Shown piece after piece: positions 1-41,983 of a DNA stretch of 41,983 bases. How positions within the stretch are numbered: the first letter of the stretch is position 1; each line of letters begins with the position of its first letter. The notes under the pieces are model-generated. The model was not told the origin of the DNA. It ran no database searches and saw nothing but the letters and a program-made list of their open reading frames with translations. The stretch comes from Acidimicrobiia bacterium (GTDB lineage Bacteria; Acidobacteriota; Vicinamibacteria; Vicinamibacterales; CAVVIG01). The stretch spans positions 1 to 41,983 of the forward strand of contig VFZL01000036.1 in assembly GCA_016871175.1 (NCBI GenBank), given 5' to 3'. Both the position numbers and the translations under genes were made by a program.

Positions 1-2
1 AG

Positions 3-71
3 TACCGTGTCGAGGGCCATGTCGACGAGGCCGTCGTGCGTGACATCGCCGCCTGGGTGACCGCGCGCTGA
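3..71 (+). CDS. C-terminal end of an unidentified protein (partial)
   Basis: An open frame runs in from the left edge and ends in TGA at 69-71 with the residues DIAAWVTAR. Only 22 codons are visible, so no family can be assigned. The stop codon shares its last base with the ATG at 71 of the following glcD-like fragment, a TGATG arrangement typical of translationally coupled genes, so the two were probably co-transcribed. It could be the tail of a small hydrolase, but this is a guess. Confidence 0.35.
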   Translation, partial: YRVEGHVDEAVVRDIAAWVTAR

Positions 72-182
72 TGGATTTCACGACGGCGCTCGCGGCGATC
101 TATCCGTCCGAGCGGCTGCTCACTCGCGCAAGTGCACTCGCATCGTATGAGAGTGACGCCCTCACGGCCTTCTGTCGAAGGG
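71..182 (+). pseudogene. N-terminal stub of a glycolate oxidase subunit GlcD-like FAD-linked oxidase
   Basis: The first 37 codons from the ATG at 71 resemble the start of the GlcD/FAD-linked oxidase family: a leader with a YPSERLLT stretch followed by YESDALTAF, which in the family precedes the FAD-binding domain. After about position 182 the similarity stops and the frame continues into unrelated Arg/Glu-rich sequence. The real protein is about 450-490 residues, so more than 90% is missing, including the whole FAD-binding domain. The remnant abuts a VOC gene arriving from the other strand that also lacks its expected tail, so a deletion between two convergent genes is the simplest reading. 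The family call rests on a short match. Confidence 0.45.
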
Positions 183-258
183 GGAACAGGAGGGAGCGGG
201 AGGAGCGGGTGGGTCCGATAAGGGGCGTTCGGTTAACCCACACCCCCGCTAATGCTGC

Positions 259-816
259 CTACGATCTCGTGGTGTTTGTCGGAGAGCCATTCCAGGTCGC
301 GCCATGACTCGCGGCGATCACGTCATTGATGTCCAGGTGGTCGGTTGTCATGGCGAGCTCGCCGTCTCGATACTGCCACGTGTCACGCGGCCGATCGGCG
401 TACACCTCGATACCCAACTCGTCAGGGTCCGACAGATAGAGGGCCTCGCTCACGAGATGGTCGGCCATGCTGACACGAATGTTCTGCGCGGCCAGGTGCG
501 CAGCAAAGCGGCCGAGGGCAGGCCGATCGGGCAATAGGATCGCGAAGTGATACAGGCCGAATGCGCCGCGCCGCGCGCGCGTGACCCCCGGGCGTGTGCG
601 CAGCATCACGAGTGGCCGCGTGTCACCGTGTGCTGTCAGCACGGCACGGTCATCCCCGATCTGCTCAGCACGCAATCCGATCACGCGCTGGTAGTACTCG
701 AGCGATCGCGCGAGGTTACTGACCAGCAGATGCACGGGGCCTAACACGCTGGTGTCGGGCAATCTGAAGTGTGGCGGAGCCACTCCGTACGGTCGCGGTC
801 TGGTTTCTGTATTCAC
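259..816 (-). CDS. VOC-superfamily (glyoxalase/extradiol dioxygenase-like) protein, probably C-terminally shortened
   Basis: This 185-residue protein starts at GTG 816, chosen over an upstream ATG because GGGAGG lies 5 nt before it. It carries one recognisable VOC module: a LPDTSVLGPVHLLVSNL entry strand, FGLYHFAILLP, and the DHLVSEALYLSDPDELGIEVY segment (split here as DHLVSEALYL / SDPDELGIEVY). These match the N-terminal half of CatE-like catechol-2,3-dioxygenase-type proteins of about 280 residues, which carry two such modules. Here the frame stops soon after ATWNGSP, where the second module would begin, so the metal-binding set may be incomplete. It is the last gene of a minus-strand series behind DoxX and YceI, 56 bp after the DoxX stop. 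Substrate unknown; a single-module enzyme is the alternative to a truncated one. Confidence 0.75.
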   Translation of the reverse strand: MNTETRPRPYGVAPPHFRLPDTSVLGPVHLLVSNLARSLEYYQRVIGLRAEQIGDDRAVLTAHGDTRPLVMLRTRPGVTRARRGAFGLYHFAILLPDRPALGRFAAHLAAQNIRVSMADHLVSEALYLSDPDELGIEVYADRPRDTWQYRDGELAMTTDHLDINDVIAASHGATWNGSPTNTTRS

Positions 817-872
817 GACAACCTCCCTTGTCTGCAGGTGCTGAACGGTCTCCAACAGCGATCTGCGAACCC

Positions 873-1307
873 TCACGCGAGTGCGCGCTGACGTCCAATC
901 ACGCCGTCGAGCGAGAAGCGGCCCGCGCCCACGAGGGTCAGGAACGTGGACACTGCCAGGAGACTCAAGGCGAACTCATAGCCGTTCGGCATGAAGAGTC
1001 CCGCGCTCAGGTGCACGAAAAGAATCGCGCCGACCATGGTGAGCGCGAGCCCAAGTGCCGCAAGCCGCGTGAGCAGACCGACGACGAGCGCAACACCGCC
1101 GACAAACTCCAGCAGGGCCACCGCCGGACCGACGAGCGCGGGCAATGGAATGCCCATCGTCGTGAAGGCGCCGGTGACGCCCTCGAAGCCGAACACGAAC
1201 AACTTCTGCGCTCCGTGCGCGATAAAGATGGTGCCGACGACAGCACGCAGAAGCATTAGCCCGACGTGGAGCTGGGCAGATGAAGGATTGGCGATTAGCG
1301 TGGTCAT
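873..1307 (-). CDS. DoxX family inner-membrane protein
   Basis: A 144-residue integral membrane protein of the DoxX family. The start at 1307 has AGGAG about 6 nt upstream. Four hydrophobic helices are visible, beginning at about residues 15, 55, 78 and 110, and the first ends in the family signature AHGAQKLF; a second conserved patch is PLPALVGPAVALLEFVGG. DoxX-type proteins are associated with redox stress and detoxification (for example with superoxide dismutase and thiosulfate metabolism in other bacteria), but the activity of most members is unknown. It lies 34 bp downstream of the YceI gene and 56 bp upstream of the VOC gene on the same strand, so the three probably form one transcription unit. 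Confidence 0.85.
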   Translation of the reverse strand: MTTLIANPSSAQLHVGLMLLRAVVGTIFIAHGAQKLFVFGFEGVTGAFTTMGIPLPALVGPAVALLEFVGGVALVVGLLTRLAALGLALTMVGAILFVHLSAGLFMPNGYEFALSLLAVSTFLTLVGAGRFSLDGVIGRQRALA

Positions 1308-1341
1308 GTGAAGCTCCTGTGTCTGTGGCTGACGTGATGCG

Positions 1342-1890
1342 TTACGCAACCTGCGAAGCCACCTGACGGACAGCTTCGATCTCGATGGCGATGCGGACGC
1401 GTTCACCGACCATTACGCCGCCCGTCTCCAGCACCTGGTTCCACGTGAGCCCAAACTCGCGGCGATCGATCGCGGTGGTGGCGCTGAACGCCGCGCGCTC
1501 GTTCCCCCACGGGTCCTTCGCCTGACCGAGCACTTCGACCTCGAGGGCGACGTCGCGCGTGACTCCCTTGATGGTCAGCGCGCCGGTGACGCGCAGCCGA
1601 TCGGCAGCTGCCTGCGTGACGGCCGTCGACGTGAACGTGATCTCCGGATAGCGCTCGACGTCGAAGAAATCGGCGGAGCGCAGGTGCGCGTCGCGATCGG
1701 CCACGCCCGTGTCGATGCTCGATGCATCGATAGCCACGTTAAGGGACGCGCGGTAACAATCGCGGCCTGGTGTCTCCAGCGAGCCCGTCCAGCGGCTGAA
1801 TTGGCCGCGCACTTTCGCGATGACGAGGTGACGGACTGTGAACTGAATGCCTGAATGGCTGCTGTCGATCTGCCAACGTTCGGTGCTCAT
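1342..1890 (-). CDS. YceI-like family protein
   Basis: A 182-residue protein starting at ATG 1890, 4 nt after GGAGAA; the longer frame upstream has no ribosome binding site and is not homologous. The sequence follows the YceI lipocalin-like beta-barrel: WQIDSSHSGIQFTVRHL at the start, then VRGQFSRWTG, the SADFFDVERYPEITFTS segment, LTIKGVTRDV and a closing FGLTWN strand. Members bind polyisoprenoid or amide lipids in a hydrophobic pore. No signal peptide is present, so this copy is probably cytoplasmic, unlike E. coli YceI. It is the first gene of the YceI-DoxX-VOC set, an arrangement that suggests a shared stress or detoxification response; this is inference. Confidence 0.88.
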   Translation of the reverse strand: MSTERWQIDSSHSGIQFTVRHLVIAKVRGQFSRWTGSLETPGRDCYRASLNVAIDASSIDTGVADRDAHLRSADFFDVERYPEITFTSTAVTQAAADRLRVTGALTIKGVTRDVALEVEVLGQAKDPWGNERAAFSATTAIDRREFGLTWNQVLETGGVMVGERVRIAIEIEAVRQVASQVA

Positions 1891-2063
1891 GGGCTTCTCC
1901 AATCTGGCGCCGTCTGTGTGGCGCATGCCACTACCCAAGGCAACTGGCCTGCCAAGCCCATCGCGCTGTGTTCTCAACGGTGTATCGGCATTCCCTGCGC
2001 CGGCGAGTCTCTCGTTTCGATAGGATGGGCTCTCATCTTGAGAGGAGCAGTCGGAGCTAGCCC

Positions 2064-2288
2064 GTGACCTGCTGGAGTCAGAGCTGTTCGGGCATCGGAT
2101 CGCGATCCAGCAGGAGCTTCTGGATCGGGGCGTCCGCCAACGCGGCGATCAAGCCGAGTGGTGAGCAGTGTGGTCTGAACCGGCTGGTCGCTTGTTCCTG
2201 CAAAGGCCGCGCGGTGTGTCCCAGCTGCGGTGGGCGTCCCATGAACGAGCGCACCGCTCACCTCTCTTCACAACGGACATCTCGGGGA
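2064..2288 (+). mobile_element. IS91-type transposase remnant (zinc-binding N-terminal part)
   Basis: One short frame encodes CGLNRLVACSCKGRAVCPSC followed by GGRPMNERTAHL. This is the four-cysteine zinc-binding motif at the N-terminus of IS91-family (Y2 HUH, rolling-circle) transposases. Upstream residues in the same frame do not match the family and the sequence ends about 30 codons after the motif, so the catalytic HUH and tyrosine motifs are absent. No IS91 terminal sequences were recognised. It marks a past insertion between the YceI operon and the nucleotidyltransferase pair. Confidence 0.6.
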
Positions 2289-2351
2289 TGAACGCGATGC
2301 CGGCGCTCATCAAGCAATGACCGCCGCTCCTCGGCTCGGCCGGTGTCGGCT

Positions 2352-2840
2352 TCAGGGCTCCGGCCGATCACGTTCTTCGCGAAGAGCGACGAGTTCAGCG
2401 AGCGCTTCGAAGTCCTTCGGGCGCCCGGCCGCCTGCTTCAATCGAATCAGCGTATCCAGGTCAACGCACCAGCAGGTTGTGCCCAGCAGATCCAATCGGC
2501 GGCTGTGCGGGATGAGCGCCTGATACGTGCCGCCTCCGGCCACCTCACCGAGAAGATCGAGCTCGCCTGCGGATGTCGTCAGCGTGAAGTTGAGGCCCGC
2601 CTGAAGCGTCGGTTCGTCAAGCCGAAAAGGTAAGCCCGCTGGTGCACCTCGCAGATACGGGTGCAGTGGCGCGAGCGCGCGCGCAAGGCGCGTGTGGTTC
2701 TCGGCGGTGCGCGCGTAGACGATATCGAGATCGCGCGTGGTCCGGATGGCGCCGTGAGCGTTGGCGGCCAATCCCCCGATTACCACGAACTCGACGCCAC
2801 CTGCGCCGAGCGCCCGAAGCAGCCGCTCGAAATCGGTCAC
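2352..2840 (-). CDS. Nucleotidyltransferase-fold protein of a two-gene (toxin-antitoxin-like) module
   Basis: A 162-residue protein of the minimal nucleotidyltransferase superfamily. The GG motif is FVVIGGLAANAHG (residues 18-30) and the metal-binding acidic pair is in TTRDLDIVYAR (D37, D39). A later ELDLLGEVAGGGTY block (residues 93-106) and a final LDTLIRLKQAAGRPKDFEAL helix are typical of the DUF6036-like group. Length fits the family, so it looks complete. The start is GTG 2840, which overlaps the stop of the upstream 66-aa gene by 4 nt (GTGA), implying translational coupling. Related nucleotidyltransferases act as toxins (MenT, AbiEii) or as antitoxins that modify HEPN toxins; which applies here cannot be told from sequence. 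Confidence 0.82.
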   Translation of the reverse strand: MTDFERLLRALGAGGVEFVVIGGLAANAHGAIRTTRDLDIVYARTAENHTRLARALAPLHPYLRGAPAGLPFRLDEPTLQAGLNFTLTTSAGELDLLGEVAGGGTYQALIPHSRRLDLLGTTCWCVDLDTLIRLKQAAGRPKDFEALAELVALREERDRPEP

Positions 2841-3037
2841 CGGAAGGCTCGCGTGCCGGCTTCGCGCAGCGCATCGGCAGCACGCAGGAGATCGACGAGT
2901 TTCTGCAGGCGCTGCCCTGGCGTGAGCGCCAACGCTTCCCGCAACAGCGTCCTGTCGACGTTTTTCTTGTAACAGTCGATGACGTCGTCCATCGACGACC
3001 GAGGGGCGTCGTCGACGGCGCTTTCGTCCGCACTCAT
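2837..3037 (-). CDS. 66-aa helical partner of the nucleotidyltransferase (possible antitoxin)
   Basis: A small 66-residue protein beginning at ATG 3037. The visible core is MDDVIDCYKKNVDRTLLREA followed by TPGQRLQKLVDLLRAADALR, predicted to be mostly helical with no membrane segment. From family knowledge, short proteins with a VDRTLLRE motif and a QRL..L..L...A..LR helix are regularly encoded just upstream of this nucleotidyltransferase group. The 4-nt stop/start overlap and the short promoter-to-start distance make a tight bicistronic unit, as in type II toxin-antitoxin operons. No DNA-binding motif is obvious. Assigning it as antitoxin is inference from gene order and size. Confidence 0.75.
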   Translation of the reverse strand: MSADESAVDDAPRSSMDDVIDCYKKNVDRTLLREALALTPGQRLQKLVDLLRAADALREAGTRAFR

Positions 3038-3043
3038 TGCTCG

Positions 3044-3049
3044 ATTGTA
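3044..3049 (-). promoter_or_regulatory. -10 element, near-leaderless promoter for the nucleotidyltransferase pair
   Basis: On the minus strand TACAAT lies only 6 nt before the ATG at 3037, so transcription would start at or next to the start codon and yield a leaderless mRNA. A weak TTTCTT sits 16 nt upstream as a possible -35. No Shine-Dalgarno sequence fits between them. Confidence 0.45.
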
Positions 3050-3375
3050 CGTCGCGGGGGACCGAAAGAAACGCCAGCGCGGACGAAGCCGGCCGGCCGG
3101 GCTGTCCTATAGTGGCGGCGCACTCGGCGGCTCGCAGGGCACGCCAGACACTCGGCCCGTCTACGGAGCGCGCGAGAGCCGACCTCATGAACGCGATGCG
3201 GACGGACACCGAGCTGTCGTACCCGCGTGGTCGTCGTGGCCGCCTCGCCGAGCACATCCGCAACGGATACCTCGAAGGTGTCTCCTTCGTCGAGGTGCGC
3301 TTCCAGCGCCACGGCCTTCGGCATACCATCGACGCGTTGCTTGCCGGCCTGAACCCGCAGGCACGCCTCGCCGTC

Positions 3376-3564
3376 TCAAGGCGCTGCTCGCGCGTGGCGC
3401 CGACCTGGCGCACAGTCACGACAAGCCTTCGCGCAGAACTCTACCTTGCGCACCCGAACACGGGGGCCTTCGAGCCGTTCGCCGTCGGTACCGTGACATA
3501 CGCGGCGTGACACCCTTGTGGGTCGCGGCGTACGCCGCCTGGCGAGGTGCGCAGGCCCTGTGAT
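3376..3564 (+). pseudogene. Possible degraded ankyrin-repeat gene
   Basis: In one frame RLKALLARGADLAHSHD (about 3376-3426) resembles the second helix and loop of an ankyrin repeat. Further on in the same frame, GVTPLWVAAYAAW (about 3505-3543) resembles the start of the next repeat. Between them the frame reads basic, non-homologous sequence, and no plausible start or full set of repeats is present. A TATAGT hexamer at about 3109 could be an old promoter. Short motif matches in G+C-rich DNA can arise by chance, so this is a weak call. Confidence 0.3.
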
Positions 3565-3599
3565 CCGCGCGGCCGAGACACTCATCCGGGTCCGACAGG

Positions 3600-4169
3600 T
3601 CAGCGCTCGATGGCACCTGGCTGAATCGTCGCGCACGGCAGTGCCCGCTTGATGTCGCGCCAACCGAAGACGACGGGAGGCTCGACGGGCGCACCGCACT
3701 CGGCTCGATCGCCGCCGTCCGCGCCTCGTCTCTCGATGGTCATCATCCATCGCGTCCCGCCACCGTCGTCCAGTGTGGTGGGCTCGAGGCGTCCACATAG
3801 TCCATCGGGGCCCTCGGTGCTGACCCACTTCGTGGACGATGCCCTCCGAAACGTCTGGTGGTAGCCGTTGGTGGTGATGACGCACGCCGTAGCATCAGTG
3901 CTCGCGACGGTGATGAAGACCTGTCTGAACCGGCACATCATCTGCTCTCCATGAGGTGCGATGTCGCATTCGGCGGCCGCAAACTCGATGTCGCTGCCGG
4001 CGCGCGCCAGGTACGGAATGGTGACGGGCCGTTCACCCGGGCGTGTTCCGTCGCTGCTCTGCGCGTGCCCCGTCGCGACATGCAGGCAGAGCCCGGACGC
4101 TGCGACGCCGATGGCGAGCGCGAGACGCGCGACCGGGCCGCGACGCGGCACGGTGGGTGTTGGCGACAT
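3600..4169 (-). CDS. Secreted hypothetical protein, 189 aa
   Basis: The N-terminus has a basic region, a hydrophobic stretch (LALAIGVAASGLCLHVA) and a likely cleavage site after GHAQ, so the mature protein should start near residue 38 and be exported. The mature part reads IPYLARAGSDIEFAAAECDI and then MMCRFRQVFITVAS, with six cysteines that could form disulfides in the periplasm. I know similar secreted proteins in Acidobacteriota but no function. The start at 4169 has GGAGA just upstream. It stands alone on the minus strand, with decayed sequence on both sides. Confidence 0.7.
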   Translation of the reverse strand: MSPTPTVPRRGPVARLALAIGVAASGLCLHVATGHAQSSDGTRPGERPVTIPYLARAGSDIEFAAAECDIAPHGEQMMCRFRQVFITVASTDATACVITTNGYHQTFRRASSTKWVSTEGPDGLCGRLEPTTLDDGGGTRWMMTIERRGADGGDRAECGAPVEPPVVFGWRDIKRALPCATIQPGAIER

Positions 4170-4427
4170 ACTCTCCGTATCGACCGTCCGGAAGACCGGG
4201 AGCAGACGAGGCGTTTCGCATCACCAACCGTGCACGTTGTGGCCTGCAGAAGCAGTGGACTGCGCGACTCGACGTAGCGCTACGCGCCGTGCTTCCAGTC
4301 CTCCTGACTGCGGCGGTCACCTTCTGAAGGCCGACATCGGCGTCATTTTCGACCAGCAGCAGGTGCATCGTTCGATCGTTTCGGCACCAGAGCCTTATAA
4401 CGACGCGGACTGGCAGCGGAGCATCGC

Positions 4428-4703
4428 GTGCAACAGCTTGGCATCAGTCTGTTCATGCGCTCGCCGTTTTCACAAGCGGGGGACGGCGGAGCCGCGCGAT
4501 ACGGCGTCTGCGACTTCCTCTACTCGCACGCCAGCATCGCGAGCGATGGCAGCGATAAGCCGTGTTACTCGTCGATCCTACCCTCGCGCGCCAGTGCTCC
4601 GAACGGGACGTTGCGTACGCTGTGGAACAGTGCCGAAATGCAGAGGCTGCGTCGTGACCACGACACACATCGTGCCCCTCGTCCTGCAAGACCTGCCACA
4701 TGA
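4428..4703 (+). pseudogene. Remnant of a radical-SAM/SPASM protein C-terminus
   Basis: A 91-codon frame contains CDFLYSHASIASDGSDKPCY and then NGTLRTLWNSAEMQRLRRDH. This is the pattern of a SPASM domain: a Cys, an IxxDGxxxPC segment, then GxxxxLxxxWNSxxxxxLR. The rest of the enzyme, including the CxxxCxxC radical-SAM site, is missing, and the final Cys pair falls in another frame (RCGTVPKCRGC). No start signal is visible. It lies directly before the GT-C-like membrane gene, where SPASM enzymes and glycosyltransferases often co-occur, so it may be the end of a former neighbour. Confidence 0.42.
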
Positions 4704-4856
4704 CACTGCGTGGCAGAGACACGCTCGCCAGACGGAGTGAGCGGTTCATCCGCGGGCGACGCACGAAAAACGAGCGGATGCCAACCCACCGAGGGCCGTG
4801 GGCGCGCTAAGTTCTTGCATATGACCCCCGCCCCTCCTATGTTAGTAGGGCTTCTC

Positions 4857-6881
4857 ATGGCTCACTTGCGCGCCGGTTGGCTCACCGACCTGACGCCGCT
4901 CGCTTGGTTCGCCTTCTACGCAGCGGTGGCAGTGGCCGTCACCTGGCCACTCGCGGGCCACCTCCGCTCGACCCTCCTCGGATCACCCAGCGGCGATACC
5001 GGCGTCTACGTCTGGAACCTCTGGATCTTCCGCCACGAGCTGGTCGAGAAGGGACACCTCCCGTTCTCGACCGACCATATCTTCGGCTACACCGGCGGCG
5101 CCGATTTCTCGCTTCACAACTTCACACCGATCGCCGGTCTGCTCGCCACGCCGCTCATCCCCCATGTGGGCGTCGTGGCCGCGTTCAACATCCTCCTCAT
5201 GGTGATGTTGACCTTGACCGGCGTGAGCGTGTTCGCGCTCGGGAAAACGTTGGGGCTCCGGAACTGGAGCGCAGCCCTCGCCGGCACGATGTTCATCGCG
5301 TCACCCGTGATAACGGCCCGAGAGACCGCGCACTTCAGTCTCGTCACCGCGTGGTCACTTCCCCTCTTCGTGTTGTTGTTCCTCCGCCTGATGGAACGGC
5401 CGACGCTGGCGACGGCGGTGCTCGTCGGCGTCGCCGTCGCGGCAGCGCACTACTCGGACACGTACTACGGCGTCTACTGCCTGCTGATCGGCGTCTTCGT
5501 GGTGGCGTGGCGCTTCGTCCGCATCGAGCGGCGCGCGCCGGCGCCGACATGCGATGCTCGCGCCATCCGTATCGTCGATCGTACGCTGGTGATGGTCGCC
5601 GTGTTCCTCGCGTGGCGGCTCATCACCGGTTGGACCGAGGTCTCCATCGGATCGATCCGATTTTCGATAAAAACGCTCTACACGCCGACACTGTTAGCCG
5701 TGCTGCTCGGCGCGACACGGGTGTGGCTGACGTTCCGACCTGTCGCGCGGCTGCACGATCCGACCGACCGCCTACCGGTCTTCATTCGCTTGGGGGGAGT
5801 CTCGGTTGCGACGTGTCTGGCCCTGATAGCGCCGGTCCTCGTCGGCCTCGTCCAACGGTTCTTCCAGGGGCGCCTGCCTGAGACGCCGCTGCCCTGGCGA
5901 AGCAGTCCCCGTGGCGTCGACTTGCTCGCGTATGTCGTGCCCAACCCGAATCATGCCTGGTTTGGACGGTGGACGGAGCGCTGGTGGTTGCCCCCCAACG
6001 CCGACGCGTTCCCGGAATTAGTCGCCTCCTTCTCGATCGTCGGGCTGGTGTGCATCGGCGTCGCGGCCTGGCGACGCTGGCTTCCCTCGTTCTGGGTTGC
6101 CTTCACCGCGTTATTCGGACTGCTGTCGCTCGGACCATTCATCCACATCGCGGGGGTCAACACGACGGTGATCGCGCCGTGGGCGATCCTGCGCTACGTG
6201 CCGGTGCTCGGGCTGGCCCGCTCTCCGTCCCGATTCGCCGTGCTGGCCAGCCTAGGGCTGTCGCTGCTCCTCGCCTTCGCGCTCGAGGCCTGGCGGCGCA
6301 ACAGCCCGCGGGCGTGGCGGCGCCTGGCGATGCCCGTCCTGTTGTTGCTCGCGCTCGAGGGGTTCCCAGGTCCACGTCACCTCTACTCCGCCAATATCCC
6401 GCCGGTGTACCAGCATCTCGCCTTGACGCCGAAAGACGGACGCATCCTCACTCTGCCGACCGGCATTCGCGACGGCGTGTCGTCGCTTGGCAACTTCTCG
6501 GCGTCGAATCTGTTCTTTCAAACGGCCCACCGCCATCCAATCGAGGGAGGCTATCTGTCGCGTGTGTCGCCATCGAGGAAAACCGCGAGCGCGCGAGCGC
6601 CCATGCTTGTCGCGCTGCTTGCGCTCAGCGACCAAGAGACGACGCTCACGGACGCCGAAGTCGAGGCCGCCCGGTGGTCGCGCGACACGTTTCTTGCGTA
6701 CTCCTGCGTGAGGCACGTGGTCATCGACAAGGATCATGCCTCGAGCCGTCTGCGCGCGTTCGCGATTGAGGCGCTGCATCTGGTACCCGTCATGGAGGAC
6801 CAGCATCACCAATGGCTCGTGCCTCTCGGCCCCCCGCCCTGCCAGAAGCCGAGACCCTTCTACGAAAGCGGCAACAACTGA
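4857..6881 (+). CDS. Large multi-pass membrane protein, GT-C glycosyltransferase-like
   Basis: About 674 residues from ATG 4857 (GTAGGG 6 nt upstream); ATG 4821 is an alternative start. It has 11-13 hydrophobic helices. After the first helix comes LLGSPSGDTGVYVWNLWIF, where an Asp at the first extracytoplasmic loop matches the position of the catalytic acid in GT-C fold lipid-dependent glycosyltransferases. A second block, PNPNHAWFGRW, and a conserved LGLARSPSRFAVLASLGLSL also fit uncharacterised GT-C-like or YfhO-like proteins. The C-terminal 170 residues form a soluble domain. The likely role is transfer of sugars from a polyprenyl carrier on the periplasmic side, inferred only from topology and the acidic loop. 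No glycan cluster surrounds it. Confidence 0.72.
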   Translation: MAHLRAGWLTDLTPLAWFAFYAAVAVAVTWPLAGHLRSTLLGSPSGDTGVYVWNLWIFRHELVEKGHLPFSTDHIFGYTGGADFSLHNFTPIAGLLATPLIPHVGVVAAFNILLMVMLTLTGVSVFALGKTLGLRNWSAALAGTMFIASPVITARETAHFSLVTAWSLPLFVLLFLRLMERPTLATAVLVGVAVAAAHYSDTYYGVYCLLIGVFVVAWRFVRIERRAPAPTCDARAIRIVDRTLVMVAVFLAWRLITGWTEVSIGSIRFSIKTLYTPTLLAVLLGATRVWLTFRPVARLHDPTDRLPVFIRLGGVSVATCLALIAPVLVGLVQRFFQGRLPETPLPWRSSPRGVDLLAYVVPNPNHAWFGRWTERWWLPPNADAFPELVASFSIVGLVCIGVAAWRRWLPSFWVAFTALFGLLSLGPFIHIAGVNTTVIAPWAILRYVPVLGLARSPSRFAVLASLGLSLLLAFALEAWRRNSPRAWRRLAMPVLLLLALEGFPGPRHLYSANIPPVYQHLALTPKDGRILTLPTGIRDGVSSLGNFSASNLFFQTAHRHPIEGGYLSRVSPSRKTASARAPMLVALLALSDQETTLTDAEVEAARWSRDTFLAYSCVRHVVIDKDHASSRLRAFAIEALHLVPVMEDQHHQWLVPLGPPPCQKPRPFYESGNN

Positions 6882-6883
6882 CG

Positions 6884-6908
6884 CAGGCCGCCGCCCGCTT
6901 GCGGCCTG
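6884..6908 (+). terminator. Stem-loop after the GT-C-like gene
   Basis: CAGGCCGC (6884-6891) pairs perfectly with GCGGCCTG (6901-6908) across a 9-nt loop, three bases after the stop codon. There is no T-tract, so it may be a weak terminator or simply an mRNA 3' end stabiliser. Confidence 0.35.
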
Positions 6909-7007
6909 ACGGGGCCACCTGATGTTTGAAGCTCATCCGTTCATGGCACCGCCACAAAAATTCCACAATCTCGCCGCTTCCCGATCGATCGCGCGTGCGA
7001 TGCTTAC

Positions 7008-8150
7008 TTGATGCTGTTCGCACGCCCGAGCTCCGACGCGCGCGCCACCGCGCTCATCGCCTGTGCGGCCTTGCTGCTCGCGGCCAGCACGCTGGCTCAG
7101 CAGCCCGCCCCAACCGTGGACCTGACGCCGGCGCCGCCAATCGCGCTCCCGAGCGCCAAGATGGCCGGATCGCTGCACGTCGACAGCAACAGCGCCGTCG
7201 TCTGGGACCTCCTGGACGAGGAGCGCACTCTCCACGTGTTCACGTCGGTCGATGGCATCGTGTCTCTCAGCACAGGCCGGACGCTCGAACACTTGGAGTT
7301 CCAGGGTCACGTGACGTGGGATCCCCAGGCGCCCGATGGCTGCGTGTGGATGGAGGCGGTGCTCGCCGATGCGGACGGCGTGTGGTACGGGTACTACCAC
7401 AATGAGGTGGTCCCGGCCGAATGTCCCGACAGCGACAAAATGGAGCCACGTATCGGGGCAGCGCGCTCGCGGGACCGCGGCCGAACCTGGGAAGACTTGG
7501 GCATCGTTCTGTCGTCGCTGCCTGGCACGTCGGAGTGTGACACGCGCAACCTGTATTTCGCCGGCGGCGTCGGAGACTTCACGGCAGTCCTCGATCGAGA
7601 CGAACACTACGTGTACTTGCTCTTCTCGCAGTACGTTCGAGACACCGAGGCGCAGGGCGTTGCCGCCGCGCGGCTGCTCTGGGCCAACCGAGACCAGCCG
7701 GTCGGTGCCGTGGAGGTCTCGCAAGGCGGCCTCTGGCTGCCCGCGAACGACGCGACGGTTCCCCGTGACGACGGGACGATCGACGTCGCCTGGGAGTATC
7801 CGATTGGTACACCGCTGTTTCCGACCCACGATTCATGACACGACGGCGGCTCCGCCGACGCGTTCTGGGGCCCGTCGGTCCACTGGAACACGTTCCTGGA
7901 GCGGTACGTGATGGTGCTCAATCGCACGAAGACCACCAGTTGGGATAATGAGGGGATCTACGTGTCGTTCAATCCGGACGTGGCCTCCCCTGAAGCGTGG
8001 TCGACGCTGGTGCGGACCCTTCGGAACGGCCGCTGGTATCCATAAGTCGTCGGACTCGAGCACGGTAGCGGCACCGACCGGCTCGCAGGCCAGCGCGCGC
8101 GCTTCTTCATGGGCGGTCTCTCCGACATCGAGGTTGAGTTCGAGAGGTAA
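7008..8150 (+). pseudogene. Secreted sialidase/BNR-fold protein gene with two in-frame stop codons
   Basis: From ATG 7008 one reading frame runs to TAA 8148-8150 (380 codons), interrupted only by TGA at 7836-7838 and TAA at 8043-8045, with no frameshift. The N-terminus is a signal peptide (ALIACAALLLAASTLAQ). The body has beta-propeller features: an Asp-box-like RSRDRGRTWEDLG and DGVWYGYYHNE, typical of glycosidase-like secreted proteins. Downstream of the first stop, DAFWGPSVHWNTFLERYVMV continues in the same frame. The TGA can be explained as TGG (Trp) lost by G to A, the TAA as CAA (Gln) lost by C to T. If read as is, a 276-aa product lacking the last blades would be made. No catalytic set is assignable. 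Confidence 0.75.
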
Positions 8151-8206
8151 TCCGCCGCGCCGCCGCCCCCCTCCCATGCGCTAGGTCTTGATATAGTGCG
8201 GACGCT

Positions 8207-10474
8207 ATGGGTCGCGCCTTCAGGCCTTCGCTCGTCCTTCTGGCGGTCCTCTTCTTCGGGTCTGGCGTCAGTGCGCTGATCTATCAGGTCCTCTGGCTGC
8301 GCCTGCTGGCCCTCGTGTTTGGGGTCACGGTGCACGCCGCCACGACGGTGCTCGCCAGCTTCATGGCGGGCCTGGCCCTCGGCAGCGCCCTTGCGGGCCG
8401 CGTCGCCGATCGGACCCCGGTTCCCCTCCGCTGGTTCGGATGCGTCGAGGTCGTCGTCGGTCTGCTGGCGTTGGCGACCTACTGGGTGCTGCCCACGCTC
8501 ACGCCGTGGTATGCGGCGCTCCAATCCTCCCTTCCTGACGGTCTCTGGATCCAGACCGCGATCAGGTTCGTCGGATCGTTCGCGGTCCTTCTCACGCCCA
8601 CGATCCTGATGGGCATGACGTTGCCGCTCATGCTGAAAGCCTCCGACACCGGGGAGCGCCGTAGCGGCCGGATCGGCGTCCTGTATGCGACCAACACGGC
8701 AGGGGCCGTTCTTGGCGCGCTGCTGACCGGCTACCTGCTGATCGGAAGCGTGGGCATCGCCGGAGCTTTTCGCATCGCCGCGTCGATCAACGTCCTCGTC
8801 GGCCTCGTAGCGCTGACCTTGTCTGGCGGGGCCGACCGAGCGTCATCACCAACCTTCGCAGAGCCAGTGCGGGCTCGTCCGCCGTTCGCGGCGGTAGCGG
8901 TGTTCGCGCTCTCCGGATTCGCGGCGTTGGCCCTCGAGGTTGTGTGGTTTCGTGTGCTCGTGTACTTCGTCCCGGCGACGAGCTACGCGTTCTCGACCAT
9001 GCTGGCTGCGGTGCTGCTGGGACTCGCCCTCGGATCGTATGCGGCGACGCCGCTGTTGAGGACACCCGATCGGCTGCTGCGCCGCCTGGTGTGGATTCAG
9101 TTCGCCACCGCCATCGCCGTTCCGCTCGCCGCCACTGCGATTGCGAGCGCTTATCGGGCCGGGTGGCACACGACGGCCGACATTCACATCAGCGTGGTCT
9201 TGGCGCTTCCGCCAGCCTTCTTGATGGGCCTCTCCTACCCGATCGGACTCCGGCTGTGGGGTGGCGGGGGATCATCCAAAGCCGGCGCGCGGGAATCGGT
9301 GCAGGCGACACGCGTCGGCGATTTGAACTCGGCGAACCTGCTCGGCGGCATCGTCGGCGCGGTGGTGGGGGGGTTCGTCGCGCTGCCGCTGCTGGGCACG
9401 CGCGCGGCGATCATCTGCTTGGGGGGCGTATACGCGTTGACGTTCGTGCTCCTCCTCCGGTTGACCGTCGCGCCGCGTCGAACCGTTCCACTCGCCGCAG
9501 CGGGACTGCTCGCCTTCACTCTCGCCGCGGTCAGCGTGCCCGATATGCTCGACGTCGCCAGCAACCGACGCTATCCAGTAGACGAGCGTCCCTTCTGGCG
9601 CCAAGAAGGCGCTCAGACCACCGTCGCCGTACGGCGACGTGCTGACCAAGGCGTCGTCCTGTATCTGGACGGGCTGCACCAGGCGTCCGACCTGCCGGAG
9701 ATGGTGGCCTTGCACCGGCTGATCGGCCACCTCCCGATGGCGCTGCACCCCGACCCGAGGCGCACGATCGTCATCGGCCTGGGAGGCGGCGTCACGCCGG
9801 GCGCGGTGAGCCAGCACGACACCACAGTGGACGTCGTGGAGCTCTCGCCGTCGGTGGTCGAAGCGGCGCAGTGGTTTGAGCACGTCAACTATGCGGTCAC
9901 CTCGCGATCGAACGTCCGCATGCGCGTCGACGATGGTCGGAACTTTCTGTCGTCCAGAGCGGGTCGGTACGACGTAATGACCGCCGACCTGATTCAGCCT
10001 GAACACGCGGGCGCCGGGCATCTCTACTCCCTCGAGTACTTCACCCTGATGCGGCGGGCACTCGCGGACGGCGGCTTGGCGCTCCAGTGGATCGGCCACC
10101 GCAGCGAAGTCGAGTACAAGTTGATGCTGCGGACGTTCCTCGCCGCCTTCCCGCACGCCACGCTCTGGGCAGGCGGTCAACTCCTGATCGGATCGACCGG
10201 CCCGCTCACGATTGACCGCGCCGCGTTCGAATGCAAGCTCGCACGCGAGGAAACGCGGGCGGCGCTGCAGACCGTAGGTCTGACTGATTTCGATGCGCTG
10301 GTCGCCCAGTACGTCGCCGGACCAGATGAGCTGCGCGCGTTCGCTGGCGATGGGCCGCTGCTCAGCGACGATCGTCCGTTGCTGGAGTACTTTCGCACGC
10401 TGCCACCCGGAGACGGTCGCATCGTCGACCTGACCGGATTCGGAGGACGAGGCGCGGCGCGACTCGTCCGCTGA
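8207..10474 (+). CDS. Spermidine synthase-like domain fused to a multi-pass membrane domain
   Basis: This 755-residue protein has two parts. Residues 1-450 contain about 12 hydrophobic helices in two similar halves, the first starting FFGSGVSALIYQVLWLR and the second FAALALEVVWFRVL. Residues 460-755 are a polyamine-synthase-like Rossmann domain: VIGLGGGVTPG, VVELSPSVVEAA, VDDGRNFL, and a YDVMTADLIQPEHAGAGHLY segment. In true spermidine synthases a DxxD-type catalytic loop is expected here; the sequence instead gives TADLIQP, so aminopropyl transfer is doubtful. Such fusions are widespread and of unknown function. A TATAGT sequence at 8192-8197 is 9 nt before the ATG. It lies 57 bp after the broken sialidase-fold gene. 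Confidence 0.85.
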   Translation: MGRAFRPSLVLLAVLFFGSGVSALIYQVLWLRLLALVFGVTVHAATTVLASFMAGLALGSALAGRVADRTPVPLRWFGCVEVVVGLLALATYWVLPTLTPWYAALQSSLPDGLWIQTAIRFVGSFAVLLTPTILMGMTLPLMLKASDTGERRSGRIGVLYATNTAGAVLGALLTGYLLIGSVGIAGAFRIAASINVLVGLVALTLSGGADRASSPTFAEPVRARPPFAAVAVFALSGFAALALEVVWFRVLVYFVPATSYAFSTMLAAVLLGLALGSYAATPLLRTPDRLLRRLVWIQFATAIAVPLAATAIASAYRAGWHTTADIHISVVLALPPAFLMGLSYPIGLRLWGGGGSSKAGARESVQATRVGDLNSANLLGGIVGAVVGGFVALPLLGTRAAIICLGGVYALTFVLLLRLTVAPRRTVPLAAAGLLAFTLAAVSVPDMLDVASNRRYPVDERPFWRQEGAQTTVAVRRRADQGVVLYLDGLHQASDLPEMVALHRLIGHLPMALHPDPRRTIVIGLGGGVTPGAVSQHDTTVDVVELSPSVVEAAQWFEHVNYAVTSRSNVRMRVDDGRNFLSSRAGRYDVMTADLIQPEHAGAGHLYSLEYFTLMRRALADGGLALQWIGHRSEVEYKLMLRTFLAAFPHATLWAGGQLLIGSTGPLTIDRAAFECKLAREETRAALQTVGLTDFDALVAQYVAGPDELRAFAGDGPLLSDDRPLLEYFRTLPPGDGRIVDLTGFGGRGAARLVR

Positions 10475-10478
10475 CGAA

Positions 10479-10494
10479 GCAGCCCCTCGGCTGC
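10479..10494 (+). terminator. Short hairpin after the fusion gene
   Basis: GCAGCC pairs with GGCTGC over a four-base CCTC loop, 5 nt after the stop codon of the spermidine-synthase fusion. No T-tract follows, so terminator function is uncertain. Confidence 0.25.
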
Positions 10495-10615
10495 GACGAC
10501 GATCGCGTCTGTCGCTGCCGCGATCCCCATGGACGACCCCGCTCAGTCGAGCTGATGGACAAGGCCAGATCGGACTCATGTCGACCGGCACGGCGAGACT
10601 CGTGGCTCTCGTGGC

Positions 10616-10621
10616 TATAAT
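10616..10621 (+). promoter_or_regulatory. -10 element upstream of the dihaem cytochrome gene
   Basis: A perfect TATAAT stands alone in G+C-rich sequence, 140 bp before the start of the cytochrome gene. No convincing -35 hexamer is found 16-18 nt upstream. Confidence 0.35.
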
Positions 10622-10761
10622 GTGCGGCGGCAGAGTAGCCCGCTCGAACGGGGGGCAGGGGCGTACGGCGCGAGTGGGTCCCCATGTCCGTGTTCGAGTC
10701 CATGGCGTTGGAGGCGCTCGGCCCGAGTTCGACAGCGCTGCAGCGGTCCAAGGAGCTGAAC

Positions 10762-11796
10762 ATGAGCAGAATGCGCCGTGCACTCGTTCGTACTGCGTGT
10801 GTCGTCCTGGCAGGACCGGTGCTCGTTGCACAGCAGAGTGCACCAGCACCAACTGCCCCTGTGCCGGCCGGCCTCCCCGACTGGGCCTACACCCCTCCCC
10901 CCCCGCCAGGGTCACCGCCAGCGCCGACGGCTCTGCCTGCCGACGACAATACGGTGATCAAGATCACCGGGAGCGATCGGACCATGCCGCGGAGCGCCAT
11001 GCGCACCGGGCGCGGTGAGATCCCCGACTGGCACCCCGGCGATCGCCGTGGCCAGCTGCCACTAATCGTCAGGAATGGCAAGGAAGGAGTGCTTCCCTGC
11101 GGTCTGTGCCACCTCGCTGACGGGGCAGGGCGTCCGGAGAACGCTCCCGTGAACGGATTGCACCCGACCTACTTCCTTCAGCAGATGGAGGACTTCAAGA
11201 ACGGTCTTCGACGGAGCGCCGACCCCCGCAAGGCCAACACCAACATGATGATTTCGTACACCAAGGCGGCGACGCCCGACGAGTTGAAGGCCGCGGCGGA
11301 GTACTTCGCCGCGCAACCGTATCCGAAGCGGATCAGGGTGATCGAATCGCGCACGGCTCCCAAGGTGCGCCTCCAAGGAGGCATGCACATGGCGATTCCG
11401 CAGAACGAAGGCGGCGGCATGGAACCGATGGGCGACCACCTGGTGGAAGTGCCCGACGACAACCTCCGCGCGGAAGTACGCGACACGCGGATGGGGTGGA
11501 CGGTCTACGCGCCGACCGGCACGCTGAAGAAGGGCCAGCAGCTCGCCGCCAAGTACCAGTGCGGCGTCTGCCACGGCCGGAATCTGGAAGGCCTCGGTCC
11601 GGTGCCGCCTCTGGCTGGCCGATCGCCCAGCTACGCCACGCGCCAACTGTTCGATATGAAGACCGGAACGCGCCGCGGCCCGTGGTCGGAGCTGATGCAG
11701 ACCATCGTGCGCGAGATGTCTGTGCAGGACATGATGGCCGTCACCGCCTATGCCGCGTCGCGCGCGCCCTCCGAGAGCGCGCGCGGCACCCGTTAA
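10762..11796 (+). CDS. Secreted dihaem c-type cytochrome
   Basis: A 344-residue protein from ATG 10762 (AAGGAG 6 nt upstream). A signal peptide (residues 1-25) is followed by a Pro-rich linker with DWAYTPPPPPG. There are two covalent haem sites: CGLCH (113-117) in a domain with LPLIVRNGKEG before it and ADGAGRPEN after it, and CGVCH (267-271) in a second class-I-like domain. Methionines near YFLQQM and in the final helices are possible axial ligands. It should work in periplasmic electron transfer; the partner is unknown. A degraded paralogue lies at 24986-25526 and has the same WAY linker and RQLFD-FNTG tail, so this architecture was duplicated in the region. Confidence 0.85.
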   Translation: MSRMRRALVRTACVVLAGPVLVAQQSAPAPTAPVPAGLPDWAYTPPPPPGSPPAPTALPADDNTVIKITGSDRTMPRSAMRTGRGEIPDWHPGDRRGQLPLIVRNGKEGVLPCGLCHLADGAGRPENAPVNGLHPTYFLQQMEDFKNGLRRSADPRKANTNMMISYTKAATPDELKAAAEYFAAQPYPKRIRVIESRTAPKVRLQGGMHMAIPQNEGGGMEPMGDHLVEVPDDNLRAEVRDTRMGWTVYAPTGTLKKGQQLAAKYQCGVCHGRNLEGLGPVPPLAGRSPSYATRQLFDMKTGTRRGPWSELMQTIVREMSVQDMMAVTAYAASRAPSESARGTR

Positions 11797-13582
11797 CCTG
11801 CCGGGAAGCCGCACGGCTGGTCGAACATCCAAAACGCTGCCGACGTGCGTCAGGCGTCGGCAGCGCCGTCAGAAGCGCAACGTAGCGCTCAACTCCACGT
11901 TCCTGGCCGGCAGAATCGATGTCGGCACAAGGAAGTTCGGCCCGGACAGCTGCGTCAGCGTGACGGTGGTGTTCGCGTTCAGCGCCGGGCTCGTAGCGCA
12001 GGTTGCCGTTCGTGTCGCGCCACTGGAACGTGGTCACCAGCGGCACATTCCGGTTCGCCATCTGGAGCTCGTCGACATAGCGCATGTGCGGGTAGCGGCC
12101 CCATCCGCCTTTGAGCAGCGTCTTGCCGTCGCCCGTGAGGTCGTACGCCGCGTTGACGCGGGGCGACAGGGGATTCCACACCTTGAAATTGGTCCCGGGG
12201 AAACAGGCTGCCGGATAGATTCCGCTGAAGGGGCTGGGTGCCTCCACTCGGCACTGCTCGCGAATGAAGCCGCGATCGTGCGCGTACCGGACGCCCAGAT
12301 TCAGCGTCAGCCGGCGGCCGATCACCGACCGATCCGCCGGCACGTCGTGCATCCGCTCGCGCAGCTGACCGAGTGGGATGTGCGCGCTGTCGCGGATCCA
12401 CTTCTGCGCTCGCTCCGACGCGCCGCGCACGTCGAGCAGGAACGGGGACGGGGACGCCGAGAGACGTGCGGCGACGACGCCAGGAGCGAGCCGTTCCGTC
12501 GAGGTGATGAGATCGGGGCGATCCGCGACGCTGCTGAGCCCGTGTTCGAGATAGCCAATCACGTGATCAAAACCGATTCGTCCGAGCCGCAGCGCCGATT
12601 CGGTCTCGGCGCCCGGATCGGCGATGATCATAATGGGGCGGTCTCGCGTCAGGACCGTGCCGGCCCATGTGGCGTACTGCCCCACCAAGCCGACATTGAT
12701 ACTGCCGAACAGGTGCGCGGCGCCGAACTCGACCGGATCGCGCGAGTCGAGGAGCTGTGCGCCGGCGGCTGCTTTCGCGAGCACCTCAGCGAGAGACAAC
12801 GGCTTCAGCTCTCGCGACAGGGCCACCTCGAGGGTCGGGCGTTCGCGGCTATTAAGCACCGCGTCGTAGGTGAAGTATGGTGGCGCCTCCGGCTGATCAG
12901 CAGTCACCAGGTCGACAAAGACCGCCTTGGACATCGGTTGGAGCGCGTAATTCAATCGTCGCTGCTCACCGATCGTGGACACCGTCTCGCGCGACAGGGC
13001 CTTGCCGCATAACGAACCAGCGCCGTGGGCCGGGTAGACGAGAGTGGGATCTGGCAGCGGCAGGAGCTTCGCGTGCAGCGAGTCGTACAGCAGCCCGCCC
13101 AGCTGCGTGGCCGACCAGCCCAACGCCGCCCGCAAGTCCGGCCGCCCGACGTCACCCACGAAGAGTGTGTCGCCGGTCAGTACCGCGTAGGGTGTATCGG
13201 CGCCGACCTCGAGGTCGTAGACGACCAGCGAGATCGACTCCGGTGTGTGACCGGGCGTATGCAGGGCCACGAGGCGCACACGGCCGAACTCCAGTACTCC
13301 GCCATCCGCAAGCGCTCTGAACGCGTACTCGGTCTGCGCCTGGCTCGATAGGCAAATCGTGGCACCAACGCGGTCGCGCAGCTCGAGGTGGCCTGCCACA
13401 AAGTCGGCGTGCAAGTGGGTGAGTACCACATACGCGATGCGCAACCCCTGGTCGGCTGCACATTGCAGATAACAGTCGACGTCGCGTTGGGGGTCCACCA
13501 CAGCCGCCACGCGCGTCTTCTCGTCGCTAATGAGGTAGGACGCATGAGCAAGACAATTGAGATAGAACTGTTTCAAGATCAC
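11741..13582 (-). CDS. MBL-fold/rhodanese protein fused in frame to a TonB-receptor tail (chimeric ORF)
   Basis: The first 419 residues are a persulfide-dioxygenase-like metallo-beta-lactamase with rhodanese domains. Metal motifs are THLHAD (55-60), HTPGHT, GDTLF and PAHGAGS; a rhodanese domain starts at AQLLDSRDPVEF, with Asp-Pro where the active Cys would be (IMIIADPGAE). A second rhodanese domain begins at FLLDVRGASE and runs to HDVPADRS (413-419), just before its expected catalytic Cys loop. From residue 420 the sequence is VIGRRLTLNLGVRYAHD, the barrel of a TonB-dependent receptor, and it ends in out-of-frame sequence. The metal site may work, but sulfur transfer by the rhodanese domains should not. 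The start is GTG 13582, divergent from a peroxiredoxin. Confidence 0.75.
   Translation of the reverse strand: MILKQFYLNCLAHASYLISDEKTRVAAVVDPQRDVDCYLQCAADQGLRIAYVVLTHLHADFVAGHLELRDRVGATICLSSQAQTEYAFRALADGGVLEFGRVRLVALHTPGHTPESISLVVYDLEVGADTPYAVLTGDTLFVGDVGRPDLRAALGWSATQLGGLLYDSLHAKLLPLPDPTLVYPAHGAGSLCGKALSRETVSTIGEQRRLNYALQPMSKAVFVDLVTADQPEAPPYFTYDAVLNSRERPTLEVALSRELKPLSLAEVLAKAAAGAQLLDSRDPVEFGAAHLFGSINVGLVGQYATWAGTVLTRDRPIMIIADPGAETESALRLGRIGFDHVIGYLEHGLSSVADRPDLITSTERLAPGVVAARLSASPSPFLLDVRGASERAQKWIRDSAHIPLGQLRERMHDVPADRSVIGRRLTLNLGVRYAHDRGFIREQCRVEAPSPFSGIYPAACFPGTNFKVWNPLSPRVNAAYDLTGDGKTLLKGGWGRYPHMRYVDELQMANRNVPLVTTFQWRDTNGNLRYEPGAEREHHRHADAAVRAELPCADIDSAGQERGVERYVALLTALPTPDARRQRFGCSTSRAASRQVNGCRARSRRARATRHRR
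11831..11865 (-). terminator. Rho-independent terminator of the minus-strand receptor fragment
   Basis: CGCTGCCGACG (11835-11845) and CGTCGGCAGCG (11855-11865) form a perfect 11-bp stem with a 9-nt loop. Read on the minus strand it is followed immediately by TTTT (11834-11831). It lies 3 nt after the frame-corrected stop of the TonB-dependent receptor remnant (11869-11871), so it is probably the original receptor terminator and now ends the chimeric transcript. Confidence 0.75.
11869..12328 (-). pseudogene. 3' fragment of an Oar-like TonB-dependent receptor gene
   Basis: Minus-strand sequence from about 12325 encodes the end of a receptor barrel: VIGRRLTLNLGVRYAHD, FPGTNFKVWNPLSPRVNAAY and LLKGGWGRYPHMRYVDEL. 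Near 11985, after LRYEPGA, the frame shifts. In the next frame LNANTTVTLTQLSGPNF continues to NVELSATLRF and a stop at 11869-11871. A terminal Phe after a beta-strand is the normal outer-membrane barrel ending, so this is the true C-terminus. About 150 of the usual 1,000 or so residues remain, and the plug and most of the barrel are gone. The fragment is fused to the rhodanese gene and keeps its own terminator. Confidence 0.72.
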
Positions 13583-13609
13583 GATTCACGACCGTCGCTC
13601 TGACCGGGC

Positions 13610-13617
13610 AGTATAAT
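13610..13617. promoter_or_regulatory. Overlapping divergent -10 elements between the MBL and peroxiredoxin genes
   Basis: The sequence AGTATAAT reads TATAAT on the plus strand (13612-13617), towards the peroxiredoxin gene. It reads TATACT on the minus strand (13615-13610), towards the MBL/rhodanese gene. Both cannot be bound by RNA polymerase at once if both are real. The -35 regions are poor on both strands. Confidence 0.45.
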
Positions 13618-13662
13618 CGCGCTCCGCGACAACCGCATCGACGTTCATCAGGAGGGATGACC

Positions 13663-14340
13663 ATGGCCACCACAACCGGCCCGCTTCCGATTGGTAGCGA
13701 CGCACCAGACTTCGAGGCGATGACCACCGAAGGCCCGATTCGCTTCCACGAATGGCTCGGCAACTCGTGGGGCGTGCTCTTCTCTCACCCGAAAGACTTC
13801 ACGCCGGTCTGCACGACCGAGCTTGGCTACATGGCGCGCATCAAGCCAGACTTCGACAGGCGTGGGGTCAAGATCATCGGCCTGAGCGTTGACCCGGTCG
13901 AGAGCCATCGCGGCTGGTCGAAGGACATCGCGGAGACGCAAGGGTACGCGCCCAATTACCCGATGATCGCGGACTTGGACCTCAAGGTGTCGAAGCTCTA
14001 TGGCATGCTGCCGGCCGAGGCAGGGGAAACCTGCGAAGGGCGCACCGCCCTGGACAACCAGACGGTGCGTAACGTGTACGTGATCGGGCCTGACAAGAAG
14101 ATCAAGTTGGTCCTCTCCTACCCGATGAGCACCGGGCGGAATTTCGACGAAGTGTTGCGCGTGATTGACTCGATACAGCTGACGGCAAAACACAAGGTGG
14201 CCACGCCGGTGAACTGGCGCGACGGCGACAAGGTGATCATCCTGCCGGCGGTTCAAGAGGCCGAGGCGCGGGAGCGCTTCCCACACGGATGGGATGCCCC
14301 GAAACCGTACCTACGGTACGTACCTCAGCCGAGAGACTGA
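13663..14340 (+). CDS. Peroxiredoxin, Prx6-like (1-Cys group)
   Basis: This 225-residue protein reduces peroxides through a peroxidatic cysteine. The catalytic loop is SHPKDFTPVCTTE with Cys50. The only other cysteine is in GETCEGRT, away from the usual resolving position, which fits the Prx6 group, as do the C-terminal extension PVNWRDGDKVIILP and the total length (about 210-230 in the family). ATG 13663 is preferred because AGGAGG lies 7 nt upstream; the ATG at 13657 is too close to it. It is cytoplasmic (no signal). Divergent pairing with a persulfide-dioxygenase-like gene suggests joint handling of peroxide and reactive sulfur species. Confidence 0.92.
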   Translation: MATTTGPLPIGSDAPDFEAMTTEGPIRFHEWLGNSWGVLFSHPKDFTPVCTTELGYMARIKPDFDRRGVKIIGLSVDPVESHRGWSKDIAETQGYAPNYPMIADLDLKVSKLYGMLPAEAGETCEGRTALDNQTVRNVYVIGPDKKIKLVLSYPMSTGRNFDEVLRVIDSIQLTAKHKVATPVNWRDGDKVIILPAVQEAEARERFPHGWDAPKPYLRYVPQPRD

Positions 14341-14374
14341 TCGCCCGGATCCGCCACGCGCCCTTGACGTAAAG

Positions 14375-14403
14375 GCGCCTGGGCGGCTTCGGGACCCAGG
14401 TGC
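14375..14403 (+). terminator. Hairpin downstream of the peroxiredoxin gene
   Basis: GCGCCTGGG (14375-14383) pairs with CCCAGGTGC (14395-14403) as a 9-bp stem with one G-T wobble and an 11-nt loop, 35 nt after the stop codon. There is no T-tract immediately after it, so it is a possible factor-dependent terminator or processing signal. Confidence 0.35.
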
Positions 14404-14775
14404 GCGGCTAGCCCAGCGGCAACGGTTCGCCCGTTTAGCCAGCCAGTTCTATAAATCTGTGGACAAGCGACATCTATTGTGTATTGTGTTTCTTGCTGAT
14501 CCGGGCCTCTTTTGAATACCGGAATCCTGTCAAGATATCGTCAGATCTCCCCGTTCTTGCGCGGTTGTTCGTTGATGTGGCTGCTTCTTGTCGAGGCCTT
14601 GAACTCAGCTCTTGAACTCGGGTCTCCTGTCTGAGCACGACATCCGCTCAGACGGTTCGCAACTGACGACGGGCTGCGCTGGTTAGGCGAACTGCCGCCT
14701 GCCGACGTGCCGGCCGACTGTCTGGTGACCGGAGAGCGAGAGGGTGTGGCGGCGTGATGCCAGGAGGAGGACGAC
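14404..14775. other. Intergenic region without a recognisable gene
   Basis: No coding frame with family resemblance is seen. The part 14445-14535 is markedly A+T-rich for this window (TATAAATC, TATTGTGTATTGTGTTT) and could hold promoter elements. CTTGAACTC occurs twice within about 25 bp near 14598-14625. A Shine-Dalgarno AGGAGG at 14763-14770 serves the following gene. Confidence 0.4.
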
Positions 14776-15132
14776 GTGGGAAAGTCTGCGGCCGTAGGGT
14801 GCTTGCTTGGAGCTGTGACCCTCGGTGTGGTACCGCCTGCTGCGGCGCAGCGTAACCTCGCCCCGCAGCTGTCGGTGGGCTACTCGATCGTGGTAAACGA
14901 TGAGGTGGCCGTGAACCAGAGCACGCTGCCGCTCGGGTTTCAGGTCGATGCCGCGTTCGCGCTCCACGAGCGGATCATGCTGGCGGCCGAGCTGAACGGG
15001 CACTTCAAAATGGGCATCACACCGAGTGCGTCGATGGACCGTGTGGTTGCGCCGCTCCCGACGCGGGAATTCCAGGCGCTATCGTTCAACCGTCCGGAGA
15101 CGGGGTTCTGTTCACCCACGCTGCGCGCTTGA
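14776..15132 (+). CDS. Truncated outer-membrane beta-barrel-like protein, 118 aa
   Basis: It starts at GTG 14776 with AGGAGG 5 nt upstream. A signal peptide with cleavage near VVPPAAAQ is followed by strand-like alternating sequence: LAPQLSVGYSIVVNDEVAVN, LPLGFQVDAAFALHERIML and AAELNGHFKM. This resembles small outer-membrane barrel proteins of Acidobacteriota that are usually 170-200 residues. Here the frame ends early in non-strand sequence (PETGFCSPTLRA) without the terminal aromatic residue of a barrel. The downstream 200 bp give no convincing continuation, so it is probably a 3'-truncated gene. A short product may still be made. Confidence 0.45.
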   Translation: MGKSAAVGCLLGAVTLGVVPPAAAQRNLAPQLSVGYSIVVNDEVAVNQSTLPLGFQVDAAFALHERIMLAAELNGHFKMGITPSASMDRVVAPLPTREFQALSFNRPETGFCSPTLRA

Positions 15133-15343
15133 AGAGCCGGTCCGCCTGTTCCCAGGTGCCCTGAAGGGTCCGTCGGGCGGGACCATTTCCAACACGACGG
15201 AGGAAACGAGGACGAAGTGCCGCATGCTGCGCCTCACCGATATCCGCTGTTTTCCCGCCCGCCGACACGCCAGCCCATCAATATCAAACGTATTGAGTTA
15301 CGGTAATCTCCTGTCTGTACCGCAGCCGGCACAGGGAGGCTTT

Positions 15344-15835
15344 ATGCGAATCAGACTCGCTCAGACGCTTCTCGTCGTCGTCGGTCTTCTCGCGTTGGCT
15401 CTCGGAACATCTGCCCTAGCTCAGGGTAATTCGACGGTTGGCAACTGGAGATTGAATCTCGCAAAGTCGAAATACAGCCCCGGCCCGCCCCCAAAGAGCA
15501 CGACCATCAAGATCGAACCGGCCGGCTTGGGCAGGGTCATCACCACCGTGGACGCCGTTGCCGCGGACGGCACGAAGCAGCGCTGGACCTATGCCGGAGG
15601 CTACGACGGCAAGGACTCGCCGATCATGGGCAACAATCCCAATGGCGACACGGTCTCTCGAAAGCGCGTCAATCTATCGACGACCGAGGCGACGTTCAAG
15701 AAGGCCGGCAAGGTGACGGTGGTCAATACCGTCGTGGTGTCGGCCGACGGCAAAACGCTCACCGTCACCGCGAAGGGGACCGATCCGCAGGGTCGAGCCG
15801 TCGACAATCTGCAGGTGTACGACCGGCAGCCGTAA
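15344..15835 (+). CDS. Secreted small hypothetical protein with a WRLNLAKSKYSPGP motif
   Basis: This 163-residue protein starts at ATG 15344, 4 nt after GGGAGG. A clear signal peptide (LLVVVGLLALALGTSALAQ) ends near residue 27. The mature domain begins VGNWRLNLAKSKYSPGPPP and has alternating beta-strand sequence with KQRWTYAGGYDGKDSPIMG and ADGKTLTVTAKGTD. The W-x-LNxxKSKYxPGPxP motif is known to me from secreted proteins of Acidobacteriota of unknown function. The fold is probably a small lipocalin-like or beta-sandwich domain in the periplasm. It stands alone with about 210 bp of non-coding sequence before it. Confidence 0.75.
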   Translation: MRIRLAQTLLVVVGLLALALGTSALAQGNSTVGNWRLNLAKSKYSPGPPPKSTTIKIEPAGLGRVITTVDAVAADGTKQRWTYAGGYDGKDSPIMGNNPNGDTVSRKRVNLSTTEATFKKAGKVTVVNTVVVSADGKTLTVTAKGTDPQGRAVDNLQVYDRQP

Positions 15836-16187
15836 CCTTGTTCTGCGTTCCTGGATCGTGAGCGTGGCCATCGCCACGGCCTTGAGGATCGGGAGCGGTG
15901 CCCGCCTGTGCGTGCGCCTGGCGATCCGGGCGCGGCGCTCCGGCAATCGGTACTGATTCAGCGCGGACAGGCTATGGATTGCCGCACCGGAACACCGTCG
16001 AAACCCTGGTCGCCGAGAGAGGGTCGACATCGGCCTTCGTCATTTCCATGTAGGTCTTGCGTTCGCCGTCGATCGTGAGACCGCCCACTATGAGGGCGAA
16101 CGCGGCGAGGCGTTGTGTCGTCGTGGGAAACCTCCGCCTGCGTTCGAGGGGGCGCAGCCGAGCCGACCGAGACTTCCTGGACCCGCC
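15836..16187. other. Intergenic region without a convincing gene
   Basis: On the minus strand a frame from about 16150 to 15972 reads TTTQRLAAFALIVGGLTIDG then ERKTYMEMTKADVD, preceded by GGAGG but with ACG where a start codon would be. It could be a start-lost remnant of a small exported protein. Nothing else was recognised. Confidence 0.3.
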
Positions 16188-17231
16188 CTACTTGGCGCGC
16201 TTCTGGTCCGCGGCGCGCGCGCCCCTGAGGATGTTGACCAGACCGTAATTCCCCTCATGGCACGCGTACTCGTGGAGCGGGCCCTCGGAGCGAATCATCG
16301 GGAGTTCGACGGTCCAGGGCGCCGTCCAGGTGGCCGGATCGCTGACCGTGAACGTGTAGTCGATGCGGTCAGCGCTCACGCGCGTGAACCGTTCGACTAC
16401 GCGCAACGACTCGGTGGCGCCCTGGAACGCGGTCTTCTCGCTGAAGTTCGTCGTCTCGACCACGAGCGTGTCGCCTTCCCAGCGGCCCCGGGAGATCCCG
16501 CCCCACTGGCGGATGCTCGCCGCCGCGGATGGACGGCCGTCGGTCGGTATCAGGCGCGGGAGATTCGTCGCCAACTCACGCACGATCGTGACGTAGCCTG
16601 CCGACTGCAGGATCTGCGTGACGTCGTTGTAGGGTGGAGGCATCATCGGTGGCCCCTCGTGAGTCCAGACGATGCACCGCTCCTGCAGTGGACGACCGGC
16701 GTAGCTGTCGAAGTTGACAGCGGCCCGACGAGCCGCCGCGCGTTTCTGTCCCTCCTCGGTGAGCGGTGGGAAACGACCGTTTGGCGGGTCGACGATGAGC
16801 GAGGTTCGGCGGGAGGTCAGCGTCTTCGGGCGGCTGGTCGTCAACCACTGGGCGTTGTCGTAGTGAGTGGGATCGGCCTGTTCGACGTTGCTCTCTCGAT
16901 CGTGATCGGCTGCCGCGAAAATACCCCCGCGAAGCGGATCGACGTTGGGCTGCGACAGCAGCGCGGTCAGCCTCGCGGCTTCCTCGTCCGTCAGAAACGG
17001 CTGGTTCGCGTATCGGTCCGGACGCTGGAGCGGCGTGAACGTCTGCGTCGTCCAGTAGCCCTGGAGATCGGGGCGACCATCCAGCTTGCGCGGAATGGCA
17101 CCGGCCTTCGGCGACGACTGCGTCCGAACGGGCACGGGCGCCAGCAGCCATGCAACCATCACGAGAAACGCGGCAGCACATCGCGTCGACAGCACCGTCG
17201 CGCAGTTGGAATCGGCTACTGGATTAGGCAC
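16188..17231 (-). CDS. Secreted protein of a GRWEGDTLVV family, paralogue 1
   Basis: This 347-residue protein starts at GTG 17231, with GAGGAGG 9 nt upstream, and overlaps the end of the response regulator gene by 8 bp. The N-terminus has a signal peptide (FLVMVAWLLAPVPVRTQ). Conserved blocks are DGRPDLQGYWTTQTFTPLQR, RTSLIVDPPNGRFPPLT, SRGRWEGDTLVVETTNFS, RVVERFTRVSADRIDYTFTV, and LHEYACHEGNYG near the C-terminus. The paralogue at 23859-24953 shares all of these. The family is common in Acidobacteriota and has no known function; the W, D and H conservation suggests a secreted ligand-binding or enzymatic beta-rich domain. Overlap with the regulator implies co-translation. Confidence 0.82.
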   Translation of the reverse strand: MPNPVADSNCATVLSTRCAAAFLVMVAWLLAPVPVRTQSSPKAGAIPRKLDGRPDLQGYWTTQTFTPLQRPDRYANQPFLTDEEAARLTALLSQPNVDPLRGGIFAAADHDRESNVEQADPTHYDNAQWLTTSRPKTLTSRRTSLIVDPPNGRFPPLTEEGQKRAAARRAAVNFDSYAGRPLQERCIVWTHEGPPMMPPPYNDVTQILQSAGYVTIVRELATNLPRLIPTDGRPSAAASIRQWGGISRGRWEGDTLVVETTNFSEKTAFQGATESLRVVERFTRVSADRIDYTFTVSDPATWTAPWTVELPMIRSEGPLHEYACHEGNYGLVNILRGARAADQKRAK

Positions 17232-17967
17232 GGTGTCTCGCCTCCTCGGTGGCGTCAATACCGACCGGAACCGGCGGAGCGCCTGAAGCAAGCCGGTCGG
17301 CGCTGTCAGGCGTAAACGAGTACCCATCTCCATACACGGTGTGAATGTAGCGTGGATGGTGCGCGTCCGGCTCGATCTTCCGGCGCAGGCGCGCGACCGC
17401 GTGATCGACGGACCGCGTGTTGGGCATCGCGGCGAAGCCCCACACTTCACGAAGCAGCTCGGCTCGGCTGACCACGCGCCCGGACCGCTCCGACAGGTAC
17501 TTCAACAGCTCGAACTCGCGGTGGCTGAGGTCCACGCGATCGGGCCCATTCCACGCCTGCAACGTCTGCAGGTCGACCGTGATGCGCCCGACCGCGAGGC
17601 GTGACAGACATGCCTGCGCGCGCCGCAGCACGCCGTGCACGCGTATGACCAACTCGTCGAGGTCGAACGGCTTGGTGACGAAATCGTCGGCCCCCGCATT
17701 CAGCGCGCGCATCGCGTCGCTGCGCGAGGTCAACATGATGAGTGGTGTGTGTCGCCGCCCTCGCAACGCCACACTTAGGTCGAAGCCCGACTGGTCCAGC
17801 AGCTTCACGTCCAACACGATGACGTCCGGCGCGGAACTGTTCGCCTTCGACAAAGCGGTATGGCCGTCAGACGCGTACTGCACGCCGAACCCTGCTGCGG
17901 CGAGACCCTCCTCGAGGATCCGTGTCTGCACGGCGTCATGCTGAACGATGAGGACTTGCCGTTTCAC
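17224..17967 (-). CDS. OmpR/PhoB-family response regulator
   Basis: A 247-residue two-domain regulator. The start is GTG 17967, with GGAG 7 nt upstream. Residues 1-118 are a receiver domain with the phosphoacceptor Asp53 in VIVLDVKLL, the conserved MLTSR switch residue and the Lys in FVTKPF. The acidic pocket reads QHDA, so one of the two usual acidic residues is replaced by His, which may lower phosphorylation. Residues 125-225 form the winged-helix DNA-binding domain: DLSHREFELLKYLSERSGRV, SRAELLREVWG, RSVDHAVARLRRKIEPD and YIHTVYGDGYSF. No histidine kinase is adjacent. The 3' end overlaps the next secreted-protein gene, a possible target or partner. Confidence 0.92.
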   Translation of the reverse strand: MKRQVLIVQHDAVQTRILEEGLAAAGFGVQYASDGHTALSKANSSAPDVIVLDVKLLDQSGFDLSVALRGRRHTPLIMLTSRSDAMRALNAGADDFVTKPFDLDELVIRVHGVLRRAQACLSRLAVGRITVDLQTLQAWNGPDRVDLSHREFELLKYLSERSGRVVSRAELLREVWGFAAMPNTRSVDHAVARLRRKIEPDAHHPRYIHTVYGDGYSFTPDSADRLASGAPPVPVGIDATEEARHRA

Positions 17968-18084
17968 TCGAGCTCTCCGGATGTCGCCCCCCGGTGGCCG
18001 AATGGTTCCTGAAACGACGAACCGCCGGGCCGGTGCGAGGAGCACCAATCCCGGCGGCACGATTCTAGCCCCAATTGGGCGAGG

Positions 18085-21051
18085 TTAGAAGCGGAACTGG
18101 ATCCCGAAGCGCGCGTTCCGCCCGCCCTGGACCGACGTCGGACGCAGCCAGGTGGCGCCGCTGTTGGCAACGGAGTACGCCTGGTTCACTTGGTTGATGC
18201 TGCGGATGTTGCCGATGTTCTCGAACTCGGCCAGAGCCGTCAGACGGTACTTGCCCATGTTCATGACCTTCGAGAATCGGACATCGAACACCTTGAAGTA
18301 CTGCTGGTAGATCCGATTCGGCTCGAGCAGGTTGACCTGGATGAACGAAGGGTTTGATGCCGCGCTGTTGAACTGCCCCGAGCCGCCGGTAATCGTTCGC
18401 CCTGCCAGAGCCGCAGTCACCGGCATGTTGGCCGCAAAGTAGGGCGCGACAACCGTCAGGCCGGCGCCAGGCGCGTCGAAGATGAAGAAGTTGCTGGCGA
18501 TCGAAATGTTGTACTTCAGCGGTATACCGGCCGAAATCTTGAAGATGTGCCGGAACGGCGTCTCCTGATCGCAGAATCGGAGGTCGTTCGGGTTCTCCTG
18601 CGCGTTGGTGCAGCTATTCGTCCGCGTCTTGTTCGTGGTGAAGCTCGTCATCGCGAACGCTCGTCGCGGCAAGGTGATGTTCGCGCTCACCTCGTAGCCG
18701 TTGTAGATGCGGAACTCACCCGAATTGACCAGCATGCCCTCGCGCACGCCCACCTTGGCCGGGTTGAGGTTGTAGAGCGTGATCGCTTCGCGGCCACCGT
18801 TCGGCAGGCGCGAATCGGCCGGACCGATGAACGTGAACGGCGTCCAGTCGCTGCCAGGCATACCGGCGGTTCCGACGGGCGAGGTCGCCAGGTTGTCCGT
18901 GAACGCGAGGTCGAAGTAGCGACGACGATAGTAGCCGCCCCCTACGCGCACGCGCGGGAAGAGCTCGTGGTCGGCCGTCACTTCGTACGTCCAGTTCTTG
19001 TCGCGTCTCAGGTCTGGATCCATGCGGTCGGTGCCAGAGAGCGTGCCAAACCGCGCGTTGGCCGGAGGACCGATTTCAGCGAACTGCGGCGTGGGACGGC
19101 CATTGACCATCGACACGACGGTGCCGTCACCGTTGAGGTCGGTCCACGTGCGGTTGTCACCCAGGCTGAAGATGGGATTGAACTGCGAGGTTCGTGAGAG
19201 CGCGTGCCCCGCCACGAACTTGCCGGCGAACGCTTTGACGGCAGTCTTCCCGGTGCCGAAGATGTCCCACGCAAAGCCAGTGCGCGTGGCCCAGTCGAGC
19301 CAGTTCGGTGTATTCCCGATCGGCGCGGGCATGATGACTTCTGGAGTGAAGAACGATTCCGGGTTGGTCTGGGCCGGGATTCCTGCGCGGAAATGGTCGA
19401 ACCGCGCACCGAGGTTGATGGTCAACCGCTTGACGCGCCATTGGTCCTGCACGTAGGCACCGCCGTCGAAGTTGAGCTCCATCAAGTTCCTGGCCGTCCC
19501 GTTCATGACCAGGACATCGAGCGGCACACCATTGACGGTACGGCGTCGCAAGATGTCCGCGTTGTACGGGTTCGCCTGCTGGGCGGTCGCCCAGCGGTCC
19601 TCGAACCCCGTCTTGAACGAGTGCGAGCCAGTGATGTACGACAGTGAGAACCGAACGCTCTTCTTCTTCTCGGTGTTGCTGTAATTGAGGTTGTGGTTCT
19701 CCTCCAGGGTCCCGCGCCCGATATCGATCTTCGCGATGTCAGTGGGCGCGTTCTCCGGCTGGAACAGGACGCGGAAGTCGCCGCGCTCGTAGGAGAAGCC
19801 GCCTTCGAGCAGGATCTTGTTCGTAATGGGGGCGGTGTACTTCACCTGCGCGAGCCACGCGGGCCACAGGGGGAGGCGCCACGCCGCTTCCGGCGATGTG
19901 ATCACGCCGCCGGTGTTGTAGTTGCCACGAATGCCATCGAAGCGCGTGTTGTCGAAGCTGTAGCGGAGCTTGTGCTTCTGGGTGACCTGATGCGTGATGC
20001 GCACCGTCTGCGACAGGTTCAGGATGCCACCCGTATCGGCCGGGCACAGGTCGTTAGCGGGGCGGTTGCGGCAGCGCTCGGGCGTCGCCGGATGATCCGG
20101 CTTGAAGAACGAATCGAGAATCTGCGTATTGGCCTTGTTCCCGGACATGGAACCGAAGTACCAGAGTTTGTCCTGTTTGATCGGCCCACCGATGACCGGG
20201 TTGAAGTCGAAACTGAACTGCTGGGGCACGAACCGGAAGCCGATGTTCTGGAGGTCACCGAGGTTGTTGGATTCGAAGCGCTTGTGCCTCCCATAGGAGA
20301 CAACCTCGACTGCCGTTCTGTTGCTGCCTTCCTTCGGGATCATGTTCATGCGCACGCCGCTCAGCGCGTACTCCGCGCCCTGCGAGTCCGTGCTGTAGAC
20401 CAGCTCTTCGATCTGCGCTTCCTGCGTCTGCGTCACGCTGCCCACGCCGAGGCGACCGGTACCTCGTCCGACCAAGTGCATGCCAGACTTGAAGCCGTCG
20501 ACCATCGTGTGGCTGTCCTGCGAATCGGATCCGTGAGCGACGACGCCGGTGTTGCCGCCTGGGATGACGACGCCCGGAATCAGTGCCGCGCGTCCTTGGA
20601 CCGTGCGACCACCGGGAAGCGCCATAATCTGCTCTTTGGTCAGCACGGTCTGCGTGATGTTGTTCTGGACATCCACGATGGGCGCGGCGCCGGAGACCGT
20701 TACTGTCTCTTCGAGGGCGCCCACTTTCATCTCAGCGTTCACGGGCGCGTCGAACGTGCCCTGCAGGATGATTCCCTCGCGCTTGATCGTGTTGAAGCCC
20801 TGCATCGTGAAGGTCACGCTGTACGTGCCAGGGCGCAGCGTGGTGATGCGGTACGCGCCAGCGCCGTCGGTGTTCGCTGTGCGGACCTTCTCAATAAGGA
20901 CAGGGCTTGCCACCTCGATGGTTACGCCCGGAAGGACGCCGCCTGACGCGTCGGTCACCGTGCCTGAGATGCTCGCTTGCGCGCGAGCGGGCGCCGGGAA
21001 GAGAACGGCGGTGAAACAGACAAGAACGAAAGCGAAAGCCCATCGTGGCAT
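18085..21051 (-). CDS. TonB-dependent receptor, Oar-like, with N-terminal carboxypeptidase-regulatory domain
   Basis: A 988-residue outer-membrane transporter. The start at 21051 has GGAGG 9 nt upstream, and a signal peptide ends near ARAQ (residue 25). A carboxypeptidase-regulatory-like beta-sandwich follows (ASISGTVTDASGGVLPGVTI to about residue 105), then the plug (LEETVTVSGAAPIVDVQNN, PGGRTVQGRAALIPGVV) and a long barrel ending in GGRNARFGIQFRF with the terminal Phe. It imports an unknown substrate with energy from TonB-ExbBD. The family in Acidobacteriota is large and usually 1,000-1,200 residues, so this one is slightly short but complete. The response regulator and secreted paralogue 1 lie downstream on the same strand; a phosphotriesterase-like gene diverges from it. 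Confidence 0.92.
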   Translation of the reverse strand: MPRWAFAFVLVCFTAVLFPAPARAQASISGTVTDASGGVLPGVTIEVASPVLIEKVRTANTDGAGAYRITTLRPGTYSVTFTMQGFNTIKREGIILQGTFDAPVNAEMKVGALEETVTVSGAAPIVDVQNNITQTVLTKEQIMALPGGRTVQGRAALIPGVVIPGGNTGVVAHGSDSQDSHTMVDGFKSGMHLVGRGTGRLGVGSVTQTQEAQIEELVYSTDSQGAEYALSGVRMNMIPKEGSNRTAVEVVSYGRHKRFESNNLGDLQNIGFRFVPQQFSFDFNPVIGGPIKQDKLWYFGSMSGNKANTQILDSFFKPDHPATPERCRNRPANDLCPADTGGILNLSQTVRITHQVTQKHKLRYSFDNTRFDGIRGNYNTGGVITSPEAAWRLPLWPAWLAQVKYTAPITNKILLEGGFSYERGDFRVLFQPENAPTDIAKIDIGRGTLEENHNLNYSNTEKKKSVRFSLSYITGSHSFKTGFEDRWATAQQANPYNADILRRRTVNGVPLDVLVMNGTARNLMELNFDGGAYVQDQWRVKRLTINLGARFDHFRAGIPAQTNPESFFTPEVIMPAPIGNTPNWLDWATRTGFAWDIFGTGKTAVKAFAGKFVAGHALSRTSQFNPIFSLGDNRTWTDLNGDGTVVSMVNGRPTPQFAEIGPPANARFGTLSGTDRMDPDLRRDKNWTYEVTADHELFPRVRVGGGYYRRRYFDLAFTDNLATSPVGTAGMPGSDWTPFTFIGPADSRLPNGGREAITLYNLNPAKVGVREGMLVNSGEFRIYNGYEVSANITLPRRAFAMTSFTTNKTRTNSCTNAQENPNDLRFCDQETPFRHIFKISAGIPLKYNISIASNFFIFDAPGAGLTVVAPYFAANMPVTAALAGRTITGGSGQFNSAASNPSFIQVNLLEPNRIYQQYFKVFDVRFSKVMNMGKYRLTALAEFENIGNIRSINQVNQAYSVANSGATWLRPTSVQGGRNARFGIQFRF

Positions 21052-21264
21052 GTAAGTGTGCCTCCAGAACGCCCCAAACCCAGCAGTAGTAGACCCCGGC
21101 GAATCCTAGCAACCAGAATCCGGCCGCTTTGTCGCGCATTGTCGCTACGGTCGGGCTTCGCGCGGAGGCGCACCGAATGGTTGGATCGCCTCGAGCATAG
21201 GCAGGAGGGGTTAGGCCCCCACCCCCCACCCGTCTTGATATGCTCCCCGCCGGGAGCGTGACCT

Positions 21265-22395
21265 ATGACGCGGGTAGACGAACGACTGGGATGGACGCGG
21301 CGCGAAGCAATCGGACTCCTTGGGATGGCCCTTGCCGGCGCGTCGGCCAGGTCGGCATCGGCAGCGCCGACCTTTCCGAAGGGCGCCATCATCCGAACAT
21401 TGCTGAGGGACTACGCACCAGAAGAGCTCGGTGGCGGCGCGACGCTCTTCCACGAACACCTCTCGTTCCCGCCGGACTTCCTGCCGCGGTTCATCAAATA
21501 CAGCGCGGAGACGGCCGCGCGGAACCGTCCGCCGAACGCTCCACCACCGCCGGCGCCTCCACAGCCTCCACCCGCTCCGGCCGGGAAGTTCTTCATGCAG
21601 GACCTGGATGTCATGGCGGAGGAGATCGCGATCGCCAAACGCGAAGGCATCGCCTGCATCGTCGACGGTGGACATCCCGATATGGGACGCGACATCAACT
21701 TCCTCAAGCAGGTGTCCGAGAAGTCGGGGATGCCGATTGTCGCGGGCGCGGGCTTCTACAACGAGCCGTTCTATCCACCCGAGATCGCGACGATGAGCGA
21801 GGACCAGGTGTTCGACGCCATCATGAAACAGGTGCGGGCCGACAACATCGGCGCGTTCGGCGAGATCGGATCGTGGGACTACATCACCAAGGTCGAGCGG
21901 AAGGTGTTCCGGGCCACCGGGCGTGCGCATCTGGCGACAAACATCCCGATCTTCACGCACACCGGGATCCCAGGAAAATCTGCGCTCGAACAGCTGGACA
22001 TCATCGAGGACGTCGGCGTCGATCCGCGGCACGTCGTCATCGGACATGTTGGCAACCTGGTCGACTCCAACGTCGACGTGCACAAGGCGATCTGCCGGCG
22101 TGGTGCGTTCGTCGGATTCGATCGACAGGGTGGCCCGGGTGACACCCCGGTTGTGCCGATGGTGATGGCGCTCTTGGAGGCGGGCTTCGCCGACAACCTG
22201 CTGTTCGCGTCCGATTTCTCAAGCGCCAATCAGCTCAAGCGGAACAACAAGGAGATGGGCTACGCGAAGACACTGACGGTCTTCGTGCCAAAGGTCAAAG
22301 CGGCTGGCGCGAGCGACGAAGTGCTCCGCCAAATCATGGTCGACAATCCGCGTCGGTTCCTCGCGTTCGTGCCGAAAATCAAGCGAAAGGCTTGA
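21265..22395 (+). CDS. Phosphotriesterase-family amidohydrolase with a Pro-rich insertion
   Basis: This 376-residue exported metal-dependent hydrolase has an N-terminal RR motif and hydrophobic stretch (TRREAIGLLGMALAGASA), suggesting Tat export. Metal ligands follow the TIM-barrel pattern: H63 and H65 in LFHEHL, E200 in GAFGEIG at the position of the bridging residue (carboxylated Lys in classic phosphotriesterase), H232 in FTHTG, H261 in IGHVGN and D317 in FASDFS. Residues 89-107 are an unusual Pro-rich insertion (NAPPPPAPPQPPPAPAG). The substrate may be a lactone or phosphoester; the related PHP/lactonase group often has Glu at the bridging site. ATG 21265 is 8 nt after GGGAG. Confidence 0.88.
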   Translation: MTRVDERLGWTRREAIGLLGMALAGASARSASAAPTFPKGAIIRTLLRDYAPEELGGGATLFHEHLSFPPDFLPRFIKYSAETAARNRPPNAPPPPAPPQPPPAPAGKFFMQDLDVMAEEIAIAKREGIACIVDGGHPDMGRDINFLKQVSEKSGMPIVAGAGFYNEPFYPPEIATMSEDQVFDAIMKQVRADNIGAFGEIGSWDYITKVERKVFRATGRAHLATNIPIFTHTGIPGKSALEQLDIIEDVGVDPRHVVIGHVGNLVDSNVDVHKAICRRGAFVGFDRQGGPGDTPVVPMVMALLEAGFADNLLFASDFSSANQLKRNNKEMGYAKTLTVFVPKVKAAGASDEVLRQIMVDNPRRFLAFVPKIKRKA

Positions 22396-22620
22396 ATGGG
22401 TGATCTCGGCCATACCCGGTCCCCACAAGCTGCTCGTAGCAGTGAACCGACGCCGCCCGGCAGAGCGCCGGGAAATCCTCGAACAGACGGCGTGCATCGC
22501 CATCACCGCGAAAGACCCCATCCCAACGCGGCGACACGGCATGCGCGATTCGTAGCTCGGTCGGTGGGTGCGAGTCGTACATCGTCGGCGTCGACCGCAG
22601 CGCATGGGCGAGCAGCTCGG
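22379..22620 (-). pseudogene. C-terminal fragment of an M48-family metallopeptidase gene
   Basis: On the minus strand the frame reads MYDSHPPTELRIAHA, then a GVF...DARRLFEDFPALCRA block and a final helix with a Tyr-Glu pair. The SHPPTExRI motif is the conserved C-terminal segment of M48 peptidases, and ARRLFxDFxALxR follows it in long membrane-bound members. The catalytic HEXXH and all transmembrane segments are missing, as the sequence changes to something unrelated near 22620. The stop overlaps the end of the phosphotriesterase-like gene by 17 bp. The family assignment rests on two motifs. Confidence 0.5.
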
Positions 22621-22795
22621 ACACCTGATTGGGCGTGATCGCGGGCAGCGTCGAGGGACGTCGAGCCCCAAGCGAGGTCACCCTCTTCAAGTCGGTTGGC
22701 CTCGCCGTGGAGGACGTCGTCGCGGCGAAGCTGACCTTCGACCGCGCAGTGGAAGCCGGCGTCGGCATCGAGCTGTGGCCTTGCCTGGTCGCTAC
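22600..22795 (+). pseudogene. C-terminal fragment of an ornithine cyclodeaminase-family gene
   Basis: Plus-strand frames encode EQLGHLIG and then, after a one-base shift at TTGGG, VIAGSVEGRRAPSEVTLFKS and VGLAVEDVVAAKLTFDRAVE, ending in AGVGIEL. This is the highly conserved C-terminal segment of ornithine cyclodeaminase/mu-crystallin family proteins. About 65 of some 320 residues remain, with no Rossmann domain. It starts where the M48 fragment of the opposite strand ends, so both genes have lost their 5' parts, as expected from a deletion spanning two divergent genes. Confidence 0.65.
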
Positions 22796-22823
22796 CACCC
22801 GTGTGTCACGAAGCGGTCGGGGC

Positions 22824-23648
22824 TCAGCCGCCGAGTTTACGAATCGCCTTGCCCTGTTCATCCACCGGACGGCGCATGCGGTCGACCAGACTCGTGCGCA
22901 CGACGCTGACGAGGCTGTCGGCGATGGGGAACGGGAAATCGTTGGCCATGGCCCAAAAGGTCACGCGCGCCCTGGCTGACGTCTTGCCGGGTGCCCACGG
23001 CTGCTCGATCGCGAAATCAGGATAGATGAACAGATTGTTCACGAGCGTCGTTTCAGCCAGCGGCGCGAAGGAGAAGCGCGGCACGACGTAGAGGAGCGTC
23101 GCATCATCGTGGTCTCTGGGGTCGGCGATTTGCATGCCGCGGCGGGCCACGTCCATCGTCACCGAGACGAGCGTGTACCAGGAGACCTGTCCCGCACTGT
23201 TCAAGTTGCGCCGTCGGACCTCAATGCCGTAGGGATGCAGAGGCGGATCGGGTGCCACGCCGTGCCAACGCCGGCGCTGCCCACGATGGATCTTGATGGA
23301 GGCCACCGGTACGCGCTGCAGGCGCTTCGTGCCATCCAGCGCACGCATCACGAAAAAGTCCATGATGAGATCGTCGGCATTGGGATGCGGCAGCGCGAAG
23401 TGCAGGTAGCGGTCCTCCGGACGCGCGGGCTGCGCGAACTCGACGTCGAAGCTGCTCACACCCTTGAGGAGCGAGCGCTTCGCGAGGTAGCTCCATAGCG
23501 TTTCGATGTACCACTCGGCGGAGACGCTGCCGGCCGAATTCAGCATGTCGGGGATGATCGCCTTCCGGCGTGTTTCGAGGACGGCGGCAATGGCCCGCCC
23601 GGCCGCACCGACGGCCCGTCTCACATCGGTTGCGCGTAAAGGCTTCAT
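22824..23648 (-). CDS. Hypothetical protein, 274 aa
   Basis: I do not recognise this family. The protein begins MKPLRATDVRRAV and has no signal peptide or membrane helix. Visible stretches include SAEWYIETLWSYLAKRSLL, DRYLHFALPHPNADDLIMDF and DDATLLYVVPRFSFAPLAET, which suggest an alpha/beta or beta-rich soluble domain. It is a long, continuous frame with normal codon bias for the window, so it is likely a real gene. TAGACT about 20 nt before the ATG may be a -10 element. It stands between the decayed M48/ornithine cyclodeaminase region and secreted paralogue 2. Confidence 0.65.
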   Translation of the reverse strand: MKPLRATDVRRAVGAAGRAIAAVLETRRKAIIPDMLNSAGSVSAEWYIETLWSYLAKRSLLKGVSSFDVEFAQPARPEDRYLHFALPHPNADDLIMDFFVMRALDGTKRLQRVPVASIKIHRGQRRRWHGVAPDPPLHPYGIEVRRRNLNSAGQVSWYTLVSVTMDVARRGMQIADPRDHDDATLLYVVPRFSFAPLAETTLVNNLFIYPDFAIEQPWAPGKTSARARVTFWAMANDFPFPIADSLVSVVRTSLVDRMRRPVDEQGKAIRKLGG

Positions 23649-23858
23649 GAGGCGTGGTCAGACTCATCGGTAAGTCTAACTGAGGTGGAGCGTGCTTCCT
23701 TTCGTTCCCCGTCCCCCTGCGGCTGAAACGCGTCCGCAATTCACATTTCGGCGCACGACGAGAACGGGAACAGCGCTGACGGCCGTGTGCGCGGTGCTTG
23801 GTGGCGATCCGCCCACGACTGCGGTCAAGGCCCCCCCGACCTGCGACTTGTGACTTCG

Positions 23859-24953
23859 TCAGCGCCCAGCGCGTTCGTCCGCTCGGGTCGCGCGAAGAAT
23901 GCCTTCCATGATTTCCTTGTTGCCTTCGTGGCATGCGTACTCGAAGAGCTGCTCACTCGAGGTCTTGAGCGGCATCTCGGCCGTCCACGGACGGGTCCAC
24001 GTCGAGGGGTCGTTGATCGTCAGCTGATAGTTAATCGTATCCGGGGCCACTCGCGTGAAGCGTTCGAGGAGGCGCAGCCCCGAGCCGGCCCCCATGAAAT
24101 TGCTCTTGTCCGAGAAGTTGGTGGTGTCGACCACGAGCGTGTCGCCTTCCCAGCGGCCGCGTGAGTCGCCGTTCCAGAAGCGCACATGTGACGGGGGATG
24201 CGGGCGTCCATCGAGCGGAATGATGCGGGCGTCGTGACCGATCTCGAACGTGATGAGGACGTATCCCGGCGCCTGGACGATCTGATAGAACGCCAGATCG
24301 CCCGCACCATAGCGTCCGCCCAATCGGGGCACGCTCCACGTGATACAGCGCAGCGCATTGGTCAGGTCCTCCGGGCCTGCGGGGCGCTGACCTGCCGCGG
24401 CGGCCGACGCGCGACGCTGCTGTGCCTCAGCCGTAATCGGTGGAATGCGACCGTCAGGCGGATCGATGACGAGCGACGTGCGGTTGTCGAACTCGCGCAC
24501 GGTCATCTCGTCGGATCCGTGCGTGGACGTCACGCTCCGGAACCTCGGCGTGTTCTCCCACGCCGCCATGAAGAAGGCGTCGCCGGCCGCGAAGTCGGAG
24601 TTACCCGAGATGTCGAAGATCCGCGCGGCACGGCGCTTGAGCTCGGCCACCTCTTCGTCCGTCAATCGATCCCGCCCCTCAAGCGCCTTCGGCCGCTCGA
24701 GCGGTGTGGCGCTAAGGCTGACCCAGATGCCCTGTAGGTCGACCTGGCCATCGGCGGTCCGCGGCGGCACGTATCGCGACGTCGCAGCACGGGCCCGAGC
24801 CCGCAGCGCGGCCGGAGGAGAGGAAGATTCGGGTTTCGCGGCAGGCGTCGACTGCTCTGCTTGGATGCGGGAGGACCAACCGACGAGGGCGATCATCACC
24901 CCCAGGGTCCCAACGAGCGCCATCCCCATGTTCGCGCGACGGCGATTCTCCAT
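23859..24953 (-). CDS. Secreted protein of a GRWEGDTLVV family, paralogue 2
   Basis: This 364-residue paralogue of the protein at 16188-17231 starts at ATG 24953 after GAGGGG. A signal peptide (MALVGTLGVMIALVGWSS) precedes an Ala/Pro/Ser-rich linker and then DGQVDLQGIWVSLSATPLER, RTSLVIDPPDGRIPPIT, SRGRWEGDTLVVDTTNFS, RLLERFTRVAPDTINYQLTI and LFEYACHEGNKE. Both copies keep the same order and spacing of blocks. It carries an extra FFMAAWENTPRF segment in the middle. The function is unknown; secretion is clear. A decayed cytochrome gene lies just upstream on the same strand and may once have been in the same operon. Confidence 0.83.
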   Translation of the reverse strand: MENRRRANMGMALVGTLGVMIALVGWSSRIQAEQSTPAAKPESSSPPAALRARARAATSRYVPPRTADGQVDLQGIWVSLSATPLERPKALEGRDRLTDEEVAELKRRAARIFDISGNSDFAAGDAFFMAAWENTPRFRSVTSTHGSDEMTVREFDNRTSLVIDPPDGRIPPITAEAQQRRASAAAAGQRPAGPEDLTNALRCITWSVPRLGGRYGAGDLAFYQIVQAPGYVLITFEIGHDARIIPLDGRPHPPSHVRFWNGDSRGRWEGDTLVVDTTNFSDKSNFMGAGSGLRLLERFTRVAPDTINYQLTINDPSTWTRPWTAEMPLKTSSEQLFEYACHEGNKEIMEGILRATRADERAGR

Positions 24954-24985
24954 GTGATCCCCTCTTCCGTGTTTCTCGACGCGTT

Positions 24986-25526
24986 ACGAAACGATCGACG
25001 CCGCGTACGCCGCAAGCGCAATGAAGTCCTCGAGCGTCAGCTTCTCCACCACCGGCTTCATCTGCCACGCTCCCGGACCATTGCGCGCCCCGTGTTGAAA
25101 TCAAACAGCTGCCGGACCGCGTGCGTGGGGGACCGCCCCGCGAGGCCCGGTCCGCTGCCTATTCGGTCCGCGCCACGTCCTGCGGCATCTCGAAAATCCG
25201 CTGGCCGAGCGACTCGGTGCCGCCGCGCACCCGAAACGCACGTCGGGTTTCGGTCCATGCCTCACGAGGTCCGGCATGGAAGGATGACCGCCGGGTGCCA
25301 ATCCGGCACGTCAGACAGGTCACGGCGGCGTGCCTGCCGACGGCGCCGGCGCCACGGGATAGGCCCAAGGCGGAGGCACGACGCTCGACGGGGAGGTCGA
25401 CGCGCGCTGCTGACCGATCGACCGCGACGCTGCGAACGTCAGGGCGACGGACGCGATCGCGACCACACCGGCAGCTCTCCTCGTCAGGATTCTCCTCCAC
25501 CGCAGAGGCCGGTCGCACCCTAGCAC
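24986..25526 (-). pseudogene. Decayed paralogue of the dihaem cytochrome c gene
   Basis: The minus strand holds pieces of a cytochrome in different frames. An N-terminus at 25526-25320 has a signal-like stretch (AAGVVAIASVALTFAASR) and the PPPWAYPVAPAPSAG linker. Then GGHPSMPDLVRHGPKPDVR appears in a second frame. Finally, QLFDFNTG shifts frame into GARNGPGAWQMKPVVEKLTL and AAYAASIVS, ending at about 24986. The linker and tail match the intact cytochrome at 10762-11796. Neither CxxCH haem site is left. Several frameshifts and an internal deletion are needed to explain it. Confidence 0.6.
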
Positions 25527-25806
25527 AGTTGGAGGATGGCGCCAAGCCGAGCCAGCGTGTGCGGGGACTATCTCTGACGGCCCATCGCCGAAGCACGGCC
25601 GCTCAGTGACGCGCGAGCTGCCACATCGTCAGCAGCGGACGTACTCCCAGTCCACTCGCGGTCACACCGTGCACGACGACAGAGTCGCCCAGTGGCAGCC
25701 CGACCGCTGACCGTGCCACCGACATCCGCTCACTTCGCCGGGCCGTCCCGTTCGCTCGGCCGCCGACGATGCCAGCGGACCAGACGGTGGTCTGCAAGGG
25801 CGGCCC

Positions 25807-27288
25807 TTAGCGGTGGGTATGTCGAATATCTGACGGCGGAGGGTTGCCGAGTCGCACTGTGCCCATCAGCCCAGCCTCGGCGTGATCGAGGATGTGGCAA
25901 TGGAACATCCACTCCCCTTCGCGATCGTCGAATTTGATCAAGTAACGGACCGTCTTGTTGATCGGTACGTCGACCGTGTCCTTCAGCGCGATTGGCTGGA
26001 TCGGCTTTCCTGCCTCGTCGACCAGCTGGAAGAAGAACCCATGCATGTGCATCGGGTGTGCCCACTTCACCTTGTTGGTGATCGTCCAGAGCTGAGTCTC
26101 CCCGGGTTTGGCCGCAATCGGTTTCGACTTCCAGAACGGGACGCCGTTGACCTGGAACTCGCTCTTCCCGTCCACCCCGACGAGCGTCAGCTCGAGGCTC
26201 ACACGCGTGGCACCCTCGGCTGACAGCGACTCAATGGGCCGCGACGGGTTCGGTCGCGCCGCGTTCGGCAGTGCCGGTTCGTTGGTGAAATTGAACGTCA
26301 CGAGATCCTCGACGGCACGGAATTCCGAGCTGCCGTACCCACGGTCGTACGGCATCCCACGCAGCACGAGCTGCCCTCCCGGCTTCCCCTGTGGGGCGAC
26401 GAGCAGGTCGACGCGCTCACCTGCCGCGATCACCACTTGATCGCGGGTCACGGGCGCGGTCGTCAGACCACCGTCCACGCCGACAATCGTGAACGGCTGC
26501 CCGTCGAGGACGAGCTGAAAGTACCGGCTCTTCGCCGTGTTCACGATCCGCCATCGTTGCAGCGTGCCCGCCCGAAGGCTGACCGACGGGCTGACGCGGC
26601 CGTTCACGAGGACGATCTGCCCTTCTCGGCCGAACACGTTCCCCGCGTCACCACCACTGTCGGGCGGCTCGAGCGTGCCATCGTCCTGAATCGCGATGTC
26701 ACTCAGCACGAGGACCTGCTGGTCGGCCTTGTCGATCGTGATGCCGTCGTTCGGATCCTCGACCAGCACCGCGCCGTACAACCCAAAGCCCACTTGCGCC
26801 GCCGACATCACGTGCGGGTGATACCAGTACAGCCCTGCGTCGGGCACGACGAAGTCATAGGTGAAGGATCCACCTGGCTCGACGTCGGGTTGCGAGATAC
26901 CGGGTACGCCATCCATCTGAATTGGGACGCGAATGCCATGCCAGTGGACCGTGGTCGGCTGAGGCAGCGCGTTCTTGAAATGGACGATGAGCCGATCGCC
27001 CACCTTCGTCCGGATGAGCGGGCCTGGCAGATCGCCGTCGTACGTCCAGGCCTCGACGCTCTGGCTCGGCCCGGTCTTGACGCGAGCGACCCTTGCAGTC
27101 AGGTCGACCTCGACAACTCTTGGATCGGGATTGCGATCCTGCGCTTCACGCAGCGGCACCGTTCGCGGGAGTGCCTCATCGACCGCGGACTGAGCGTGCA
27201 GGCACGGGACGGAGCCGAAGAGCGCGATGAAGCACGCGCCCAGCGTGGCGACGGACGACGAGAGCGAAAAGCTGAGAGGCGTTCGCAT
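25807..27288 (-). CDS. Multicopper oxidase
   Basis: A 493-residue secreted three-domain copper oxidase with a signal peptide ending near LHAQ (residue 33). The four copper-binding segments are intact: HWHG (115-118), YHPH (156-159), HPMHMHG (411-417) and HCHILDHAEAGLM (463-475). The last supplies the type 1 copper Cys464 and its axial Met475. It oxidises a substrate one electron at a time and reduces O2 to water; laccase, cuprous oxidase or bilirubin-oxidase-like roles are possible. There is no Met-rich loop of the CueO kind. It starts 3 nt after the stop of the mono-haem protein gene, so the two are surely co-transcribed and perhaps exchange electrons. Confidence 0.93.
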   Translation of the reverse strand: MRTPLSFSLSSSVATLGACFIALFGSVPCLHAQSAVDEALPRTVPLREAQDRNPDPRVVEVDLTARVARVKTGPSQSVEAWTYDGDLPGPLIRTKVGDRLIVHFKNALPQPTTVHWHGIRVPIQMDGVPGISQPDVEPGGSFTYDFVVPDAGLYWYHPHVMSAAQVGFGLYGAVLVEDPNDGITIDKADQQVLVLSDIAIQDDGTLEPPDSGGDAGNVFGREGQIVLVNGRVSPSVSLRAGTLQRWRIVNTAKSRYFQLVLDGQPFTIVGVDGGLTTAPVTRDQVVIAAGERVDLLVAPQGKPGGQLVLRGMPYDRGYGSSEFRAVEDLVTFNFTNEPALPNAARPNPSRPIESLSAEGATRVSLELTLVGVDGKSEFQVNGVPFWKSKPIAAKPGETQLWTITNKVKWAHPMHMHGFFFQLVDEAGKPIQPIALKDTVDVPINKTVRYLIKFDDREGEWMFHCHILDHAEAGLMGTVRLGNPPPSDIRHTHR

Positions 27289-27291
27289 AGC

Positions 27292-28548
27292 TCACCGAAT
27301 GGCGCCGGGGTCGAAGAAGGCGGGGAGACCGGGCTTGGTGTCGTGGAGGATTTCCGCCACCGCCACGCGGTCGTCGCGTGTCAACCGCGTGTAGACATCG
27401 CCGGTCACCTGGCCGGACAACACCGCCCACAGCCGCTCGTATACGGCCGTCTTCGCCGCCATCGGCATCCCCTCGAAGGCATCGGAATAGACCAAGTAGC
27501 TGCACGGGTACTTGAGGAGTCGCCGCTGGAGGTCGAGCTGTCGCAGGCTTCGCCCGCGCGTGTCTTGCGGTCCCTTCGCGGCGAACACTTGGGCGAAGTT
27601 CGTGGACCCGCTCACAGGCGACGTCACTTGCACCTCGTCGACGAAGAGCATGTAGTCGACCAACTCGACGGCGGCTTCGCGCACGCGCGGGCTCGTCGGC
27701 GCGACACGCGCCTCCCACCCCGTGCGGGTGATGAGGTTCGTCATCGTGACCTGGTGCTCGAGCACCATGAGAGCGGCGACGTCACTGTGGCGCGAGATGA
27801 AGCCTCGCGTGTCGAATTGGCCGTCGAGCGAGTCGAGAACGCGCGGCGCCGGCACTCGACCGTTCGTGCCCGTCCGAGGTGCCAGAACGGTATCGTTGCC
27901 GAGGTGACGAACAGCCCCGACTTTGCCCGTCACGAACCAACCGCCCCAGCGATCCGAGAACGCACTTCGATGATCCGAGAACGATCCGGAGGCGTAGGAG
28001 TACTTGTCCTGCGGGATGCTGAACGTGGACACGAACGTCCAACCCGGCACGCCGAGCGTGTCCCACGTCTGATGACACGCGAGGCATTCCGCATCGTCGC
28101 GCGTGAACACAGGGCGGTCCGAGAGTTTCTGGTCGAGCGCGTAGAACACCGACCCGAGCACTGGGTCGACGGCCGCGATCTCCAGTTCGTCGGCGCCACG
28201 CACCCAACCCACGGCGGTGGTGTCGTTGAAGAACAGTGCGCGCGGGTTCTTTGGCGTGATGAGCTCGGCCTGCTTGCTGGTCTGCGTGAAGACCACAACT
28301 TGCGACTCGATGGGGATCTGCAGCGCGTCGAGTACGCTTCTGAGGTACCCGTGCTGCGGATCGAACGTGAAGCGCACGCTTCCGTCGGCGATCGTCCGTG
28401 AGAGCGCGGCGACGGGATCGTTCGAAACCGCCTTCGAGTAGGCGATAGCCGGATGGTCGCGCGAGCCAGCGAAGGTGCCTCCTCGCTGGGCTAACGCGAT
28501 GAACGACGCCAGCGGGACGACCGCCAGCGCCCAAGCAAGTGCGCGCAT
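27292..28548 (-). CDS. Secreted mono-haem c-type cytochrome-like protein, 418 aa
   Basis: It starts at ATG 28548 with AGGAGAGG upstream. A signal peptide (WALAVVPLASFIALAQ) is followed by a soluble protein with a single haem-binding CLACH (155-159) in DDAECLACHQTWDT. Other stretches, such as PRALFFNDTTAVGWVRGADE, PQDKYSYASGSF and DTRGFISRHSDVAALMVLEH, are not in a family I can name, and the protein is long for one haem. Several Met and His residues after the motif could be the axial ligand. Three nucleotides separate it from the multicopper oxidase, so it may act as its redox partner in the periplasm; this is inference from gene order. Confidence 0.78.
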   Translation of the reverse strand: MRALAWALAVVPLASFIALAQRGGTFAGSRDHPAIAYSKAVSNDPVAALSRTIADGSVRFTFDPQHGYLRSVLDALQIPIESQVVVFTQTSKQAELITPKNPRALFFNDTTAVGWVRGADELEIAAVDPVLGSVFYALDQKLSDRPVFTRDDAECLACHQTWDTLGVPGWTFVSTFSIPQDKYSYASGSFSDHRSAFSDRWGGWFVTGKVGAVRHLGNDTVLAPRTGTNGRVPAPRVLDSLDGQFDTRGFISRHSDVAALMVLEHQVTMTNLITRTGWEARVAPTSPRVREAAVELVDYMLFVDEVQVTSPVSGSTNFAQVFAAKGPQDTRGRSLRQLDLQRRLLKYPCSYLVYSDAFEGMPMAAKTAVYERLWAVLSGQVTGDVYTRLTRDDRVAVAEILHDTKPGLPAFFDPGAIR

Positions 28549-28750
28549 CGACCTCTCCTTCGTAATGTATCAAATTCACAGCGCGCTGCAAGAGACGATT
28601 TCGACCGCGCACGAACCGACGAATCTCCGTCGCCTCCGCTGACGAGAAGCCGGCAGTTCGTGAGGCGCACGTCGCATCGCCAGTCACAAGTCGCCAGTCG
28701 CGAGTCATGGTCGACCAGCGCCCCATCTTCAGTCTTCATCCTCAATGAGC

Positions 28751-28756
28751 GATAAT
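28751..28756 (+). promoter_or_regulatory. Possible -10 element for the small cytochrome c gene
   Basis: GATAAT lies 32 nt before the ATG at 28789, a usual distance for a promoter with a Shine-Dalgarno leader. The -35 region is not consensus. Confidence 0.3.
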
Positions 28757-28788
28757 GGCGGCGGTGTTCCGTGGGGGAAAGGGGTCAC

Positions 28789-29232
28789 ATGAAGCGATAT
28801 GGCGTGAAGGCGGGCGCGGGAGTCTTGGTCGGGGCGTTGGCGCTGGGCGTGGTGTCGGCGGCGCGGTCATCGTTCGCGCAGGACGGCAAGTCGACGATGG
28901 ACGGCGTGTACACCGACGCGCAGGCGACGCGCGGCGCCGAGCTCTCTACCAAACAGTGCGCCGTGTGCCATGGTGACATGCTGCAGGGTACCGATATCGG
29001 TCCCGGGCTTCAGGGGAAAAATTTCAAGCTGACGTGGTCCGGACGCTCGCTCTACGAGCTCTTCGACAAAATCAAGGCCACGATGCCAGCGAACGCGCCC
29101 GGCGACCTGACGCCCGCGCAGACCACTGACCTCGTCGCGTTCATCCTGAAGTTGAACGAGTACCCCACCGGTTCCGCTGACATGGGGAACGAGAAAGCCG
29201 CGCTGGAAGGCATCAAGCTGCGCGAGAAGTAA
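28789..29232 (+). CDS. Small secreted class-I-type cytochrome c
   Basis: A 147-residue protein from ATG 28789, with AAGGGG about 5 nt upstream. The signal peptide spans residues 1-30 (GVLVGALALGVVSAARSSFA). The haem site is CAVCH (57-61), followed by GDMLQGTDIGPGLQG, which is typical of class I domains. The candidate axial ligand is Met in KIKATMPANAPGDLT, then a C-terminal helix (LTPAQTTDLVAFILKLNEYP). Cytochromes of this kind often accept electrons from PQQ or other periplasmic dehydrogenases. It is divergent from the mono-haem/multicopper oxidase pair, so the three could belong to one electron chain. Confidence 0.88.
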   Translation: MKRYGVKAGAGVLVGALALGVVSAARSSFAQDGKSTMDGVYTDAQATRGAELSTKQCAVCHGDMLQGTDIGPGLQGKNFKLTWSGRSLYELFDKIKATMPANAPGDLTPAQTTDLVAFILKLNEYPTGSADMGNEKAALEGIKLREK

Positions 29233-29700
29233 ACGTCGCGGCTGCACGCCCGCTGATCGCGTGGATGGCGCGAAGCACAACCGGCGTCGCGCCACGGTGG
29301 TTGTTTCCGGAGGCCATCTAGCCTTCGTCGAATCGCGTGTGCGGCGGCCTCGCTACAGCACGCCGCGTTCCCACGGGCCGGTGATGGCCATCGCGATCCT
29401 CGCTCGCCCTTGAGGACCACCGTGTTGCGGGCAAACCGGCACGACCAGTCAAGGCGCTCCGCGACCGACACTCACGGCACGCGTTAGACGTCGAGCAACT
29501 GCAGCGTGCCGGTGCTCTCGAGGAGTCGTTGATTGGCCTCAACGGTCGACAGTCCGTTCATCGGTCTCGCTTTCGCCTAGGGCGTACGCTGCACGAGCCC
29601 TCTCGAGTAGTGTACGCGAATCGCGTCACGTCCTTCGGCGTACCGCCCGCGAGACGTCAAGTGTCAGCAACGGCGTCTCGTGTATGCTCTCGATGTGGCG
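29233..29700. other. Intergenic region with unassigned, possibly decayed coding sequence
   Basis: On the minus strand, pieces such as STVEANQRLLESTGTLQLLD, VSVAERLDWSCRFARNTVVL and AITGPWERGVL appear in different frames with stop codons between them. They look like parts of one broken gene, but I cannot name a family. No RNA gene or repeat was seen. Confidence 0.25.
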
Positions 29701-30315
29701 ATGGGTTTCTACGGGGATCGCGTCCTCCCGTACCTCCTCAGCCGCGCGATGCGGCAGGAGGTGCTGTCTCCCTATCGCCATCGTCTCGTGCGTGGGGCGC
29801 GAGGACGGGTATTGGAGATTGGCGTTGGATCGGGACTCAACCTCTTGCTCTACCCCGATGCGGTCACAAGCGTCGTAGGGGTGGACACCTCCCACAGGCT
29901 CCTGACAATGGCGGCCAGCGCCCCTCGTCGCGAGGCGCTGGCGGTGACACTGGTCCGCGGGCAGGCCGAGGTGCTGCCTCTCGTGTCAGAGAGTGTCGAC
30001 ACCGTGGTGACGGCGTGGACCATGTGCAGCATCGATGATCTGGGGGCCGCGATAGGAGAGGTTCGTCGTGTGCTCAAGCGGTCGGGAGAATGGCTGTTCG
30101 TCGAGCACGGACGCGCGCCGGATGCCAGCGTGGGGCGTTGGCAGGATCGGCTGACGCCGGCGTGGCGACGTGTTGCGGGAGGGTGTCATCTGAATCGCGC
30201 CATTCCAGTTCTACTGGAGGAGTCTGGTTTCCACGTCCGACAGATTCAATCCGCGTATATGCCAGGGCCTCGACTCTTGACGTTCATGTATGAGGGCGTG
30301 GCCACCCCCAGCTGA
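29701..30315 (+). CDS. Class I SAM-dependent methyltransferase
   Basis: About 204 residues from ATG 29701; the ATG at 29680 in the same frame is an alternative, and neither has a good Shine-Dalgarno. The Rossmann core is complete: motif I RVLEIGVGSGLNL, an acidic end of strand 2 in VVGVDTSHRLL, GQAEVLPLVSESVDTVV and the WTMCSIDD strand 4 region. The MGFYGDRVLPYLL start and FVEHGRAPD loop match a UbiE-like group of small methyltransferases (sometimes annotated as phospholipid N-methyltransferases or thiol methyltransferases). The substrate is not predictable. It lies upstream of a decayed toxin-antitoxin module and looks like the last intact gene before a damaged 3-kb stretch. Confidence 0.82.
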   Translation: MGFYGDRVLPYLLSRAMRQEVLSPYRHRLVRGARGRVLEIGVGSGLNLLLYPDAVTSVVGVDTSHRLLTMAASAPRREALAVTLVRGQAEVLPLVSESVDTVVTAWTMCSIDDLGAAIGEVRRVLKRSGEWLFVEHGRAPDASVGRWQDRLTPAWRRVAGGCHLNRAIPVLLEESGFHVRQIQSAYMPGPRLLTFMYEGVATPS

Positions 30316-30350
30316 CGACGGCTCGCGGACTCTGTCGGGCCTGTCGCGAA

Positions 30351-30370
30351 ATGTAGCAACATTGCTACAT
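30351..30370 (+). promoter_or_regulatory. Palindromic operator overlapping the antitoxin start codon
   Basis: ATGTAGCAA (30351-30359) and TTGCTACAT (30362-30370) are a perfect 9-bp inverted repeat with a 2-nt spacer. The right arm overlaps the antitoxin ATG (30369-30371). Such palindromes are the usual binding site for autoregulation by a Phd-type antitoxin with its toxin. Confidence 0.65.
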
Positions 30371-30640
30371 GACAACTTCGTCGAAGCCCGTGGCCAGCGT
30401 GTCGAGTCGGGAGTTCAACCAGGACACAGGCCGCGCCAAGCGCGCGGCGCGTCGAGGGCCGGTCGTCATCACCGACCGGGGACGGCCGTCGCACGTGCTC
30501 CTGACGTTCGAGAGGACAACCGGCTCGCCTCTCGCGGCCTCAGCGTCATCGATCTCCTGGGGGTGCCCGCCGGCATCGAGGACGTCGAACTGGAGATGCC
30601 GGATTCTCGTGAGCCCGCGTTCCCGGCTGACCTGGGCTGA
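30369..30640 (+). pseudogene. Phd/YefM-type antitoxin gene with a 2-bp duplication frameshift
   Basis: The ATG at 30369 opens SSREFNQDTGRAKRAARRGP and then VVITDRGRPSHVLLTFE, the DNA-binding fold of Phd/YefM antitoxins. At 30510-30514 GAGAG replaces an expected GAG, a two-base tandem duplication. Removing AG restores the frame to EDNRLASRGLSVIDLLGVPA and GIEDVELEMPD, the toxin-binding tail, which ends at TGA 30638-30640. The stop shares one base with the toxin ATG. As it stands the protein would lose its toxin-neutralising part while keeping the DNA-binding domain. A programmed frameshift is unlikely, as no slippery heptamer is seen. Confidence 0.72.
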
Positions 30641-30924
30641 TGTACCTGCTCGACACCAACGTCATCTCCGAGCTCAGGAAGGCGCGGGCTGGCAAAGCTG
30701 ACCACCGTGTGGCGGCGTGGGCGGCGCCACTTCCTTTGACGCAGCTCTTCATCTCGGTGATCACCGTCCACGAGCTGGAAATCGGCGTTCTCCTCGTTGA
30801 ACGTCGCGATCCTCGGCACGGCAGGCTCCTGCGCCGCTGGCTGGACGACCGCGTGGTGGGGGGATTCGGAACTCGCATCCTCCCCGTGGATACAGCCGTC
30901 GTACGCCACACACTGGGCGACTGA
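30640..30924 (+). pseudogene. VapC/FitB-like PIN toxin gene, 3'-truncated
   Basis: The 94-codon frame starts MYLLDTNVISELRKARAGK, with the first catalytic Asp in LLDTNV, and continues with FISVITVHELEIGVLLVERR, which carries the conserved Glu. It ends ILPVDTAVVRHTLGD, where full-length PIN toxins (about 135-145 residues) continue with an RxxDxLIAATA helix and a TRNxxDF loop. The last acidic residues of the metal site are therefore missing and ribonuclease activity is not expected. The ATG overlaps the antitoxin stop by one base. What follows is beta-lactamase-family sequence, so a deletion probably removed the end of the toxin gene. Confidence 0.75.
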
Positions 30925-30969
30925 TGGGGAGTTGAGCTGTGAGGGAGGAGGTCCGGAGCGATTCGTCAA

Positions 30970-31495
30970 TCGGCGGCGTCCTCGCGATTGTGTCGCGGGG
31001 CTGGCCAGCGGGAGGACCTCTCCGTCGGCGGAGCGGAGCGCGGTGCCTGCAGCCTGGATGACCCCATCGAGCGGATGATCCCCGAGTTGGCCAACCGGCG
31101 TGTCCTCCGACGGATCGACGCCGAAGTGGACGACACCGAACTGGCCCGTCGAGCCGTGACGGTGCGGCACCTGCTCACCTGCACGATGGGTTTCGGATTC
31201 CCGGTGACCAAGGTGTCGACTCCGGTGTGGCGCGAAGCGACGACACTGCGGGTCGCGCCTGGTCCGCCTAAGCCGGCGACACCGCACACGCCGGATGGAT
31301 GGATCCGTCGGTTCGCGACGCGGCCCTTGATGGCGCATCCGGGTGAAGCGTGGATGTACGACACCTCTTTCGCGGTCCTCGGCGTTTGGCCGAGTCCACC
31401 CATCGACCGCGGCATTCCTGGAGCCTCGGGGATGGGGCCTTGGCGTTTCGGTGGCGGTCGATAGCGCCGATGACTGGTCCCGTCCTGGTCGGTTA
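30970..31495 (+). pseudogene. Beta-lactamase-family (PF00144) serine hydrolase gene with internal deletions
   Basis: Pieces in the family order are visible. GGVLAIVSRG (about 30972) represents the N-terminal strand. LDDPIERMIPELANRRVL leads into RRIDAEVDDTELARRAVTVR and HLLTCTMGFGFP, then LMAHPGEAWMYDTSFAVLGV with the catalytic Tyr region. After a frameshift near 31385, GWGLGVSVAVDSADDWSRPG matches a C-terminal strand pair. The SxxK nucleophile segment, which should lie between the first and second pieces, has been deleted, as has the region after VLGV. The gene runs into the IS1182-type remnant on the other strand. It cannot be functional. Confidence 0.68.
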
Positions 31496-31950
31496 CGAGG
31501 GCGGCCCACAATTCGCGGCCGGCGATTCGCATACACCGCGTCACGCGCGGCCCCCTGATGGGTCCACACCTGCGGCCCGCGTTCAGGTTCACTGATATAG
31601 GTGCGAATCTTCCAAGCCGTCAGCGTGTGCATCGTCGTCCGGCTGTGATAGCCCTTGTCCGCGACGAGCTCGTCGATCATCCCTATCGCGCCGCCCTATC
31701 GCGCCGCCGGTCACCGCCGTAATGGCGCCGAGCTGCTTCGCCGCTTCCGGCACGGTCTCCTGAATCGTGGTCGTGTCCCTCTGGTCGGCGCCCTGCACGG
31801 TGATCCCGACGATCGCGCCCGTCTCCAGGTCCACGGCGTGTTCCGCCTTGTGCGCCAGGTACGTCCTCCCGTCCTTCATCTTCGTGATCTTGGCATCGGG
31901 AAACTGACCGGGCTGGTTCCCGCCTCGGAAATCGACGACCTGTCACTCAA
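31480..31950 (-). mobile_element. IS1182-family (IS4-like DDE) transposase remnant
   Basis: On the minus strand one frame gives ITKMKDGRTYLAHKAEHAVD, LETGAIVGITVQGADQRDTT and IQETVPEAAKQLGAI, the central RNase-H-like domain with its first acidic positions. A second frame continues ELVADKGYHSRTTMHTL, RTYISEPERG and DAVYANRR. The two frames are separated by a 13-bp tandem duplication (31681-31706); removing one copy joins them exactly. The element lacks the N-terminal part and everything after YANRR, including the conserved C-terminal Glu region, so it is a dead internal fragment. No terminal inverted repeats were found. Confidence 0.75.
31681..31706. repeat. Perfect 13-bp tandem duplication
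   Basis: CCCTATCGCGCCG occurs twice without a gap (31681-31693 and 31694-31706) inside the IS1182-type transposase remnant. The extra 13 bp shift the transposase frame; a single unit would restore AIGMIDELVADKGYH. Confidence 0.9.
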
Positions 31951-32034
31951 ACCTGTCACACAGAGCGATTTCGCGCGAAGCGACGCTCCCAAGTTATTGA
32001 GTGACGGGAACCTACGGGATCCAATCGACAGGGT

Positions 32035-32109
32035 TGGCGGAGAGAGAGGGATTCGAACCCTCGGTAGAGTTTCCCCTACACACGCTTTCCAAGCGTGCGC
32101 CTTCAACCC
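32035..32109 (-). tRNA. Truncated tRNA-Ser (anticodon GGA)
   Basis: Read on the minus strand, the 3' two-thirds of a serine tRNA is clear. It has an encoded CCA (32035-32037), the 3' acceptor strand (32039-32045), the T stem and loop (GAGGG-TTCGAAT-CCCTC, 32046-32062), a long class II variable arm (32063-32079) and an anticodon stem CACGC/GCGTG around loop 32086-32092 with GGA. The start of the D arm (TTGAAGG) is present, but the rest of the D arm and the 5' acceptor strand (GGAGAGA expected) are not found at 32110-32135, where other sequence follows. It therefore cannot fold as a full tRNA and is likely a remnant or an integration scar. Confidence 0.7.
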
Positions 32110-32112
32110 GAG

Positions 32113-32718
32113 CCGGCCGTGATCACGGACCTCCACGCGGCCACGGCGCTGGCGTACGTCGTCGGCCGTGCAAGGGGAAGCGATGGCGTCGAGTACGGGC
32201 TCGAGGTCGACGTGCGCGTATCCGAAGGCATCTACCGCGCCCGGGATGGGTCGCGCAATCGGGGTACCTTTGCCCTGCTTTGAATCGACCTCTTCGAGCC
32301 CGGTTCGGGCTCGCAGGTGCATGATCTTAACGGCGGCATCCACCCGAATGGCCTGTTCTGGACCGTCGCGGTGCCGCGCTCCGCATTCAGCCTGAATGTC
32401 CACGCCGGCAGGGCACGCCTCCGCGCGCGCGGCGTTCCGCTCATCGAAACGTTCGTGTGTGGCGGACCGAACGCGGTTCCTGCCGTGGCTGACGTCGACG
32501 TCGTTTGGGACGCGGTCGAGGCGCCGGCCGACCGTGGTCTTGGCAACGGCGTGCCGCCCACCGATCCTGGGGCCTTCGTGGGCCGCTTCGCCCGAGCCCG
32601 CGCCGCGGGTTCGTTCTCGGGCACCATCCTTGGGTTCGAGTTCCGAAGCTTGCCAGGCGCAAGCTCCGATCCGGGCTTCGCCCAAATCGGGACCGAACGC
32701 AACGGCGTGTTCATCTAA
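32113..32718 (+). pseudogene. Unidentified gene, 5'-truncated and with an in-frame TGA
   Basis: A continuous frame from the tRNA junction reads VITDLHAATALAYVVGRARG, DGVEYGLEVDVRVSEGIYRA and GTFALL. TGA at 32281-32283 interrupts it, and it then goes on as IDLFEPGSGSQVHDLNGGIH, PNGLFWTVAVPRSAFSLNVH and GFAQIGTERNGVFI to the TAA/stop at 32716-32718. CGA to TGA by a C to T change would explain the stop. No start codon outside the tRNA remnant fits, so the 5' end was probably lost. I do not know the family; the sequence is soluble and beta-rich. The part after the stop could still be translated from ATG 32317 (133 aa). Confidence 0.55.
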
Positions 32719-32825
32719 AGCTCGCATATCACGACGGGGCACCAGATCGGGGAACGCCTGTTGCTGACATGGCGGCCGCGGGCGACGTTGGCGGAAGTCG
32801 CGCCCTCCGGGGACCGCGAAGAACG

Positions 32826-33085
32826 CTGCCGTGAGAGCCAGTGGTTCTGCGACCGACTGTGGCCACGGGCGAGCGCATCGCGGTGACAGCCCATGGGCGC
32901 GTCGTCGCCGAACTCGTGCCGCCGGGGCACGTGTCGAGGCGGGGCGCCGGTACGACGAGCTGATCGCCGCCGGCGTGATTCAGCCCGCGGTCGAAGAGGG
33001 CGACCCGCTCGAGGGCTGGCCCGACATCCGGCTGCCGCGCGGTACCGCGGCCGCGTTGATCGACGGCGACCGTGGCGAAGCGTAG
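32826..33085 (+). pseudogene. Second Phd-type antitoxin gene, frameshifted
   Basis: Coding pieces occur in two frames. VATGERIAVTAHGRVVAELV followed by PPG matches the DNA-binding half of antitoxins of this group. After a shift near 32945, RRYDELIAAGVIQPAVEEGD, PLEGWPDIRLPRGTAAALID and GDRGEA match the toxin-binding tail, ending at TAG 33083-33085. A short VRAS before the first piece may be the old N-terminus in a further frame. At least two indels are needed, so no full antitoxin is made. The PIN-toxin remnant follows directly. Confidence 0.62.
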
Positions 33086-33106
33086 AACCGGCGCGAAAGT
33101 GGCTCC

Positions 33107-33300
33107 GTGCACCGGCGCCCGCGCCCGGCACACACCAACGCCGACGTGGCGTTTGCACTTCGATACGTCGAGTCCAGCGCGCTGGTCGCTGCCCTGCTCG
33201 AGCGCGATGTGGCCGCCGTTCGCGCGCTCCCGAACTCCCAGCGCTCCTCGGCTCGCCCGACTTCTTCCGCTTGGGCCGTCTCCGTCCGCTGCACGCGACT
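33107..33300 (+). pseudogene. Second PIN-domain toxin gene, N-terminal remnant
   Basis: FALRYVESSALVAALLERDV is the first strand and helix of a VapC-type PIN domain, with Glu at the position of the first metal-binding acid (a variant seen in the family). After AVRAL the sequence changes frame and loses similarity. Only about 25 of 130-140 residues can be recognised. It follows the second antitoxin remnant in the gene order expected for vapBC. The next 200 bp up to the receptor gene hold only GVAYQLESGEVVHVPEDGTR, a short unassigned piece in another frame. Confidence 0.5.
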
Positions 33301-33500
33301 GGCGCGCGTCACGGTCGAGCCGTTCGGCGCGGTGGGCCAAGAGATTTCACGCGACAAAAGGCAGCGCGACCACGGGCGACACGCAGAGACGCGGACGGCG
33401 AGTCGGCGTCGCGTATCAGCTGGAGTCCGGCGAGGTCGTCCACGTGCCCGAGGATGGCACGCGGTAGTCGCCGCCCTCGTTCCGGCCACCGCGCGAGAGG

Positions 33501-35762
33501 TTAGAACTTGATGGCGTACACGAGACGGAACTGCCGGCCAATTTCTGGAACCAGATCCTTCAGATAGTTTAGATGGCTGCGGTACAACCGGTCCGTGGCG
33601 TTGTCGAGACGCGCCGTGATGGTCTGCACCGCTCGGGCCGACGGAATCGAGTAGGTCGCATAGAAGCGCAACAGGCCGTAGCCTGCGGTCTCGGTTTCAC
33701 TACCGAACACGCGGTCCTGTCGAGCCACAGCCGTCGCGTTGCCGCCGAGTTCGAGCCGCCCCGTCGTGAATCGAAGTCCGCCCATGAAGCGTTGCGGCGG
33801 AATGCGCGGCAGCGGCTCCCCGCCGATGGTGCTCTTGGCGCGCACGAGATCGTAGGTGAACTCGACGCCGAGCTGAGACGTCAGGATCACATCGGCGTGC
33901 GCTTCGATACCCCACAGCGTCGCATCGACTCCGTTGTACTCGGCGAACGGAAGTTCCCCTCCGTGGCCTTCTTCCCCTTCTTCCTCGCCGTGCTCAATGC
34001 CGAAGCGTGCGTCGATTTCGGCTTCGCGCTCCTCGAACTCCTCTTCGGTGAGCGGGCTGCGGAAGACGAAGTCACTGATGCCATTGCGGAAGAAGGTCAA
34101 TTCCGTCCGCACGCGGCTCGAGCGGCCGCGCAGTGACAGGTCGAAGCCCAGGGCGCGCTCCGACTTCAGGTCGGGATTCCCGATTTCGAACGAGAAGTTG
34201 CCTGGGTGAGGCCCAAAGAAGTAGAGCTCCTCGAGCGCCGGGTTGCGCGCCGCGCGCGCGAGGCTGGCCGCGATCGCGAAGTTGTCGTTGGACGCGCGAG
34301 GCCGGATGAGCGCGCCGACCGAGCCGGAGAACTCGGTGAAGTCGCGCGTCGGGAGGCTCCCCTGTGGCTCGAAGCTCGTCCGGTCGACACGGCCACCGAG
34401 CTGCAGGCTGAAATGCGGCCAGGTCAGCTCCTCGTACAGGAAGGCGGCGGCCGTCTGCTGGTCCACTGGCGGTGACAGCGCTTCGGCGCCCTCGGCGCTG
34501 AACTCGCGATTCAGGAACCAGCCGCCAATCGACCCGACCAGTCGGCCGGCCGGCTTGTGCGACAGCATGAGTTCGCCTTCGACGGTGTTGTTCTTGAACT
34601 GCGTCCCCACCTCGTCGCCCTCGAGCTCCGAGTGCGTGTAGCGCCGTACGCCCAGCGTGGCCCGATACGACGTCAGGAGGCCTTCGAGCCCTTGGCCGCC
34701 GGCACGCGCCGAGAACGCGTGGCGCTTGGGCGTGAGGCTGATCTGACCGTCTTCGATGACCGGCACGCCGTACTTGGTGTCGTCGTAGCCGTAGCTCACT
34801 CCGGCATACTGGCGATCGCCCGTCCACGCCCCACCGACATTCATGAAGCCGCCGCGCTGTTGCGAATTCAGCGTTTCGCCCTCGGACGTGTTGTAGCTGT
34901 CGGTGCGCTGGCCGCCGCCGCCGAAGTGCAACGCGAACTTGCCGTTGCCCACGTGCACGTCACCGGCGCCGCCGGCGGGCCTCGAGTTGTTGCCGAGGTT
35001 CAGCAAGAACGAGCCCGTCGGGGTCGTGACCTTCTCAGTCGGAATCTGGTCGGTCACAATGTTCACCAGACCACCGATGGCGTTGGCACCATAGAGCAGT
35101 GTGGCCGGACCGCGCACCACCTCGAGCCGCTGCGCAGCGGCTAGATTCACCGGCACACCATGATCGCCCGACTGGCTCGACAGGTCACCGATCCGCTGCC
35201 CGTCCTGCAACACCAGCACCCGGTCGCCGTCGAGACCGCGTATCACCGGACGCGCCGGACCAGGTCCGAGCGAGCGCATGGTCACGCCGGGCTGCCACTG
35301 TAGGGTCGCGCCGATCGTATCGTTGAACTGGCGCGCGAGATCCTCGTTGGAGAGCACTGACGTCGGCTGGAACGAGTCGAACTGCGGGCGTGGATTGGGA
35401 CTGACCGACAGCACCTCGGCAAAGTGCAGGTCGAGGTCCACTTCGAGGTCCAACGTCGCACCGGTGGCCGTCACGGTGACCTCGGTCCGGCGGCTGCTGT
35501 AGCCGTCGGCTCGAACCGAGACGTGGTAGTCCCCGGGCGCAAGCCCCTCGATGCGATAGGTGCCGTCGACTCCCGTACGGGTCTCGCGGCGGAGCTCTTC
35601 AACCACGACCGCGGCACCGCTCATCGGGTCTTCGCTGCCGCTGCGGGTCACGGTGCCCGACAATGCCGCGCCTCCTTGAGCAAACGCCGGCACCGCTGAT
35701 GCGAGCACCCCGACCAACGCACAGGAGGTGACAAAGGAACGAAGAACGGTCAACTGCTTCAC
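33501..35762 (-). CDS. TonB-dependent receptor with acidic/His-rich loop, possibly metal uptake
   Basis: This 753-residue outer-membrane receptor starts at GTG 35762, with AAGG 7 nt upstream. The signal peptide ends near AFAQ (residue 29). A carboxypeptidase-regulatory-like domain (ALSGTVTRSGSEDPMSGAAV to about residue 110) precedes the plug: LQWQPGVTMRSLGPGPARPV, IRGLDGDRVLVLQDGQRIGD and RLEVVRGPATLLYGANAIGG. The barrel ends in RQFRLVYAIKF. Between barrel strands lies FGIEHGEEEGEEGHGGELPF, an acidic/His loop suited to binding a metal such as zinc; HSELEGDEVGTQF and the overall architecture recall ZnuD-like receptors. Zinc specificity is inference; copper or nickel would also fit. No regulator or ABC transporter is adjacent. 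Confidence 0.9.
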   Translation of the reverse strand: MKQLTVLRSFVTSCALVGVLASAVPAFAQGGAALSGTVTRSGSEDPMSGAAVVVEELRRETRTGVDGTYRIEGLAPGDYHVSVRADGYSSRRTEVTVTATGATLDLEVDLDLHFAEVLSVSPNPRPQFDSFQPTSVLSNEDLARQFNDTIGATLQWQPGVTMRSLGPGPARPVIRGLDGDRVLVLQDGQRIGDLSSQSGDHGVPVNLAAAQRLEVVRGPATLLYGANAIGGLVNIVTDQIPTEKVTTPTGSFLLNLGNNSRPAGGAGDVHVGNGKFALHFGGGGQRTDSYNTSEGETLNSQQRGGFMNVGGAWTGDRQYAGVSYGYDDTKYGVPVIEDGQISLTPKRHAFSARAGGQGLEGLLTSYRATLGVRRYTHSELEGDEVGTQFKNNTVEGELMLSHKPAGRLVGSIGGWFLNREFSAEGAEALSPPVDQQTAAAFLYEELTWPHFSLQLGGRVDRTSFEPQGSLPTRDFTEFSGSVGALIRPRASNDNFAIAASLARAARNPALEELYFFGPHPGNFSFEIGNPDLKSERALGFDLSLRGRSSRVRTELTFFRNGISDFVFRSPLTEEEFEEREAEIDARFGIEHGEEEGEEGHGGELPFAEYNGVDATLWGIEAHADVILTSQLGVEFTYDLVRAKSTIGGEPLPRIPPQRFMGGLRFTTGRLELGGNATAVARQDRVFGSETETAGYGLLRFYATYSIPSARAVQTITARLDNATDRLYRSHLNYLKDLVPEIGRQFRLVYAIKF

Positions 35763-35959
35763 GCGTGAGCCTTTCGAAAGAGTCGTCTCAGCCTATCGAT
35801 CGGCCCCCGCCTCCGCTAGGAAGACCCTTCCAGTGGGCTTATAACGCGGTTGAACGGTCTGTTGTCGCCAACGACCGGTTCTCTGAGGGCCACAGGGAGC
35901 TTCTGGCGATCAGCGGTTCGCGCGCCGTGTCCAGGTCAGGGCCAGCCCAACGTTGTCGG

Positions 35960-36217
35960 TCAGCCGCGGGAAACAGCCTCAGCGCGCTCGAGCTGGTCTG
36001 ACGTCATGATGTCGACCGAGCCGACGAGATCGGTGCTCTCGGGGCGCAGCGTCCGGCGCGCGGTATCAGCACCGATCACGACGACCGTCTCATCGAAGCC
36101 GGCCGGCCGCAGCTCGACCTTCAGCCCATCGCCCGCGGCAGGCGCCCTGCTTTCGACGTCGAGCCGGTCGAAGCCAACTTGCGCGGCGAGCACGAGCCCG
36201 GACACGAATGAGCGCAT
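35960..36217 (-). pseudogene. 5' fragment of another TonB-dependent receptor gene
   Basis: From ATG 36217 (AGGAG 9 nt upstream) the frame encodes a short exported-looking start, then LKVELRPAGFDETVVVIGAD, TARRTLRPESTDLVGSVDIM and TSDQLERAEAV. The ETVVVxG segment and the DQLERA helix are the start of a receptor plug. After AEAV the frame ends (SRG, stop 35960-35962), where a PGV-type plug motif should follow. Seventy to eighty residues of some 700 remain. A start with a Shine-Dalgarno suggests the promoter end is the true one, so the rest was lost by deletion towards 35.9 kb. Confidence 0.55.
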
Positions 36218-36262
36218 CTGCACGAACTCCTGAAAGGGGACGAGACGACGAGTCGGCAACGA

Positions 36263-36430
36263 CTAGCCGACCACGGGGAAACGCGCCAGCTGCGCGAGCG
36301 CGAACCACACGAGGGCGATGGCTGGAATCGCCAACCCGAATGCGGCGGGCGCCACGCGCCCGGCCACCGTGCCGGCCGCTTCCTCCCGCCCGTTGAATCG
36401 CGGATGCCAGGGGTGCTCGCGGGGCTCCAG
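36263..36430 (-). pseudogene. Possible remnant of a small membrane-protein gene
   Basis: The minus-strand frame ending at 36263 reads EHPWHPRFNGREEAAGTVAG and then a single membrane helix, AAFGLAIPAIALVWFALAQL. No start codon in a good context is present, and the frame overlaps the promoter side of the sensor kinase gene. It lies just upstream of the receptor fragment on the same strand, so it could be the end of a lost neighbour. Weak call. Confidence 0.22.
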
Positions 36431-36565
36431 AATCGGGAGCGCTCGGAGCGGTTCGTGTCGTGCGCCGTTGATGGGCGTGTGCAGACCACTCGTCGGCGGC
36501 CTGTGGCTACTCGTGTCGAGCGAGCGGGACGGAGCGAGGGAGACGCCGTACAATTGCCTGTCCAC

Positions 36566-38422
36566 ATGCCGCAGGAATTGCTCCATGTTGCCGGCTACCT
36601 GACAGGTGCCGCGCTCTACGCCATGTTGTTGATCATGGCGCTGAGGGACGCCTCGAGCGATTGGCTGACGGTCGGCGCCGCGGGTCTGGGCCTCACGTGG
36701 AATGTGGGCGAGCTGGCGGGTCACGGCCTCAGCGCCATGGGTTGGCTGGCTGCGGAGCCGTGGACCGCGGCGCTGGCGTTCACCGCGCTGGGCTTCCTCG
36801 CGGCCGTCGTCATCCATTCGGTCGCTCGGGGCACGCGGGATGAGGCCGTCGCAGGCAGTGTCTGGCCGACGGTGCTGACGACACTCGCCTACGCCGGCGC
36901 GGGTCTGTCGGGCGCGCTGCAGGTCGTGGCAGCGCTACGCGGTGCGCCTGTACCAGACTCGGTTGCGCTCCTCCTGCTGACGTTCGTGCTCATCGCTCTG
37001 GCTCCGGTGCTCCTCGTGGCGACACGGCGGCAGCCGAATGGGCGCCGCGCCATGTGGATGACGGCGCTGACCGTGTTCGCGATCTCCGCTCTCCACGTCA
37101 CCAACTTCCATGGCCCGCGCGAGTCGTGGGCGACGGAGCTGCTGGGCCACCACTCGTCGATTCCATTGGCGTTTGCGATCCTGTATCAGGACTATCGCTT
37201 CGCCCTGGCGGACCTCTTCCTCAAGCAGGCGCTGACCCTGATGCTGGCCGTGGCCGTCGTCTTCGGCTTCTGGTCTCTCGCCGGCCCCACCCTCACACGC
37301 ACCCCGGCGTCGCCGGGGGCCATCGGTCTGCTCCTCGGACTCTGGGTGGTTTCTACGTACCTGTTCCCGACGATCCGACGGACGGCCAACGTCTTCATCG
37401 ATCGCGTCGTGCTGAGGCGAGCCGACGACCGACGGACGCTCGACGAGGTCTCGGCGGCGTTGCGCGATGCCACCACCGAGGACGACTTACTCGGCCGCGC
37501 GTGCCGTGCACTTGGTCCGGCATTGAGTGCGATCGGTGTCACCTGGGAGCAACGGCACGGGGACGTTCCCACCCGATCCGATCGCGCGAGCGTCGCCGTT
37601 CCTACCGTGGAAGCGCCGCACTACCAGCTGCGCGTCGGCCGCCTGGCTGGTGGCCGACGGCTGCTATCCGACGACCTGGCCATGCTCGACCGCATTGCGG
37701 CGGCCGTTGGCCGCCGCATCGATACGCTCCGGATCACGCGGGAGCGCTACGACCGCGCCCTGCGCGAACGCGAAATACAGGGCCTTGCCACCCAAGCGGA
37801 ACTGAAGGCCCTGCGCGCGCAGATCAATCCGCACTTTCTCTTCAATGCGCTCACGACGATCGGCTACCTGATTCAGGAGTCACCGGGCCGTGCCGTCGCG
37901 ACGTTGATGAAGTTGACGGCCTTGCTGCGCAGCGTGTTGAGGGCCGAGGGCGAGTTCACGACGCTTCGACGGGAGGCTGAACTCATCGGGTGCTACCTCG
38001 ATATCGAGCGGGAGCGCTTCGAAGAACGGCTTGACGTCGCCGTGACGATTCCAGACGCCCTCGCGGACATCGCGATTCCGACGCTCGTCGTCCAGCCGCT
38101 CGTCGAGAACGCCATCAAGCACGGGATCGCAGGGTCCCGATCCGGAGGCCGAGTGACGGTGGAGGCGCGCCTCGACGACGAGCGTCGCCTGTGCGTGTGC
38201 GTCCGGAATACCGGCGCGCCCTTGAACTCCCACCTGAACGCGGTGGGTGGCGGCGTCGGGCTCCGCAACATCGAACAGAGACTCGCCTGTTACTACGGTG
38301 CAGCCGGCACCGTGACGCTCGTGACGACGAAGGAAGGAGAGACGATGGCCGAACTTCGCGTGCCGGTGACGGACGCCATCGGACGTGTCGTTGCGCCCGG
38401 CAAGGCGGGGGTGCGCGCATGA
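36566..38422 (+). CDS. LytS-type membrane sensor histidine kinase
   Basis: About 618 residues from ATG 36566; no strong Shine-Dalgarno is seen, so the start is uncertain by a few codons. Residues 1-270 hold about eight hydrophobic helices without a known ligand-binding motif. A GAF-like segment follows (TLDEVSAALRDATTEDDLLG to about residue 395). The His-kinase domain (PF06580 group) has the phosphoacceptor His423 in LRAQINPHFLFNALTTIGYL, and the ATPase part has the N box in VVQPLVENAIKHGI and the G box in GGGVGLRNIEQRL. It phosphorylates the LytTR regulator encoded by the next gene, overlapping by 4 nt (ATGA). The signal is unknown. Confidence 0.93.
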   Translation: MPQELLHVAGYLTGAALYAMLLIMALRDASSDWLTVGAAGLGLTWNVGELAGHGLSAMGWLAAEPWTAALAFTALGFLAAVVIHSVARGTRDEAVAGSVWPTVLTTLAYAGAGLSGALQVVAALRGAPVPDSVALLLLTFVLIALAPVLLVATRRQPNGRRAMWMTALTVFAISALHVTNFHGPRESWATELLGHHSSIPLAFAILYQDYRFALADLFLKQALTLMLAVAVVFGFWSLAGPTLTRTPASPGAIGLLLGLWVVSTYLFPTIRRTANVFIDRVVLRRADDRRTLDEVSAALRDATTEDDLLGRACRALGPALSAIGVTWEQRHGDVPTRSDRASVAVPTVEAPHYQLRVGRLAGGRRLLSDDLAMLDRIAAAVGRRIDTLRITRERYDRALREREIQGLATQAELKALRAQINPHFLFNALTTIGYLIQESPGRAVATLMKLTALLRSVLRAEGEFTTLRREAELIGCYLDIERERFEERLDVAVTIPDALADIAIPTLVVQPLVENAIKHGIAGSRSGGRVTVEARLDDERRLCVCVRNTGAPLNSHLNAVGGGVGLRNIEQRLACYYGAAGTVTLVTTKEGETMAELRVPVTDAIGRVVAPGKAGVRA

Positions 38423-39204
38423 CGCCGACGACGGTGCGCGTGATCGTCGCCGACGACGAGCGGCCGGCCCGCCGGTTTCTCGTCAGTCTGCTGAAGGAGT
38501 GTGACGGCGTTGAGGTCTGTGGGGAGGCCGCGTCTGGCGCAGAGGCTATCGAGCTGATCGAGCGGGTCCGCCCGGATCTGGCGTTGCTCGATCTCCAGAT
38601 GCCCGAGGTCGGCGGCCTCGACGTTGTCCGCCGGATCGACGCCGATCGCTTGCCGCTCGTGGCGTTCGTCACGGCCTTCGACGACTTCGCCATCGAGGCT
38701 TTCGAGCTGAATGCCATCGACTACGTCTTGAAGCCGGCGGAGCGAACCCGGGTCCAGGCGACGCTCGACCGCGCTCGCCAACGGCTGCAGCGCGCCGAAC
38801 CTCCAGGGGTTCGAGCGGCCGCGCTGACCAACGCCGCCGCCGCCTACGAACAGGGTGCCAGGCAGCCACACCTGGAACGGGTGCCGGTGCGGCGGCGAGA
38901 CGAGGTCGTCCTGCTGTCAGTCAGACAGATCGCGTTTGTCGAATCCGAGGGCGAGTTACTGCACATCACGACAGTGGCCCACGAGCGCTACACCCTCACG
39001 CACCGGCTGCACGCCCTCGAAGCCCGACTCGACCCTCGACGCTTCGTCCGTCTGGGCCGCGGGACGCTCGCCAACCTCGATCTGATCACGAAGCTCAGCC
39101 CGATGCCAGGCGGCACTTACACCGCCACGCTCTCGAACGGCCTCGAGTTGGCTGTCAGCCGCATACAGTCGCGTGTCCTTCGAGACACGCTTCTCAAGTT
39201 GTAA
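38419..39204 (+). CDS. LytTR-family response regulator
   Basis: A 261-residue partner of the upstream LytS-type kinase; ATG 38419 overlaps the kinase stop. The receiver domain has the acidic pair in VIVADDERPARR, the phosphoacceptor Asp58 in LALLDLQMPEV, Thr in FVTAFDD and Lys in DYVLKPAERTR. After a linker rich in Ala and Gln, the LytTR DNA-binding domain starts at about residue 155 (ERVPVRRRDEVVLLSVRQIA) and includes FVESEGELLHITT, TLTHRLHALEARL, FVRLGRGTLANLDLI and a C-terminal LELAVSRIQSRVLRDTL. LytTR proteins bind short direct repeats in promoters; none was identified nearby. The pair is intact within an otherwise damaged area. Confidence 0.94.
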   Translation: MTPTTVRVIVADDERPARRFLVSLLKECDGVEVCGEAASGAEAIELIERVRPDLALLDLQMPEVGGLDVVRRIDADRLPLVAFVTAFDDFAIEAFELNAIDYVLKPAERTRVQATLDRARQRLQRAEPPGVRAAALTNAAAAYEQGARQPHLERVPVRRRDEVVLLSVRQIAFVESEGELLHITTVAHERYTLTHRLHALEARLDPRRFVRLGRGTLANLDLITKLSPMPGGTYTATLSNGLELAVSRIQSRVLRDTLLKL

Positions 39205-39249
39205 GCCCGCCCCGCGCGGGGCGCACGCCGCCAGCCGCCGGGCGATCCG

Positions 39250-39580
39250 TCACGCTGCAGACGGCCGTCCGAGGCGTAACCCGACGGCTGCGGCATCATC
39301 GAGCTGAACCCCCGAGCTCGACGTACCGCTCGTTCGTGAGGTTCTTGAGCGCGAGATTGGACCGCCCTTTCGCCAAGTCGCAGCGTATGTCAGCATCCAC
39401 GCGCGCATACGACGGCATGACCCATATCGGATTGGCAAGCGCGGCGAATCGGCGTCCGGCGGCGTAGACACCAAGACCCGCGAACAGCCCGCGCAACGAG
39501 GTCCCGCCGAACGCGAGCGCGTGTAGAGGCTCCCGCTGTGGCGGGCCGCTCCCGCCAGTCGGCCTCCCGCGCTCCTGTCT
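39250..39580 (-). pseudogene. 3' fragment of a TonB-dependent receptor gene
   Basis: The minus-strand frame reads LRGLFAGLGVYAAGRRFAAL, ANPIWVMPSYARVDADIRCD and NLALKNLTNERYVELGGSAR. The KNLTNERYxE motif is the second-last strand pair of siderophore-type receptor barrels. A stop follows at 39296; the last strand may continue in another frame to 39250 (DDAAAVGLRLGRPSAA). Only about 90 residues remain, and upstream sequence is unrelated. It is a different receptor from the 5' fragment at 36 kb, because the order on the strand is wrong for one split gene. Confidence 0.62.
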
Positions 39581-39928
39581 CGACGTCGTCCTCAAGGACG
39601 TGAGTGGCGTTCGGCTGGCAACGATTGGCTCGCTGCATATGCCACCGGAACGGCCGGGACGGATGCCTGGTAGGCCAGCAGGGCACCCAGCAGCCGCGAC
39701 ACCCGGCTCGCCGGGCGCATGGATCATCGCCAGGGGAACAGACACACTCTCAGCCGACTCCCCCAAAACCTCGGTCTGCACACGATTCCCTTCATGGGAG
39801 TCCCTTCATGGGGAGTCGACCTGCGCGCCCGCTTCTACCACAATCGGCAGACCTTGTCTGTCGCCATCACGCCGCTGACAACGTGACGACGTAAAGAGAC
39901 ACGTTCGATCTGCCGCCGAGGAGGACGT
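39581..39928. other. Intergenic region without a recognisable gene
   Basis: Open frames here are short and have no family resemblance. The sequence carries a duplicated TTCATGGG-AGTC (CCCTTCATGGGAGTCCCTTCATGGGGAGTC, near 39790-39818) and an AGGAGG at 39918-39923 serving the next gene. Confidence 0.35.
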
Positions 39929-41074
39929 ATGCGCCTGATCAGCCTTTCGAGAGGAGTCGCCCCGCTGCACGCCGTTCACCGCACGCTGAAGACGATCCTC
40001 GCTGCGGCGCTGTTCCTACCGTCGCTGGCGCAGGCGCAGATCGGTCCGGCGCCGGGATCGTGCGCGCCTGGTGCGCTGCCAGGCGGAGCACTCTCCCTCA
40101 TCTGCGTTCCGTCTACGGGCTGGAACGGCGAGCTGGTCGTCTTCGCGCACGGCTACGTCGACAGGCGGCAGCCGCTCAACTTCTACAACTTGAACCTGCC
40201 CGACGGCACACCGCTTCCCCTCCTCGTCTAGCGCCTCGGCTACGCGTTCGCGACGACGAGTTACCGGCAGAACGGTCTGGCGATTCTCGAAGGCGCCGAC
40301 GACATCCGCGAGCTCGTCACGGCGTTCGCCGCAACGCGCTCGAACCCGCTCAAGACGCACCTGGCGGGCGTCTCCGAGGGCGGGTTGGTCGCGGCGCTCC
40401 TCGCCGAACGGTCGCCCGAGCGCTTCACGAGCGCGCTCGCGGCGTGCGGCCCCATCGGCAGTTTCCCGCTGCAGATCCAGAACTTCGGCGACTTCCGAGT
40501 GCTCTTCGACTACTTCTTCCCAGGCGTGCTGCCCGGCTCAGCTATCAGCATTCCCGCCGCACTCATGAGCGGGTGGGACGCGATCTACGCGCCGCAGGTC
40601 ACTGCTGCGCTCGCGGCGAGGCCCGACCGGGCGCTCGAGCTGATGCGCACGGCCAAGGCCGCCTACGACCCGGCGGCGCCGGCGACGATCGTCCAGACCA
40701 CGATCGACACGCTCTGGTACAACGTGTTCGGCACGAATTACGCGGTCGAGAAGCTCGGTGGTAACCCCTACGACAACCGCCTGCGCTGGTACTTCGGCTC
40801 GAGCAACGATCTGCGGCTGAATCTGCACGTGCAGCCCTTCAGCGCCGCGATCGAGCCGTACCGGACGAGCGGCCATCTGAGCATCCCGCTCGTCTCGCTC
40901 CACACGACGCACGACCAGGTGGTTCCCTTCTGGCATGAACTCGTCTACCTGTTCAAGGTCGACCCGGTGGGCCGGGGGCGGTTCTTGCCGCTCCCCGTCA
41001 AGCGATACGGGCACTGCAACTTCACCACCCAAGAGGTCGTCTCCGCATTCGGGCTGGCCATCGCCCAGCCGTGA
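39929..41074 (+). pseudogene. Secreted alpha/beta-hydrolase gene with an amber codon
   Basis: The frame from ATG 39929 (AGGAGG 4 nt upstream) to TGA 41072-41074 is open apart from TAG at 40229-40231. A signal peptide (TLKTILAAALFLPSLAQAQ) is followed by LVVFAHGYVD, typical of the oxyanion strand. After the stop come LGYAFATTSYRQNGL, the nucleophile elbow LAGVSEGG with Ser149, an acid in TTHDQVVPFWH and a His in KRYGHCNFTT. TAG can come from CAG (Gln) by C to T. The product before the stop, 100 residues, lacks the nucleophile, and a restart at 40385 would also start after it. Unless suppressed, no enzyme is made. Family: tannase/feruloyl-esterase-like or lipase-like, uncertain. Confidence 0.8.
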
Positions 41075-41286
41075 CACGCCCGGGGCGGCGCCGGCCGGAA
41101 CGCTTGCTGGGAGGTGCCGACGAGGCGCCCGTCTATCGCGAACGCCCCGACGCACGGGCGGGGACGACGTCCCTCGTCTCCCTCCTGGACGATCACACCG
41201 GCCCAGCTAGGAGAAGTCCAGGTCAGCTGAAGGCAAGCCGGTCAAGACGGTCTGCGAACATGCGGGCGCAGTCGTCGGAAGACTCC

Positions 41287-41890
41287 TCAGAAGGAGAACT
41301 GCATCCCAACCCGCACCGAGCGTGGCAGCGCCGGGTGCGTGTGCACATCGCTGACTCCTGCGGCGGGTTCGCCTGGCATCCGCGATGTGTAGAAATAGTC
41401 GATATCCGAGACGTTCGCGTTGAACAGGTTGAAGGCCTCGAGGACGAAGCGCGCCCTTGGAGACACGCGATACCCGACCTCGCCGTTCCACACTGTCGTG
41501 CCGCGCGACCGCCGGCTGGCATCCTCGATGAGCGGGCGCGGTCCGAAGTGGCGCACCCGCACACTGCCGAACACCGGGTGTCGCGCGTCGACCGTGACGC
41601 CCGCAGCGATCACGCGGTCGAGCGCACCAGGGATGAACGACCCTTCCGCCGCCGCATCAGTGAACCGCCCCCGTGAGAGGGCCAGGTCGGCGTCGATCGT
41701 CAGCCAGGACGCCGGGCGCAGATAGTTGGTCCACTCGTCGACTCGGGCGTCCGGGTTCGGTCGTTCCCGCATCGCCGACGAACAGGAGCTCGGACGCGAG
41801 GCCGAGGTACCCGAGTGCGACCGTCGATTGGAGCCCGCGAATACGCACGGTGCGGAGGATGTGTCCCGAATCTTGTGGAAAAAGGAAGAT
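41287..41890 (-). pseudogene. 3' fragment of a third TonB-dependent receptor gene
   Basis: The minus strand encodes VRIRGLQSTVALGYLGLASE, LLFVGDAGTTEP in one frame. After a one-base shift near 41735 it gives DEWTNYLRPASWLTIDADLA, RDRVIAAGVTVDA-type strands, EVGYRVSPRARFVLEAFNLF and RSVRVGMQFSF with terminal Phe at the stop 41287-41289. These are the last strands of an outer-membrane barrel; LLFVGDAGTTEP and LEAFNLFNANVSDIDYFY are conserved in a receptor group I know from several phyla. The sequence is cut on the right near 41890, next to the inverted repeat, so an insertion or deletion there probably removed the 5' part. Confidence 0.65.
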
Positions 41891-41951
41891 GGCGTAACCT
41901 CCTGCTGACCTAACCAGATCGCCGTTGACAGCGGCGACGGAGGATTACGCC
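41891..41951. repeat. Imperfect inverted repeat at the cut end of the receptor fragment
   Basis: GGCGTAACCTCC (41891-41902) and GGAGGATTACGCC (41939-41951) are inverted copies with one extra base in the right arm, separated by 36 bp. The right arm supplies the Shine-Dalgarno of the next gene. It could be the end of an insertion element or a regulatory palindrome. Confidence 0.4.
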
Positions 41952-41983
41952 ATGCAGGAGACTAGCACAGGCCCCGCCACCAT
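41952..41983 (+). CDS. Start of an unidentified gene (partial)
   Basis: ATG 41952 follows GGAGG by 8 nt and opens MQETSTGPAT to the window edge. Too little is visible for a family. Its position beside an inverted repeat and a cut receptor gene would fit a transposase gene, but this is inference. Confidence 0.4.
   Translation, partial: MQETSTGPAT

Follow-up and report, generated by a model that had tools for sequence, protein, structure and literature searches.

The locus described here raises the question of whether one open reading frame that spans an enzyme and a piece of an outer-membrane receptor encodes a real fusion protein or is what remains of two broken genes. The analysed window – 41,983 nucleotides – is the complete contig C36 of a draft genome (4.44 Mb, 85 contigs, 96.8% complete) from an uncultured acidobacterium-like microbe, which by its MBL/rhodanese enzyme lies nearest, among named genomes, to Acidobacteria MAGs from groundwater and aquifers (69–72% identity). 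The fusion ORF lies at 11741–13582 on the minus strand, starts with GTG at 13582 and encodes 613 amino acids. A sequence-only reading had described it as an MBL/rhodanese gene joined in frame to TonB-receptor sequence, and Pfam matches bear this out, with Lactamase_B (residues 14–186), Rhodanese (266–352) and OMP_b-brl_4 (422–524) sharing one frame. We think it probable that the locus is a gene remnant left by two small minus-strand deletions, its possible product being a dioxygenase core and its receptor pieces scrap. Ordinary gene decay is the most likely description of the locus.

The enzyme half comprises a metallo-beta-lactamase (persulfide-dioxygenase-like) domain (12965–13582, minus strand, from the GTG start), a first rhodanese-like domain without cysteine (12527–12787, minus) and, by alignment and codon comparison, the first half of a second rhodanese domain (12323–12499, minus). 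Our family search covered 27 genomes, including the window's own, and found orthologues at 62–70% identity in 17 others. We aligned 16 of these (L010–L025), leaving out one split over two frames (L026) and a 49-residue fragment near a contig end (G024, 78% identical), and added three orthologues from named genomes (L095–L097) to give 19 comparison sequences. All 20 sequences in the alignment, the window protein among them, have the expected iron ligands H56, H112 and D138, so named after the ligand roles in ETHE1. The earlier suggestion that the metal site may survive is thus upheld to the extent that all three expected ligands are retained.

The 16 family orthologues are 462–478 residues long and all carry a CAGGYRS motif in the second rhodanese domain; of the full set of 19 comparison sequences only L097, which is cut by its own contig end, does not show it. 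The window protein departs from the orthologues after about V420, just ahead of this loop. The alignment therefore places the cut where it had been proposed, inside the second rhodanese immediately before the active-site loop. Residues 1–419 had been assigned to the enzyme; alignment to 3tp9 extends that assignment by one residue, to V420. The closest solved structures by sequence are 3tp9 (residues 1–420, E 1e-84) and 3r2u. It is correct that both rhodanese sites lack cysteine, but in the first domain this is mostly ancestral and not damage, because 18 of the 19 aligned orthologues also lack cysteine at that loop column, mostly reading ADPG. The sole aligned orthologue with a cysteine there has CALG (L025; locus L048, G008:C55). 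Elsewhere in the window's own genome, rhodanese matches over the Pfam cut-off occur in two places, on C11 (one) and C18 (two).

The enzyme half resembles CstB-type persulfide dioxygenase-sulfurtransferases, represented by sequence by 3tp9 and 3r2u. Like these it has an MBL dioxygenase with the H, H and D metal motifs followed by a central rhodanese-like domain without cysteine, the ‘pseudo-rhodanese’ that defines CstB. It differs in that the C-terminal rhodanese is halved before the cysteine-bearing loop. The literature describes CstB as a PDO-rhodanese fusion (PMC12856154), as converting two persulfides into thiosulfate, with PDO and rhodanese fused in some bacteria (PMC9774590), and as a persulfide dioxygenase-sulfur transferase (PMC5480029).

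Downstream of the enzyme, the window retains two separate pieces of a receptor. The first, a barrel piece (11981–12322, minus), is 60% identical to a receptor on G095:C114, where it corresponds to residues 586–698 of 1021. It has matches at E≤1e-20 in 27 of 193 genomes of the class, including its own, and 60% is the best identity outside that genome. Most receptor homologues have open frames of 956–1053 residues; the barrel piece maps to about residues 546–709 in 17 of the 18 measured and to residues 758–871 in L085, whose open frame is longer. The second, a C-terminal piece (11869–11985, minus), matches the last ~37 residues of receptor homologues, ends in NVELSATLRF followed by TGA, and has a GC content by codon position of 0.50/0.50/0.89 in the receptor frame. 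Alignment to homologues indicates that 267–290 receptor residues are absent between the two pieces. Another receptor of the same clade in this genome is frameshifted at a seven-G run (L073 about 4465–4502; G000:C3 about 74465–74500), which makes it either a recent pseudogene or a sequencing error.

The C-terminal piece is in a different frame from the fusion. The receptor stop at 11871–11869 lies off the fusion frame (13582−11871=1711, not a multiple of 3), and the ORF, which had been thought to end at 11869 with the receptor's own terminator, in fact reads past this point to 11741. Its open codons comprise 420 from the enzyme, 114 from the receptor and then an out-of-frame tail of 79 plus a stop (11741–11980, minus), which has a GC content by codon position of 0.77/0.65/0.62 and is without a coding-like base pattern. 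The assignment of everything from residue 420 onwards to the barrel consequently holds for ~114 residues and fails beyond them, where the fusion leaves the receptor frame; the second join, inside the receptor remnant, had been overlooked. TonB-dependent receptors with an OMP_b-brl_4 barrel share with the window two barrel pieces and a C-terminal F. In contrast to them, the window has neither plug nor full barrel, and its C-terminal piece is out of frame, so that the terminal strand with its aromatic residue is encoded in the DNA but lies outside the translated fusion. Only ~114 and ~37 of ~1000 receptor residues are retained, and because these hold no plug or complete barrel, no outer-membrane barrel product is expected.

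A hairpin follows the receptor stop (11833–11867, minus; −24.8 kcal/mol, z −3.1), and only 1 of 200 shuffled sequences folds as well. The stem-loop previously placed at 11831–11865 is therefore present at about these positions. Its proposed role as a terminator with a T-tract receives less support: only four consecutive T lie downstream, and a consensus terminator scan left the hairpin unflagged, though that scan allows loops of up to 8 bases and this loop has 9.

We compared the codons flanking both joins with homologues. At join 1 (12320–12328, minus) the last enzyme codon is about GTG 12325–12323 and the receptor begins at about ATC 12322. The window reads GAT CGG TCG GTG on the enzyme side and ATC GGC CGC CGG CTG on the receptor side, against GAT CGC CCG GTG CTC GTG TAC TGC in an orthologous enzyme (L095) and ACC ATC GGG CGT CGG in a homologous receptor (L079). 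This confirms the position and the in-frame nature of the first join as originally read. Join 2 (11978–11985, minus) is frame-shifting and internal to the receptor; its left side resembles GCC GGC GAG (L085), and its right side resembles AAC GCG CTC AAC or ATC CTG AAC GCG AAC ACC (L080, L085). The inferred overlap here is about 3 nt (GCG), and the homologues suggest a shared stretch of about 3–4 bases at each join. In the retained sequence, no direct repeat has one copy at the first join and another at the second, although deleted partner copies would be invisible to such a search. The first join, searched as DNA, had no matches in viral contigs. Recombination with another receptor copy in the same genome was considered and rejected, the closest copy being 50–51% identical.

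The three pieces remain in parental order on one strand. We infer that the joins were made by deletions, as well as the order of these: one would have removed the end of the enzyme gene together with the front ~550–600 receptor residues, and the other about 267–290 residues within the receptor, shifting the frame. A single deletion fusing a cytoplasmic enzyme to a barrel segment had been proposed; deletion fits the data, whereas two joins require at least two changes, and the barrel product is lost from the account. Deletion-made gene fusions and pseudogenes are a known kind in bacteria. The window resembles them in its in-frame read-through into a broken neighbour and shows no essential difference from them; a literature search for such fusions returned nothing pertinent among the matches listed.

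The predicted product, if expressed, would consist of the dioxygenase core, the cysteine-less rhodanese-like domain, half a rhodanese and a disordered tail, with the receptor pieces forming no barrel. Such a protein would be expected to oxidise persulfide to sulfite but, lacking the second rhodanese, to be incapable of sulfur transfer. We built a structure model with 17 sequences, and its scores are poor (mean pLDDT 56.5, pTM 0.39); pLDDT falls below 50 for nearly all of residues 439–613 but also for enzyme stretches such as 181–217. The model thus agrees with a disordered tail without being proof of disorder.

We examined the dioxygenase core for signs of decay against the 16 family and three named-genome orthologues. 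The core has no stop, no frameshift and no excess of changes: of 155 columns in which the other 19 sequences all agree, it alters 3, and those 19 themselves alter 0–12, with the least-alike orthologues (L023, L024 and L025) altering 5, 9 and 12. The core looks normal, meaning that the event is recent or that the core is still used. This normality tells against a rival of our preferred reading – a fully dead pseudogene with the same deletion history, from which either nothing is expressed or the product is degraded at once. In favour of that rival, a protein that has lost half a domain and carries an unfolded tail is usually unstable. A dioxygenase-only version of the gene in G396 suggests that the core alone may be tolerated, though that gene is possibly a remnant too. 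We regard complete loss of function as possible but doubtful.

A wider survey took in 396 sampled genomes from the phylum, with four candidates per genome scored, and found the enzyme at E≤1e-70 in 117 of them, with 119 matches. Five matches stop before position 455 of the 465-residue query, namely the window (421), G101 (398), G396 (217) and two distant matches, G007 (443) and G534 (442). The window's truncation point is unique among the 119, and gene shortening itself is not. In G101 (L157 1789–3333, G101:C224), an in-frame insertion of roughly 50–60 residues interrupts the second rhodanese, after which the match resumes to 465; the contig also holds a 63-nt repeat in two copies. The G396 gene (L158 4544–5227, G396:C49) is a dioxygenase-only ORF of 227 amino acids that ends at a stop codon, with a PF03601 gene after it.

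Misassembly is another rival: one or both joins could come from the assembler or from chimeric reads, the organism's own genes being intact. The genome is a draft in 85 contigs, the two joins lie within 350 bases of each other, enzyme and receptor genes lie side by side in no relative, and the frameshifted receptor on C3 indicates that base errors or pseudogenes occur in this genome. Set against this, the homologue-implied overlap is only about 3–4 nt at either join, far shorter than an assembler's usual k-mer, and the pieces are colinear on the same strand. The missing parts were also not found on the other contigs of the bin, although unbinned contigs could still hold them. A query for the lost enzyme tail, made of an orthologue's final 56 residues, gave no match in the genome better than E 0.06; with 936 residues of the best homologue as query for the lost receptor head and middle, the genome's receptors (E≤1e-10) were at most 47% identical to it, so none resembles the lost parts. 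A search for intact versions of both genes had been suggested as a check; in the genome itself these searches found neither missing part, and relatives do carry intact enzymes. Together, the short overlaps, the colinear order and the failure to find the missing parts in the bin favour real deletions, making misassembly, on these sequence comparisons, the less likely explanation and in our estimate an improbable one.

We consider it quite improbable that the locus encodes a dioxygenase-only persulfide enzyme that has lost its sulfurtransferase half, gained a foreign tail and kept its function. If it does, the separate G396 gene would make rhodanese loss a recurring trend. Whatever the tail does, an active core would offer a natural test of whether such persulfide dioxygenases need a fused rhodanese. 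With an inactive core the locus would simply join the many that are decaying, and would caution against taking every open frame that spans two families for a designed fusion.

Very improbable is a working new protein in which the receptor-derived tail replaces the lost rhodanese half and selection keeps the fusion. In its favour are the in-frame first join, a core without excess changes, and the open run of 420 enzyme and 114 receptor codons. Against it, one join in three would be in frame by chance, the final 79 codons are frameshifted and not coding-like in base pattern, pLDDT is below 50 for nearly all of residues 439–613 (though in a model that is poor overall), and no other match in the phylum sample ends at this point. 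A designed enzyme-barrel fusion is rejected, since the window's match alone ends there among the 119 and its tail is out of frame.

The surroundings of the gene bear on its history. Among 12 family and four named-genome loci (L095–L098), no same-clade receptor lies near the enzyme gene (E≤1e-5), L097 ending at the gene so that its downstream side is unseen. This apparent absence of pairing counts against a conserved ancestral pair, and the ancestral gene order in our preferred deletion reading is assumed, because no relative pairs the enzyme with a same-clade receptor. The convergent neighbour is a cytochrome c-like gene (10684–11796, plus; Pfam) with homologues elsewhere. A relative with the ancestral order was sought without success: no such receptor lies near the enzyme, and the loci around the cytochrome homologues yielded a single distant receptor, in L069. 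We found no genome close enough to date the event. Farther away, a 723-amino-acid ORF at 4710–6881 (plus) has no Pfam match at E≤0.001.

The divergent neighbour is a peroxiredoxin (AhpC/1-Cys Prx by Pfam; 13657–14340, plus). A peroxiredoxin also adjoins the enzyme gene in G023 (73% identity) and, judged from translation, in G101. The two genes are thus side by side in three genomes (window 13583–13656; L051/L071; L141), in divergent, upstream and downstream arrangements.
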